DNA of 64,000 nucleotides. Source: Daedaleopsis sinensis (lineage: Eukaryota; Basidiomycota; Agaricomycetes; Polyporales; Polyporaceae). This document shows positions 1 through 64,000 of the stretch, piece after piece. How positions within the stretch are numbered: position 1 is the first letter of the stretch; every line of letters begins with the position of its first letter. The translations under genes were made by a program, and so were the position numbers. The stretch lies in contig CM066302.1 of assembly GCA_033807695.1 (NCBI GenBank), forward strand, positions 4,154,001-4,218,000, written 5' to 3'. The notes below the pieces were generated by a model, which had not been told where the DNA came from, did not search any database, and worked only from the letters and a program-made list of their open reading frames with translations.

Positions 1-1
1 C

Positions 2-2294
2 CTTGACGCTCGCTTTATTGCTGCACCTGAGGCTGTCTGGCGACTCTTCCATTATGAGATGCACAAGCAAATCCCTAACGTTGTCCGTCTTCAAATACAT
101 CTCCCAGGACAGCATATGGTCACATACAATCCACGAGAGCGGCTCGAAGACGTTCTGGCTCGCGCTGCCAATGAGAAGACCATGCTCACTGCTTTCTTCG
201 AAGCCAACGCTGACCCTGGTCCCCGCGGCGATCTCGCCCGTCTCTATACCTACCAGGAGTTCCCTCAACACTTCGTTTGGAGCAAGGTGAAGAAACGATG
301 GGATATACGGCAGAGAGGCTTTGCCCTTGGTCACATGTATTTCGTCTCACCCAACGCCGGTGACCAGTTTTATCTGCGAACCCTCCTAACGGTGACGCGA
401 GGGCCCACCTGCTTTGAAGACCTCCGGAGGGTGAATGGACAGCTCTGCGACTCATTCCATGCAGCATGTCTCGCCCGCGGCCTTCTCGAGGATGACGGTG
501 AATGGGAGCAGTGTTTGAAGGAGGCATGCGAGATGCAAACTGGGTCCCGCCTCAGATATCTCTTTGCAGTCATTCTTCACTACTGCAGTCCTGCACATCC
601 CGCTGAGTTGTGGGATAGATACCGATCATCTATCTGCGACGACCTCCCCCATCGCCTTCGTCTCATGGGCCGGCAGAACTTCTCTGAGGACGATGTTTAC
701 GACTACGGTCTCTTTTTGCTTGACAAGATACTTCGAGGGTATGGGACGTCGCTGAAAGAGCATGGCAGAATGCCTCTTCCCCTCCACGACTGGGAGGCCG
801 AAGTCGAGAATCCCCTGATCACCGAACAACTCGACTACGACATTGACGAAGAGTGTCGCCTTGCTGCATCGTGTATCCCTCAGCTCAACCCGGAGCAACG
901 TCATGCCTTTGACTGTATCATCGACTCAGCAATATTGGAGAAGGGCGAGACATATCTTCTTCACGGGGCTGGAGGCACCGGAAAGACATTTGTCTACAAA
1001 GCACTTTGCCATAAGGTTTGTGACCGAGTTTGTAATTGGCTCTCATATGGTACTGAAATATTATTCTAGCTTCGAGGCGAAGGGCACATTGCCCTCTGTG
1101 TATCCTCCTCCGGAATATCCTCACTTCTTCTATTAGGCAGCCGCACAGCGCACTCAATGTACAAGATTCCGATTGAGAGCCTCGGCCCCGAATCAACGTG
1201 TGGATTTAGCAAGGAGAGCTTGCGAGCAGCGCTGTTTCGTCGAGCCCGTGTGGGAGTTTGGGACGAGATCAGCAGCCAGCATTGTCACGCCATTGAGGCT
1301 GTGGATAGATCCCTTCGCGATGTCCGTGGAGTCGACCGCCCATTTGGAGAACTTACAATGGTATTTGGAGGCGACTTTCAACAGATGCTTCCTGTGGTTG
1401 TGCGCGGCTCACGGGAGGAGGTCGTCCATGCATCCCTTCGTTTTTCGCATCTCTGGCCTCACATCAAAGTCCTTCATCTTCGACAGAACATGTGACTCGA
1501 ACGTAGCGAGGACTCCACTGCATATGCCCAATGGCTTCTAGATGTCGGCCATGGACGGGTCCATGTTGATGGAGACCACTCAAAAGTGGCTCTACCAATG
1601 CACATGCTCCGAACTGACATCGATTCTCTCATCAACTCAGTCTATGGGGGTCTGACACCTATGACCGGTGTACCCCCTCCCGATTACTTCCTACATCGCA
1701 CAATTCTCTCTGCGCGTAATGAAGACGTCGACGACATCAACCGACTTGCTCTAGACCGCATGATGGGCGAGGAGCGCATCTTCTATAGTGCGGACACGAT
1801 ACAGACTGAGCCAGGCGCGGACCATGACCTCACCAGTAGTCCGTATGAAATTCCTGTGGAGTATCTTAGATCGCTGAGGCTCTCAGGACTTCCTCCAGGC
1901 GAGCTACGTATCAAGATTGGTTGCCCGGTGATCCTCTTGCGGAATCTTTGCCCATCCCTCGGTCTCTGCAATGGAACACGACTGACTGTAGCTCAAGTCT
2001 CAGAACGTGTACTTCAGTGCCGGATTATGGGAGGGCAGCATGATGGCGAGATGGTGCTTATTCCTCGCATTACACTCAATCCTGCCAATAGTGAGTTCCC
2101 ATTTAAGCTGTGTCGCCGTCAATTTCCTTTGAGACTTGCATTTGCTTTATCCATCAATAAAGCACAAGGACAATCTGTTAAATATGTTGGACTTGATCTG
2201 CGAATACCCGTTTTCTCACATGGACAACTTTATGTCGCACTTTCCCGTTCTACTTCATCCCGTAATGTCTCTGTCCTTCTTCCGGATGATGCGA
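2..2294 (+). pseudogene. Helitron Rep-helicase (PIF1-like helicase part), 5' cut by window edge, disrupted
   Basis: This is the C-terminal part of a Helitron replication initiator-helicase, which unwinds DNA during rolling-circle transposition. The frame is open from base 2, so the Rep part lies left of the window. PIF1/RecD-like superfamily 1 motifs appear in order: Walker A GAGGTGKT (about 967-990), Walker B as WDE (about 1260), the GGDFQQMLP motif (about 1369-1395), and near the end an ALSINKAQGQS block followed by QLYVALSR. A 54-bp intron at 1016-1069 (GTTTGT...TAG) removes an in-frame stop and restores the conserved reading. One TGA at 1493-1495 then interrupts the frame. The codons after it stay in frame with helicase sequence, so it looks like a point mutation. 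An LTR element at 2295 cuts off the last residues, which resume at 5258. It is therefore a recently disabled Helitron gene. A cellular PIF1 helicase is unlikely given the Helitron-type sequence before Walker A. Confidence 0.88.
1016..1069 (+). other. 54-bp intron in the Helitron helicase gene
   Basis: The donor is GTTTGT after codon AAG and the acceptor is TTCTAG. Removing it joins the Walker A region to an uninterrupted frame running from 1070. The intron is a multiple of three in length and contains an in-frame stop, so without splicing the protein would end just after Walker A. Confidence 0.75.
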
Positions 2295-2696
2295 TGATGT
2301 ATGTGACTTCTGCTCCGGGTGGTGCGTCGGTCGAAGGTGCGAAGGTCCGGCGAGGTGCTCACAAGGGGAGTCGGAGAAGCGGAGGAGGGAACGAGTACGC
2401 GGGAGCGCGGTCGGAAGTCGGGGGTCGTGTGTGTCGTATAACGAGCATCGAGAGTCGAACGGAAGTCGGACGTGAACGAGAGCGAGAGCGAGAACGAAAC
2501 GAGAGAACGAAAAACGAGTGATGTATTGCCAGGTGGAGATGGTGGTGGTACTCGTATTAGAGCTAAACTAAGCAGACCGAAAGTCCTCGAATAGTCCTAA
2601 GCGTCTAAGTAACCTAATTCGGAACGCTACCGAACTGTACGCTCAAAATCTACCGTAACGATCGAATACCCGCGCAGAACCATATGATGCTCATCA
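2295..2696 (-). repeat. 3' LTR of the gag-only element
   Basis: This 402-bp repeat has short inverted ends (TGATG...CATCA) and matches 4856-5257 with one difference seen. Its start is fused in frame to the interrupted helicase, so that frame runs artificially about 75 codons into the LTR and stops at 2519-2521. Confidence 0.9.
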
Positions 2697-2706
2697 TCCC
2701 CTCTTC
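2697..2706 (-). other. Polypurine tract
   Basis: On the minus strand this is GAAGAGGGGA, immediately upstream of the 3' LTR. That is the usual position for plus-strand priming in LTR retrotransposons. Confidence 0.7.
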
Positions 2707-2898
2707 GCTGAGATCTGGACCGTCCCCGGTCCACTCAACGCAGAGGATCGCGAAATGTAGGTGAAGATGTAAGTCTAACTTCGAAAATATAACGATGGAG
2801 AGCCTGAGGAAGATGTATGTGATAGACGAAAACAATATGAGTGAGTAGGATACGAGTCAGCTGTAACATAACGTAGTAGCGCAAGGGGTATGGATGGA

Positions 2899-4692
2899 CT
2901 AGAGAGATGGATGGCGTCGCGGCAGCTTCAAGCGCACACGTGGGTCGTGCTCAAAGCGGAGGTATCGGCGAACACGACGGGGCCAGATGACTGTGTCGCT
3001 ATGATGGCGGGATAAGCGGGGAAGTGGGGAACGACGATTGTCTTGCAGTGCAATAGGACGAGGCGGAGACGGAGGCGTGCTTGGGGGCTCAATGCTAATG
3101 GGAGTGAGTGCGGCGAAAGAGGAATTAACGTAAACAAACGAAGGCACGATGTCCGGTTGCTCGGGCTGATCGATAATAACGGGTGATTGTGGCGGAGGAA
3201 CGACGGGGTCGGAAAACGAGATGTCGACGACGAGAAGCGGAGATGGAGGCGCTGCGATCGAAGCCGTGGGCGATGAAAACGAGACGACGGGTGTGGACGA
3301 GGGCACGATAGCAGGCGAGGACGAGGGCGGCGTTGTGGAGACGACAAGAGACGGCGGGGACGAAGGCGATGGGGATGGGGACACGACGACGAACGACAAA
3401 GAGGGTGTGACGACGGCAGAAGGTGGGGGTGTGGCGGCAGACAACGAGGATGTGTTGGCGGCAGAAGGCGACAAGGATGCGGCAGGCGACGAAATACGCT
3501 GAAGCAAAATGGTCGCTGATACGGAGGACGTGGCGGCGGAGACTAGCGGCGATGGCGTAGTCGGCTGCACAGAACGCCAGGGGCTGGACTGCTCGGACTC
3601 GACGACCGGTGACTGTGCCTGGATTTCGCGAATTAAGGCTTCTTGATATGCTCGCTGACACTCGAGCGCGAAAATCGCCTTGCGCAAGCTTTCGATTCGC
3701 TCGTCTTCGTCGAGCTCGTGGACGTGCGCGGGACCGGAAGTAGAGACCGCTAAGGGTATAGGCTGCACGACGTGCTGAGGAGTCGGAGGGGAAGGGTGGA
3801 CGACTGGGCGAGGAGGCGAGACGACGGGGCGAGGGGACGCAGCGGCGGGGACGACGTCAATACCGCTAGATGACGGACGCGCTGAGGATACCGGCATGCT
3901 CGTCGTCGCGGGGAGCTGAGGCCTGGATTCGACTGGTCCAAACGCGGGTGCGCTAGCTCGTACCTGCTGCGTGAAACTGTTCGCCACCGTCTTCAAAGCG
4001 CGTGCTGCTTCGCTGAGCTCGGACTTGACTGCGGGAGCGGGAGATGGCAGCGTACGAGGCGAGGCGAAAAACGGTTGTGCGAACTGATTGCACGCGGCGG
4101 TTGTTGTCGCTGTCGCTCGTAGAACGTGATGTGCAGCGTCGGTGACTTGAACGATCGAGTAGGGTCGTCGAGGAGCGAGAACGTGCGGGTAAACGACGCG
4201 CAAACGATCGAGGACTTGTGTGCGCAGTGGCTCTTGAATGCCGTGGATAAACATAAAATCGCGGTCGTCTGGGTCGAGGTAGCTGCTGTCGACGAGAGGT
4301 GTCGCGATATCGCGGAATCGACGACTGTACTCGCTGAACTCCTTCAACGACTTGATGCCGGTGCGCACTGTCGTCGTAACGAGGGTATCGAGGTCGTGCG
4401 CCGTGTAGAGAAACTGTCCGTGATCGCCGATATAATCCGCGAGAATGACGCGCTTGAACTGATCGAACGACTTGCGCGGATCGACGAATTCGGGGTACGC
4501 TCGCCATAGCGTCTTCTCTGAGTCGGGGGTGTATCGAACCGCATGCTGCTTCTTCTCCTGCGAGTCGATGACGGCGGCTATCTGGAATAGATACTCGAGC
4601 TCGTCGAAGAAGCCGGTAATCGAGTGGGGGACGTCGGGATCGAAGGTCGGTGCGCCGGGATAACCACGCGGAGGCATATGAAACGTCGTCAT
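2899..4692 (-). CDS. Retrotransposon Gag-like protein
   Basis: A single-exon, 597-codon gene fills most of the LTR element. Residues about 20-215 form the globular part and resemble the capsid-like gag domain of Ty3/Gypsy elements: SITGFFDELEYLFQ near the N-terminus, then a basic/aromatic helical stretch (FDQFKRVILADYIGD, FSEYSRRFRDIA, FMFIHGIQEPLR). The C-terminal half is low-complexity Ser/Pro/Thr/Val. I see no CCHC zinc knuckle and no pol sequence downstream. The start is the first ATG, about 145 bases inside the 5' LTR after the primer site. Its likely role is to form the particle that packages element RNA, with enzymes from a related full-length element. That role is family inference. 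Confidence 0.75.
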   Translation of the reverse strand: MTTFHMPPRGYPGAPTFDPDVPHSITGFFDELEYLFQIAAVIDSQEKKQHAVRYTPDSEKTLWRAYPEFVDPRKSFDQFKRVILADYIGDHGQFLYTAHDLDTLVTTTVRTGIKSLKEFSEYSRRFRDIATPLVDSSYLDPDDRDFMFIHGIQEPLRTQVLDRLRVVYPHVLAPRRPYSIVQVTDAAHHVLRATATTTAACNQFAQPFFASPRTLPSPAPAVKSELSEAARALKTVANSFTQQVRASAPAFGPVESRPQLPATTSMPVSSARPSSSGIDVVPAAASPRPVVSPPRPVVHPSPPTPQHVVQPIPLAVSTSGPAHVHELDEDERIESLRKAIFALECQRAYQEALIREIQAQSPVVESEQSSPWRSVQPTTPSPLVSAATSSVSATILLQRISSPAASLSPSAANTSSLSAATPPPSAVVTPSLSFVVVSPSPSPSSPPSLVVSTTPPSSSPAIVPSSTPVVSFSSPTASIAAPPSPLLVVDISFSDPVVPPPQSPVIIDQPEQPDIVPSFVYVNSSFAALTPISIEPPSTPPSPPRPIALQDNRRSPLPRLSRHHSDTVIWPRRVRRYLRFEHDPRVRLKLPRRHPSL

Positions 4693-4835
4693 GATCGAGG
4701 AATGCGCTTGGACAGGCGGGAGATGAGCTTGAAAGTCAAGGGACGTAGAGCGCTAGGGGATGTAGGACAGGAATGGGGAAGGGAAAGAGGGGACTCGCCA
4801 GGTGATGAAAGCCTCGTCAATCCATCAGGATTTGA

Positions 4836-4853
4836 CCCTCGCGGTGGGCTCCA
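4836..4853 (-). other. Candidate tRNA primer-binding site
   Basis: On the plus strand this reads CCCTCGCGGTGGGCTCCA, ending in the CCA expected of a tRNA 3' end. On the minus strand it begins TGG two bases after the LTR end CA, the classical arrangement for minus-strand priming. I cannot name the tRNA without a search. Confidence 0.65.
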
Positions 4854-4855
4854 AA

Positions 4856-5257
4856 TGATGTATGTGACTTCTGCTCCGGGTGGTGCGTCGGTCGAAGGTG
4901 CGAAGGTCCGGCGAGGTGCTCACAAGGGGAGTCGGAGAAGCGGAGGAGGGAACGAGTACGCGGGAGCGCGGTCGGAAGTCGGGGGTCGTGTGTGTCGTAT
5001 AACGAGCATCGAGAGTCGAACGGAAGTCGGACGTGAACGAGAGCGAGAGCGAGAACGAAACGAGAGAACGAAAAACGAGTGATGTATTGCCAGGTGGAGA
5101 TGGTGGTGGTACTCGTATTAGAGCTAAACTAAGCAGACCGAAAGTCCTCGAATAGTCCTAAGCGTCTAAGTAACCTAATTCGGAACGCTACCAAACTGTA
5201 CGCTCAAAATCTACCGTAACGATCGAATACCCGCGCAGAACCATATGATGCTCATCA
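4856..5257 (-). repeat. 5' LTR of the gag-only element
   Basis: This is the second copy of the 402-bp LTR, lying upstream of gag in the element's own minus-strand orientation. It would carry the element promoter. No TATA box was assigned. Confidence 0.9.
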
Positions 5258-5308
5258 GCGAATGGGGTGACCGCTAACATAGTGTATCCAGAGGTACTAT
5301 TAGACTAA
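5258..5308 (+). pseudogene. Last codons of the Helitron helicase, separated by the LTR insertion
   Basis: Immediately after the LTR element and the duplicated GCGA, 16 codons plus TAA continue the helicase frame. They end in the short Ile/Val-Tyr-Pro-Glu-Val-Leu-Leu type tail that Helitron helicases commonly carry. This fixes the insertion point and shows the helicase originally ended here. Confidence 0.75.
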
Positions 5309-5547
5309 CTATACTTGATAGACACTAGCTACGATTTCTATTCACATTTACTCTTACATGTCATCCAAATTGGGAAATGGGCGTCTCTGACCAAAGCGAC
5401 AGAACATCTTGACAATTCTCTTGTATGTACGTTGATCACTAAGATATACGGACTGTACAGTATGCATTCAGTACCTCTCCTACATGCTATGAGGGTCTCA
5501 AATTGTATCCCACTGTCAGACTTACATGGCGTATAACGAGGGCTAGA

Positions 5548-5595
5548 GCGCTTAGGCAAGCGCCTACAGCGCTCAGCGCTCCATCCTTTACCTAG
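5548..5595 (+). other. Candidate Helitron 3' terminus (hairpins plus CTAG)
   Basis: A perfect 6-bp stem (GCGCTT/AAGCGC) lies at 5548-5563. A second palindromic pair (AGCGCT twice) at 5568-5580 is followed 11 bases later by CTAG at 5592-5595. Helitrons end in a short hairpin followed within about a dozen bases by CTRR. The distance from the helicase stop (about 290 bases) is reasonable, but no second copy is available to confirm the end. Confidence 0.35.
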
Positions 5596-6098
5596 CCGAA
5601 GTCCGCGGCCTCCGCGTTTGTTGTGCTCAACCACCACCTCCTGAATGCTCTCGAATATTCTTTCTGGCACCGGACAGCGAAACTACTCGAACATCAATGA
5701 CGATAGTAGTCATGAATGTTCTGGTCTAGCTCAAACTCTCTACTATAAAATCTGTGTGAGTCCCGGGGCAATCGCCACTTCAAGTTCAGCTTTCGTTCTA
5801 CTGACCATGGCCTGTTGAGTTTACGATGGGAGAGCGAGGGCGAGCAAGCGGGCAAGCAAGCAAGCGGGATGCGGGACGGATTGTCCTCGGGGAGCGCCGG
5901 GGGAAAAGCGGGATGTATGGGCGCGAGAGGTCAATCGCGTGGAGAATACAAACGTAAGCTACCCGGTATAAGTACGTAGACTAACTAGGGGCAACTATTC
6001 AAACTCAGACTGTACAGTAATACTGACTAAGCGATCGCGGGTGCCTGGGCCCATCTAGTACGAGCTCGACTACACTAATCTAATAGCCTAAACGTAAC
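5596..6098. other. Intergenic, no gene seen
   Basis: I see no convincing ORF. A short low-complexity run of AAGC/GAGC units lies at about 5828-5870. Confidence 0.5.
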
Positions 6099-7459
6099 AT
6101 GGCCCGCATAACACGCAACTCTCAGCTCGCTGCTTCTCAAGCTCAGAATCATACACAATCTTCCGCTAACTCGCCTCCTGTGTCCACTGCTCTTCCGACA
6201 TCTCTTGCTTCTCTGCCGCCGCTGTCCTCCTCTACATCTCTTACTGCCACTCCCAGCCTAACTACTCCAGCAACCCCGACGTCCACGTTCAGTCTGAGCA
6301 CTTCCGTTCCGGTTGATAGAGCACCGCAGGGCGCGGGCTTTATTATAGGTGTTGCGATTGTGGAAAACCCTCGAGTTCCGGACCCCCTCAAGCAGTGCTC
6401 CCTCTTCTTGGATGCAACCTTCTACCTTGGTGCCGATCTTGCGCCCCTCACGGTGTGCTTCAAGTAAGGATTTTATCTCAATGTTATGTCACTGCCACGA
6501 CCAACTTACTCCTTTATTGGTAGGCTTTACAACAGTCCAGACTATAATCTTGACTTATCCGATCCAACGATGTCAGAGAAATTTGTGATCTTCGCATCGG
6601 TGAGCTTTATTCTATTCTTTGCCACATAATCTTACTAAGTGAGCTTTATTTCTGCAGGTCGCTACCTCAAACGAGCGTGCGGATATGCCACCTAATGCAT
6701 CATGGCAAGATTATGACATTGTTGGAGATATAATCTTCGTGAGTTCGCTCCTTCCATAACACAAATGATATCAGCTCTCTCACATCCATGTTTCCTTTAG
6801 ATAGTTCACGCAAATGGTGCCCATGCCCAGCAGCGACCGTTCATGATCCGTGGAGGTCAAACCGGTAATGTCAACAGGAACGCATCGACATTCGAAATGG
6901 TGGCAGCCCAATACGTCCAGCAGCTCCAAGGCATGGGGAAGCTCCCCGTTACCATCAGCATCCCCGATGGCCCTCGCTACAAGAACTCATCCAAGAAGCC
7001 TTTCCCAGCCGCCGATGGAACAAATGCGATGGTGGTAGCATCTGTCAAGGACGTCAATCGTCTCAAGGTCGACCCTTCTACCATGACAGCAGAGTTTTTT
7101 TACTTGACACTCGAGAGTGTGTATTATCCTCGCCTATATACTTCCACCATGTCCAGTGCCAGTGAGTACCAAGTCACGCTCATACTGCCAGCAGATCTTG
7201 AGCTGATCTACTTGCAGGTCCTGGTTCCCCACCCCCTCCTGCCCGGGCCCCGAAGCAGGGCAGAAGGATGCGCTTCGAGGACATATCCAACGAGTCTCCC
7301 GCTGCTATCAAGCGTTTACGAACTTTACCACCCAATCCCGCAGAAGATGACTCCGGCACTACTGACGATGTCTTCATTGGACATTCATCGACATCCTCGA
7401 GTATGGGGACCGGTATTGCCTGTGGTTCTGACCAGGCGCTCTCAGGCTCTCAGAGTTAG
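6099..7459 (+). CDS. Five-exon protein of unknown function
   Basis: Proposed exons are 6099-6463, 6524-6599, 6658-6738, 6801-7161 and 7218-7459. Every junction has GT-AG signals and the joined frame is open for about 374 codons. The first 70 residues are Ser/Thr/Pro-rich. Residues about 80-270 look globular and beta-rich (for example GAGFIIGVAIVENP, then KFVIFASV), and the tail is acidic and Ser-rich. I do not recognise a family. The beta-rich core could be an OB-like fold, which would be of interest beside a Helitron, but that is speculation. The proposed Helitron end at 5595 would place it outside that element. Introns split codons consistently, which supports a real gene over chance reading. 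Confidence 0.65.
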
Positions 7460-8148
7460 GCGCAGGCTGCCAGTGTACAGTGATCGATTGTGTTCTTGGA
7501 TTCCGGAATGGAAAAGCACTTCATTATTACACCGTAGTCATACGATAATCATGTCGAAGTCGTAACTGGTCAATGTGATCTTTAGTAAGTACTACAAGTA
7601 TCCATACATAGTCCGAGTCATCATCCCGGCGCCAGTAATCAAGTAAAACCCCGACCGTGACGTAGGCACGGGAATCTGCTAGTTAGTTGTATGTCAAGTC
7701 CGAATGAGACTGCTTGAGTGTTGAGCGGGGGGTAGTAATGTGCTGATTCTGGAAGAGATGTGGTTCAATGTGATATATATACGGCTCAGACAGCCAGGCT
7801 TTTTATATTCTGCGGCTCCGAGAGTTCCCAGCGGAGTGTCCCCGGGGCGACATAATTTAAACGCCCGTAGTCATGATGGTGGGGGCGGACTACTGTACTC
7901 TGTGCTAGTACCCGCCGCCATGCTACCATGTGGTGCATGATATCTCCAAGTCTTATTGTTCCAGGGCGAACAATTGGATATCGACGCCTACCAAATGTAA
8001 CCAGTGCCGCCTCTGATTGATCTCGAGAACGTATACTACAAGATAACAATCGCAGGGCCAACTCAGGCCAACTCGCAACTTGATCACAGTAAGCGAGGAG
8101 AGTTGATCGGAGTGGGGCAACTCGCCTCGCCTCGCTAAAGTTTAAGGC
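7460..8148. other. Intergenic, no gene seen
   Basis: Moderate-GC sequence with only short unsupported ORFs. It includes the probable 3' ends of the two neighbouring convergent genes. Confidence 0.5.
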
Positions 8149-8649
8149 TTAGCAATAATTTAAGGCCACCCATAACGCGTCATAAGCGCCCCGTGTACGG
8201 TATTGGTATTTCACATGCTGAAGCGCTAGTGTTGAAACGTTGAAGCTCAAGTTCCAGAGGTGCCTCAGGGAATATATGACGGGATCCCGCGGTGATACGT
8301 CAACCGTAGATCTAAGGCTGATACCAACCAGAAGACCACAGAAGAACAAGAAAAGCGGGGAGTCCAGTCGATTCCCAATCACAGCGGCGAGCCGAGAGAG
8401 CGTCGACGGGTCCAGGAGGGACAAGAGGCGGGCGACTGCGTCGAGGAGACCGCTGAGAGTCGGCGGCGCGCCGACCGTGTAGGACGACGCTGAGGGGGTC
8501 ACGGCAGGGCGCCGGGCAAGCTTGTACGAGTGGAGACGGACGTAGAGCGACGAAGCGTAGGCGACAGCAGAACGGACGATCCAGACTAAAGAGAACGCAG
8601 CGTAGAGGCCAAAGAGCGCGTCGACGACGACGGTCGGCGTTCCCGACAT
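8149..8649 (-). CDS. Small predicted membrane protein, unknown function
   Basis: An uninterrupted 166-codon frame starts from ATG at 8649. Two hydrophobic segments are visible, one near the N-terminus (VVVDALFGLYAAFSLVWIV) and one in the second half (FLFFCGLLVGISL), separated by a Pro/Ser/Leu-rich stretch. No family is recognised. The frame extends upstream to 8700 without an ATG. An upstream exon is possible, and a chance ORF cannot be excluded. Confidence 0.4.
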   Translation of the reverse strand: MSGTPTVVVDALFGLYAAFSLVWIVRSAVAYASSLYVRLHSYKLARRPAVTPSASSYTVGAPPTLSGLLDAVARLLSLLDPSTLSRLAAVIGNRLDSPLFLFFCGLLVGISLRSTVDVSPRDPVIYSLRHLWNLSFNVSTLALQHVKYQYRTRGAYDALWVALNYC

Positions 8650-9039
8650 CGCCGAAATCCGTACTCTGGAGGGGAAAACCAAAACTGAATTCCGAGACAC
8701 TACTGCGCGAACTAAGTACTACCGCCGTGACGAACGGCCGGTCCCGCGTGCTACAACCCGCTGTCTGACTAACAACCCGCCGCTATCTGAGACCCTGCGC
8801 CCCCTGGCCCTAAACCTCTCTCCAGCGCTTACCAACCTTCTCGTCGTGACGGTGGCTGTGCTTCCGCGTCGCGCCGTCCCAGCCTCATTCCGTACTGCTA
8901 GCCGTCGGGGGTGCGCGGTCCACGTCTCCGTCGGTGGTGAGTCGGCGCTGGTCCTACCGCCGTGGCGTCGGCGGTCAGGCTGTCGGCGGTGGCCGCTGAG
9001 GCTCGAAAATACAGGGCTGGGCCTGTGGGGCACCCAACA
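8650..9039. other. Intergenic, no gene seen
   Basis: GC-rich sequence with only short overlapping Arg-rich frames on both strands and no domain signature. Confidence 0.4.
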
Positions 9040-9170
9040 GCGGACAAAAACATTCGACTTCAGATTCAGGGCTTTCAAGCGCATTTATTCGGGTTGAGCG
9101 TGGCTTTGGTTCAACTGGACAAAATTCAAGTTCAACTTCGGAATTAACTTTCAGTCGCCGTGTGTTCAAG
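9040..9170 (+). repeat. Left inverted-repeat arm (A')
   Basis: This stretch is closely matched, as reverse complement, by 11908-12084. Shared blocks include GCGGACAAAAACATTCGACT at the outer edge and CAGTCGCCGTGTGTTCAAG at the inner edge. The right copy carries about 50 extra bases in the middle. Confidence 0.75.
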
Positions 9171-9220
9171 TTCAAGCTCAACAAGAAACTTGAAGGAGCC
9201 TTCGGTCGCCTCAGCAGGTC

Positions 9221-9281
9221 TCGGTCCGCTTCAACAGACGCCGTCGGGCTGCTCCGCATCAAGTTCAACTTGAACTTGAAC
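9221..9281 (+). repeat. Direct-repeat block B, left copy
   Basis: About 61 bases starting TCGGTCCGCTTCAACAGACG are repeated in the same orientation at 11835-11895. The block ends in palindromic CAAGTTCAACTTG and TTGAAC units. Confidence 0.8.
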
Positions 9282-9949
9282 TCGCCCAAGGCTGGCCATG
9301 TTTCTGAGGAAACATATCCACAGTTCTCTAAGGTAGGGCTCTTGCGCACTGATGAAGGGTTATACACTCAGTTCTGCTCCTCAGCACGATATTTGGCAGC
9401 CTGCGGCAGGTACTAACTTGGGTTACTTAGTACTAGTACCAGTAGGACTCGCCTGCCGCTGCGCTGATAAGCCATGCTCTACTATTCTACTTTCTGGGGT
9501 ATGTTCGGAAAGACAGCTACATGAGATATTGTAAGTCCCGAAGAGGTCCGACAGCGACAGACCTCCGTGATGCGGTTGAATTACTCGGAGAACCACTAGT
9601 ACTAGATTCTTTGTGATAAGACTGTGTTTTGGCAAGTTGTTAGTCACTGAGCCTTCTACCAGTGTAGTAAGCTACTACCAATACCACTAGTACCCTCTGC
9701 GCTTCGCTAATATGTCGCCCACACTTGCTCTGTTGAGTATATGTATAGTAAGTACATCTGCAGTACATCCACATTGTCTCTGAGCTGCCACCGGCGCCAG
9801 CCTGCCAGAATCCGCCCGGGCGATCTGCCGGGCCAGGACTTCAGTCGAGGCTATCATTCATGCCCAGTTCATTCGCAGTGAACTTACTTACTTGACATGA
9901 CACTCTAGTACAGTCAGACTTGTAGTGTATGTAGCTACACTATGCGCCC
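9282..9949. other. Non-coding spacer with repeated ACTAGTAC-type words
   Basis: No gene is seen. ACTAGTAC or close variants recur at about 9430, 9595 and 9687. Confidence 0.4.
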
Positions 9950-11587
9950 CAGAGTTCGTGGCGCCCACGAATAACGCTCGTGAAAAGGCTTCATCAAGAT
10001 GCAGGTTCGTGACAAGTTCGTGATCAAATAAGTTCGTGAACGCCATCATGGTGACCACGAAGATGGAATACATGATATATGTTCGTGAAATACACGCACC
10101 GAGGACAGAGGTTCTGATCCCCCGAGCGCTAGTTCTCGAATTTGGTCGCCAGGGAGGAGAAGCGCCGACTTTCCTCTGTTTGTCCCTGTTTAAGTAGTGG
10201 CGTTCAGAGGCAACGCGACGATTTCGGAAGACTTGTCCTTCCTCCCTCCTCCAACTGAGATCCTTCCCTCTACTGTGCCCTTCTGAGTCTGTTCTGAGTC
10301 GTCAAAGTCTATCTCAGGTCTCACTACTCAGTACTCTGCAGTCTCTCTCGTGCTGGCTTACAGATTCATGGACATGTTCTCACCTCGATGTCTGTCCCTA
10401 AGCTCTTAGGCCTAGGTCTACTACGGCGACCCATGCCTCTCTCCCTTCTACACCCAAGACATACAAGTTGGTCAGCACGAAGTTCGGGACACCGAGTGAG
10501 TCATTCCCATAGTAATTAGCGATTCACTAGTCACTTCTTCAAGTTACACTCCGCAAGCGATGTTTCAACGCTCCTCACCGTTACCTTGTCCACACCAATG
10601 AAGGCAGTCCATATAGTGGGTATGTGTGTCGATCCTCATATATGCTATGCCCGTGTACTCACGATCTTGCCGCTTCCGATCTCCTTCGCCGGTAAGTCAC
10701 CATGCTCCCTCCTGATGTGGACCGACAAGTGTCAGACAAGTCTACGCCAGCGCCCTGACAGCTCGTTTTGTTGCGGGACACGTTACACAGTCCAGCGACG
10801 GCACAGGCGACAGCGGAACTCTCCCGCCCCGCTGCCACTTCGCTACCTCACGGTGGCGGCAGGACGAGCAGAACACGCTCAAGCCGCCCCCGCTGATCGA
10901 CGACTCGACGTCCGCGCTCGACTACAAGCGCACGCTACGGCACCGCCCGCCACCGCTGCCGTCTTCTACTACACCCCGCCGCCGAGCCTGCAGCTGTTCA
11001 AGAAGTGAGCGTTCGTTTTTCCCCTTCCCTTCTCCTATCTCGGGCAGTGACCTAAGGAGATTGTGCCAATACTGACGTCCAGCGTGCACGGCTCTGGGTG
11101 TGGCATGCGCTGCAATGTCTCTGGCAGAACGAGCTCCATACCGTCTGCTTGAACCTACCTGTAGGTGTTGTTCTTTTTTGGCGCATCGTATCTCCATGTC
11201 GCGTCCTCGCATGTGGGCCCACCTCTGTACCGCCTAGTGTATAGTAGATTCTATGAATGCATATGTTTGATGACATATTCGTGGTGTGCATGAATCTGCA
11301 TCGTGAATTCATAAGTAGTGCTGAGTGCGTACTGTTCATGAAGATGCATCCTGTGATTCACGAACATAATGTGCTGTAAATGCACGAATGTACTGCATGA
11401 TGTTCACGATACAGGTAGTACCACATACATCGTGATGTGGGACAGTTTCTCTATGATTATCACGAACATTTTCACGAACCTGTCGGGTTACGCGCTTAAA
11501 GATATATTTGTAACTATCATGAATGTGATACGTTATATTCACGAACATAACATACTGATCCTCTTCGTGCACACCACGAACTTCCAG
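9950..11587. mobile_element. Probable non-autonomous DNA transposon with subterminal repeats
   Basis: The left 140 bases carry TTCGTGA at 10006, 10017, 10033 and 10082, plus variants. The right 240 bases carry the reverse complement TCACGAA at 11358, 11460, 11472 and 11539, plus variants. Oppositely oriented clusters of one short word at the two ends are typical of transposase-binding subterminal repeats in hAT- or CACTA-like elements. Imperfect terminal inverted repeats are visible: CAGAGTTCGTGG at 9950, and near 11587 the complement of CTGGAAGTTCGTGG. I found no target duplication and no transposase gene. The boundaries are approximate. Confidence 0.6.
10780..11008 (+). pseudogene. GC-rich captured gene fragment inside the DNA transposon
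   Basis: This is an abruptly GC-rich island within an AT-richer element, with open frames on the plus strand rich in Pro, Arg and Ala. It looks like host coding sequence picked up by the element. The origin is not recognisable. It may be simple GC-rich sequence with no coding history. Confidence 0.3.
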
Positions 11588-11834
11588 GCACACAGTGCTA
11601 GTATGCTACTCAGGGTGACATTCAAGTAGTACTGTTGGCGCCTGAGCCTCGGATCTCGGACTCGTCGAGGAGAAGCTACTACTACATATATACACGATAG
11701 TGCAAGTGCCTCAATAACCTACTTTATGATGCTGTAGATATGCATCCTCAGGGACAAGACAATCATATGTACACATATTACCAGTGGGCGAGCTGGCAGG
11801 ACTGAGGAGACTCGAGACTCGAGAGGAGTCGGTC

Positions 11835-11914
11835 TCTCGGTCCGCTTCAACAGACGCCGTCGGGCTGCTCCGCATCAAGTTCAACTTGAACTTGAACTTG
11901 AACTTGAACTTGAA
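11835..11914 (+). repeat. Direct-repeat block B, right copy, with TTGAAC microsatellite
   Basis: This copy of block B (about 11835-11895) runs into about five tandem TTGAAC hexamers (about 11885-11914), then into the right inverted arm. Confidence 0.8.
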
Positions 11915-12084
11915 CACACGGCGACTGAAAGTTAACTCCGAAGTTGAACTTGAAATTTGTCAAGTCGAACCAAAGCATTCCACTGCAATATGAACTTACT
12001 CGTGTTCAACCTCAATACTTCCACACTCAACACGAATAAATGCGCTTGAAAGCCCCAAATCTGAAGTCGAATGTTTTTGTCCGC
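11908..12084 (-). repeat. Right inverted-repeat arm (A)
   Basis: This arm is the reverse complement of 9040-9170 with an internal insertion of about 50 bases. Its outer edge, GCGGGATCCCGTCAT at about 12083-12097, also occurs as reverse complement at about 8278-8292. Confidence 0.75.
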
Positions 12085-12115
12085 GGGATCCCGTCATAGG
12101 AATACGGCAAGTTCC

Positions 12116-12201
12116 GGGTGCCTCAGTTCAAGTTCCCGCGGGTGCCTCAGTTCAACTTTTCCCATGGGTGCCTCAGTTCAAGTTCTGGGTGCCTCAGATC
12201 T
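12116..12201 (+). repeat. Tandem repeat of GGGTGCCTCAGTTCAAGTTC-type units
   Basis: Four units start at about 12116, 12140, 12166 and 12187, spaced 21-26 bases. Each begins GGGTGCCTCAG. The first three continue TTCAA. The array abuts the left edge of duplicated segment D1. Confidence 0.8.
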
Positions 12202-12261
12202 ATCACAACCGCCGACTCGGACATAGCACGCCCACCGTGACGGACATACTTATACCAAGCA

Positions 12262-12268
12262 TATAAAA
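12262..12268 (+). promoter_or_regulatory. TATA box of the D1 gene
   Basis: TATAAAA lies 119 bases upstream of the ATG at 12381. It is conserved in the paralogous promoter at 20278. Confidence 0.6.
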
Positions 12269-12380
12269 CCTACCCGGAGAGGTATGCTCTGCACTCTGCA
12301 CAACCGTCGAGCCCTATCTTCCTTAACTGCCCACCATCCCACTAGACTTCCTTCACATCATCCGCGCCTGGCACCTCAGA

Positions 12381-12920
12381 ATGTCGTCCAACCCCACATG
12401 GCAGCTGCTTAAAGATCCAGAGTGGAGATTCGGGTTCGATTTCTGTTCGGATGAACATTTTGAAGTCATCGTACAGCGATTCAAGGACGCACGTGAGGAA
12501 GGGATGATAAAAGTGCGCCTACCGTTGGAGTCGTATATCGGCTGTAAAGCGCCAAGCGTGGAGGATAGAAAGTCTGCTGTTAGATTCTGGCTCCACAGAA
12601 GATTCGAGCAGCTTGCCAAGATCAAGAACCTCACATACCATTTTTCTGTCGAGGGCCTCTCTGATTACGTCTGGGATACGGAAGATTCGGCCCAACATGC
12701 CCTGATCACATTCGCCTCAAAGAGGTCGCCTTCGAAGCCCACATGGGAGGACGCCGAGAAGGATTGGCCCAGCGAGCTACTACAGCCGCATTCGGAGGAG
12801 TTCAAAACGCTATGTCATTTTTTCGGGAAGCCCAGTTGGTACATGGCGTACGATGATGCGAAGAAGCTGGGGCTTTGCAAAAATCGGAATGATGACAATA
12901 AGGCATGCAAGCACGCATAA
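12381..12920 (+). CDS. Small orphan protein, paralogue of 20407-20976
   Basis: This intronless gene encodes 179 residues. It aligns along its length with the 189-residue product at 20407-20976. Shared landmarks are W(R/K)(F/L)GFDFC near residue 16, RFKDA, LAKIKN in the middle, TWED, WP.EL, and a C-terminal FFGKP.WYM block followed by AKK. There is no signal peptide or membrane segment, and it is rich in charged and aromatic residues. I do not recognise the family. A conserved TATA box and conserved start support expression. Protein identity between the copies looks no higher than, and perhaps lower than, identity in the flanking non-coding DNA, which may mean fast evolution. Confidence 0.65.
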   Translation: MSSNPTWQLLKDPEWRFGFDFCSDEHFEVIVQRFKDAREEGMIKVRLPLESYIGCKAPSVEDRKSAVRFWLHRRFEQLAKIKNLTYHFSVEGLSDYVWDTEDSAQHALITFASKRSPSKPTWEDAEKDWPSELLQPHSEEFKTLCHFFGKPSWYMAYDDAKKLGLCKNRNDDNKACKHA

Positions 12921-14379
12921 GCATAGGTATGTAGTGTTGACTCCCCGTATAACGTGGGTTACGGGCTGATCATACTATTAGCCTGTACAGAAGGTAGCGA
13001 CTTACCGCTCTGGCTTCGGCCCTCAATGCCATCATGTACGACCATGCTTTTGCTCTCCTAGCACATCGTGGGGCCACATCTGACGTGTAGTTTGCACAGA
13101 GATGCGATCTCGATGCACTTTCGGTAGATACCAATGGCTGCCAGTGCTCGAGATTACGCCCCGCTTTCCACGTTCAATCGATCCTTCTCCTTCTTCAACC
13201 TGTACCCCTCAGATCGTGGTAGTCCTCACAATTGTACCACGCACCGTTTTTCTTGACAATGTATGCATTCTGGAATGTCCTACAACCGCCTTCCGAGTCC
13301 CCGCACAGCTGTAGTCCAAGTCCGCTCGTCGATTAGGTGTATGTTAAGAGATACAGCGACTCGAATCTTATTAACATCCGGCGCGACTCATCTGCCCACG
13401 TCACGAATACTTATCTGTTGAAGGTGAGCCTGGTCGACGCGTATTGCGAGCACGGCGTACTCTATCGCGCGGAGTGCGCTCCGAGGTCTCGAGCTAGATG
13501 TGTCCCCGCGTCCTCCGTACTTCATGTGTGAGTCGGAGAAGGGGCCTGCATGCACCCTCCAGAAGCTTCGGATGCTTGAAGTGTACAAGGCGGCGTCGAT
13601 GGACTGAGATAGCATCGCACGGCGCCGGGACACGCGCTGTCGCCACCTCGTGCTTCAGTCTGCCGCCGGGCAGCCGGGGGCGAACGATGGAGCGGACGTA
13701 AGCGTCGATGTAGCTACATCACGACGGGATGGTCGATGTGTCGTCCATAGAGATCATGCTGACAGACGTCACGGCCCCGCGCGCGAGCGTTCTCGCTCGA
13801 GACACCTAGAGCGTATGTGAACCTCGCGGTGTTCATAAGGAGGGTCGGGAGCGTAAAGGAGGGGAGAGAAATTGAGGAATGACTCACCGGTACGCGCATT
13901 AGGCCTCTCCAGCCCATCTATTCCCGCGTCCTGGCCAGTATATATTGGCGGAACGCCACGGCGATATAAGCGCGTCATAGCGGACCATGAAAAGAAGGAG
14001 AGAGCAGGAGATATGCGTACCTATGAGGCATCCGTTCCATCCGTTCGTTTCTGTGTTCGACTCGGAGTGTCCGCACCACTGAGATTGCACAGTATGCAAG
14101 CTCTGCGGGGGAGCGGGTTTGTTCTGGGCTTGTTCCAGAATCTGAAGAGAAGAGAAGTGGAGGCGCACCGATTTGTGTTGCACGATCTGCTAGTCTCTCA
14201 TGTGGTATATCCTGCATGGGTGCTGAAAGCATCCACCTTGTTCTCACTTTGTCGCGATCGAGAGAAGGGCAGGGGAGTGGATGAGAGACGACGTACAGAT
14301 CCGAGTTGGTCTTCGTATTCTCCTCTACGATGCCGAGCATCTGAGAGAATCTAGCCACGTAAACTTTCACTCTGGTCAT
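12921..14379. other. Non-coding part of D1
   Basis: No gene is recognised. Long blocks match D2 around 20980-22340, for example the pair around 13550-13600 and 21650-21700. Splice-donor-like complements (GACTCACC or CTTATC contexts) fall at matching places in both copies on the minus strand, suggesting a decayed minus-strand transcription unit. Confidence 0.45.
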
Positions 14380-14706
14380 TATCGTCGCATTCATTTTCCT
14401 GTAGCAGGGATTCGTGTGCTATCGACTCGTTCTAGAGAGATCCTTGCAGCTTGATGATGGAGCCTTGAACGATCGTCGCTCGCCACGTTCAGTGCGGTCG
14501 CCAAGGTCGCTACAGCGACTTGAATTGTTTTATCCTGCAAGGAGTTGAGTCACTATCAGCATAGATGTGGTGAACATACCTTAGTCAACACCCTCGATGG
14601 CCTCGCGAATGAGTTGTGTGCCTACGCACCTCCTCGTCTAGATGAGCTTGATTCCAACGTTTGAACGCCCAGATCTGGAAACCACGACTCGGCGCTTATC
14701 AATCCC
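14380..14706 (-). pseudogene. Decayed minus-strand gene fragment divergent from the PH-gene copy (D1)
   Basis: Two exon-like stretches sit on the minus strand. The first ends at a GTATGT donor at 14579 and matches the D2 exon at 24242-24369, but it has a stop and a 2-base loss. The second begins after a TTGCAG acceptor at 14534 and reads about 47 open codons (starting DKTIQVAVATLATALN). Together with D2 this points to one ancestral gene whose two copies have decayed differently. The family is unknown. Confidence 0.4.
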
Positions 14707-14799
14707 CCACAGGGTGCACGTGATCGTGACGGCTCAGCAGTCCGGAGGCCGCTCTTGCCAACGTCCACCTCGAGCTCGTCGTCGCCGCCGGCCCCGACG

Positions 14800-15109
14800 A
14801 TGGCTGCAGACGACAGATCCCTCAAGATCGCCGCCAGACTCGGTGAGCTCGCCCTGAGCCCGACTCCCCCGCATCGCTAACGCCCATTAATCCCCCGCCA
14901 CAGTCTGCACCGACCAATGGCTCGTCACCCACGTCGACCCCGCCTGGTCCATCTCCGTCCTCAAGCAGTATCTCCTCCGCAGGTTTCTGCTCGCCTCCGA
15001 CGTCGAGAACAATCCCCGCGCCATTCCCGTCTCTCCTCGCAAGACCTGCCGCCGCTCACTGTCTCCCATCACATTCGCCGCCCCCACCCCCCGCAAGGCC
15101 CTCGTCGCC
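14800..15109 (+). pseudogene. Truncated copy of the PH-domain gene 5' end (exon 1, intron 1, part of exon 2)
   Basis: ATG at 14800, 14 codons, a GTGAGC...ACAG intron and the start of exon 2 match 24469-24795 with few differences (for example an Arg to Cys change). Similarity ends sharply at 15109, after the codons for ALVA. The downstream sequence is unrelated to the PH gene, so this copy cannot make the PH domain. Confidence 0.85.
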
Positions 15110-18100
15110 AGATACACAATCTGATCTCGAGATACCCTTCCAGCTTCCCTCTCACCCTTCAAGGCATCCAGCGTCAAGAGCGGGCCCGAAGATGAGCTCG
15201 TCTGGTCTGTCGGAGCACTGAGCAGCAGCCCTATACCCAAATTAAGCATGCCCGTTGCACAGACGGTCCAATTCGCTGACACTCACCACTCACAGATCCC
15301 GGGGAGCTCCAGCAAGCTCTCTCGCAGCTCGGCGGCGCACACGGTACCCTCGAGGTCAGCACACATACACTCTTCTTGCATCAGCACTGACTCACATGTC
15401 CGCTCCGAACGCGTCGCTGCTGTCACACAGGCGCAGTGGGCACGACTCGGATCAGTCACGCACACGCTGCTGCAGGAGCCCGCCGCCCCGGGGAGTCCGC
15501 CGCCCTCGTGGTGCGATAGTGTTCACGGGTGATGGTGTACACGCTTTCCGCCGTCTTCCGGTAGCGGCTCACCGTGGCTGAAATGGTCCATAAGTAAGTA
15601 CACCCCGCCACTCGCTACGGCGTACGTTCAGGAGCTCACCATTGTGCAGATCCCTCGGAGTCGTAGGCAGCCGGTCGCGGTCGCAATGCTGCCAGCTGAC
15701 TTATGCGCACCACGGTAAGCTAGTCCGAGTCGGACTCGGACTGCACCTCCGCATGCGAGCTGAGATCTGATGAGCAGCTGCTCTGCACACCGGATAGCGT
15801 TCGTGTCCGTGCAGCATTCGCGCGCACCACTGGCTCCCGGCGACAGATCACTGCTGCGATGGTACAGGAGTAAGTACATCCCGTCAGCGTACACATCATT
15901 GCACGAGCTCACCATTATCACGATAACTTCACAGTTCCCGCGCGCCGCGAAGTCGGTCTGCCACCCCGATAGGTCCCGCACTTCCCGCTAGAAGCTGACT
16001 GGCCAGTTGTGATCACGCTCGTAGATGCTACCAGCTTTGGGAGTCGGCCCGCCTCGCGCACATCAGCAGGCTCCCGGGGAGATGCACGACGCGGGAAGGG
16101 TGTTCCGAGTGCGTGAGTGCCGCTCGAGACTCTATCCCGCGTCCACGACAGTAAGCACGCCGTCTGAATCACCTACAGGAGCAAGTCGAGCAGTCAGCTC
16201 GTCACCGGGAGGCACGGTGGCTAGCGTGCGCGCCTCTCGCCTTTCACCATCCGGCCGCACACGCACCTGCTAGAATCCACGATCAACCTACACGCCGGAC
16301 CCCCGGGGGTAGCTCACCCTCATTGACGCCACACGGTTCCGACTCCGAGCACGCCCGTACGTCCCTTTCGCGCCCGTGTCCCGCTCTGTCCGGCTGCGAG
16401 GCGTCCGCATGCGTAACAACCAGCATGCAGAACGTCCGAGACCGCTCGCCGACACGCTTTGAGCTCGTACGAGCAGCGAGCGGCCGCGCCCGAAATCGCA
16501 GGCGGCACGCGGCACGAGCCGTCCGACTCCAGCTCCTCCCGGACCTCTCAACCCGCCGTCACATTCAGCGCGAGCGGCGGCGCGGCGGGGCAGGGCGTGT
16601 GACGGGTGCCGGGCTCGACGTGGCGAGAGCGCACATTGACTCGGAGACTCGGATCCTACACGTCGTAGCCGCTGTACGCCGTCGGACTCGGATGGGATGG
16701 ACTTCGTAGTACATGGTTAAAGTCAGCTGTACTATACAAAGTGAGTGTACGTCATTGCATGTACTTCGCTGTAGAAGCTCACCGTCGCATGCGCTCGTCC
16801 AGCCACGCCCAGCTGCGTGCCAGCTTCCTGCTGGAGGCTCGAGTCGGACCCCACCCGCGCCCACGACGGACGTGAATCGCGACCCCGGGCCCGGGGATGT
16901 ACGTGCTGTCTCGAGGTCAATACGCACGCGTGTCCATCCGAGTCCGTCCGGGACGCTGACGTGCGGGCTTCGTAGATGCTCAACGTGTCCTAACAAGTCT
17001 CGCGGCCCCGCTTTAGAACCGGGCGCATCAGCGCTCGGAATCGAGAGCAGGGCCGCTCTGACAGACGTCCCGCGGTCTGCACCACTGACCGGTGCGCCAC
17101 ACACGGCTCTCGCACGAGCATCCACCGTCGCTCTGCTGCTAGGTGAGTGAGCCATCTCTGCACGTGGACCCGCCGTGACACTCACATCAGGCTCCCTCCG
17201 GACTTTATGCACGCGTTCGCGCACGAGGGCGATCGGCCGTGACTCGTGAGTGTCACATCTATTTCGCATTCCGCGCCCGAAGTCGTATCTAACAATACAG
17301 GGTGTCGGTGACTAACTGATAGAGGCCGTGTAGACGCACCCGGGCCCTTGCTGCCATGCGACCGCGTCCTTACCGCTTACCCAGGACTGCACGCGATGGC
17401 CTCCGAGTCGTTTGCGGGCGGACAGAACCGGGGGTGAAGGCCACGGTACGTACTTGAGTCTTGAGTCTTGGCACGGCGTACCTTCTGCACTGAGACATCC
17501 GCCCTTGACCCTACATCCGTGTCCCGTGTCCCGTGTCCCTTGCTCGGAGTCCGAGTGTTGACTTCTGCGCGAGGAAGACACGGCGGGAGTTGCTTACCGT
17601 GAACTCTCCTAGGTCTCAGCCAGTCACGACGGTTCGTGAACGTCTAGGCAGCTGCGGCCGCTCTCGCCCGCTAGAACAACACTCGCCGTGCGCCCTGATT
17701 CTGCTCGACGACGGTACGTCGCTCCGGCCGTGCTCGCAGCGATCCCGGACGATGCTGACCACGCGCCAGGTCGCGAGGCACGCGGGTGCGATGATGTCCA
17801 TCTGTACCTTCACCGAATTCTCGCCCACGTATACCTGTCCCTGCTGCGATTCGCGTGAGTCGTCGCAGGTCTGTTTATGTTTGCGAGAATGTACTCACCC
17901 GACTGCGCAGGCCTCCTCCGTGTCCGCGTCCATGGCCGAGGCCACGACGGCGCGCAGGCGCGCCGCCCACCGTACGCGCAAGCTTGCGACGGCCGACGGC
18001 CACTCGCTCAGGTCGTCAGCCGGACGCCTCTCAACGTAGCACAGGTCCGGCCGCCCGCCGCCCGGACGGTACGTCGCACTGGCCGTGTTTTCGGCGATCC

Positions 18101-19620
18101 TAGATGATGCTAACGCGACCCACTACCGAGGCCATCCGCCGCGGTGCTCTGACGCGTCCGCGCGGAGCGCACGACGCGCAGCGTGGGCCTGTCGCACACA
18201 GCGCGTGTCACTGTCAGCATCGCAGACGGACAGGTTCAAGTCCTGTAGATACATAGATGCGCGCGTATGCGCGCGTCGGGACGCATTGCTTACCTGCTGC
18301 TTATTGCCACGTGCAGAGCGAGCGAGTCCGCCCACGGGTGCCGACGGGCGGGAGGGCTGTGCACGGTACACGGTACACGATACACGGATCCGGACGACGG
18401 TGTCCGTGTCCGTGTCCCATCCGTGCACACTCCTCCGAGTCACCGAGTCTTGAGGACTCGACGTCCGAACGGTGTGTCACATCGACGCCGTCCGCGCTGC
18501 TGCCCACGATGTGTCGAGGCCGTTCGCGAGACGGCATGTGCGTGCGGCTCGAGAACGGTCCCGGGTGCTCACCTAGTTCGTGCGCCGTGCGAGGCGGCGC
18601 GTCAGACGCGCTCCCGACGCCCGTGAAATCGCCCGAACGGCCGTTCTCGATTTCTCGACCTCGTCCGGGGGCGGCAGAGACGAGCTGGGTCGACGAGAAG
18701 CGGTCAGGGAACGCTGTCCGCGGGCTGTCCGCGGGGGTGGAGCACTCACGAGGCACGGCGACGGTGCGGGGGAGTTGTGGCGGAATTGGGCGGCGCGCGC
18801 CCGACGCACATGAAATCGCGCGAACGGCCGACTGTTCGACTCCGTCCGGGCGCGGCGGAAACGATCTGCGTCGACGGGAGACGCTGTCCGCGACGTTCGA
18901 GCACGAGCGACGTTCGAGCACGAGCGGCCGTGTTTTGGGCGGGCGATGGCGGAAGTTGGCACTCACCTGGTCGGGTTCGCAATTCGCAACGGCGTACCGT
19001 CGTGCCGCCTTGCTCGACGCCGCGGTGCGGTGTGCGCAGCCCGCACATCACGTCTGCGCAGGCCAGAGCTCGTTCCCGGCGTGGGGCGGCGGAACGATGA
19101 GCGGCGGCGAGGATCGGCGCGTGGGCGTGGGTGCTGTTCCGGAGCAAATGAGCTCGTTTGCGCTCAGTTGCGGGTCTGTAGGCCGTAAGCAGCGCGAGAT
19201 TGGGAGGTGAGAGTGACGGTGAGAGTCGCCAAAAAGCGAGTATGACTCGGTACACGGACTTGTCGCGTGTACAACGAGGGATAGGTGCGCCCACAGGCCC
19301 TGCCGTTGTGCTGCACACAGTTTGGGGGCGCGTCGAAAAGATTTGGGAGGGGACCGGGAGGTGGTGGCAGGTCGACGCTTCTCCAGACGATCTGGACTGG
19401 CGACGGCAGCGAGGTACTCGCCGAGCACTCGCATCTGGCGGTCCGATCTACGAGATGAACGGATGAGAGAGCTCACGTGCAGGATTGGACGCAATTGAGG
19501 GCGTGAAGTTGAGGCCACAGCGCACAGAACTGGCTACCATCGCCGTGCAGTCGTCCGGGTCGTCGAGGATGGGACAGAAAGAGATGGACGGCTTGGTGCT
19601 GAGGAGGGAAGGGATGCGAG
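15110..19620. other. GC-rich region without a recognisable gene
   Basis: There are many short Arg/Ser/Pro-rich frames on both strands but no domain signature. Small exon-like islands with splice-like borders appear, for example 15298-15353 (GELQQALSQLGGAHGTLE) between CACAG and GTCAGC. Simple repeats include GTGTCCC units at about 17517-17540 and TACACGGTACACG-type units at about 18364-18385. I cannot assemble a gene. Confidence 0.4.
18601..18960 (+). repeat. Degenerate two-unit tandem repeat, about 185 bases per unit
   Basis: Both units contain GTGAAATCGCCCGAACGGCCG-like and GTCGACGAGA-like words followed by CGCTGTCCGCG. The first runs from about 18601 and the second from about 18785. The second ends in a 17-base direct repeat (CGACGTTCGAGCACGAG) at about 18893-18925. 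Confidence 0.55.
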
Positions 19621-20214
19621 AGACCTGTACAACTAGTTAAAAATACTCTGAGCTAGTCCTCTGTAACTACCTGTGTTCAGTGAATCTATATAATTCACCC
19701 GGCCGTGTACTAGATGACCACCATGGTCGCCTTGCCGACGACCGACCAGCCTGGCCAAAAATTGGTGTCGTCACTTGTGTAGCATCTTGCCGGCTTTCGA
19801 CCAAGATCCGGGATGATCGATGATCATTGATTCTCTCGCTGCAACTTGTCTGACATATTGCTATACTGCGCAACACTCGGCCTCTTCTAACTAACAATCG
19901 AACGGGAGCCGTGATTCCTTCAACTAACCCACTATCAAAAGTACTAGTAATATGAGCCATACTAGTATCAATTGTCCTCTGACTCGTTGGTTTCCCGTAA
20001 CTATTCAACTAGACCGACTTCGTTATCTGACTCGTCCGAGTCTGGATGTTCCCGACAGTAGAGGAATTCATCTGCAAAGCAGTCCTCCATTGCCTTTCTC
20101 ATAGTGTTTCTCCCTCAGATTAGTAAGCGCCGCCTGTCGCCCCCGGCGCCGCCGGGGTGCCTCTCATGTCTATAGGTCCTCATCGTTTGCATAGGGGATC
20201 CGGAGACTGATCCT
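19621..20214. other. AT-richer spacer left of D2
   Basis: I see no gene. The GC content drops relative to the preceding 4 kb. Confidence 0.4.
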
Positions 20215-20277
20215 TAGGTGCCCACCGCCTCCGACATAGCACGCCCACTGAAACAGACATATACCGTTACCAGGTGA

Positions 20278-20284
20278 TATAAAA
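20278..20284 (+). promoter_or_regulatory. TATA box of the D2 gene
   Basis: TATAAAA lies 129 bases upstream of the ATG at 20407, in a promoter alignable with that at 12262. The word GACATAGCACGCCCAC is shared upstream of both. Confidence 0.6.
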
Positions 20285-20406
20285 CCCAGCGAGGTAATGC
20301 TCTGCACAATACTCACTGGCAACCTCTCTATCTGTCTGTTCCTTTCCAATCGTCTGATCACGTACCTACTAGATCTCTATCCCTTCACAACATCCACATT
20401 CACACC

Positions 20407-20976
20407 ATGTCGTCCGACCCCAAGCCACCGATGAAGTTCAACGATGACACTGAGTGGAAACTCGGGTTTGACTTCTGTCTTCATCACCTTCCACTCGTTG
20501 CAAGGCGATTCAAGGACGCAGCAGATGATCTGGAAGAATACCGTAACATCTTGAACGTGAACGACCTGCCAGAAGACCTCAGCAGCCTAAACTTGAACAA
20601 GGGCCTCGAGATGAATAGAGCATATGGCATCAGAATATGGCTCTGCGACGCATTCCAGGCTCTTGCCAAGATCAAGAACATCGAGAACCACCTCCGTGTC
20701 GACGACTACGGTGATTACGGCTGGGATGAGAGGGAATCGGCCAGACATATCATTATCCAATTCGGGGCAAAATCGATTTCTCCTACGAGGCCCACATGGG
20801 AAGACGTCACAACAAATTGGCCTAAAGAGCTACCACCCCTGGAATCGAAGGAGTTTGAAACACTTTCTCGTTTTTTCGGGAAGCCCGGCTGGTATATGTG
20901 CTTCGATTATGCGAAGAAACATAAGATTTTCAAAGCCAAGGAGGAGAATCTTCGTAAGGGATGCATGGAAGCATAG
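20407..20976 (+). CDS. Small orphan protein, paralogue of 12381-12920
   Basis: This intronless gene encodes 189 residues and is the D2 member of the pair. It keeps the landmarks W(K)LGFDFC, RFKDA, ALAKIKN, PTWED, WPKEL and FFGKPGWYM. It differs by an inserted Asn/Leu/Asp-rich stretch near residues 40-75 and a basic C-terminal tail (KAKEENLRKG). No signal peptide, membrane segment or known motif is seen. The common 3' flank begins right after the stop (GCATAGGTATGTAGTGTTGA in both copies), so the duplication included the whole gene and both flanks. Confidence 0.65.
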   Translation: MSSDPKPPMKFNDDTEWKLGFDFCLHHLPLVARRFKDAADDLEEYRNILNVNDLPEDLSSLNLNKGLEMNRAYGIRIWLCDAFQALAKIKNIENHLRVDDYGDYGWDERESARHIIIQFGAKSISPTRPTWEDVTTNWPKELPPLESKEFETLSRFFGKPGWYMCFDYAKKHKIFKAKEENLRKGCMEA

Positions 20977-22310
20977 GCATAGGTATGTAGTGTTGACTCC
21001 CCATATACCGTGGGTTACAGGCTGATTATAGAGTACTTATACAGAAGGTAGCGACTTTCAGTACGAACACCCTCCCTTCGACTTCCAACAGTGCCAGCAT
21101 GTACGATCATACTTTGGCTCTCTCAGTGCATCGTGGAGTCACATCTGACGCGTGGTTTAGCAGATACAACAATCTCGAAGCACTTTCGGTAGACACAGAT
21201 GGCTGCCAGTGCTCGGGGTTACGCCCTGCCTTCCAAGTTTTTCTTCTTTGAACCGTACTCCATTATGCCTCTTAGACCGTGGTAGCCTTCACAATTGCAC
21301 TACACACCGTTATTTTCGACACTGCATGCATTCCGGAACATCTTACAACCACCTTCCGAGTCCTCGCACAACTGTAGTCCAAGTCAGCTTGTCAATAACG
21401 TCTACACCTAGATCACAGTGACTCGGACCTTTCAAACGTCAGGCACGACCCGTCTGCCCTCACCACGAATCCTTACCTGTTGAACCTGAGCCTGGTCGTC
21501 GCACATCACACACACGATGGATTCCATCGCGCGGAGCGCACTCCGAGATCTCGAGCTCGTTGAGTCCCCGTGCTGACAAGTGTATATGCACGCTCCCTCA
21601 CGGCACTGACCCGCTGAGTAGGGAGAGTCGGAGAAGCGGCCTGCGTGCATCCTCCAGAAGCTTCGAGTGCTTGCAGTGTAAAAGGCGGCGCCGGTGCACT
21701 GAGGTAGCATGTGGGACACGCGCTGTGGCCACCTCGTGCTTCAGTCCGCCGCCGGGCAGGGGGCGATTGTTGGAGGGGACGTAAGGGGAGACGCAGCTGC
21801 GACATGACGGGTGGTTGATGTCCTAAAATGTCACGGTCGCGCTTGCGAGCGACGGTGCCTCTCGGGGCGCCTAGAACGCATGTGAACGTCGACTCGAGGC
21901 GTTCAGATAGAGTGCCGGGGATGGCAGAGAGGGGAGAGAAGTACAGGAATGACTTACCGGGGTCCGGTACACGCTCAGCTCCCCTCGGTCTCCTTATTCC
22001 CGCGTCGTGGGTCATGATGTCTGCGCAACGCCACCGGAGCACGGGCGCGTACAGAGCGGATGCGGACCACGAAGAGAAGGCGGGAAAACGGAGTGTGCGT
22101 GCTGCTAAGCTGTAGTGTTTAAGTCAGAGTTTTTACGCTCAATTCATAGCGCACCATACGCAAATCCTCAGGGGAAGCGGACTTGTTCGAAAGGAGTAGA
22201 AGAGAGGCGGATGTCCACCGATATGCGCTGCACAACCAGCTGATCTCTTGCCGTGAGCGTTCAACACTCCACCTCGTTGACACTTTGTAGAAAGAAGGGC
22301 AGGGAGGCGA
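20977..22310. other. Non-coding part of D2
   Basis: Matches D1 over most of its length. No gene is recognised. Confidence 0.45.
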
Positions 22311-23940
22311 TTCAGCTGTTCGCTCCATAGAGCTCACGACTGCCCGATGCGTACTCTACTCACCTGCTGATAATGTGCCACGCCTACTGCACGTTCTCAG
22401 GTGCTCCGAACGTTGATCGTGCAGTCGATTGTTCGAGAACCCGGCGAATGAGAAGAGGAGTTAGTGTCCCGACTCCTTCGTATACTCCGAGTACTTGAGC
22501 CAGCTTACGGGTCAACCTGAACATAAGCGCCCGTGTGTGCCACGCACCCAACAGCGGGCACTGGTGTCTTGCACAGATATCTTGAGTCCCGGTAATAGTA
22601 GAAGGCAACACTAGTGGACGAGAGCAGCCCGAAGTGGTGGATGTCCAAAGGCAAGAAGTCGGTCATGTCCAATGCGCGGGCATGAGAGGTTCGCAAGGAG
22701 TCTGATGCAGGCGCGGAGATATAGCGCGCGAGAAGCTCTCTCGCATCTGTATACGGCTATACAGAATACGCCTCAAGCGGATTTGAATAACGAGAATGAA
22801 GAGAATAGGACTCACCGTGTATGCGACGTCCGGATACCTATAACCCCACACACCACCTCTGTGCACCTATAGCCACGCCTTGTAGTCCCAGAGACCACCA
22901 TATACAGATTCCGAACAGTACATTCACGCGCAAGGGGCCGGGAGAGCGGCGTAGAGAGGCACGAGGGGGATGTAGAGACGCGAGCCCGAGGAACCTATAG
23001 CGTCGCGCAAGAGGAACCGTTGTCTTTCATGCCGAGCGCAGTCAGGCTTGTCTGCGGTATAACGCGTTGAGAGCAGTACTTGGTACCTATGTACCAGAGA
23101 GTGGCTGAGACGAGCGAGAGACAGGAGCGAGAGAGAAACTTGGAGAGAGAGCGCAGAGAGAGTCAAGGGTGAAAAGTGCGGAAGCGCTCGTCCACTCTAC
23201 GGGCGCCAAGCCGCGATGGCCGTGACGATGCCATATCCGCTCTCCCTCGTCGGACGTGACCATGAACCGCAACATCTACAGGACTACATGTACATAGAGC
23301 AGACTCTGAAGCTATCCCCATGCATTTTCTGCGAGGGCCGTATCTACTAGCTCGAGGTTGCAGAAATCTGTCTATTTCCCTCCCCCGCCGTGACTTGCTT
23401 CCTGAATCCTCTCCTCACTGCGGGAAGGATTCACACTGGGAATAAATGTGCCGAACATTGATTCCTTCAATGTAATATACCATACTATACATGGTTGACA
23501 ACAATGAATGCACCAGTGTTTTTTACAATGAATGTGGCCCTTTTACAATGGGTTTTCAGTGTTTCGTACAGTGATTTTCGGTGTGTAGAATGATGAAGTC
23601 AGGCGATGGAAATCAGTGAGTCGAACAATGATAATCACGTCCATTCGGTTTCGACCACTGCTTGCCAATAATACTGAGATAACGGACTCAAATATCCTAT
23701 GCATATATGAAGACTAGCTAAGACATGTGTGTACGTACAGGACACGGCGAAATGTCTACGACGTCAAACGTTAACCGCATCAGCTGGGGGACACGCCGAG
23801 CGTCCCGACGAGACTTCAAGAGGTCACGGCCATGAGCCGTGAGACCAGTCAGTGCTCGTTTCATCAAGCAGTAGAATCCCAGACCTCATCGACAATTCGG
23901 GCACTGTTTGGGAGAATTTCAGAGACTCGACATGTCAGTG
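22311..23940. other. D2-specific insert of about 1.6 kb
   Basis: This stretch has no counterpart in D1. It holds only short unsupported ORFs and a spaced ACAATG array. It is probably an inserted mobile sequence or a deletion from D1. I did not find clear ends. Confidence 0.45.
23501..23630 (+). repeat. Spaced array of ACAATG words
   Basis: ACAATG or a one-base variant occurs at 23501, 23525, 23545, 23568, 23587 and 23625, about 20 bases apart, in an AT-rich setting. It could be a protein-binding array or the subterminal region of a DNA transposon. Confidence 0.5.
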
Positions 23941-24241
23941 GTCATGAGACGACGTACAGATCGGTCGTTGAATTCTCCTCTATGAAGCTGAGCATTTGAG
24001 AGACTCCCGCCACGTCGATTTTCATTTTTGCTATTATCGTTGCATTCATGTTCCTGTAGTATGGGATCCGTGTGCTATCTATCGTTTTGGAGAGATCCTT
24101 GCAGCTTGGATCCTCAAGTTTGAATAGCGGCGGTCGCCACCGTGACGTTCAGTGCGGTCGCGAAGGTCGTTGCAGCGACTTAGACTCAGCCTAAGGCTGC
24201 AAAAAGTTGAGTTACTATCAGCATGGATGTGGCGAACATAC

Positions 24242-24369
24242 CTTAGTCACAACAGCCTCGGAGGCCTCGCGAATGAGTTGTTTGCTACGCACCTCCTCAT
24301 TGTCAATGTCAACGCCCGGACCCACGACTCGGCGCTTATCAATCCTCCACTGTTCGCACGTGATCGTGA
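24242..24369 (-). pseudogene. Minus-strand exon divergent from the PH-domain gene (D2)
   Basis: A 128-base exon-like stretch has an acceptor (GAGCAG) and a donor (GTATGT) and 42 open codons with normal composition (CEQWRIDKRRVVGPGVD... ending AVVTK). The next exon in D2, corresponding to the open one in D1 at 14534, contains stops. It is the remnant of a gene divergent from the PH-domain gene, with its start in or near the shared intergenic region. The family is not recognised. Confidence 0.4.
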
Positions 24370-24468
24370 CTGCTCAGCTGTGCCGCGGAGTCCGTAAGAG
24401 GCTAGGCGGCGCGATTATTGAGGACGCTCTTGCCAACGTCCACCTCGTCGTCGCCGTCGGTCCCGACG

Positions 24469-27400
24469 ATGGCTGCCGACGACAGATCCCTCAAGATCGC
24501 CGCCAGACTCGGTGAGCTCGCACTGAAGCTCGACGCCCCCCACATCGCTAATAGCCTTAACGTTAACGCCCGTTAATCCCTCGCCACAGTCTGCACAGAC
24601 CAATGGCTCGTCACCCACGTCGACCCCGCCTGGTCCATCTCCGTCCTCAAGCAGTATCTCCTCCGCAGGTTCCTGCTTGCCTCCGACGTCGAGAACAATC
24701 CCCGCGCCATTCCCGTCTCTCCTCGCAAGACCCGCCGCCGCTCACTGTCTCCCATCACATTCGCCGCCCCCACCCCCCGCAAGGCCCTCGTCGCCGCACC
24801 CTCGAGCTCGAACGAGTCCAGCCACACGGACTCGTCTGAAGATATCGACTTGGACGACGACGTCAACATCACCAAGGCCTTCACCGACGCGCACAGGTAC
24901 AAGTACAATGCCCGCCCGTCCACCTCTTCCGCGTCCGAGTCCGTCACCCGCGAAGGCGACCCTGACCCTCAAGCCTACGTCATCCTCACTTTCTCTACTA
25001 CTCAAATTCTAGAGGACCGTTTCTCGCTGTCGTGGTATGGCATCCATCAAAACGAGCTCCTCGAGCTGCACCCGGCATCCCTCGCCTTCGTCACCCTCGA
25101 ACGCTGTTCTCTCGACGCATACATCGCGCCGTACTTCGCGGTTCGTGTCTGGGCCCTCCGCATCGTCGGCAACCGGCTTGAAAGCGCCCCAAGCTTCATG
25201 CGACCCCGGCCGGGCGAAGACGAGAACGCTGCGGATCAGAAGTCCTCGAGCACGCGTGAGAAGGGTAAACGGAAGGTGTCTGTGGAGTGGAAAGAGAGGT
25301 GGGCAATCATCCACCAGGGGGTCTTTTCCTTGTGCAAGGAGCGCCATGTGAGTCTCCTTTATCCGTGTATATTGTCTACCCAGTCGGCGCGCATATCGCC
25401 ACACATTTCGCGCATACATGCACTCTTGGGTCGCGTATGGTACAGTCAGACTCATGCATGACTGAAAAACTGTCGCGGTACGGGAGTGAGATCAAGAATG
25501 CGCATCTACTACTCGTTCATCCAGCGGTGATAAAGTCACAGCCTTCCCCGATCCGTCCCAGGGCGATCTCAGCCACAACGTTTCCCTATCCTGCATATTC
25601 CGTTGCTCACGAGATCTTACAGGACACCCATGTCGCCTTTTCGGCTCCGCTTTCCTCTCTCATGTCCATTCGAGACAGCGCACACTTGACCCTCCCCGCC
25701 CACGCTCGGCGACTGCGACACAAATCCTCTTCCGCGTCGTCGAACGTCGTCTGTGTCAAATTCAGCGCGTCGTCCGATCTGCGACAACGGACGTTCTCAA
25801 ACGAGTCGTCCCTCTCTGTGTCGTTCGACCGTCGGCCGCCGCACGCACCTTCCTCATATCCGTCGTCGTCCAGCAGCCAGGGCGCGTGGTGGAAGCGCGG
25901 CTCACGGGATGTGTCCACCGCGCTCAGCTTAGGGCTGACGTCAAGCGCGAGCGTGATTGTAGGTAGCGGAAGCGGCGCTGGACTGGCGGATGTGTGGGAC
26001 ACGTTCGCCAGGCGAGGGAGCCGTACTGGGCTCGATGACGCGAACTGTGAAGGGCCCCCGAGAGAGAAGTGGAAGGGCAAAGAGCGCGAGGAGCGAGCAG
26101 ATGCGGTGTGGATTGTGCTCGATATGCTCGATAGCTCAGGTGCGTTCCCTTTCAGCGCAACATGTTTGTCTTGTCTCAGCGAAGACCAGCGTGCTCCCAT
26201 ATACTCCGGATCCTCCATCGCCATGCGCCGTCAAGCTGCCAGTCCACCTTTCTCCCCTCGCGCGCATCCGTGTACTCCCCGGTGCCGTCGCCCATCATCT
26301 TCAGCTCGCGCACGTCGACACCGATATCCCCATCTTCTCCACCGACCCCAGGACCGAGCTCGTCGTTCACTTTCCCTCCGCAGCCGGTCTCACCGACGAC
26401 AATCACGCCCTCCGAGTTCCGTTCTGCAGCGCCGTCAATCGGATCGAGCGAGTCCTACCCATTCCCCAAATCCCCGCCCTCCCGCATAGCAGCAATGCTG
26501 CCCAAAATCAATACGTCCGTCTCTGCACAGCCGATGGGCCTGCCATATCCCTCCTGGAGACTCTCCCTAGTTCGGAACGCGCGCCGGGCGGGTCTCGGTG
26601 CCGTAGGACGCGCGATGGAACTAGTCATGTTCGGCGACGAGGACGACGAAGACCTAGCAGACGTCGAAGACGCGGACGAGGAAGACGAGCTCGCGATTGA
26701 ATGGGCACGTCGGAACAGCAGCTTCGGCATGTCGCCCGTTGAATTGCCAACCTCAGCAGTCTCCATGCAGTCTCCGCGCTCGCAGACGCTGCTCAAGCCC
26801 CCTCCGCGACATCTGAGCGACCCCTCGGTGTTATCCTTCAAGGACTCGCCTACGGAAGAGGCAGTGGCAGAACCAGAAGCAGTGCCAAAAACTGCACCCA
26901 AGCCGCCGTCCGATGCAGGCCCCGACACGAACTCGCTGCAGACTCCGGAGCCGCGCCGCACGCACAGACAGTCGCACCCGCTCGTCGATCTCTCCTCCCT
27001 GTACGACGCCGATCCAGACCCGTACCACGAGTCCGACCAAAGCGAGGTCGAATGGGACGGCTGGGTCGACGCCGTGGTCGAGCAGCGCAAGCAAGAGTCG
27101 CAGCTCGCCCGAGCCCGCGCCAGACAAGAGGCGCTCGCGAGCTCTACCGCGCTCGAGACCGTCGGCCCTCCCTCCGCCGCTGCAGCGGAGAGCACGACCA
27201 GGAGCGGCGGCGAGTTCTGGGCTGGGGCGTGGTCGACGCAGTTCGACGGCTCGCGCGTCGGCACGCCCTCCCCCGCCGCGAGCACGCCAGATCGCGAGGA
27301 CGCGGACCTGGACGACCCCAGCCACTGGCGGTGGCAGCGCGGGAGCGACGTCGACGCGGAGACGGGCACCGACGGCTCAGACGCGCACAGCTCCGACCCG

Positions 27401-28240
27401 AACGCCTCGTCGTTCGTCGCCCAGCGGCGCGCGACGACCGGGCCCGCCACTCACACGCAGACGCACGCGCGCACTCACACGCAGCAGGGCAGCACGCGCA
27501 CGCTGTCAAGCTACTCGTCCGTGGACTCGCTCCTCCGGCGCACGGTCGCAATGCGCTCGAACATCAAGCGCGCGTCGATGCACGTCCTCTTCCCCGCTGG
27601 GGCGCGCTCAGACGCGCAGCTCGAGCGCGAAGGGGACCCCCCGCAGCGCGCCGCGTCCGCGTCCCCGCCCCCCGCCTCAGCGCTCGCGCGTCCGTCGTTC
27701 GCGAGCATACGGAGCGCGGCGTGGGCGCGCCCGCTCTCCCCGCTCTCGAGCCAGGTCGGGGGGCGGCGGGACGACTACGACGAGGACGACGGGACGGGCG
27801 AGGGCGACGCGGACGCGGACGCGGAGGCTGATGTCGACGACGTGGACGTGGACGTGGACGACGTCCAGGAGGACATCGATCTGGTAGTCGACGTCGACGA
27901 GTACGCCGAGTCCGAGCTCGGGCACAGCCCGCGTCCGAGCGGGGCTGGCGCCTTCCACCCCGTCCCGATGCCCGGGATGCGCATGGTGCCCGCCGGGTAC
28001 ACGACGTTCCAGCACTCGTCGCTGTACGGGCCCCGGGGCGCAGGCGGCGCGGGGTCGGCGGCTGTGGCTGCGGGCGGCCAGGGTGCGGCGCAGAGGGAGG
28101 ACGAGAGGGGGCCGGAGCATGCGGGGATCGCGCACGGGCAATCGATGCAGCGGCTGCCAATGGGCATGTCGCGGATGATCACGACTGTGAGCAGCACGGT
28201 GAGCGTCGGGCCCAGTGCGCGGCGTGCGGGGACGAGGTGA
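24469..28240 (+). CDS. PH-domain protein, four exons, about 1122 aa
   Basis: Exons are 24469-24511, 24590-25347, 25623-26139 and 26190-28240. All junctions are GT-AG and in phase. A split pleckstrin-homology region runs from about residue 175 (LLELHPASLAF..., APYFAVRVWALRIV) through EWKERWAIIHQGVFSLCKER (about 246-265) to VWIVLDMLDSSACSHILRIL (about 425-444), with a Ser-rich insertion between. PH domains bind phosphoinositides or proteins at membranes. The C-terminal 650 residues are low complexity, with an acidic block (about residue 590), Ser/Thr-rich stretches and an Asp/Val-rich run (about 985-1020). The acceptor at 26189 was chosen because it alone joins the conserved SSACSHILRILHRHAP reading. 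The precise function is unknown. Its two ends are duplicated elsewhere in the window (14800-15109 and 32582-33250). Confidence 0.8.
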
Positions 28241-28813
28241 GCGGTCTGTCTGCGAGGGTCGTGCGCGTGGCTCGGTGTTGATCGTTCAGGGCGCACAGAC
28301 GGTGAGCACTTGCTGCTGAGAGAAGTGAAACACAAGCATATACGTGTACAGTAGATAATGGCTGGGCTCGGTATCTGGAACTCATAGAGTGGGCGGCCCC
28401 CTCTTAATTGACGAACATCTAGTCCTGTTGCACTCAATCGCGACCCTCGACAGGCCTGGCGCATGTACTATATCAATCACACGCAATGGTTCGTCGTGTT
28501 TTTCTTGTAATTGATCATCCACCGTCCGGTGTGCTCTGAGTGTTTCGCACTACACTGTCTAGCTATAGCCCCCGGTAGAGAGGGATGGGGGCATCGCGCC
28601 CTTGCCTGGTCCGCAGGAGAGGTTGATGTCGTCCGTGAGCTGAAGCTCGACCAGCGAGCCTTTTGTGAACGCATCCCACTCGATGAAACAGTTCGACTTC
28701 CACGGCTTCCCGTCGATCTTCACGCTCTGTGACATGCATTTCGAAATGCAGGCGTACGTACGGTCAGTTCCAGGACTGACGACAAAGATACGGCACACGA
28801 ACCTTGACGAAGA
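27590..28813. repeat. Direct duplication, left copy (PH-gene 3' end plus GH92 3' end)
   Basis: Near identical to 32582-33825. It covers the last 217 codons of the PH gene, its 3' flank, and the antisense last codons of a GH92 gene. The copies differ by a few substitutions, three 6-base coding indels and two short non-coding ones. Confidence 0.92.
28559..28813 (-). pseudogene. GH92 alpha-mannosidase 3' fragment (duplicate)
   Basis: The minus-strand reading matches the last exon of the GH92 gene at 33571-37389, ending PPSLSTGGYS and stop. It includes the final intron acceptor. Similarity ends at 28813, so only about the last 60 codons are present. It lies tail to tail with the intact PH gene. 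Confidence 0.88.
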
Positions 28814-29597
28814 AAATATCTCAGAGGTTGCGATTCATTGTAGTCTTCGGCAATGTCTGTTTTGGGAAGCGAGTCGAATCGTCGTGGTAGTTAGGGAGCA
28901 ACCGAGACCTAACCCTAACTCAGAGGAAGCTCTGCTGGCGATGCACAGCCACAGCCACTTTCAACTTTTGAACCATCTCCTTGATTCTCACATGCATTCG
29001 CTCCTCCCCATATCCCAGAAGTGCACACTCATATCGCCTGCTCCTAGTATTTGTCACTGCGCCAAGTATTTCATGGGCACTCGCTGGTAACGTCCGGGGT
29101 TCCGTTGCCAGTGACAACCCGCCGGCGCCTTGCCGGGATAGAGTCTTTGTCAATTTTGTGGATCAACGATGAACAATGTTGCTCCAAAGTAAGACCTTAT
29201 GCATCAGGTAAGTGTGGTACTCGGTGACATATCCAGGCACCTTATCGAGTACTATCAAATCCCCGACCCGTGAAGGCGGCAAGATATTCAGACCTGAGGT
29301 CTAGTAGTATTCACTCCAATGCCGCCGCTACTCCTGGATCACCCTGTTTTTGTGATTCGCTTAGAGCCTCACACAATGGGAGCTGAAGGGTGTCGCTTTT
29401 GGGCTCGGATACTCCATGAGCACGGATTAGCGCTTTGAGCCGCCTATAAGTATGAGCCGCCAACTGGCAATATGCCCATCGATCCTCCATTGTCACTTGA
29501 CTCTTCTCCTCCAGAGTCCTTCTTCCCCGCCTGTGGTCCTCAAGAGTTTCCTTCACCGTGACATCCTCGTGCAGAGCTGCGTGTTATTTGCAGTATC
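28814..29597. other. Left part of the inserted block, no gene seen
   Basis: There are only short ORFs. A small inverted repeat, GTTAGGG (28890) and CCCTAAC (28913), resembles telomeric words. Confidence 0.45.
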
Positions 29598-29879
29598 ATG
29601 GTTGAGTCTCATCAGACGGTGCGTCTTCCACTCCGGCAAACGAGACTAGTAGCTCACAACAATAAAGATTCTAGCATCCTCTGGGGTACCCAGTGCGCTA
29701 GACCTAGCCAATGCCGCTGAGCAGGACCGCGAGTTCTGGCTGTATGATGGGAACGTGATTCTCGTGGCCGGCCGCGTCAAGTTCCTTGTACACGAAGGAC
29801 TGCTCGCCGCCCATTCCCCAAATTTCGCCGACATGTTCAAAGGAGCGAAGCCGTCGCAGGTCGACTCCCCACCGGCGAG
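29598..29879 (+). pseudogene. BTB/POZ-domain gene fragment
   Basis: ATG at 29598 and a short first exon are followed by an intron (GTGCGT...AAAG). The next exon reads FWLYDGNVILVAGRVKFLVH, then LLAAHSPNFADMFKG. This is the N-terminal half of the BTB domain common in basidiomycetes (degenerate EFW..DGN...V....F.V....L...S..F.DMF). BTB domains mediate dimerisation and cullin binding. The domain is cut at about 29879, where it meets the end of a minus-strand kinase-like gene, so the protein would lack the rest of the fold. Confidence 0.72.
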
Positions 29880-29880
29880 A

Positions 29881-30726
29881 TCATGCTACCGGAGTGACCG
29901 CCTCAGGGAGCACAACACCCTTCTCCTTCAGGAAGAGACGAATGAGCCTGCTATCCGACGCGAACGCCACATTGAACTGCCAAGTCTCATCGTCCTCCCC
30001 TTCCATTCTAATGCCCGCACATCCGAAGTCGATGCACACCGCGCGCACCGGCTTCTCCTTCGGGGAGAACAACACGTTGTGCGGTTTGACGTCAGTGTGG
30101 AACACCCCATGCGCCGCGAAGCTATCGATCGCGTGCGCTAGCGTAGCGCACACCTCGACGTCGAGCACCTCAGGGGAGACGTCGCGCAGACTAACGGCGT
30201 CCGGGATGTACTCGAGGACGACCGCGGGTGGACGGATAGCGCGCTCGTCCGAGGACAGCACCTCCCCAGTGAGGAAAAAGCGCGGGATTGAGAAGCCTTG
30301 GAGGTCGCGCAGAGCTTCGTATGCGCTTTGCTCGGACTCAAAACAGTCCGTCATGAGCTTGCGAAAATGCTGTTCCCACAGTGCGGCGCACTTGGCCAGA
30401 CCGTCGGCGTCGGCGGGGTCGGGTTCGGGTTCATAGAGGTCGTCTTCATTGTACGCTTCGTCGGGGAGCGCTGCCGCTGCGCGTTCGGCGGCGAGTGTCC
30501 AGGGCCGCGAGGGCCGTCTTTTCGTGACAATGAGCTTCTCGTCTATGTACCGCGGGTCAAAAATCTTGACGACGACTGGGTGAGCAAAGAGCTCTTCGCA
30601 ACGAGCCAGGATGACGACGCTTTTGGTGAATGGGAGGAATGGCTTGTCGATAGTGAAAGTGTGAACACCAGCGTCGGTGGCGAGGGAGACCTGTTGTCCT
30701 GCGGCGTAAACACCAGGCGTGTCCAT
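29881..30726 (-). CDS. Protein-kinase-like protein
   Basis: An intronless frame of 281 codons from ATG at 30726 (MDTPGVYAAG) to TGA at 29881. The N-lobe has a VVVKIF segment whose Lys is the likely ATP-contacting residue. Then come AVVLEYIPDAVSLRDV (hinge), HTDVKPHNVLF (catalytic loop with His-Thr-Asp in place of His-Arg-Asp) and DFG. The Thr substitution suggests activation-loop-independent or atypical activity, as in kinase-like and APH-like families. There is no clear glycine-rich loop and little sequence after DFG, so the C-lobe is short. Fungal kinase-like genes of this type are multicopy in agaricomycetes. It sits in the block inserted between two copies of a host duplication, so it probably arrived with it. 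Confidence 0.7.
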   Translation of the reverse strand: MDTPGVYAAGQQVSLATDAGVHTFTIDKPFLPFTKSVVILARCEELFAHPVVVKIFDPRYIDEKLIVTKRRPSRPWTLAAERAAAALPDEAYNEDDLYEPEPDPADADGLAKCAALWEQHFRKLMTDCFESEQSAYEALRDLQGFSIPRFFLTGEVLSSDERAIRPPAVVLEYIPDAVSLRDVSPEVLDVEVCATLAHAIDSFAAHGVFHTDVKPHNVLFSPKEKPVRAVCIDFGCAGIRMEGEDDETWQFNVAFASDSRLIRLFLKEKGVVLPEAVTPVA

Positions 30727-31066
30727 GGTGGTAGTAGGAAAAGATCGGCTATTGCAGCTCAACGCTATTCGCGCACTTGTCTAAATCACGGCAACAAGGC
30801 GAACAGCTCCGTGGGGGCACAGTATCGCGCAACGTTCAGGGACTTACTATCTTTCAGGTGCAAATAGTAGTTGCGAGAATTGGTGTCCTTTAACAAAGCG
30901 CCTGGAAAGAAGCGAGTAGGAGACAAGAGGAAGCACACTCAGGCGATGGAAGTGAGGTTTGGAGTTTGGAGTATGAGGAGACGGTACGAGAACAAGGATC
31001 TCTATAAAGAATGGGACGTGGGGGCGTTTACGCCACGTGGTGCCATGTGGCTGCCATGTGGGTACT

Positions 31067-31191
31067 GCCGAGCCTGCGAGGCCCTGTTTGGCGCGCCGAG
31101 CTTGCGAGGCCCTCTGCCCGACTGTCTTTGCCGAGCTTGCGAGGCACCCTCGGGCGAGGACTTTGACTGTCTCTCGCCGAGCTTGCGAGGC
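31067..31191 (+). repeat. Four copies of GCCGAGCYTGCGAGGC
   Basis: Copies lie at 31067, 31095, 31130 and 31176. The first has C at the variable position and the others have T. Spacings are 28, 35 and 46 bases, so this is an interspersed array, not a strict tandem one. Confidence 0.8.
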
Positions 31192-31239
31192 GAATCCTGC
31201 CGTCGGGCTCATTCAGGGGTTTAATAACAAATCTCTGTA

Positions 31240-31700
31240 GTATGGGTATAATAGAATACATTTCGAATAATCAAAAAATGTAGTATAAAGTTAGTAATAG
31301 GTGGGTAAGTAGTATAAGCATTAACTCCAGTCATGTTACACCACAGGCAATCCTCGGTGCCTCACGGGCACGGGCCCAGGTAAGAGTACTCAGTACTAGG
31401 TCCACATACCTCACGGGCACAGGTACATTCAAGAGCACAAACATGCCGGGATAAGTATAGAATCCGATAACTCACTATAAGATGAGGGTACCTGACGGGC
31501 CAAGTTCACTCAGTTAGGAACGGGTTGCACACAATACTATAATGACAAGTCACTGTTCGCAACGTCACTAATTAACGGGTTCAAATACTCAAAGCTATTC
31601 AAGTTGTCAGAGCCATAGCCTATGATCATGCAAATTCGACCAGTACTAAAACAATCACTTGAAATGCTCATGTATAAAATCCGAGTTTATGCACACTCTG
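31240..31700. other. AT-rich tract with recurring CTCACGGGCAC words
   Basis: Low-GC sequence. ACCTCACGGGCAC or variants recur at about 31358, 31409 and 31490. It looks like the interior of an old retroelement or a solo LTR. No coding sequence. Confidence 0.4.
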
Positions 31701-32581
31701 GCTACATTGAATAATAATTATATCTGGAGGCGAAGCCTTCGTGCACGCTCCTCATGTTTGGACAATGAGCCGAAGGCGAAACTTCGAGTGGCAAAGCCAC
31801 GGGTCGTAAACTAGTGATCAATAAGTGACCAGGGTAGGTGTGACCGTAGCCGTCACGGGGAGCGTGACATCGCGTGCTCAAAGTCAGAAATTTCAAAATG
31901 CATCGAGAACGGTGCATGCCACTGCATCGAGCGACCTTTATTGAAGTTCTTGAACTTGAAGTTCTTCCCCTCCTGCTCTCCATGCTTCCTCTCAACTGCC
32001 ACATAGTTTTATAGTGGTGCTGCTCCTGAATACGTATGATTGACGACTCATCCTCCCCACGCTCTACCAAGCAACATGTCGAGAATCTCCACACCAATCG
32101 CGCCGATGAATGGGTCAAAATTGGAAACTCGGTAATACTACATGTGGTAGGCAAACTCTCGGAGGGCTTCGGTTTCTTCTCTTCCGGCCGCTACTGCTCC
32201 ACTGAGCACGCTGCCTTACGCCATCTCTAGGCGAGTTAGAAGAGACCTGGATGAGCTCCTATGATCGACGGTACTTGTTGGAGGCTTGATCGCTGTCTGG
32301 AATAAAGCTTCGACTCCCAGCGGAGGGCTGGATGTGCTTGTTGGCGACTCTGAACAGATAGGCTGCCGGTCGAGTCCTAGTTCTCCAAGCTGGGAGGCAT
32401 TCAACGCCAGTTGTGCACATGTGTACATGGCACCTGCCACCGGTCGTATGATCTTCCCGCAGCTGTCGAGTTTCCGAAGAATACTATATTGCTCCGGTCA
32501 AGACAGTCCTGGCTCCTGAACATAGATAGTGATCAGTCGACACGACGTGTGATCACAGATAATGGGGTACCCACCGGCGAG

Positions 32582-33250
32582 TTCCCCGCTGGGGCGCGCT
32601 CAGACGCGCAGCTCGAGCGCGAAGGGGACCCCCCGCAGCGCGCCGCGTCCGCGTCCCCGCCCCCCGCCGCCGCGCTCGCGCGCCCGTCATTCGCGAGCAT
32701 ACGGAGCGCGGCGTGGGCGCGCCCGCTCTCCCCGCTCTCGAGCCAGGTCGGGGGGCGGCGGGACGACTACGACGAGGACGACGGGACGGGCGAGGGCGAC
32801 GCGGACGCGGACGCGGAGGCTGATGTCGACGACGTGGACGTGGACGTGGACGTGGACGACGTCCAGGAGGACATCGATCTGGACGTCGACGTCGACGTCA
32901 ACGAGTACGCCGAGTCCGAGCTCGGGCACAGCCCGCGTCCGAGCGGCGCCGGCGCCTTCCACCCCGTCCCGATGCCCGGGATGCGCATGGTGCCCGCCGG
33001 GTACACGACGTTCCAGCACTCGTCGCTGTACGGGCCCCGGGGCGCCGGCGGCGCGGGGTCGGCGGCTGCGTCGGCGGCTGCGGGCGGCCAGGGTGCGGCG
33101 CGGAGGGAGGACGAGAGGGGGGCGGAGCATGCGGGGATCGCGCACGGGCAGTCGATGCAGCGGCTGCCGATGGGCATGTCGCGGATGATCACGACTGTGA
33201 GCAGCACAGTGAGCGTCGGGCCCAGTGCGCGGCGTGCGGGGACGAGGTGA
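32582..33250 (+). pseudogene. PH-domain gene 3' fragment (duplicate)
   Basis: Copies the last roughly 217 codons of the PH-domain gene, including the Asp/Val-rich run and the stop (SVGPSARRAGTR and TGA). The frame is open but lacks the PH domain and a proper start. An in-frame upstream ATG at 32411 belongs to unrelated sequence. Three 6-base insertions relative to the long copy keep the frame. Confidence 0.88.
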
Positions 33251-33825
33251 GCGGTCTGTCTGCGAGGGTCGTGCGCGTGGCTCGGTGTTGATCGTTCAGG
33301 GCGCACAGACGGTGAGCACTTGCTGCTGAGAGAAGTGAGACACAAGCATATACGTGTACAGTAGATAATGGCTGGGCTCGGTATCTGGAACTCATAGAGT
33401 GGGCGGCCCCCTCTTAATTGACGAACGTCTAGTCCTGTTGCACTCAATCGCGACCCCCGACAGGCCTGGCGCATGTACTATATCAATCGCACGCAATCAT
33501 GGTTCGTCGTGTTTTCTTGTAATTGATCATCCACCGTCTGGTGTGCTCTGAGTGTTTCGCACTACACTGTCTAGCTATAGCCCCCGGTAGAGAGGGACGG
33601 GGGCAGCGCGCCCTTGCCTGGTCCGCAGGAGACGTTGATGTCGTCCGTGAGCTGAAGCTCGACCAGCGAGCCTTTTGTGAACGCATCCCACTCGATGAAA
33701 CAGTTCGACTTCCACGGCTTCCCGTCGATCTTCACGCTCTGTGACATGCATTTCGAAATGCAGGCGTACGTACGGTCAGTTCCAGGACTGACGACAGAGA
33801 TACGGCACACGAACCTTGACGAAGA
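32582..33825. repeat. Direct duplication, right copy
   Basis: Matches 27590-28813 and is 20 bases longer. Length differences in the coding part are all multiples of three. Confidence 0.92.
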
Positions 33826-36800
33826 CATTCCCGCCGGTGCCGTCCTTCGGGTTCCCCTTGAAGCCGTTCGCGCGGATCGTCGTCGTCGTGTTCAGCACCG
33901 GGTTCCGGAACGAGATCTGCGGGAAGTAGGGCGAGGAGAGGAGGAACTGCTTCGTGGCCGGGAGCGGGTAGAGCCCGGCGAGATAGAACGCGACGTAGCT
34001 GCCCATCGCGCCCGAGTCTGCACACAGCGAGTCATTGTTCACGTGAGCAGGTGCATCCTCAGCAGGATGCAGGGGGTACGTACCATCGTTGCCGGGAAGT
34101 CCGTTCGTGGAGGTGTTGTAGAACTGCGCGATAACCTGGCGCGAGCGCTGGGTGCTAAGCCCGGGCCTGTTCGCATAGTGGTACATGAACGGGATCTGCT
34201 GCGAGGGTTCGTCTGTTGAGTCGAAGTAACCCTGCGCCACGTGTAAGTATCGGTCGCTGAACGAGGTAGAAGAAAGCTGGGGCATAGGTACCTCTTCAAA
34301 CATAAAGTCCAGCCGCTCGATGAACGGTTTGATGCCTCCTTGGAGCTCGATGAGCTTCGCAGTATCGTGCGGCACGTATTGCGAGTACTGCATCACAGAA
34401 GATGAACGTCAAAGGTTGAGCGATACGTTAAGCACGGAGCGAGCTCGCGAGCTCGTGTTCACATACGACGATAGGAGAGCTCTCGTAGAAGCCGTCGTGG
34501 CGTTGCGCGTTCAAGAAGCATGTTGCTTGCGCCGGATCGTGGATGCTGCAATGTCTCGGGTCGGTGAAGTTGAATTTGCCGTCCACGAACCGCGGCTAGG
34601 CAGGCGTGGTACCATGATCATACTGTCAATGTTCGACGTCGACAGATATGGATGAGCAAAGCACGTCACCTGCATAAAGCCGACGATGTCGCTGTTGCCC
34701 GGGAACGTCACGTTCTCATTCCAGACGTTGAGGAAGTTAGCTGAGCGTTGAGCGTACTGTTAAAAGTTCAGTTGATGGATTAGATGTAGAATATCTAGCG
34801 GTGACCTTTTTTGCGTCGCTGGTCTTTCCAAGGGCCTTGGCTACCTGTGATATCGTGAAGTCGTCGAAGGCGTACTAGGATAGTGGGGGTATGACATCAG
34901 CATAGTCACAATTGTGCATACAGCGAAAGGGACAGACTTCTAGGGTACGAGAGACCTGCTTGGTATTTGTGCCGCTTCGTTCGAATACATCAGAAGGGAT
35001 ATAACCTATGCTCTTCGTTGTCAGCTATGTAGGCGATGAGGAATCAGCGATCGGGCTAACTCACCAATCGTCTTCCAGACATTCGCCTGCCTGCCTTGCA
35101 GGTCCCAGTTCGGAGGCTGCAGCTCCGCATCCGCTAGCAAGGCGTTGTAAAGGTCGTCCGCCGATACACTTAAGTCCTTCGCTTGACTCTGAAATCTGGA
35201 GGTGCGTGAGTTTCCAACGCTGCTCGTGGTCCAAAGTGTTCGTACTTCACAATGAACTCCGCGAGAATTGGATCGCCATCTACGAAATGGACACCATTGA
35301 TGAGCGTGTCAGAGAAGGAACGAGTACGTGAGAGACCGTACTGCTTCCTCCCTGGATGAAGTGCTTCACAGTCGCGCCGCGGCATTCCGGGATCCAACCT
35401 GGACAATCACACGTGCTGAGCGTGTCGTCGAAATCCACATGACAGACCGAACGCACCTTCGTGCTGCTGGATATTGATCATCGCCCGCACAATCCGTGCA
35501 AATGTGGCTGGGTCATGAAGTGCCATGAGCGGGAACATCGTCCGGTACGTATCCCACTACAAACGCAGCATGTCAAAACACATCATAAAATGTATGAAGA
35601 GTACTGACATTACAGTAGAACGAGTCGTAGTAGGGCTCGGTTGAGTTCCAGCGCGGATTCTCTCCCGTGTCTGTCAGCAGGTTATCTCGTCAGCAGGAAC
35701 TCGATCATCGGTACGAGGTCAACGCACAATCGGCGGGAGACAGATGCGTTCTGTACACGGAGCTGTAGAGCAAGTCAACGATCTCCGGATCGACGCCCCG
35801 CGTGTCGACCTGGATCCGCCCGAGGAGTTCGCTCCATTGCGCCCGGGACGCTGCGCGGACCTTGTCGAATCCGAAATCGGGGATCTCCTGCTCGGCGTTC
35901 GCGCACGCTTGCTCGGACGAGATGAAAGAGACCCCTACGCGTGCGAGGATAGAGGTTCTGCCTTCAAACAGAATACTACATGAGATGTATGACTCGTGGG
36001 TTGACAGTGATTCGTGAATCCTACTACCTTGTAGCTTTGGTCTGAACTCCAAGAGCGCGCCCATTTCGGATTGGAAACCTATGCGTATGATTAGACTTGA
36101 AACTGGATAGTCAGTCATTGCACTGGCTGGCAGTCACGCACTGGAATACATTTGAGTGAGCGTGACTGTGTTCTTCACAGGGAAATTACCGATCCAGGCC
36201 CCGGATGCGGTAGGTTCTCCCTGTCGCAAACTTGCTCAGAGGTTGAAGAGCCACAGGTATGGGTGAATCATAATCGTACCGCGTCATAGCCCTCGCCTTT
36301 GAAGTCTACACACGTGAAAGCGCGATAGCGTCCAGGTCCGAACGACGCAGAGAAGAACGCTCCACCTGCAAGAGAAACCTTCAACGAACGATTCACGACG
36401 AGCAACAGAGAATTAGGATATTCTGCTAACCAACAACACGCCCGGTCTTGGGGTCGAGCTCCATCTCTGGATCAGTACTACTTTTCTGTCCATCATTCGT
36501 TATGTCGACGAGAATCCGAGGGAACTTGGTCCCTTCAGGGAAGGTGTACCTGATACCATTCAGCGGATGCGATATCTTCTAAAAGTCTGGCGTCCATACC
36601 GGTGAAGCGCAGTGCGGCGAGTGGAAGTGAGCTCAACCTGGACGCCACTGGACTAGAGGGATTATCGTTCAGAATGTGCCCAGATTCTATACCGCCATAC
36701 TCACTAGATTGGTGGCGAAGTATCCTGGCTCCCCCGCGTCATCTGGGGTACCTGCTCGGCGATGAGCACAGCAGTTCGCGAGCATCGATTCGTCCATGCA

Positions 36801-37389
36801 CTCACCGTCTGGTAGGATCTTCCGCAGGATCTTGCGCGACAGTATCGTCGACTGGCACTCTTCAAAGTTGTTCCCCTGTCCGCAAGATGCGAAAGGGAAC
36901 AACTTGAAGTTTGACAGTGGCACCGACTGACACGATGCTTGTTAGTATCGCTAAGACATGTGGCGACCATACAGAATACCCACCCCACCCGTGCCATCGT
37001 CGTGAAGCTGCGAGAACCCAGTCACGTTGAAAGTTGGATCAGCGTCATATCCAGCGTGCTATACGAGATTCTAATAATGAGCAACACGAGCGCAATGTGC
37101 GTCATAGCCTGGAACACGTACGTTTCCTGGTGAGTCGGTGTCCATTCCGACCTTGACCATCCCATGAGGTACGTTCGCTCCTGCAAGCTAGTCAACCTCC
37201 GCCCACTGGAACAATCGCGTACTTATGGTGCTCACCGGGAAAGACGTGTCCTCCGTTTGTCGTCCCCACAAACAAGTTGACATGGCTCGCAGCATCCTGC
37301 ACGAAGTCCGGCGCGTCGATACCGACCGCAGACGAAACCACCGACGCGAGCACCACGACCTTCGCCCCCTGAAGCAGCACTGGAAACAT
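33571..37389 (-). CDS. GH92 alpha-1,2-mannosidase, secreted (copy 1)
   Basis: A gene of well over a dozen small exons, all with GT-AG borders where I traced them. The N-terminus MFPVLLQGAKVVVLASVV is a signal-peptide-like stretch, followed by HVNLFVGTTNGGHVFPG, then VPHGMVKVGMDTDSPG and GFSQLHDDGTGG. The C-terminal catalytic module has DSTDEPSQQIPFMYHYAN, NGLPGNDDSGAMGSYVAF and the end PPSLSTGGYS. GH92 enzymes are calcium-dependent exo-mannosidases acting on high-mannose glycans, and the GNDD.G.M block is their catalytic-base region. Exon order matches the paralogue at 47807-51309 closely. No stop or frameshift was seen in traced exons. Its 3' end overlaps the duplication at 32582-33825. Confidence 0.85.
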
Positions 37390-37430
37390 GACGGGCGGAA
37401 TCAGTGCGCGATGTTGCTCAAACGCACCCT

Positions 37431-37438
37431 TATTATAT
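37431..37438 (-). promoter_or_regulatory. TATA-like element of GH92 copy 1
   Basis: TATAATAA on the minus strand, about 42 bases upstream of the ATG at 37389. A similar element lies at about the same distance in the paralogue (47754). Confidence 0.4.
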
Positions 37439-38274
37439 GTAACATTTCAGCGGCGGGCACGCGTGCGCGGGTGACGTCTTCCATGACCTCGTGCTCGTCG
37501 TTCTCGGCATCGAAGCCCATCAGACGTGCGCTCCTGACACCACTGTTGGCATCTCGCGACCAATATCGAGCCCGCGTCGCCGCAGCCCTCGCCTGCGATC
37601 TCAGCATCGGGCAGCTGACCCCTGCTCGCGGTCGCTGTTGTGCGACATGTGAGTCGCAGACTCGCAGGTAATAACTTGGTCATGCATCCTGGGCTGGGCG
37701 ATAGGAATGGCGGGTTTAACGGGGCGCTATGAGCACGCTGCACTATGCCGCCGCGCCGGTCGCGGGCCATGCTCAAGCGACGACGCGCCTAGAGAGTGCG
37801 AGTCGGGTACCGCACCCACGTGATGCTATCACCACTGACTAGGACCTTGAAGGCGACAGGCCTCGAGTCGCAAACTTGTCATTGCAGCATCTTGACAACA
37901 TCTGGGTAATGGGCCTCTATCGAGACCGCCATGACGTGATGGCCAAAGCGAGTGTCAGTAAACAAGTTCTTATGTGCACGAGCGGGTACGTACTCAATTT
38001 GAACGGCGGATGTTTACCTCGTTTCAACTATCCGGCGGGACAGTCCCAGATTCCGGTCTTCAGGTCGAAGGGAAAGTCGGATAATCTTCGGGTGCCAGGA
38101 GATCACATACTAGGACCTGATATTCTATTCGTGTGGTGGCCCTAGGATGATAGAATACAAGACAAGACTCGGATCGTACACAGATTATCCAGAGGGAAAT
38201 ATTCGCTCGCTTGAGGCCATTCGGAAGAGAAACGGGCAGAACAGAGTCGACAAGAAAGCATGAGGTGAGACCTT
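37439..38274. other. Intergenic region between GH92 copy 1 and the AAA+ gene
   Basis: No gene recognised. A minus-strand stretch at about 37440-37560 reads SARLMGFDAENDEHEVMEDV and looks like former coding sequence, but I could not extend it. Confidence 0.4.
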
Positions 38275-41200
38275 CTATTGATACATGATATGCCTGTGGG
38301 GATGGGAACACTCTCATCAGCCTCTCTCCAAGCAACAGATAGATATAAAAGGGACTCAAGCCTCCGCCGCAGAGAACTCGGTGCTCAGGAGCAGCCGCAG
38401 GCAAGAAAAGAAAGCACACGCACGCGGTGTCAAACTGCTCCATCAAGTCCAGCACCTGCTCGAGGTGCGCGAACCCGAGGCGCTCCTGTCGGCCGAGCGC
38501 AAGCGCGCCCGCGGTCTTGACGATGTTCTTGATCTGCCGGCCGTTCACCTTCTTCTCCGCGAGCGTGTGCAGGTCGTCGTACGAGAGCCCGCCATGCGGC
38601 GCGTCTGCCCCGTTCACCCGCTTGAGGAACGCGAGCCAGATCTGGCGCCGCGCGTCCGAGGAGAGGTCCGCGTACCGGAGCGAGACGTGGATGCGCGACT
38701 GGAAGGCCTCGTCGAAGACGCGCACGCGGTTCGTCGTTAGGAAGAGGATCCCGCGGAAGTACCTGCAAGCCGGGCGGGTGCGCGGAACGAACGACGGGGA
38801 CAAGGACAGGGACAGCGCCGAGGACGTGGACGACACATACACATAGGTGAGCAGGCATGGTCAGCATCTCATCCCATGGAGCAGGAAGGTGAAGGTAGGA
38901 TGCGGGCTTACTCTAGCTGCCGAAGGAAGACCGCGACCATGGCGTTCCGCTCGAGGTGGGCGAGTGTGCGCTCTTCCAGGAACACGTCCGCCTCGTCGAT
39001 GAGGACGACCGCACCCCACATCGCGGACACCTTGAGGATCGTAGTGAGGTGGCTGTCCAGGGCCTCGGCATGCGTGCCGAGGTCGGCCGCTCCCACCACG
39101 TACAAGGGCTCTAGAGAGGTGAGAGCGGAGGCCGGTAAGTGCTATACTCGCGGTGGGACGCAGCTCGACTGGTAACAGTGAACACTCACTTCTCACGTCT
39201 ATTACGAGGGTGAGTGTTAGTTAAGTGAAAAGAGGTCGGCACAGGTCAGCAGTGTGCGATGCTCACGAGCATGGGAGGGACGTACATTCGCTCATCGCTT
39301 CCGCAGTCAGACTCTTGCCGGTGCCGGGGTTGCCAAAGAGGTTGATGACGAGGCCGTGGCCCTTGCCCGTGACGAAGTCGTCAAACTTCTTTGACATCCC
39401 CGCGCTGTGGGACTCGACGAGGGTCTTGAGGACGTGCTTGTGCTTGGGCGGGATGACGAGCTGCTCGAACGCCTCGTCGTTCCATTGGAACTGCTCGACA
39501 TGCTCGACGATGAACTCCACTGCGCAGCATAGGGACAGGAATCAGCATCGGCGTCGAAGGGTTCCGACAGAGACCACCCTCGACTATCAATAGCGAGAGA
39601 AAAGAGAAGAAGGCACTCACACCAGTGCTTGTCTGCGAAACTAAAACCATACACGATCGGCGGCGTGAGGAGAAGCTCGTCTTCGGTTAGCTCACGGGTG
39701 TCTTCAGGGGCCGCGTTGGTCTGTCGCGCACGCCGCGCGTGTCTATCTATGTCCTGGCCGGCGAGGTTCTTCATGACACGAGGCAAAGTGGGGTAGTTCG
39801 GGACAGTGTCCGCGAACGTCTCTGTGGGCACGGTCAGCTCGCTCACACGTCGGTCCCGGCAGAGAGAAACGACTACTCACTCCGGTCAATCATGATCCTC
39901 GAGTTCACCTGCAGCGGCAGCGAATTGAACGACGACGTCAGCGAGCTCTCACGGATAGCGACCGAGGACGTGCACGGGGAAACTTGAGACGCACGCTATG
40001 TTTGACATGGCTCGTCTCCTTGAACCTGAACGCGAGTCCGCGGTACGCAACGTGATGCATGCCGCCCGCCAGCGTCGCCCACTTCCTCCCGCGCGCGACG
40101 AGGCGCTCCTTGAGCCCCTCCATACCCCCCGGCCCTGCGTAGTACTGGATCGGGTACGCAATCAAGCTCGAGATCTTCTTCGTGCCCTTGAAGCGGGGGA
40201 CGTCGATGACGCGCCCCATGCCCGCATAGCCGTACGTTGACGACTGGGGCTGCGACGCGTTCGCACCTGTGCCGAGGTCACCAAGGTTCTCGGCGGGCCC
40301 CCCTATGTCAACTTCTACATACTCGACGACGAGCCGCCAGAAGAACTGCATCTGCTGCTCCTGCGACGTCTTGGACGTGAGCAGCCCCGTCGGGTCGTAC
40401 GCGGCGGACACGGGCGCTTGGTTGTCCGCCTTCTGGCAGAGCTCGGAGAGCACGAGGCGGACGCAGCGCGGCTCGGACGTGATCGGGCAGAGCACGTAGA
40501 GCGTGGTCTTGCCGGGAACGAAGAGAGACCAGAGCAGGTTGAAGGTGATCTCGTCGTGCTTGAGGAGCGATGCGAGGTTGTCGAGCGTGCTTCCGTACGT
40601 GTCGCGGAGGTAGCCGAGGAGGTGCGCGAGGTGCGCGTGCGTCCGTCGGACGGGCGTATCCTCGTCCTCGGGCTCGTTCGGCAGCTTCGCGGCGAGCGAG
40701 TCAAGGTGTGCTTGCAGCTCCGGGAACCATGCGAGGAGCGTATTCGGGTCGATCTGGGAAAAGAGATTGGGTTTTAGCCTTCTCGGACACGGATGAGATG
40801 ATTCGTTTGAATGCGACGCACTCGGAGCGGCTTGGCGGTCCACGAGATGCCCTGCACGTGCCCGATAACGTCCTGGCCGACCTGGATCAGCTCCGGGCTG
40901 TTAATCTGGATTATGGTCGTCACGTTGAAGGTGTTCATCTTCCCGTCCTGGCTGTGGTTGAACTTCCTGATGATCGAGAACGCGTACACCGTATACTTCT
41001 GCGCGTCATTCTTCCCGGTCGGCTTTTCTTCCGACATCGGTGGCGCGGGGCGGATCGTCCACTGGTTCTTAAGCGGGTCGTGAATTTCGTGCAGGTACTT
41101 GACCTCGAGTACGCTCCCTACGGGTCCTTCTGGAACGGGATCCTCGGTGGGAGGGATGGCGCCCTGGCCAGGATCGAGCTCGACCATCTCGCCCGCCTGG

Positions 41201-41385
41201 GCTGGCATAGCGAATCCAGGTGATGCCTCGTCGTGGACGAAGCCTGCTTGACCGAGGAGATTGATCATCCGACCGGGCATTCCCGCAGCAGGTACTGTTC
41301 GAAGGGATGAGCAGAGATACTATTGAGATGCAAAGGAAGATTTACCAGGGTATGCCACACGGTTGTTTCGGTGTCTGTTCGCCAT
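38275..41385 (-). CDS. AAA+ ATPase with N-terminal DUF7025-like region
   Basis: A multi-exon minus-strand gene. Exon 1 is 41346-41385 (MANRHRNNRVAYP), and exon 2 starts at 41294 (PAAGMPGRMINLLGQAGF). The middle exon (about 40740 to 39990) carries the conserved N-terminal region of a fungal AAA family (LLWSLFVPGKTTLYV, FFWRLVVEYVEVD, IAYPIQYY). The AAA+ core follows: NLFGNPGTGKSLTAEA (Walker A), VLIDEADVFLEER (Walker B), then GILFLTTNRVRVFDEAFQSR (sensor/arginine-finger region) and a C-terminal small domain (NGRQIKNIVKTAGALA). The family probably remodels proteins or complexes, but no substrate is known to me. The 3' end is uncertain: a splice to the short tail ending at 38275 is my best model. 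Confidence 0.78.
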
Positions 41386-41487
41386 ACCCCTCATCTTCTA
41401 ATCTGTGCGGAATTCTTGGGGAATCCTTGGTACTGTCGAGAGTGGGGAAGAGTGGCAAGTTGATAGCGAGCGCCCGGGTCCGAGGGT

Positions 41488-41494
41488 ACTTATA
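41488..41494 (-). promoter_or_regulatory. TATA-like element of the AAA+ gene
   Basis: TATAAGT on the minus strand, about 103 bases upstream of the proposed ATG at 41385. Confidence 0.35.
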
Positions 41495-43169
41495 GATTCT
41501 AGGAGTGATATTCGGATGAAATGATATGAGCCTCGAGGCGGCGGCTGCAGCAAATTCCAGGACAGTTAGGCAAGTGAGTCTCACGTACGACTCGATCCGT
41601 GTCAGGGCACAACCGCAGGCGACTACGGTAACTGGGAAGCACTGATGATGCTAGGTGAAATCTTGAGCTATCGAGCTATTGGACAGTTGAGATGGCAGAG
41701 CGTCAGAAGTGACACCGGTACTGTTCGCAGTAGGCCCCTGTGGCGGCTATTATCGAGCGGCGTCGATCTACGGAGGCAATTCCGTTAGTTCAAGTTGAAC
41801 GAATTCATACCAGTTGACAGCAACCAACATACGATCCGGCCAGTTAGCCTCGTGTAACAGGGAAGCACGCGTGAACCTAACGTACGCTTGAGAAGTATGG
41901 CTTTACAGATGCCCGCCGTGTGGTTTTTGTCGCGCACCGGGACGCTGGAAATTGCACAATGGAGGAGCCTTTGTCGAAGCAGTAATACAAAGTGAGCTGA
42001 TGATTCGGCAAGGTAGGAGTTTTACCAACCCCTCCCTTTCAGTTTCCACGCGAAGCAGTCAGTATTTGGCAGTGGCCAAAAGCAAGAGATGTGATCAAGA
42101 CCGTAACTGCGCATGCGTGTGGCGAGGATAGCGGAGATGAGTTGATAACTCCGCGGGATACTGCGGAAGATGAATGATTTCAGAGTGCGCGAACTCCGAC
42201 TATTTCCGCGCCCGTCGGTAAAATTACCAGAAGCAGTCATCATCATGGATTCACCTCAACTCTCAGCAAACTCTCAGCTGCACTTTTCAAACTCTCGAAT
42301 GAGTAGTTCTTTCGGCGTGTCTATGTATCTACCTTGACTCTCGTCACTGAAGGGATGGGACTAACACTCATAAGGAACCTAGAATTAATGGTGCGTGCTC
42401 TTGGCAGTCTGATCGCGATGTCGGCCATGTCAGATGACAATACTCTGTACTACTCTGTACCACAGACCATCTCGTTACATATACATCGGTAACATAGTTA
42501 AGCGCTTCTGTGCAACCTCGCACAGCGAGCACCAACGCAAGCGTCCGAGTTACAACATGTCGAAAGCTTCTTAGAGCAGTACTCACCGAATACTATGCAG
42601 TGCTTGAACCCCTCATAGATCGCCAATGCAAACCTCTGTCATCGCTCATACGCTACTCACTCTCTGCCGCCACTAACGCTAAACGATCACGGCTAACGAT
42701 GCTCACGGGTCGTGTGCGAAGGACCAACTAGGACCAATCCCGCCCCCGGATCTCCTTATCTCCCGTGGAGTACGCTCACCTGCCCATCCCCGGGCCCTTG
42801 CGGAGCGTCGCATAACGACTCCCAGCACCCCGTCTCAAATCTGTCTCTCGCTCTCGCGCCAACCCCAAACATATCCTCCCCCTGGGATTCGCTCACATGA
42901 GAAGCCCACGGGTGCCACCCAAGGCGCACGGTTCCTGGCGCCCTTTCTACAATAGGCTCTGTACAAGTGTACGAGTGTACGTCGTTCTCAAATTATTAAG
43001 GTGCTCGGGTGGCTGATTGCGACAGGCGCAGTCGAGGTCACGGTCTCCCGTGGGCCGTTCCTTGCCCGCTCTCTTGGGTCTTGCACGTCTCCGGACCCCG
43101 GACGTGAACTGATTAGCGTGGCCGCGGGACATCGGCTCGTGGGGTGGGGTGGCTGAGGCCTGTCGTGCG
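41495..43169. other. Intergenic region upstream of the MFS gene
   Basis: Separates the divergent AAA+ and MFS genes. Only short unsupported ORFs are present. Confidence 0.5.
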
Positions 43170-43177
43170 TATATAAG
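43170..43177 (+). promoter_or_regulatory. TATA box of the MFS gene
   Basis: TATATAAG lies 177 bases upstream of the ATG at 43347, leaving room for a 5' UTR of about 140 bases. Confidence 0.55.
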
Positions 43178-43346
43178 ACCCCGACCTGCGCGTGGATGGG
43201 TCTGTCGCTCTCGCGCCCCCAATCCCCGCACACGTCTCGCCTCTCGACGTCTGTGGCTCCGAGTTCGCCTCGCCCCGACCCGACTTACGACTCTCATAGA
43301 ATACACCACCCCACGAGACACGCAAGGACTGGCACACACAAAGAAG

Positions 43347-46231
43347 ATGTCGGAAAAAGGCAGCATCGAGAAGATCGCGGCGGTGTCCACGGTGTCCGAC
43401 ACGGACGCGGAGAAGCCGAAGGTGACGCGCCAGGTCGCGTACGGCGGTGAGGAGACGCTGCCCCCGCCTCCAGACTTCAACGAGGCACAAGTGGCCGCGC
43501 TTTATCGCAAGATCGACCTGCGCCTCATGCCCATCCTCACGCTCATGTATCTGTGCTCGTTTTTGGACCGAGGGAATATTGGTGAGCTCACCCTTTGGCT
43601 GTTCTCGCGGCGCGCGCGCCGTGGGTGCGGGATGAGTTGCTGGGCGCCGGACAAGCGCGCTGACTTGTGGTGCGTAGGGAACGCGAAGTTGCAGGGACTG
43701 GTGACGCAATTGGACTTGACGGGAAACAAGTACAACATCGCACTGGTAAGCTTACAGCTGGTTTCGTTCGAAGGGAAACGTACTGATCGGTTTACAACGA
43801 TCTCGCGCAGACGATGTACTTCGTCGTATGTCTGCGTTCATCCATGCAGTAGGTACGCACTGACGTACCTCTACCCATCAGCCATATTGCCTGTTTGAAT
43901 GTCCAGCAAAGTGAGCCTCGTTCTGTTCGTACATATGACATGTCAACTGGTCGCTTACACGCTCCTCCAGCCTTGTCCTCAAGAAGTTCCGTCCGTCAAG
44001 ATGGTTGCCGGGCATCACAGTAAGCTCGACACATACTCACACGAACTTCTCGCTGAATGTCACCCTGTAGCTTGTCTGGGGGTTGATCATGTCGGTTTGC
44101 GGTTTGCCTCTATCTTGAATCTCGAACTGACGTTTACCGTCACCAGGACACTCATGGGCCTCGTCAAGAAGTAAGTTTCTCCCATAGTCACACTATTCTG
44201 CTCCTTAACGTCTGCACTCGTAGCTACCCACAGCTCGTCGGCACTCGTATATGTCTCGGTGTGGCGGAAGCCGGCCTCTTCCCTGGAGTCGTCTACTAGT
44301 CAGTCACATTGCGACCCTCTAGACTCCGTCGAGTAACCCTTCTTGCCACACAGTCTTTCGCTCTGGTACCCCCGCCACATGCTCCAGTATCGCGTCGGGA
44401 TATTCTTTGGAGGCGCGACGCTCGCAGGCGCGTTCTCCGGTCTGCTCGCATTCGGCATCTCGTTCATGTCGGGCACTGCGGGCCTCCTCGGCTGGTCGTG
44501 GATCTTCGTAAGTGCACCCCCAGGTCCAGGCCCCTCAACTCTACGCGCATGACTGACAGCCCCGCGTCAGATCATTGAGGGCATGCTTACCGTCGTCGTT
44601 GGCGCGATTTCGTTCTTCAGTGCGTCTGTTTCTCTGTCCACTTCGGAGCGCTTGAGGAGGAGTTGATCTGGCTGCAAATCCGCTATCTAGTCCTCGTCGA
44701 CTTCCCACACACGGCCGAGTTCCTCACGCCCGAGGAGCGCGCGTACGTCGTCTACCGCAAGAGTGAGAATCGTCTAGTCCTAGCCCGGACTATGCATTAC
44801 TATATGACCAGTGTGCCCTGTGCTGACAAACCTCCGTAGAGTACGACAACTCCTCCGTCGGCGAGGAGGAGCACTTCGAGATGCGGCACATCTGGGAGAC
44901 GCTGCTCGACTGGCAGATCTGGGCGCACATCCTCATCTACATGTCTGTCATCGCGCCCCGTACGTCCAAGTTCCCTTCCCGCTCCATCTCCGTTCTCGTC
45001 GCTGCCTGCTGACGTGCAATCTAACTATTCCGCACGCAGTATACGGCATCTCGCTCTTCCTTCCGTAAGTGCCATGCTTCCATATCTCTCCGTGCCCGGA
45101 CGAGCTTCTGATCGAATTGCGACTGTGCACCCGCCTGCAGGTCAATCATCAACGGGTAAGCCGCTTTTATTATCCTGCTTGCTGAATGTGCGCCGTTTCT
45201 GCGTCCTGGTTTGACTCGAGAGACGCGGAGAGAGAGGCAAGTTGCTGAGGAATGGAAGCGGACGCGGACGGTTGCGAGAGGAAAAGCACGCAGCGCTGAC
45301 TCGAGGACGTTCTTCGTTCGTTGCTCCGCAGGTTCGGATTCAGCACGCCGATCTCGCAGCTGCTCACGGTGCCGCCCTACGTGTTTGCGAGTGCGTATCG
45401 CTCTTTCTTTATCCCCCGCCCTTTCCCCTTGGCAGTTCCGTCACCAAGCCATCCTCCTCCGCCCCCCCTTCATTTTCCGACGAGCACATCATACTGACTC
45501 ATCCGTTCCCTCTCCTCGCACTCGCGCAGCGGCGACGCTCCTTGTCTGGGCGGTGTGGTCCGACCGGATCAAGAAGAGGTACCCGTTCGTGCTCGCCGGG
45601 CTGACGTTCATCCTCGTCGGCTTCGTCATCAACATCGCGCCTGCGCCCATCGGCGCCAAGTACTTTGGCACCTTCCTCATCGTCGCAGGCTCGTACGCCG
45701 GCTTCCCGGGTGTCGTCGCGTGGTCAGTGTTACCCTCTCCTCGCCCTCTTTCCCTCCCTGGACAAGTATTTTTCCCGCATGCGCCCTGCTTCTACGTCTT
45801 GCGCTCTCGATGTGTGCTGACGCGAACGGCTCCGCACAGGCTCGGAAACAACCTCGCGGGCCACTACAAGCGCGGCGTGGGCATGGCGCTGCACATCGGG
45901 ATCGGCAACTTCGGCGGCGCGATCGCGAGCAACATCTACCGCACGCAGGACGCCCCGCGCTACATTATCGGCCGTACGTATTCTCCCTCCCTTCGTGTCC
46001 CGCGAGTGCCCGTGTCTGGGGCTAACTAGCCTACTCTACATAGACGGGGTGGAGCTGATGTTCGTGGGTATCGGCTTCATCGCGCTCCCGATCACCGTCA
46101 TCGCGTACAAGCGCATCAACGCGCGGCGCGACGCGGCGGTGCGCGACGCGAACGAGAAGGGAATCACGTACACGCCCGAAGAGATCCGGAGGATGGGCGA
46201 CCGCGCGCCCGACTTCCGGTACACGCTCTGA
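43347..46231 (+). CDS. MFS transporter, anion:cation symporter (allantoate/nicotinate permease-like) family
   Basis: The gene has many short exons. Exon 1 (to 43581) encodes a charged N-terminus ending YRKIDLRLMPILTLMYLCSF then LDRGNIG, the hallmark first helix of this family (Dal5/Tna1 type). Later exons give NAKLQGL, PYCLFECPANLVLKKFRPSR and WLPGIT, the RICLGVAEAGLFPGVVYYLS block, FFGGATLAGAFSGLLAFGI and a large cytosolic loop (EFLTPEERAYVVYRK). The second six-helix half ends with GMALHIGIGNFGGAIASNIY and a polar tail. About 12 membrane helices are expected in the plasma membrane, importing a small organic anion with protons. The substrate cannot be read from sequence. Introns are about 50-120 bases. 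I saw no frame break in traced exons. Confidence 0.85.
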
Positions 46232-47753
46232 GCTGGTGAACCCAGTGGACAGCGAACGAGTACGATGGCTGTCGCACGGATGACGTTGGTACTCAGTGTT
46301 TTCTGTACATGTACTGTACGCTGGATGTTTGTAACGATAGAATTTTCCGCTTTGAACTGCCTCTCTGTAGACTGTGACTTTGAGAGCGCGTCATAGGTGA
46401 CGTGACACCGATCAGGTGCGTGTGACCGCTCGCGATGGTCGTGATTTCCTTGTTGGGCGCTTGTAGTCCCCGCCTTCAACTTGGTTATCCCCACCGTCAT
46501 CCGGATTCCGAGTCCTCTGTCGACAATTGGATGTCTTCTATCCTCCAACAGGCAAAGATTGCTCACCACCAAGCTGGGACATGCCGGCTTTGGCGTGGAG
46601 GTGTTGGTGTTCATGTAACCGAAGATTCACGGTGGACCCCTACAAGTTATAGCAAGATGGGCTGGGAACAGATTATCTGAGAACAACCTTGTAAGCTGTA
46701 AGCTTCCAGCATTACTTATGAAGGCTGAAGGATAGCTCATCACTGTCTACAGCAGCAACTGCTTCAGATCTCATATGTGCGCGTCGGCGCTGTACCGGTG
46801 TACTGTAGGACCATTACCACCTCTGTTTATCCATCTCTGACCTCTCTGACCACTCTCTCCCTGTAGAGGTGGTTCTCGTCTCCAACGAAGAGTCGAGAAC
46901 CCTCGTTCTGCAAGGTCTCGCAAACAGCAAAAGTACCCTTCTAATCTGGGTTTGAGCGCTCAGAAATGGTGTACTTGAACGGCGCCCAGCGGTACATGAT
47001 CTCTACCGCCTCCAATTGTCGCTTTCTGACCTTGCATCCCCGGAGGTATTAAAGACAAAACGGCTCAAGCAGACTCGGTCACGAGCACGGGACATCCGGC
47101 ACGCCCGGATGGTCGAGCGACGCTGACGCGCATGCGCATGGCTACATGGCTTCGCGAGCTTCTGATCTCCGAGTCCATACATCCCCCCGCCTTCGCCTTC
47201 CGCCGCCGCCCCGCCGACGTGCCTCTACACCCGCTGTATCCTGTCTACGCGAATCCTGAAAAAGCCTCCTCGCGCGCGATTCTGCGTCCGTTCTGGAAAT
47301 GTCTTCGCCGTGACTGTGCGCATGCTTGAGACGTCGGCGGCTTCCAGCACCGTCCATTGGCAGCCCGTCTGAAGCACCGCGCTGCCGCTCAAGCTTCCCG
47401 CCGGCCCAATAAGGCGACGTCGCGCAGCCTAGCGAAGCGGACGCGCGGTCACCTGAGGGCCCCCTATGCGCTTCTGCGCGCAACAGGCTATTTCGGTGGA
47501 CAAGATGAAGCTTCCCTCTGCCGTATGTGCGAAGGCCGCCTTTCTCATCTCCTTGTGCTCGTCGGCCTTCTGACTTGCTTCACTGCTGCCTAGGGCTGTT
47601 GTGTGCTCTGCCTGACGTGCACGAATTCATTGCGGGCGTTGTGCGGATCGCTACCAGTACTCGCTCTGGCCATTGGGTGCCGCGGCCGCGGTAGCGTGAA
47701 CATCTCTCCCCGTCTGTTTGGGACCCGTGCAAATTGGGATCGAAATGTAGAAG
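46232..47753. other. Intergenic region between the MFS gene and GH92 copy 2
   Basis: Only short ORFs, mostly Arg/Ser-rich shadows. Holds the GH92 copy 2 promoter. Confidence 0.5.
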
Positions 47754-47760
47754 TATAAAG
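47754..47760 (+). promoter_or_regulatory. TATA-like element of GH92 copy 2
   Basis: TATAAAG lies 47 bases upstream of the ATG at 47807. Confidence 0.5.
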
Positions 47761-47806
47761 GAGCTCATGCGATGAGCCTGGGCTACCCATTCGCTGCGAG
47801 GCAAGG

Positions 47807-50800
47807 ATGGTGCGCTCTCTGCCGTGGCTCACCGCCTTTGTGGGCTTTGCTGCGCTCTCGACATCGTCCTCGTCTGCTGCTAAGCCGACTAAAGGCAGGC
47901 GTGCTGACGTTCCTATCCCCGATCCCGCTAGCCGCGTCAACCTCTTCATTGGCACCCTAGGCACGGGCCATGGACATGTTTTCCCCGGTGAGGAGCAACC
48001 GCTAGCAGGAAATGCTGCTGCGTACTGAACTGTCCGGGTTACAGGTGTGACCCTCCCGCACGGCATGGTCAAGGTCGGGATGGACACGGACTCGCCTGAC
48101 AATGTGAGCACGCGGCGTGTAGTTTCTCCATAAAGCGGTCCTTGCTGAGTGTTGGGTAGCATGCGGGCTATGACTCCGACCCGAACTTCTCAGCTACCGG
48201 CTTCTCCCAGCTGCATGATGACGGAACGGGAGGTGTAAGTCACCACCTGTCCTATAGAACGATTGATACAGAGCCTATCTCATCGCACCTCCTCAAAGTC
48301 TGTGCCTCTGTCTCTCTTCAAGATATGGCCGTTTGCCTCCTGCGGAGATGGCGACAACAATCGTTTCGAAGTCTGTCCGACAGATATTAACTCACGAAAG
48401 GTCAAGCGCAAGATTCTCGCAGATGGTACGTCTCTGGTTGCGACACTCTATCCTGTGCGCAGAGACCATGTGGTTTCTGAAGACACGTCCCCCGTTCTGA
48501 ACAGGTCGTCCCGACGACGTCGCCGAACCGGGATACTTCGCCTCGAACCTGGTGAGAGCCCCCTCCTTCTCCATGACGTCACCACATCTTCTCATGCTGG
48601 GAACCTGCACCCGGTGATAAGTCCACGGACATCCGTGTCGAGCTCACCGCGACGCGCCGCGCGGCTCTGCACAGGTGAGCGGTCACGGGTCCAACCTTCG
48701 CAGTTCCGCGCCCGCTCAACAAGACATGCAACACAAGGTACACCTTCCCGGCGGACGCGTCGATCCCCCGGCTCGTCATCGACGTCACCAACGACGGCCA
48801 GCAGAGCAACTCCCTCCCGACCGTGCACATCGACCCGGACACCGCCCGCGTCACAGGTGCGCTCGCCCACTCTGCCTCGTGCGCTTGTCAACTCTGTATG
48901 TGCTCGCGCTCACATTGCAACGTTCGATGTTTCCAGCCGGTGCGACGTTCGCCGCGAGCTTCGGGCCGGGCCAGTTCCGCGCGTATACCTGCGTCGACTT
49001 TTGCGGGGCCGGCTTCGACCTCGGTAAGCCGACAGAGTTCGGAACGTACATCGGCAACTCGCCCATCCGGGGCCTCGTCGACAGCCTGCAGCTCTACACC
49101 GGGTACCGCAGCGAGATCGGCGCGCTCCTCGGATTCGCCCAGAACGGGGGCGGGGCGACGACGGTCGTGGCCCGCGTCGGCGTGTCGTTCATCTCGTCGG
49201 ACAAGGCATGCCAAAACGCGGAGGAGGAGATCCCCGATTTTGATTTTGAGGGGGTGAGGGGCGCCGCGCGCGCAGAGTGGAACGAGCTGCTCGGGCGCAT
49301 TCAGGTCGAGACGGAGGGCGTAGACGAGGACACGGTCGAGCTGTTCTACAGCTCGCTGTATCGGACGCACATCTCTCCTGCAGACTGTGAGTGGTCGAAC
49401 GTTCGCTCTCTCCGATGCCCTCAGCTCACTCGACCATGCGTAGATTCGGGCGAGAACCCGCTTTGGGACTCTGACGAGCCGTACTATGACTCGTTCTACT
49501 GCAACGTGAGTCAGTCGTTTATATAGCTGCACGATCACGCGTTGACGTACCATTCACGTGCAGTGGGACACGTTCCGCACGTTATACCCGCTCATGTCTC
49601 TGCACGATCCGGAGAACTTCGCGCGCATCGTGCGTGGGATGATCAACATCCAGCAGCACGAAGGTTGGCTCCCCGAGTGCCGCGGTGCGACCGCTCAGCA
49701 ATGGATCCAGGGTGGCAGTGGTGCGTGTGCCCCCAGACCGAAGCTCTATGCTATGGGCTGGTCGAAGTTGACACCGCTCGCGTACGCATATCAGACGGTG
49801 ACCCGATCCTCGGAGAGTTCTTCGTCAAGTAAGCATATGCATATGCCTACCCCACTCGCATCTGCATCCTAACCACGACTCTCTCTCCGCAGATTCGCCG
49901 AGCACGCCGCCGCGCTCAACGTCTCCGCGGACGCGCTCTACGCCGCGCTCGTCGCCGACGCCGAGCACCAGCCTCCCGACTTCAACCTGCAGGGCCGCCA
50001 GGCGGACATATACAACGCACTCGGGTACGTCCCGCAGGATGTGATCGAGCCCGGGGGCGCGAACACGAAGCAGGTCTCGCGCACGCTCGAGTACGCGTTC
50101 GGCGACTTTGCGATTGCGCAGGTCGCGCGGCTGCTCAATAAGAGCGCGGATGCGGACAAGTACGCGCGGCGGGCGGGCAACTTCGTGAACGTGTGGAATC
50201 CAGACGTCGTCGCGCCGGATGACACGCAGGTCGTCGGGATGATGCAGGTGCGTCGCTTGTGCCAGTGGTTGTGGCAGTCGTGGTCGTGGGAGGTCATGCT
50301 TACGGGGATGCCTCAGCCGCGATTCAAGAACGGGACGTTTGGGTTCACGGACCCGCGGCATTGTAGCGTGAATGACCCCACGGAAGCGACCTGCTTCCTG
50401 TTCAACACTAACTCGGACGGCTTCTACGAGTCGTCACCTGTCGTCGTACGTATCTGGCTTTCCTTGGATGCGATGTTATCATGCTGATGCACCGTCGACT
50501 ATAGTATTCTCAGGTATAACGAACCCCAAAACTTCATTCAACGATATGAAACTGACACCGTTATTGAATTGCGTGCAGTTTGTCCCCCAAGACACTGCGA
50601 AGCTGATCGAACTGCAAGGTGGACCCAACAAGTTCATCGAACGTCTGGACTTTATCTTCGACAAGGTACGGGACCTTGACATACAGGTATATAGCCGGAC
50701 TGACTACTGCCATATATACTTCAGAACTATTTCGACTCAACGGACGAGCCCTCGCAACAAATTCCGTTCATGTACCACTACGCCAACGCACCCGGTCGCA

Positions 50801-51309
50801 GCACCCAGCGCTCCCGCCAGGTGATCGCAGAGTTCTACAACACCACCACGAACGGCTTACCCGGCAACGACGGTATGTCCAGGCTCGCCCATGAACGACT
50901 TCCCGATCCCCCAATCTGACACATCCTAACCACACCCCTAGACTCGGGCGCGATGGGCAGCTACGTCGCGTTCTACCTCGCCGGGCTCTACCCGGTCCCC
51001 GCGACGCGGCAGTACCTGCTCTCCTCGCCCTACTTCCCCTCCATCGCGTTCTTCAACCCCGTCTTCAACACGACGACCACCATCCGCGCGACGAACTTCG
51101 CGGGCAACCCGCCCAATGGCACGGGCGGCACGGTGTTCGTGCGGAACGTGACGATCGACGGCGTGCCCGCGCCGTCGAGCTGCTTCTTGGAGTGGGACGT
51201 GTTCGAGCGCGGGGCGACGGTCGAGCTGGTGCTGACGGACGATTTGGACGTGCCGTGTGCGGGCGCGCTGCCGCCGTCGTTGTCGACTGGCGGGTTCGGC
51301 TCGGTGTAG
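47807..51309 (+). CDS. GH92 alpha-1,2-mannosidase, secreted (copy 2)
   Basis: Exons start 47807-47987, 48045-48103 and 48160-48234, with more than ten further exons to 51309. The N-terminus (MVRSLPWLTAFVGFAALS) is signal-peptide-like. Then come RVNLFIGTLGTGHGHVFPG, LPHGMVKVGMDTDSPDN, GFSQLHDDGTGG and GYFASNL. An intron at about 48675-48737 restores ALHRYTFP. The central exon carries FGPGQFRAYTCVDF and VGVSFISSDKACQNAEEEIP, and the catalytic half has NNIQQHEGW-type and GNDDSGAMGSYV motifs, ending PPSLSTGGFGSV. It is an exo-acting alpha-mannosidase for mannoproteins or high-mannose N-glycans, calcium-dependent as a family property. It is paralogous to the gene at 33571-37389, in opposite orientation, with a largely conserved exon plan. 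Confidence 0.88.
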
Positions 51310-51565
51310 GTCTCTTGAACGCTTGGGCTCTGAGACTCGAGGATCAACGTTGTATGGTTTTCTGGTACACCAGTGGTGGTGCCCGAGAAGGAAGGATACA
51401 AATTTGCGAACTTGTACGCTGTGACGATTAACAGAGCTGGGCACATACACAATTATCTATCAAACATGGGTACTCTAGCTACAGTCCGGAGTGTGTGGAA
51501 TACACATGCAAAGCGCAACAAAAACAACAACGGTGTCCAGTCCCCATCCTCAGCACACCATCAAA

Positions 51566-53280
51566 TCAAATCAACCTGACCTCGGATGCACACATTGTGA
51601 CGTGCTCCAGTCCCGTCGGGGTGGCCAGCCCACCCCCGTCCAGAGCCTCCCACTGGCAGTCGACGCGGCCGAAGCACTCCGTCTGCGCCTCGAGCCAGTC
51701 CCACAGCGTCTCCTGTGCGCACCGCTCGACGACGCTCGGGGGCACCTGCCCGACGCGCGCCCACGGAACGAGCAGCTGTGATTCGGAACGTCCGAGTCAG
51801 CCACGAATGTCCCCGTCCCGGCCCCGACTCACCGGGGATACTGATACTGGGGAGGAGGAGGAGCGGTAAGTACCTTTCCGTTCAGACGTTCCGCCGCCGG
51901 AGACGTCGCCGCGAAGAGCGGCGTCAGCACGCCTTTCGAGACTGGGTGCGAGAGCATGTCCTGCACGCGGGGAAAGTGGCCGGCCAGTCAGTCAGTCGTG
52001 TCCGTGTCTCAGTCAGATGTATCCGGTGCGTATGCGAGGTGTGTACGAGAGGACGCACCCACAGCGACGCCACGACGCCTTTCGCGTGCCGTGTTAGGCC
52101 CGTGTGCACGTTCCCCGGGTCAACCGCTATCGACACAAGCCCCTGCTCGCCATACTGCTCCGCGAGCTCAAGCGCGAACAGCAGCGCGCCCTGCATTCAA
52201 GTGGTGCCAGCAGAAGTCAGCGCGCGAGTCGACCGGCGATGCCCGTGGGCACTGTGAGGTGAGCGAACGATGCAGCGAAGAGTGACACGCACGAGCTTCG
52301 ACTGCCGGTACAGCTGCGCAGGGCTGCACCGCCGCCTTACGGGTCCGTCCATGAGCGCGGTGTAGTCGACGCGCGCCGCGGCGCGCACGGGCGCCGTGTA
52401 GCTGAGCACGCGCACTTTCTGCCCGGATGCCTTCGCGGTGGCGAGGAGGACGGGGAGGAGGAGCGCGGTGAGGAAGAAGTGGCCGAGGACGTGCACTGCG
52501 AACTGGAGGTCGTAGCGCTGCCGGCTGAGGAGCGCGAGCGGGGGCGCCATGAGCCCGCTGCCAGTGTGGCCCGTGCCAGTGGGTGACGCGTACGAGCGGC
52601 CGTTCAAGTTCGCAGGAGAGGTTAGCTAGCGTTCTCATGTGCACGAGGGGGTGGGCGGGCTCGGGGAGTATGCGTGGATGCACTTACGCGTTGTTGATGA
52701 GGACGTGCAAGGTGCGCTCCTTGCTGAGTCCCTCGCGCTCTGTCAGCGTCGGTACCGGTCGCGGGAAGCGCAGATGGGCAGTGGGAAGCGTAGGCACACC
52801 TTAGGAACTCGCGTGCGGCCGCGCGCACCGAGTGCAGGTCAGACAGGTCCAAGTGCAGGACGTGAATCGCCTCCGACACCCGCCTCAGCTCGTCCGCCGC
52901 CTGTCTCCCCCGCTCGTAATCTCGGCTCGTGATATACACGCGCGCGTTGCGCGCGAGGAGGACCTGTGTACGACCCAGCATCGGAGTCAGACGTGTGCTC
53001 GATACGAGGTATCTGCAGTCGCGCATTCGCGCATGTGCGATTCCGAGTCCACAGAGCAGACATGTGCAGTACCTTGGCGGTCTCGAATCCTGGCGGAGAG
53101 AGTTCTGTCAGATAGTACTATGCACGAAGTAGACTCAACCGTGACGTCGGCGACAGTGCACGCACCCAGTCCAGAAGTCCCGCCTGTGATGAGGAACACC
53201 TTCCCGCTCTGGTCAGGGACGTCGTCCACCGACCACTCCGGGCGCGGCGGGAAGTATTGGCTCCACGCAGCTGCGGCCAT
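51566..53280 (-). CDS. Short-chain dehydrogenase/reductase (SDR)
   Basis: A multi-exon minus-strand gene from ATG at 53280 (MAAAAWSQYFPPRPEWSVDD). Classical SDR signatures are present: TGGTSGLG at the dinucleotide-binding fold, split by an intron just before FETAK; ARVYITSRDYERGRQAADEL; an Asp after LHLDLSDL; HVLINNAG (NNAG motif); VRVLSYTAP in the Ser position; and YRQSK as the catalytic Tyr-x-x-x-Lys. SIAVDPGNVHTGLT follows. The fold and order match the retinol-dehydrogenase/WWOX-like fungal subgroup. It is an NAD(P)-dependent oxidoreductase with unknown substrate. The last exon runs to TGA at 51566 (reading CASEVRLI). No break was found. Confidence 0.78.
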
Positions 53281-55050
53281 GAGTGTGTAGCACGACCTCC
53301 TGCTCTCCCCGGCAACCTGTTTGAATTCCGCTGAATAGTACCTTGGCTGGCAGAACGTGCGCATCCAGGCGTCAGGACGGAGCTCGGAGAGAGCTCGGGA
53401 GACCTCACCTGACCAGCGGGGTGAGGAGGCGAGTCGGCGTGACCCGGCGAGGAACGCGAAGGACGAGGAAGGACAGGGGAGGGGAGGGGAAGGAGAAGGA
53501 GAGGAGAGGAACACACACCACTGGCACCGTCCATCGTACCACCACGTCTTCTATCTTCTATCTTCTATCATCTCCCACTCGCCCGCGCACGCACACACGG
53601 ACATCCTCATTATCGCGTCGCCGCGAGCCCGCGCGGCGAGCCCAAACCGCGCTCAGAAACATCGGGCGGCTGGTGCTGGTGCTGACACTCGCACTCGCAC
53701 TCGTACTCGTACCGGCTGCTGGCACAGGTTCGCCGCGTCTTCGCATTCGCGCCCGGAGAGAGGGGCCGACCCCATACGTCCTAGTGGAAATGGCCCACAG
53801 CGTCCCCGGACAGAGCCGAGAATGTGTGTGCATGGGTGGTCGGCGGCCTCGGGGCGAGCTAGAAGATCGGCCGTTCCGTAAGGCGTAGCCTTTGAGTTTC
53901 ACTACTTGGCACTAGCAGCAGAGGTTTGATGCTCATTTCCGAGCGCGAGTCCGGCAGCGGCCATCGATGGCCTCGGTGGACACCTTTGCTGCTTGCACAC
54001 CTGGGAGTAAAGAGCCATCAGTAAATATTAAATGCATAGGTGAACACTACTACATACCTGCTCCCTGACATCACATGGTGTGCAGGATCAAAGAGATGTT
54101 GACATGGACCGTTGACGGTGAGACTAGTTAGCCTTAGCCTTGATTAAGTGTGCGAGCGTTTGAGCCTACCTCGTTGACGTTACTTACGGAGTTAAGTACG
54201 TATCCAAGTCGCGCCGGGGAGGCTGCCGCAGGACGATCCTATCACAATCAGCGCTCACTTGAAGTCGGGCGACGATGTGTGCGATGGAGCCTGGGTGTGT
54301 GTGCATGAATGCCCTAGTAGTAGTGGGGTGCGTGGACGTGGACTCAGCATGCCAGTGGTCATACGGGTTGTAGTACTGTGAACATATCGCGAGTGAGTGG
54401 ACAGCCTGAGAACGAGGCGGCGACCGACGTACATGACGGCGAGGCATCGAGCCTGAGACCTATAGCTAGCTAGACCCTGGCAGCGATGCAAAAGGGTCGT
54501 GCGCACTGGGTCCTCCCTGGCAAGTACTGGAAAGCACCGCGAGCGGCTGCCCGCGTACTCAACCAACCGACGACGCGAACGAAGACAGACATGGTATTCA
54601 TAGCACGAAAGAGCAGGGAAACGCGAACACGGAAGGCGATATATGTACAAACTGCACGTACGCAAACTGGGCCCGGCGGCCGCGGCGGCAGACAAGGCGG
54701 ATGGGATACTTATACTATATACAATACACAGTACACTGCGCGCACGGACCGTACGGACCAAGGGGACGCAGGGGACGCAGACTCGGCATGGGACCCGGGG
54801 CGGATACTGTGGATGCGAATGCACCTGGCAGTGGAAGTGGACGGGGACGGGGGCGGGGCGGATGGGGACGTACGTGGACGGATGGTGGGCAGAGCAGAGC
54901 AAGGCGACGGGGAGATGGAGAGGGAGATGGAGAGGGAGAGGGAGAGGGGCGTAAACAGCAGACAGAGAGGAAGGAGGCAATCAACCACCGAAAGCAGGAA
55001 CAAACTGCGACCAGAGACGGAAACACAGACAGCGACAGAGACAGAAACAC

Positions 55051-55081
<31 letters not shown>

Positions 55082-55235
55082 ATATCAGCAGGCCGTGCAC
55101 GCAGCGTCCGCACGCGCCCATTTTCCATGAGAGGAAGAGCCCTCGGCGGCGGACGCACCTCCCCCATGCCCCATGCCCCATGCCCCATGCATCGCCCATC
55201 GTCCCCCACCCCCGCTCCCATCCGCACGCGCACGC
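53281..55235. other. Intergenic and probable 3' UTR of the zinc-cluster gene
   Basis: No supported gene. An ACAGAG-type purine microsatellite lies at about 55018-55082. Overlapping long frames here are low-complexity readings of simple sequence. Confidence 0.45.
55018..55082 (+). repeat. ACAGAG/ACAGAC microsatellite
   Basis: Imperfect tandem hexamers, seen as GACAGAGACAGAG units, located downstream of the zinc-cluster gene stop on the minus strand. Confidence 0.75.
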
Positions 55236-57792
55236 TCACGGCATCATCCCGAGCCCCATCTGCATCCCCGCCCCACCGTGTCCGTTTCCGTGTCCGTGCC
55301 CATGTCCGTGTCCATGCCCGTGTCCATGCCCGTGCACGACGGCAGCAGACGCGCCCGCGACGGCCGCGAGCCGCCACTGCATCGCCGCGCGCCGCGGGTC
55401 GCCCACCACGCCCTTCACGCCCGTGCCCATGCCCGAGCCCATACCCATACCCATACCGCCAGCGCCCGCGTTGACGTTGACGTTGACGTTCGCGGGAGAA
55501 CCCTGCCCTTGCCCGTGCCCGAGTCCGTGTGCGTGTACGTGGCCCGCGTGTACGGAGGCAGACGCAGGTACGGAGGCATGCACAGACGCAGACGCAGACG
55601 GAGGTACGGAGGCAGGTACAGGGACGGGCGGGAGCGCAGCGGGCGGGAGCGCGGGCGACGCGAGCGGCGTGAGCGGCGACGAGGGCGCCATGCCCGGATC
55701 CGCGCCCTGCCCTTGTCCCTGCCCGTGCCCTTGCCCGTGCCCTTGTCCCAAACCGGAGGACGATTTCGCCTTCGTCGGGCTCTGGCTCTGTGTCTTCACG
55801 GACAGGCTTGTGGTCACTTTCGGCCGCGGCTTGCTCTTCGACGTCCCCGTACCCGGTGCTGTCGACGAGGAAGTTGACGCGGAGGCAGAGGCGGAAGCAG
55901 AGGCAGAGGAGGCAGAGGCAGAAGTTGAGGGGGCAGAGGAGGCGGAAGAGGAGGCGGAGGAGGAGGCAGAGGCAGATGCAGAGGCAGAGGCGAGGGCCTC
56001 GACGCGCGCGGCGCGCGCGCCGCGCTTGTGCTGCCCGCGGCGCGACTCCTTCGGGTACTCGCACACGAGGCCGCGGCGCGTGCACTGGCTGTGGGGCGGC
56101 GTGAGCACTCGCGCATGTATGCACAAAACCACGCGCACGGACGGGGAACGGGGAACGGGGGGCTAGCGCGGGGGTGCGCGCAATGGAGATGAAGGGGCAG
56201 CGGAAGGAGGGAGAATACAGGATCGAGAAACAGAGAAACAAAGAAAGAGAAAGAAAGAAACAGAAACACAAACAGAAAACCACTCACTTGCACCGCGTCG
56301 CGCCCCCCGCCGGCGGCGGCCCGCACGCGATCTTGCGCTCGCGGCAGAACAGGCACGCCATGATCGGCTTCTTCTTCTCCGGCTCGCGCGCGTCCCCTGC
56401 CCCGCTCCCGTCTGCCCCCCCGTTTGCCCCGGCGCCTGGGCCGGACCCAGGGGTGGTCATGGTGAGCTTGAACATGGTCTGCCCGGGGCCGGGGGGCGGG
56501 CCGTCGATGACCATCGCGAGTGCGCAGGTCGGTGCGGCCGATGCTGATGTTGATGTTGATGTGGAGGAGGACGCTGCGGTTGAGTTGGGAGCGGAGGAGG
56601 ACGAGGACGAGGCGGTCGAGGTGGGAGCGGAAGAGGAGGAAGAAGAGGCAGCAGAGGAAGAAGACGGCGACCCGGGCAGCTGCGGGAACGGGTAGTCGAC
56701 GACGCGCGGCGGGGACGCGGCGCGCGCGGGCCCGGGGTGCTTGCGCGGGCGCCCGCGCGGCCGCTTCTGGCCCTGCGCGTGTGTATGTGTATGTGGGGCG
56801 GGGCTGGACGACTGCGACTGCGACTGTGACTGCGACGGGGAAGGGGAGGGTTGGGGCGCGGGCGGGGGGCAGAGCGCGGCCATGGGGGGCGGGGACGCGC
56901 TCTTGCGCTTCGTGGGCACGCACGACGCCGTGCCCGTGCCCGTGCCCGTGCCCGTGCGCGCGGGGGACGCGCGGGGCCTGGGCGAGAGGGGCGTGATCGC
57001 GCCCTCGAGCGTGTAGCTGCGCGTCGGGCCTGCGGGGAGGGGCCGGTGGAGGGACATGGACGGCGCGGGGTAGTCCATGCCCATGTTCATGCCCATGCTG
57101 AGGGCGGCGGAGAGGTCGGGGGAGTCGAGGTACACCCCTGGGGCGAACGGGTGCGGGAAGCCGGCGGTGAGGAGCGGGGGCTGGGCGGTGTCGAGGTCTG
57201 GGGGCTGCGGGGGGTAGAACTGGGTGCGTGGATGGGATGCAGGGCGGGGCGGGGAAGGGCAAGGGCAAGAGGAAGAAGGGGAAGGGGAAGGGGGAGAAGG
57301 GGAAGGGGGGATGAATGGGATGAATGTTTGCACAGAGGGAAGCGGATGGAAGGGAGCGGGACTCACCCCGGGGGCGTCGTCCCATGGGGGACCTGGCATG
57401 GGGTACTGCACCTCGTAGGCGGCGTCGAGCGCGGGCTCGGCGTACTCCTCCTTGCACTCGAGCATGGGCTCGTCCGCGTCGTCCATGTCCTCGGGCGCAG
57501 GGTCAGGGTCGTCGACGTAGTGCATGTGCGCGTCGTACTGGACGAAGGGCGAGGAGTCGGCCATCCAGATGTGCGAGGAGTCGTCCGCCGGGTCCTCGCA
57601 CTTGATAGATATAGCGGTGTGTGCCGGGTGGGGGTGGGAACGGGCACGGGCGGAGGGGGGCGCGGGTGTTGGCGAGTGCGGGGAGGGGTGATGGGCACGG
57701 TGGGAGAGGGGATAGTCGCGCTGCCCGGGAAAATCGGGTGAGAAGAAGAGGATCACGTCGGTTAAGGAGATGGGAGAAGCTGACCGTGTCAT
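55236..57792 (-). CDS. Zn(2)Cys(6) fungal transcription factor with AT-hook-like motif
   Basis: Exons are 57367-57792, 56288-57219 and 55236-56088, with introns of 147 and 199 bases. The start is ATG at 57792 (MTRSASPISLTDVI). The frame is open to 58038, but that stretch contains splice-donor-like sites and is probably 5' UTR. A basic GRPRK core (KRPRGRPRKHPG) resembles an AT-hook. The zinc cluster spans intron 2: ACLFCRERKIAC, ten residues, then C, and NQCTRRGLVCEYP, giving the C-x2-C-x6-C spacing twice. The zinc cluster binds CGG-type half sites, and the N-terminal half is acidic and proline-rich, plausibly an activation region. After the cluster come Ala/Ser repeats, a Gly-Gln-Gly-His run and a Gly-His run near the C-terminus. 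I see no fungal-specific middle homology domain, so targets are unknown. Confidence 0.8.
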
Positions 57793-58320
57793 GGTGTACG
57801 TACTCGGGCGCGTGCTCAGGGTAGGCGGAGGGGAGAGAAGATGACGAGAAGGCTGGGAGGCGGGGGTCGAGCGCGCGAGCAGTGTGACTTGGACCGACGA
57901 ACGCTGTGTGCGGGGAGGGCGTGAGTGCTCCCCGTTACGGTCGTTGGGAGGGAGCGAGGTGGGCTCTGGACGAGGACTCACCGGAGTGGAGGTAGTGATT
58001 GGGCCGGAGAACGCTGGCAGATGATGGCATGCTCTCACGAAAATGGCGAGGGAGATCTGTGGGGGCGGTGGGAGGGATGTGGGGGGAGTTGGGCGGGGGG
58101 CGGTCGTAGTCGTTCAAGTCGTTCTCGAGGGGAGGAGGGAAGTGGAAGAGGCCGGGGATGTTGGCGGAGTGGGCGAGGGCGTGCATGGGCGGCGGCGATC
58201 GAGGATCGGGTGTGCACGCGGGGTCGAGCGGGGGATATGAAACGATCGCGGAAGCAAAGGATGAGGGGGAGGAGGAGGGAGGACGGCCAGGGAGCGGATA
58301 CTTAAGGATGCTCGAACAGG
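57793..58320. other. Likely 5' region of the zinc-cluster gene
   Basis: A GTGAGT donor on the minus strand at about 57978-57983 suggests a 5' UTR intron. No separate gene is seen. Confidence 0.4.
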
Positions 58321-61300
58321 TTAGCGAGCAAAATACACGTGTGCACTCTCGCCTGCCACTCGCATCCCACTCCGTATGCCACAAAGCTAGCCCCTTCCCA
58401 ATCCTGCCATCCCACCCTTATCGCCCACCCACCGACCCACGCCCGCCCCCTACGCACCCGCCCCCCTCCTCCCCCTCCCCGTCCCACCCGCCCAGAACAA
58501 CCTCAGATGCGCGCACATTCCACCGAGCGTCCCCAAGCGCGACCGGCTGCGCGCCCGTGTGCTCATATATGAAACTTCCCAAGACGTAACAGCCCAAAAG
58601 CGTCCGCTGCCTCACGACACCCACCGTGACCTCTCTCCTCAGAGACTCCCTCCCAGCGCACCCCCCAGGTCTTCCCACGGCGCACGTATGTCAATCCTCC
58701 ACCCACATTCTCCCCCAATGCCCCCTCTCCTCGCATCTCCGGCCCGCACCCCCTTCGTATCACGCCATCCGCCCTCTCCTCGCACCGGCCCTCCCGTTCT
58801 GCACGCACCCGCCTGCCGTCCGTGCTGGATGCAATCAATCCTATGTCGCCCGGCGAGCAACCTCTATTCAACGCCCGCAGCCGCCTCCCCGCGTCCGTTA
58901 GCTAATCCCCAGCTGCCCCCCGCCCGTATGACTCCCTAAGTTGCCCGCGTGCGCCCCCGGATCTAGTCCTAGTGCCCCCCTCAGGCTCACAGGCTCACAC
59001 GACTAGTGCGCGCACGCGCGACGCACAGATCGCGCATCAGCTCACAATCTGCATGCATCGATGCTTCTAACCCCCCATCGCGCGCACGGGTCCACTTTGC
59101 CCCGCACACGCTGCACACTGCAATTTCACGACATTGGCATTCTCCAGGGCCGTGCGTCGCAATTAGGGCAATTAGTGGCCACGCCACGCCAATCGCTCGC
59201 GCGAATTCCGAATCCTCGCTGCGACTGACGACGCCACGTATACGTATTCCACGGACCACGAAGTCCTGGGGCCACAGCCGCGGCAGACGGGTACTCGACA
59301 CTTTGAATTCGATGCCTTTCACTGGCATGAAATTGATGCGACAGGATCATGGACGTCGGGACGTCGGCGTACGGCATCATGCTCTCCTTCCCCGGCGCGT
59401 ATGCGTATGTACTTATCCAAATTCCACAGACGCTGCGCCGTGCGCGCAGTTGTACGTCGCACCGCACGTCGCACTCGGGGCGCTGGACATCGACGTCGGA
59501 CGCTGAGCGGATCGATATCCGAAGCGTGGAGGCTGCTGCCAGCGGTGTGGCTAAACGCACGCGCACGTGGCGCCTGCCAGTGGTACGCTACAGTATTGCT
59601 TACTCGCGTCCGACCGTCCGCGCGTCGGGGAGGAGGAAGCAATAGGCGATAGCGCACCTGTGGACACCCTGGTGGGCCATCGCTGACAGCGGCGCCGGGT
59701 GCGGACGCGTTGCATTGCGTTCTGCGTGTTCTCACAATTGCAAGTTGAATTCAACTTGAAGGCAGACGTCGTGACTCCGTGACTCGGATGCCACTCACCA
59801 TGCGGGCACGCCCAGAGCTTTCTCCTCTCAAGAATATCGATATCGATATCGATGGACTCAGTATTAGTACGGGGCCCGTGGCAGCATATACACAACCCAG
59901 GCAACTCTCCGCCCGTACGTCGCCCGGCCCGCCCCGTGCGCACTAAACGCACTAACCACGCCCGACAGCTCGGTATGCATTGCGCATGTTTGTGCGCACA
60001 CTTCTGGCTTGTAGGTTTATGCACACCGGCTCCCGGGCTCCACGACGTGGTGTGGCTAAACCCAAATGCGCAGCGGCACTGCGTCGTTGCCCTCCTACCA
60101 GGCGAAGGGCGGACGGGCGTCGGGCTGCGTCTCTCGCACCACCGTGCACGTACACGTGGCTGGAGATTTCCTGCATCCTGCATCTTGAAGGTGTATCTTC
60201 GCGTTCGCGACGCAGTCTCCCGACATCCGACTCTTTCAGGTCCGCTGCGAACGGCCCGTCGCCATCGTGATTCGTCGCCGTCGCCGTCCCCGTCGCCGCC
60301 GTCGTCAGAGCAAAGCCCAAGCCCACCCGCGAAAAGAAGAAAAGGCAGTCGTCGGTCGGCGGATCAGACTCGGACAGCCGGCAACTGGCAACTGGTGCTT
60401 CTCGTGCCGTGTTTGCGGCGCTGGTGCGCATCCACGCCCCCGTGCCGTCATCTATTATTGAACTCCACGCATCCCTCGCACGCGCACGCGCACCGTCTGC
60501 TCCGCGCAGACCCAGCCCTGGGGACTCGACCGTCGGCCGATACCCGACACGACCCGCGCCCCAGCGCGATGTCGAACGCGGCCGAGGACGTCGACGCGCC
60601 CCAGTGCCCTGAATCATCGGGGCAATTAATATCAATATCATATCGCATCTCGTCCCGTCCGCTCTCCGACCCTCGGACGCGAGTTCCAGGGCCCTAGCCG
60701 ACTGCTCAACGTTCAGCAGTGCTCGCGTCCTCATCGCGATTCGCGGGGGCCGTGGAGCTGCGCTGCGCCCAGCCAGGCCCTGCGCGCCGTCGTGGCGGCA
60801 CACGACTGGCAGGAGCTTCCCCGTACCGGCACGGACCACGGCCCCCATCCCGACGAAGGCGAGCTGCGCTATACATACACACACACACCGCGACACGACG
60901 CGGAGGACGACCAGCACCGGGTAGCGACCCAGATCGACCGCCATCGACAGTGGGGCGCTGCCTGCGGCAGGGTCGAGCTCCTCGATCTCCTCGATCTGCC
61001 CGGAAGAGCGGGAGCGTGGACACTCGGTACTCAGTACCCGGTACCCAGTACTCAGCATGCGGATCGGCGCCCAGCGTCCCGCGTCCACCGCGCCCGGACG
61101 TCCCCTCTCCGTGGCTCGGTACTGAGTACTCAAGCTCAAGCATCGACCCGCCCGGTGGGCCGCAGCCCCGCCAGATCCGCGCTGCCCCAGCCCCAGCCCC
61201 CAGTACCAGTACCAGTCCCAGTCCCAGTCCCAGTACCCGAGCCTCGGACGCGAGCAGCGTGCCCGGGGTGGGTGTGTGGGCTGGGCCGTGCCGTGGCGGA

Positions 61301-64000
61301 TGACGAGATTCGGGGCACCTTCTGTCGGCGGACACCTGCTGTCGGCGCGCGCGCACCCCGGACTCAATGCGACTACGCATGCGATGTCACGCCCGCTGCC
61401 GGGGGTGTCCGCGTCGGTCGCGCGTCGGGCCTGTCCTGTCCTGTCCTGTCCTGTGCCTGCGCTCGAGGCCTCGCCGCCAAGAACGGACGCGAACGCGCCG
61501 TCCTGCGATGCGTGTGCGTGTGCGTGCATGGACGGGGTCCCCCGCCCGCGGCTCGGCATGCGTCCCTGTCTGGACTCTGTGCGAGCGAGGCCGCCCGTGC
61601 GTCCCCGGGCCCAAGCAAGTATGACAGTGCTGCCCCGCCGGCCGACGTCGCACTCCAGCACGCCCCATGGCAGCGACTGCGACTGCGACTGCGACTGCGA
61701 CTGCGGCTGGCCCCGGCCCCCGCGAAGCCACCACAGACGGCCCACAACCTCGTCCGCCGACAGCGACACGGGTGCATCCGGGGCTTCTGCAGGGTCGAGC
61801 GCCGGGCCCTGGCTGTGCGTGCCCAGGGCCTTGGAGCTTGGAGCTTGGCGGCACATATTTAGCGCAGTGGGGACCGCCCCTGTCCAGATTCGCACCCTGG
61901 TTGCATCATGGTATACTGAACGCCACGCCCTTCCGGAGGCCGCCCCAGGCCTCAGAGCCAGGACACGTACTGCCCCGGGGGGCTCCTGGGGCCTGCACGG
62001 CGAGAGCCGCCGCGTGCATAGGCTCGTCGAGGCGGCCGCCATTGAATGCACGCATGTGCTCTGCCGATCTCGCATGCGGGCCCTGCGAGCTTCTCATTTT
62101 CGATTTTCGAGGTTCGAACGCGCCGCCTTCCCCGCGGGACACGAGCGCAAGCGCAAGCGCACCGCGGGCCCCCCTTCTCGACCTCCCCGGCGACACCCCA
62201 TTTCCAGCCCGCCCGCACCCCCGCCCTGAAGCTGAAGCTTGAAGACTCGGACGGCGCAGACCGGCTGGCAGCACGCACGCACGCACGGGGTCGCCGTCGC
62301 ACGCCCCCTCCCGCTGTTCTCAGCCCTGTTGTCCCCGTGCGTGCGGCACTCGGCCCACGCGCACGCGCTCTTGGCCCCTCGCAGGCTGCGCGCAAGTATA
62401 GCACCGCCGCTGCTTCGCGCCCGGGACTATCCGTGCGCCGCCGTAAGCGGTGAGCGGGCGCCAGGGTTGCATCACCACAGACTATACTGAACACCCCTCC
62501 CTCCCGTCTGTCACTGGCTGGCCACGGCCGACACGACCGTCGGGCGAAACACGCCCGGGCCTCTCCTCTCACACTGCCCAGCCTGGGGCTCTCTGCTGCT
62601 GCACCCCCGTTCGCTCGGGGCTCACGATCCGGCACGTTGAAGACCGGTGCGAGATCAGCTCGTCCCCCGTCCCGTCCTTTCTCCCTTCGCGATACGAATA
62701 CGGATACGGGGCACGCTGCCGGGTGTCCGTGACGTGGATCTACGTGGATACGCCAGCCTGAAGCTTGATCCCCGGCAGCGCCGCGAGCACCCCATTCTCA
62801 GCGCATACCGGCGTGGCAGGCAGTCTGGTCTGTCGTCGTGCGTCATAGCGAAGCGTGTCGATTATCACGCTTCACGCCCGCCCGCCCCACAGGAGTGCAC
62901 AAGCGAGACGACCTCTCGCTCTCTCGAAGGCCCGAAGCACCGCGGGTAGCGCGAATTCATTGCTTTAGGCTCGCGAAGCGCGATTGCCCGAAGGCACGCG
63001 GGCCGGCGAGCGCGGATGACGCGTATGGCTTGGTTCTGGGAGGCGAGGGCGGTACTCAGCGGTAATGCTCAAGGACGGTGGCGACCGCCGACGACCGACG
63101 ACCGACGTCTGCGATCCCTCGGCCAGGCGAAGCCCGACGTCACGTCGCATGCGCGTGGATCGGCGCCGTGGGTGCATATGTGCACGTACGTACTCGCATG
63201 GCTGGCTGAGCATTCTTGCTCTTCTCCTGTGTCTTCTTCTCATTCTGCCTGTGCATCCAGATCCAGGTCCGCTCCCTCGATTCCTACCCTCTTTCCGTGC
63301 GCGGGCGTCTCGTCTGCCACTGCGGGCTGGGAGGGCGTTGGACGTGCAGTAACCCCCCTTGCGGTCCGAATTACAAATTACGCGATCTTGCAAACATGGT
63401 GTGACGTTCATTTCGCCACATTTCGTTACTTGGCGACACTCGCCGACGTCCTACCATCGATGCTTGGCTGCGCCACCAATCATGGACGAATGCACGGAAT
63501 ACGCCGGTGGACGCCGTACGCTCGTGGAATCGTGGGCAGCTACCCACCGAACCTCGCGAACTTGGACCATGGGCATGAGCCTGAACATCTATACTGACGT
63601 AGAGGGGCCTTCGGACGCGTACGGCCGCAGCAGCACCGTCTGGACACCTGATTGGCTTCAGGGTGCTGCAGATGCAGACCCTAGACAAGATTTCATCTTG
63701 CACGCACTGACAGCATCTGCTCTCGTAACAACCTGCCTTCGGGACGCAAGGCCCAGCACGCTAATCCGTAATCCGCGCCAATCTGGCATGTGCGCTGACA
63801 GCCCCAGCCGACGACGTGTGCTGCCATGACGGTGACGAGACGAGGCGCAGCACGCTCCTGAGGCCTGACAGGCGGTGGACGTCGAACCGCGGCCGTAACG
63901 TACTAGCACGACCACGTCGCGTCGCCCGCTGATGCGCCCCCTCGGTGTGCTCCGGGAGCCTATTCAGGCGCATTGGGCCACCGGAAGAAGCTCGAGAAGG
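58321..64000. other. GC-rich terminal region without a supported gene
   Basis: Long overlapping frames exist, the longest on the minus strand at 59952-62075, but they are Arg-rich with no motif and shadow one another on both strands. Simple repeats include ATCGAT units (about 59836-59853), GGTACTCAGTACC-type palindromes (about 61026-61060), CAGTCCCAGTCC units (about 61200-61240) and GCGACT units (about 61674-61702). A gene with small exons may be hidden here. Confidence 0.4.
61026..61240. repeat. Cluster of GTAC-centred palindromes and CAGTCC/CAGTAC repeats
   Basis: GGTACTCAGTACCCGGTACC and related words recur between 61026 and 61060. GGTACTGAGTACTC lies at about 61120. CAGTACCAGTACCAGTCCCA-type tandem units follow at about 61200-61240. 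Confidence 0.6.

Follow-up and report, generated by a model that had tools for sequence, protein, structure and literature searches.

A recent gag-only LTR retrotransposon with a selected Gag in a helicase gene of Daedaleopsis sinensis, and the pol-bearing relatives that may mobilise it

In this work we describe a complete LTR retrotransposon of 2,963 bp that carries gag as its only gene and lies within a helicase gene of the polypore Daedaleopsis sinensis. It occupies positions 2295-5257 of the window (the whole stretch of 64,000 nucleotides analysed, positions 4,154,001 to 4,218,000 of contig CM066302.1, assembly GCA_033807695.1) and its gag sense is the minus strand. Taken together, the data make it probable that the element is a recent member of a Ty3/gypsy family which is gag-only and semi-autonomous, whose Gag is maintained by selection, and which obtains its enzymes in trans from pol-bearing relatives. 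Mobilisation in trans with a working Gag is probable; transcription, particle formation, co-packaging and the identity of the Pol-donating family are what we infer beyond this.

Read in gag sense, the element is composed of an LTR, 2 bases, a 20-nt primer-binding site, a 597-codon ORF, a hairpin, a polypurine tract and the second LTR. The features of the element and of the gene into which it is inserted are the following:

1..2290, plus strand: upstream part of a presumably Helitron-type PIF1 helicase gene, extending past the left window edge, with in-frame stops near 1067 and 1494
2291..2294, no strand: left copy of the target-site duplication GCGA, which fits the NCGN pattern of the family
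2295..5257, minus strand: complete gag-only LTR retrotransposon, 2,963 bp
2295..2696, minus strand: 3' LTR (gag sense), 402 bp
2697..2706, minus strand: polypurine tract, in sense GAAGAGGGGA
2716..2733, minus strand: hairpin TGGACCGGGGACGGTCCA, 7-bp stem and 4-nt loop, upstream of the polypurine tract
2899..4692, minus strand: gag ORF, 597 codons
4834..4853, minus strand: primer-binding site TGGAGCCCACCGCGAGGGTC, 20 nt, complement of the tRNA-Lys(UUU) 3' end plus CCA
4856..5257, minus strand: 5' LTR (gag sense), TGATG...CATCA, 402 bp
5258..5261, no strand: right copy of the target-site duplication GCGA
5258..5308, plus strand: end of the helicase gene (16 codons and the stop), whose frame resumes at the second GCGA

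The sequence-only reading of this DNA had announced two 402-bp LTRs with one difference, a 4-bp GCGA duplication, a primer site, a polypurine tract and, as the only gene, an intact gag of 597 codons, and all of these were found at the positions given above; that reading named no strand, and the element lies on the minus strand. The single difference between the LTRs (2632 G / 5193 A, 1 in 402) is consistent with its description of the element as young. When the 1,377-aa Pol of a relative was used as query, nothing better than E=7 was obtained inside the element, whereas the Gag of the same relative matched it at E=9e-42, so that a hidden pol can be ruled out. Two LTRs with a duplication, a primer site, a polypurine tract, a single Gag ORF and no pol give the element the structure of a TR-GAG, and the cis signals that it shares with other elements suggest that it was moved in trans by another element.

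The interrupted gene has Pfam PIF1 and Pif1_2B matches, and from the type of this PIF1-type helicase within the window and from its C-terminus we take the gene to belong to a Helitron, whose Rep nuclease domain would lie beyond the left window edge. Because of the two upstream stops, it is not one open frame in the window copy. Read across the duplication, the helicase ends in LLPDDANGVTANIVYPEVLLD followed by the stop at 5308, in agreement with the earlier claim that its frame resumes at the second GCGA. As a substitute for an empty site we compared paralogous helicase copies of the same genome. The 145-aa helicase end, read over the junction, gave eight matches: the window's own, which stops at residue 131 of the query, two short ones that stay short of the junction, and five that span it and reach residue 143-145 (C4:154698, 78% identity; C10:983787, 74%; C1:308134, 60%; C4:4517805, 60%; C7:1702549, 43%).

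The proposed search for other copies of the 402-bp LTR returned at least 40 matches in the genome (51.6 Mb, 24 contigs). Five gag-only units are intact, with Gags of 597-623 aa and an LTR spacing of 2.56-2.68 kb that leaves no room for pol, and in the intact copies gag is still bracketed by the LTRs, the primer site and the polypurine tract; the family also has decayed members and solo LTRs. Intact frames are present in the units at C7:274524-277550 (LTR pair with 1 difference in 434) and from C6:3697788 onward (0 in 409), and a three-LTR tandem at C4:4453983-4459702 holds two of them (outer LTR pair, 9 in 430). The expected full-length, pol-bearing relatives with the same LTR did not appear among the matches listed. 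Three of the 40 LTR matches listed have an RT/pol position no more than 12 kb away, out of 185 such positions considered (from 216 entries, after leaving out 31 second segments adjoining typed ones; in the pol search of the genome the best 34 of 181 candidates were scored), and no pol bracketed by two such LTRs was found among the matches listed. As candidates for an autonomous copy with this LTR we rejected C7:2939917, which has one end cut, C3:4819468, which is a solo LTR with an ACGT duplication, and C7:388242, a 119-bp fragment with pol 10 kb away.

Three of the intact copies (the window copy and those on C7 and C6) were compared end to end and are mosaics. The C7 copy is 0-5% different from the window copy over most of its length, 13-15% different in a part of gag (sense 901-1125) and up to 24-27% different in the middle of the LTR. 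The C6 copy differs by at most 5% over sense 826-2325 and elsewhere mostly by 9-41%, although the difference drops around sense 226-375 and again at the end. Sharp mosaics of this kind would arise if two gag-only RNAs shared a particle and the template were switched between them during copying, and ectopic gene conversion could produce them as well.

The sequence-only reading had also suggested that the particle protein is kept, and the five intact gag frames do show purifying selection. Nei-Gojobori counts over all 10 pairs of these frames, decayed copies being left out, gave dN/dS below 1 in 10 of 10 pairs, with whole-gene values of 0.20-0.34, values of 0.09-0.20 for the first 220 residues and of 0.28-0.52 for the tail. 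In the first 220 residues dS reaches 0.94, which, given the mosaic structure of the copies, should not be read as a clean clock. For one pair, a rough Fisher test in which the site numbers were approximated yielded p ~6e-30. This pattern across the intact frames argues that they are kept by selection and are not simply undamaged so far.

The Gag protein consists of a capsid-like part (residues 1-205, 4078-4692), a Ser/Pro-rich tail and a conserved basic C-terminus, and it lacks both the zinc knuckle and the protease that are present in relatives. A Pfam search with it gave no match at E<=1. According to a structural model, residues 1-212 resemble retroviral-type capsids, the fold matches including Arc, PEG10 and Ty1 p22. 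The search for relatives of this Gag gave seven, of which those with a name come from Lentinus, Ganoderma, Trametes and Paxillus, and the window Gag groups with a Gag of Ganoderma adspersum (V8D89_001235) that has no knuckle either. In the Gag phylogeny the closest lineage within the genome is the one at C3:1769396, where pol is missing in the stretch read, and not the C11 type described below, whose Gag is 39% identical to the window Gag in the capsid part. As the element has no pol of its own, its probable placement in Ty3/gypsy follows from relationship. In L066, one of its gag relatives, the gag frame finishes with a protease-like match that stays below the Pfam cut-off, and in pol the RNase H comes ahead of an H2C2 integrase domain.

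The search for a possible donor of Pol points to a family of the same clade. Its element at C11:2858398-2866730 has a gag frame of 918 aa, which carries a zinc knuckle and a protease-like end, overlapping a pol frame of 1,377 aa, and its 663-bp LTRs have 3 differences (3/663); a further copy of this C11 type at C8:3632431-3640764 has a 919-aa gag frame, a Pol 97% identical and an LTR pair with 0 differences in 661. Four C11-type elements carry the hairpin, and pol is whole in two of them (C11 and C8:3633265), in broken pieces at C8:3674101-3676428, and absent from the matches listed for C9:852156-861818. The C11 and C8 copies are the best candidates for the pol donor because they carry the hairpin, have duplications of the matching type and LTRs that are young, and keep their frames open, and we lean slightly towards this family as the actual one. 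The same primer site is also found in other pol families, which we name after their frames: the 968-frame family, with many copies, the 1065-frame family and the 1252-frame family.

The primer site complements the 3' end of the tRNA-Lys(UUU) gene at C10:2711442-2711534 plus CCA. Its 15-nt core has 80 exact occurrences in the genome against 0 for the reversed control; the tRNA gene itself accounts for one of these, and many of the remainder adjoin gag relatives. The site TGGAGCCCACCGCGAGGG is identical in gag-only and C11-type elements, and since several pol families have it in common it does not single out one donor. The LTR ends of gag-only and C11-type elements have TGATG.GCA and ATCA in common and differ in the adjoining bases, and the LTR bodies gave no match to each other in the genome LTR comparisons. 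Furthermore, both kinds of element end in the same succession of hairpin, TCAG and polypurine tract, and their hairpins are alike but for one loop base. Searched with that base free, the 18-nt hairpin TGGACCGNGGACGGTCCA occurs 10 times in 51.6 Mb (reversed control, 0), in six members of the gag-only family and in the four C11-type elements.

We considered whether this hairpin is private to the gag-only elements and one pol family, and this had to be abandoned, as a search allowing up to two mismatches (35 hits; reversed control, 11) revealed a variant in the 1065-frame family. The variant GGGACCGGGGACGGTCCC, of the form GGGACC...GGTCCC, is present at 13 sites, and AGGACC...GGTCCC at three; in the variant both sides of the outer pair are changed and the pairing is kept. 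For 12 of the 13 sites, a primer-site core of the corresponding orientation is no more than 12 kb away, and in the one stretch of the 1065-frame family that was read (L085) the variant stands at the same place before the polypurine tract. We therefore restrict the claim to the hairpin whose outer pair is T-A, of which exact copies occur in gag-only and C11-type elements only. Folded with its flank, the gag-only hairpin is better than shuffled sequences (z -3.6, 1 of 200 shuffles as good) and the C11 one is not (z -0.23, 72 of 200).

At C10:2795300-2798900 there is a short element, the only one read out of four with such a spacing, which is related by its ends to the 1065-frame family. It keeps an LTR end, the primer site, the hairpin and the polypurine tract; a stretch of 222 bp at the primer site and another of 96 bp at the hairpin are 86-94% identical to that family, the interior is largely tandem repeats, and no gag or pol was found there among the matches listed. 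It resembles a natural deletion experiment, and suggests that the primer-site piece and the hairpin/polypurine piece may form a minimal cis kit.

Gag-only and C11-type elements also resemble each other in their target sites. The duplication is NCGN in 9 of 9 gag-only insertions with both ends recognisable and equal flanks (in gag sense TCGC, CCGA, GCGG, CCGC, GCGG, ACGG, CCGG, CCGT and ACGT), a count that excludes the C6 copy (TCGA/CCGC) and L017 (CCTG/CCGG) for their unequal flanks, and in all three scored C11-type insertions (GCGA, ACGT and TCGG). Since CG makes up 9.6% of the dinucleotides in the window, 12 of 12 would be expected by chance at ~6e-13 if the insertions are independent. Among single-ended copies, CG stands at the kept end in five of eight (L013, L014, L020, L021 and L023), the others being L016 (CCAT), L019 (CTGG) and L024 (CCAC); the flank survey leaves out L025-L030 and 10 LTR matches without a locus. 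A shared integrase habit would be the simplest reading of the common NCGN duplications; the unlike flanks of the C6 copy and of L017 and the three single-ended copies lacking CG speak against it. The earlier claim that pol is borrowed thus holds as regards the absence of pol from the element, and the borrowing itself is suggested by the primer site, the 3' hairpin, the LTR ends and the 4-bp NCGN duplications common to pol-bearing relatives. The partnership of gag-only and pol-bearing elements rests on these short cis signals and not on a common LTR.

According to the mechanism that we propose, the RNA would start in the minus-strand 5' LTR, would encode the selected capsid protein and would be packaged in particles built from that Gag, perhaps together with related Gags. 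Reverse transcription would be primed by tRNA-Lys(UUU) and DNA synthesis finished from the polypurine tract, the copying being done by the reverse transcriptase of a relative, whose integrase would then insert the product at CG-centred 4-bp sites.

It could be argued that the element is a plain parasite that takes both Gag and Pol from relatives and whose own gag ORF is a leftover still undecayed. The absence of pol and the several decayed family members fit this, and the short element at C10:2795300-2798900, with its cis signals kept and no gag or pol listed, indicates that carrying gag is not needed. However, five intact frames at dS up to 0.94 under strong constraint, together with the knuckle-less relative in Ganoderma, make this explanation unlikely. 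Still less credible, and in our opinion highly improbable, is that Gag is being converted into a host protein, or into a factor that restricts related elements, the mobile copies being incidental. Gag-derived capsids such as Arc, PEG10 and Ty1 p22 do serve hosts elsewhere, but here three copies have nearly identical LTR pairs, gag is bracketed by the signals of a mobile element in the intact copies, and no locus stands out.

A different matter is which family provides the enzymes. That the mobiliser is another tRNA-Lys-primed family (968-, 1065- or 1252-frame) and not the C11/C8 one is a possibility to be taken seriously, albeit the less probable choice, because many of the 80 exact primer-site cores adjoin these families, the 968-frame family is present in many copies that score almost alike, and the 1065-frame family carries the variant hairpin. 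The 18-nt hairpin with the T-A outer pair, exact only in gag-only and C11-type elements, and the youth of the C11-type copies (LTR differences 3/663 and 0/661) speak against them; among the candidate donors, the NCGN comparison covers the C11 type.

Gag-only elements are already known from plants, and the Daedaleopsis family is a fungal variant of that kind. The plant TR-GAG elements have two LTRs, a single gag ORF and no pol, and for one of them, Arabidopsis AT5TE33540, whose GAG is 562 aa long, transposition was observed in ddm1 (PMC8704663). The window element shares this organisation, although AT5TE33540 is a plant Copia element with a highly similar, potentially autonomous sister, whereas ours is a fungal one, Ty3/gypsy by relationship, whose Gag is without the zinc knuckle of its relatives and for which an LTR-sharing autonomous sister was not found among the matches listed. 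The wheat gypsy family RLG_Quinta, also gag-only, has been paired with RLG_Cereba by primer site, LTR ends and polypurine tract, and for it recombination between gag lineages was reported and template switching proposed (PMC11302176). In both cases a gypsy gag-only family is matched to a pol-bearing one by cis signals. Quinta and Cereba, however, have parts of the LTR in common and target centromeres, whereas the LTR bodies of the Daedaleopsis gag-only and C11-type elements gave no match and copy number is low; the link described here adds an RNA hairpin and the NCGN duplications. The semi-autonomous RLG_Sabrina_SA and RLG_WHAM of wheat retain Gag without reverse transcriptase and integrase, and their cross-mobilisation by other families has been proposed even though sequence homology is low (PMC9744471); they keep Gag plus protease, whereas the window element has neither protease nor knuckle. 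Helenus TRIMs, also present in Agaricomycetes, are non-autonomous LTR elements without gag that rely on autonomous counterparts (PMC10886601). They resemble the window element as fungal non-autonomous LTR elements with primer site and polypurine tract, and differ from it in that their LTR contains a tRNA-like sequence and their duplications in fungi are of 5 bp, where the window element has a long gag and 4-bp duplications; the text of that paper never uses the word gag. A 2011 survey of fungal LTR elements notes that profiles detect gag with difficulty (PMC3248453). A search of the open-licence PMC literature found no fungal gag-only LTR elements among the papers listed, and the 12 TR-GAG papers there are plant-only by title, which is weak evidence of absence.

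Non-autonomous LTR elements are commonly taken for wreckage. Here, selection on Gag, sharp mosaics and a few common signals make the idea of a mobile capsid gene that borrows its enzymes directly testable in a compact fungal genome. Moreover, the hairpin, with its paired change of the outer bases between families, may be considered a candidate packaging or priming signal. A more speculative idea, which we hold to be rather doubtful, is that the gag-only lineage is older than the genera concerned and acts as a shared capsid supplier of polypore-type fungi, its Gag, after loss of the zinc knuckle, binding RNA via the conserved 3' hairpin and a basic C-terminus that is new, which would bring the RNAs of gag-only and pol-bearing elements together in common particles. 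If this were true, capsid and enzymes would be divided between two co-evolving element families.

The C11 family, the leading pol-bearing donor candidate, has a Pol at L066:

L066:532-4665, minus strand, Pol of the C11 family

This Pol contains the sequence PFIDDV, which we take to occupy the expected place of the reverse transcriptase catalytic motif, and a profile scan of the protein gave no match to RVT_1 at E≤0.1. Searches with RVT_1 therefore overlook this reverse transcriptase. Among the other pol-bearing families, the 968-frame family has many copies with near-equal scores and has the tRNA-Lys primer site in common; at one of them (L068, C9:1775400-1785300) no LTR pair was found in the 9.9-kb stretch read. 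A short element read at C10:2795300-2798900 (L086) has an LTR end and a primer site resembling those of the 1065-frame family, as are its hairpin and its polypurine tract, but its interior is rich in tandem repeats. Similar distances from primer site to hairpin, of 3-4 kb, occur at C8:2886973, C11:795429 and C4:3962511.

In the window, the interrupted helicase frame has two in-frame stops, near 1067 and 1494, within 899-2290, a stretch that is otherwise open. A Pfam scan of eight window ORFs yielded one match, the remaining seven having none at E≤0.001:

39938-40843, minus strand, ORF with Pfam DUF7025 (E 2.3e-14)

Elsewhere, a solo LTR of the gag-only family (L022, C3:4819468-4819851; duplication ACGT) is flanked on both sides by RVT_1 matches (C3:4818012 and C3:4821510). 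At C4:4453983-4459702 (L004, L005, L007, L034, L035), two distinct gag-only lineages and three LTRs lie in tandem, the whole enclosed by a single GCGG duplication. The outer LTRs are 9 substitutions apart, whereas the middle one differs from them by 28 and 37, a sequence pattern that looks as if recombination had brought in another cDNA.
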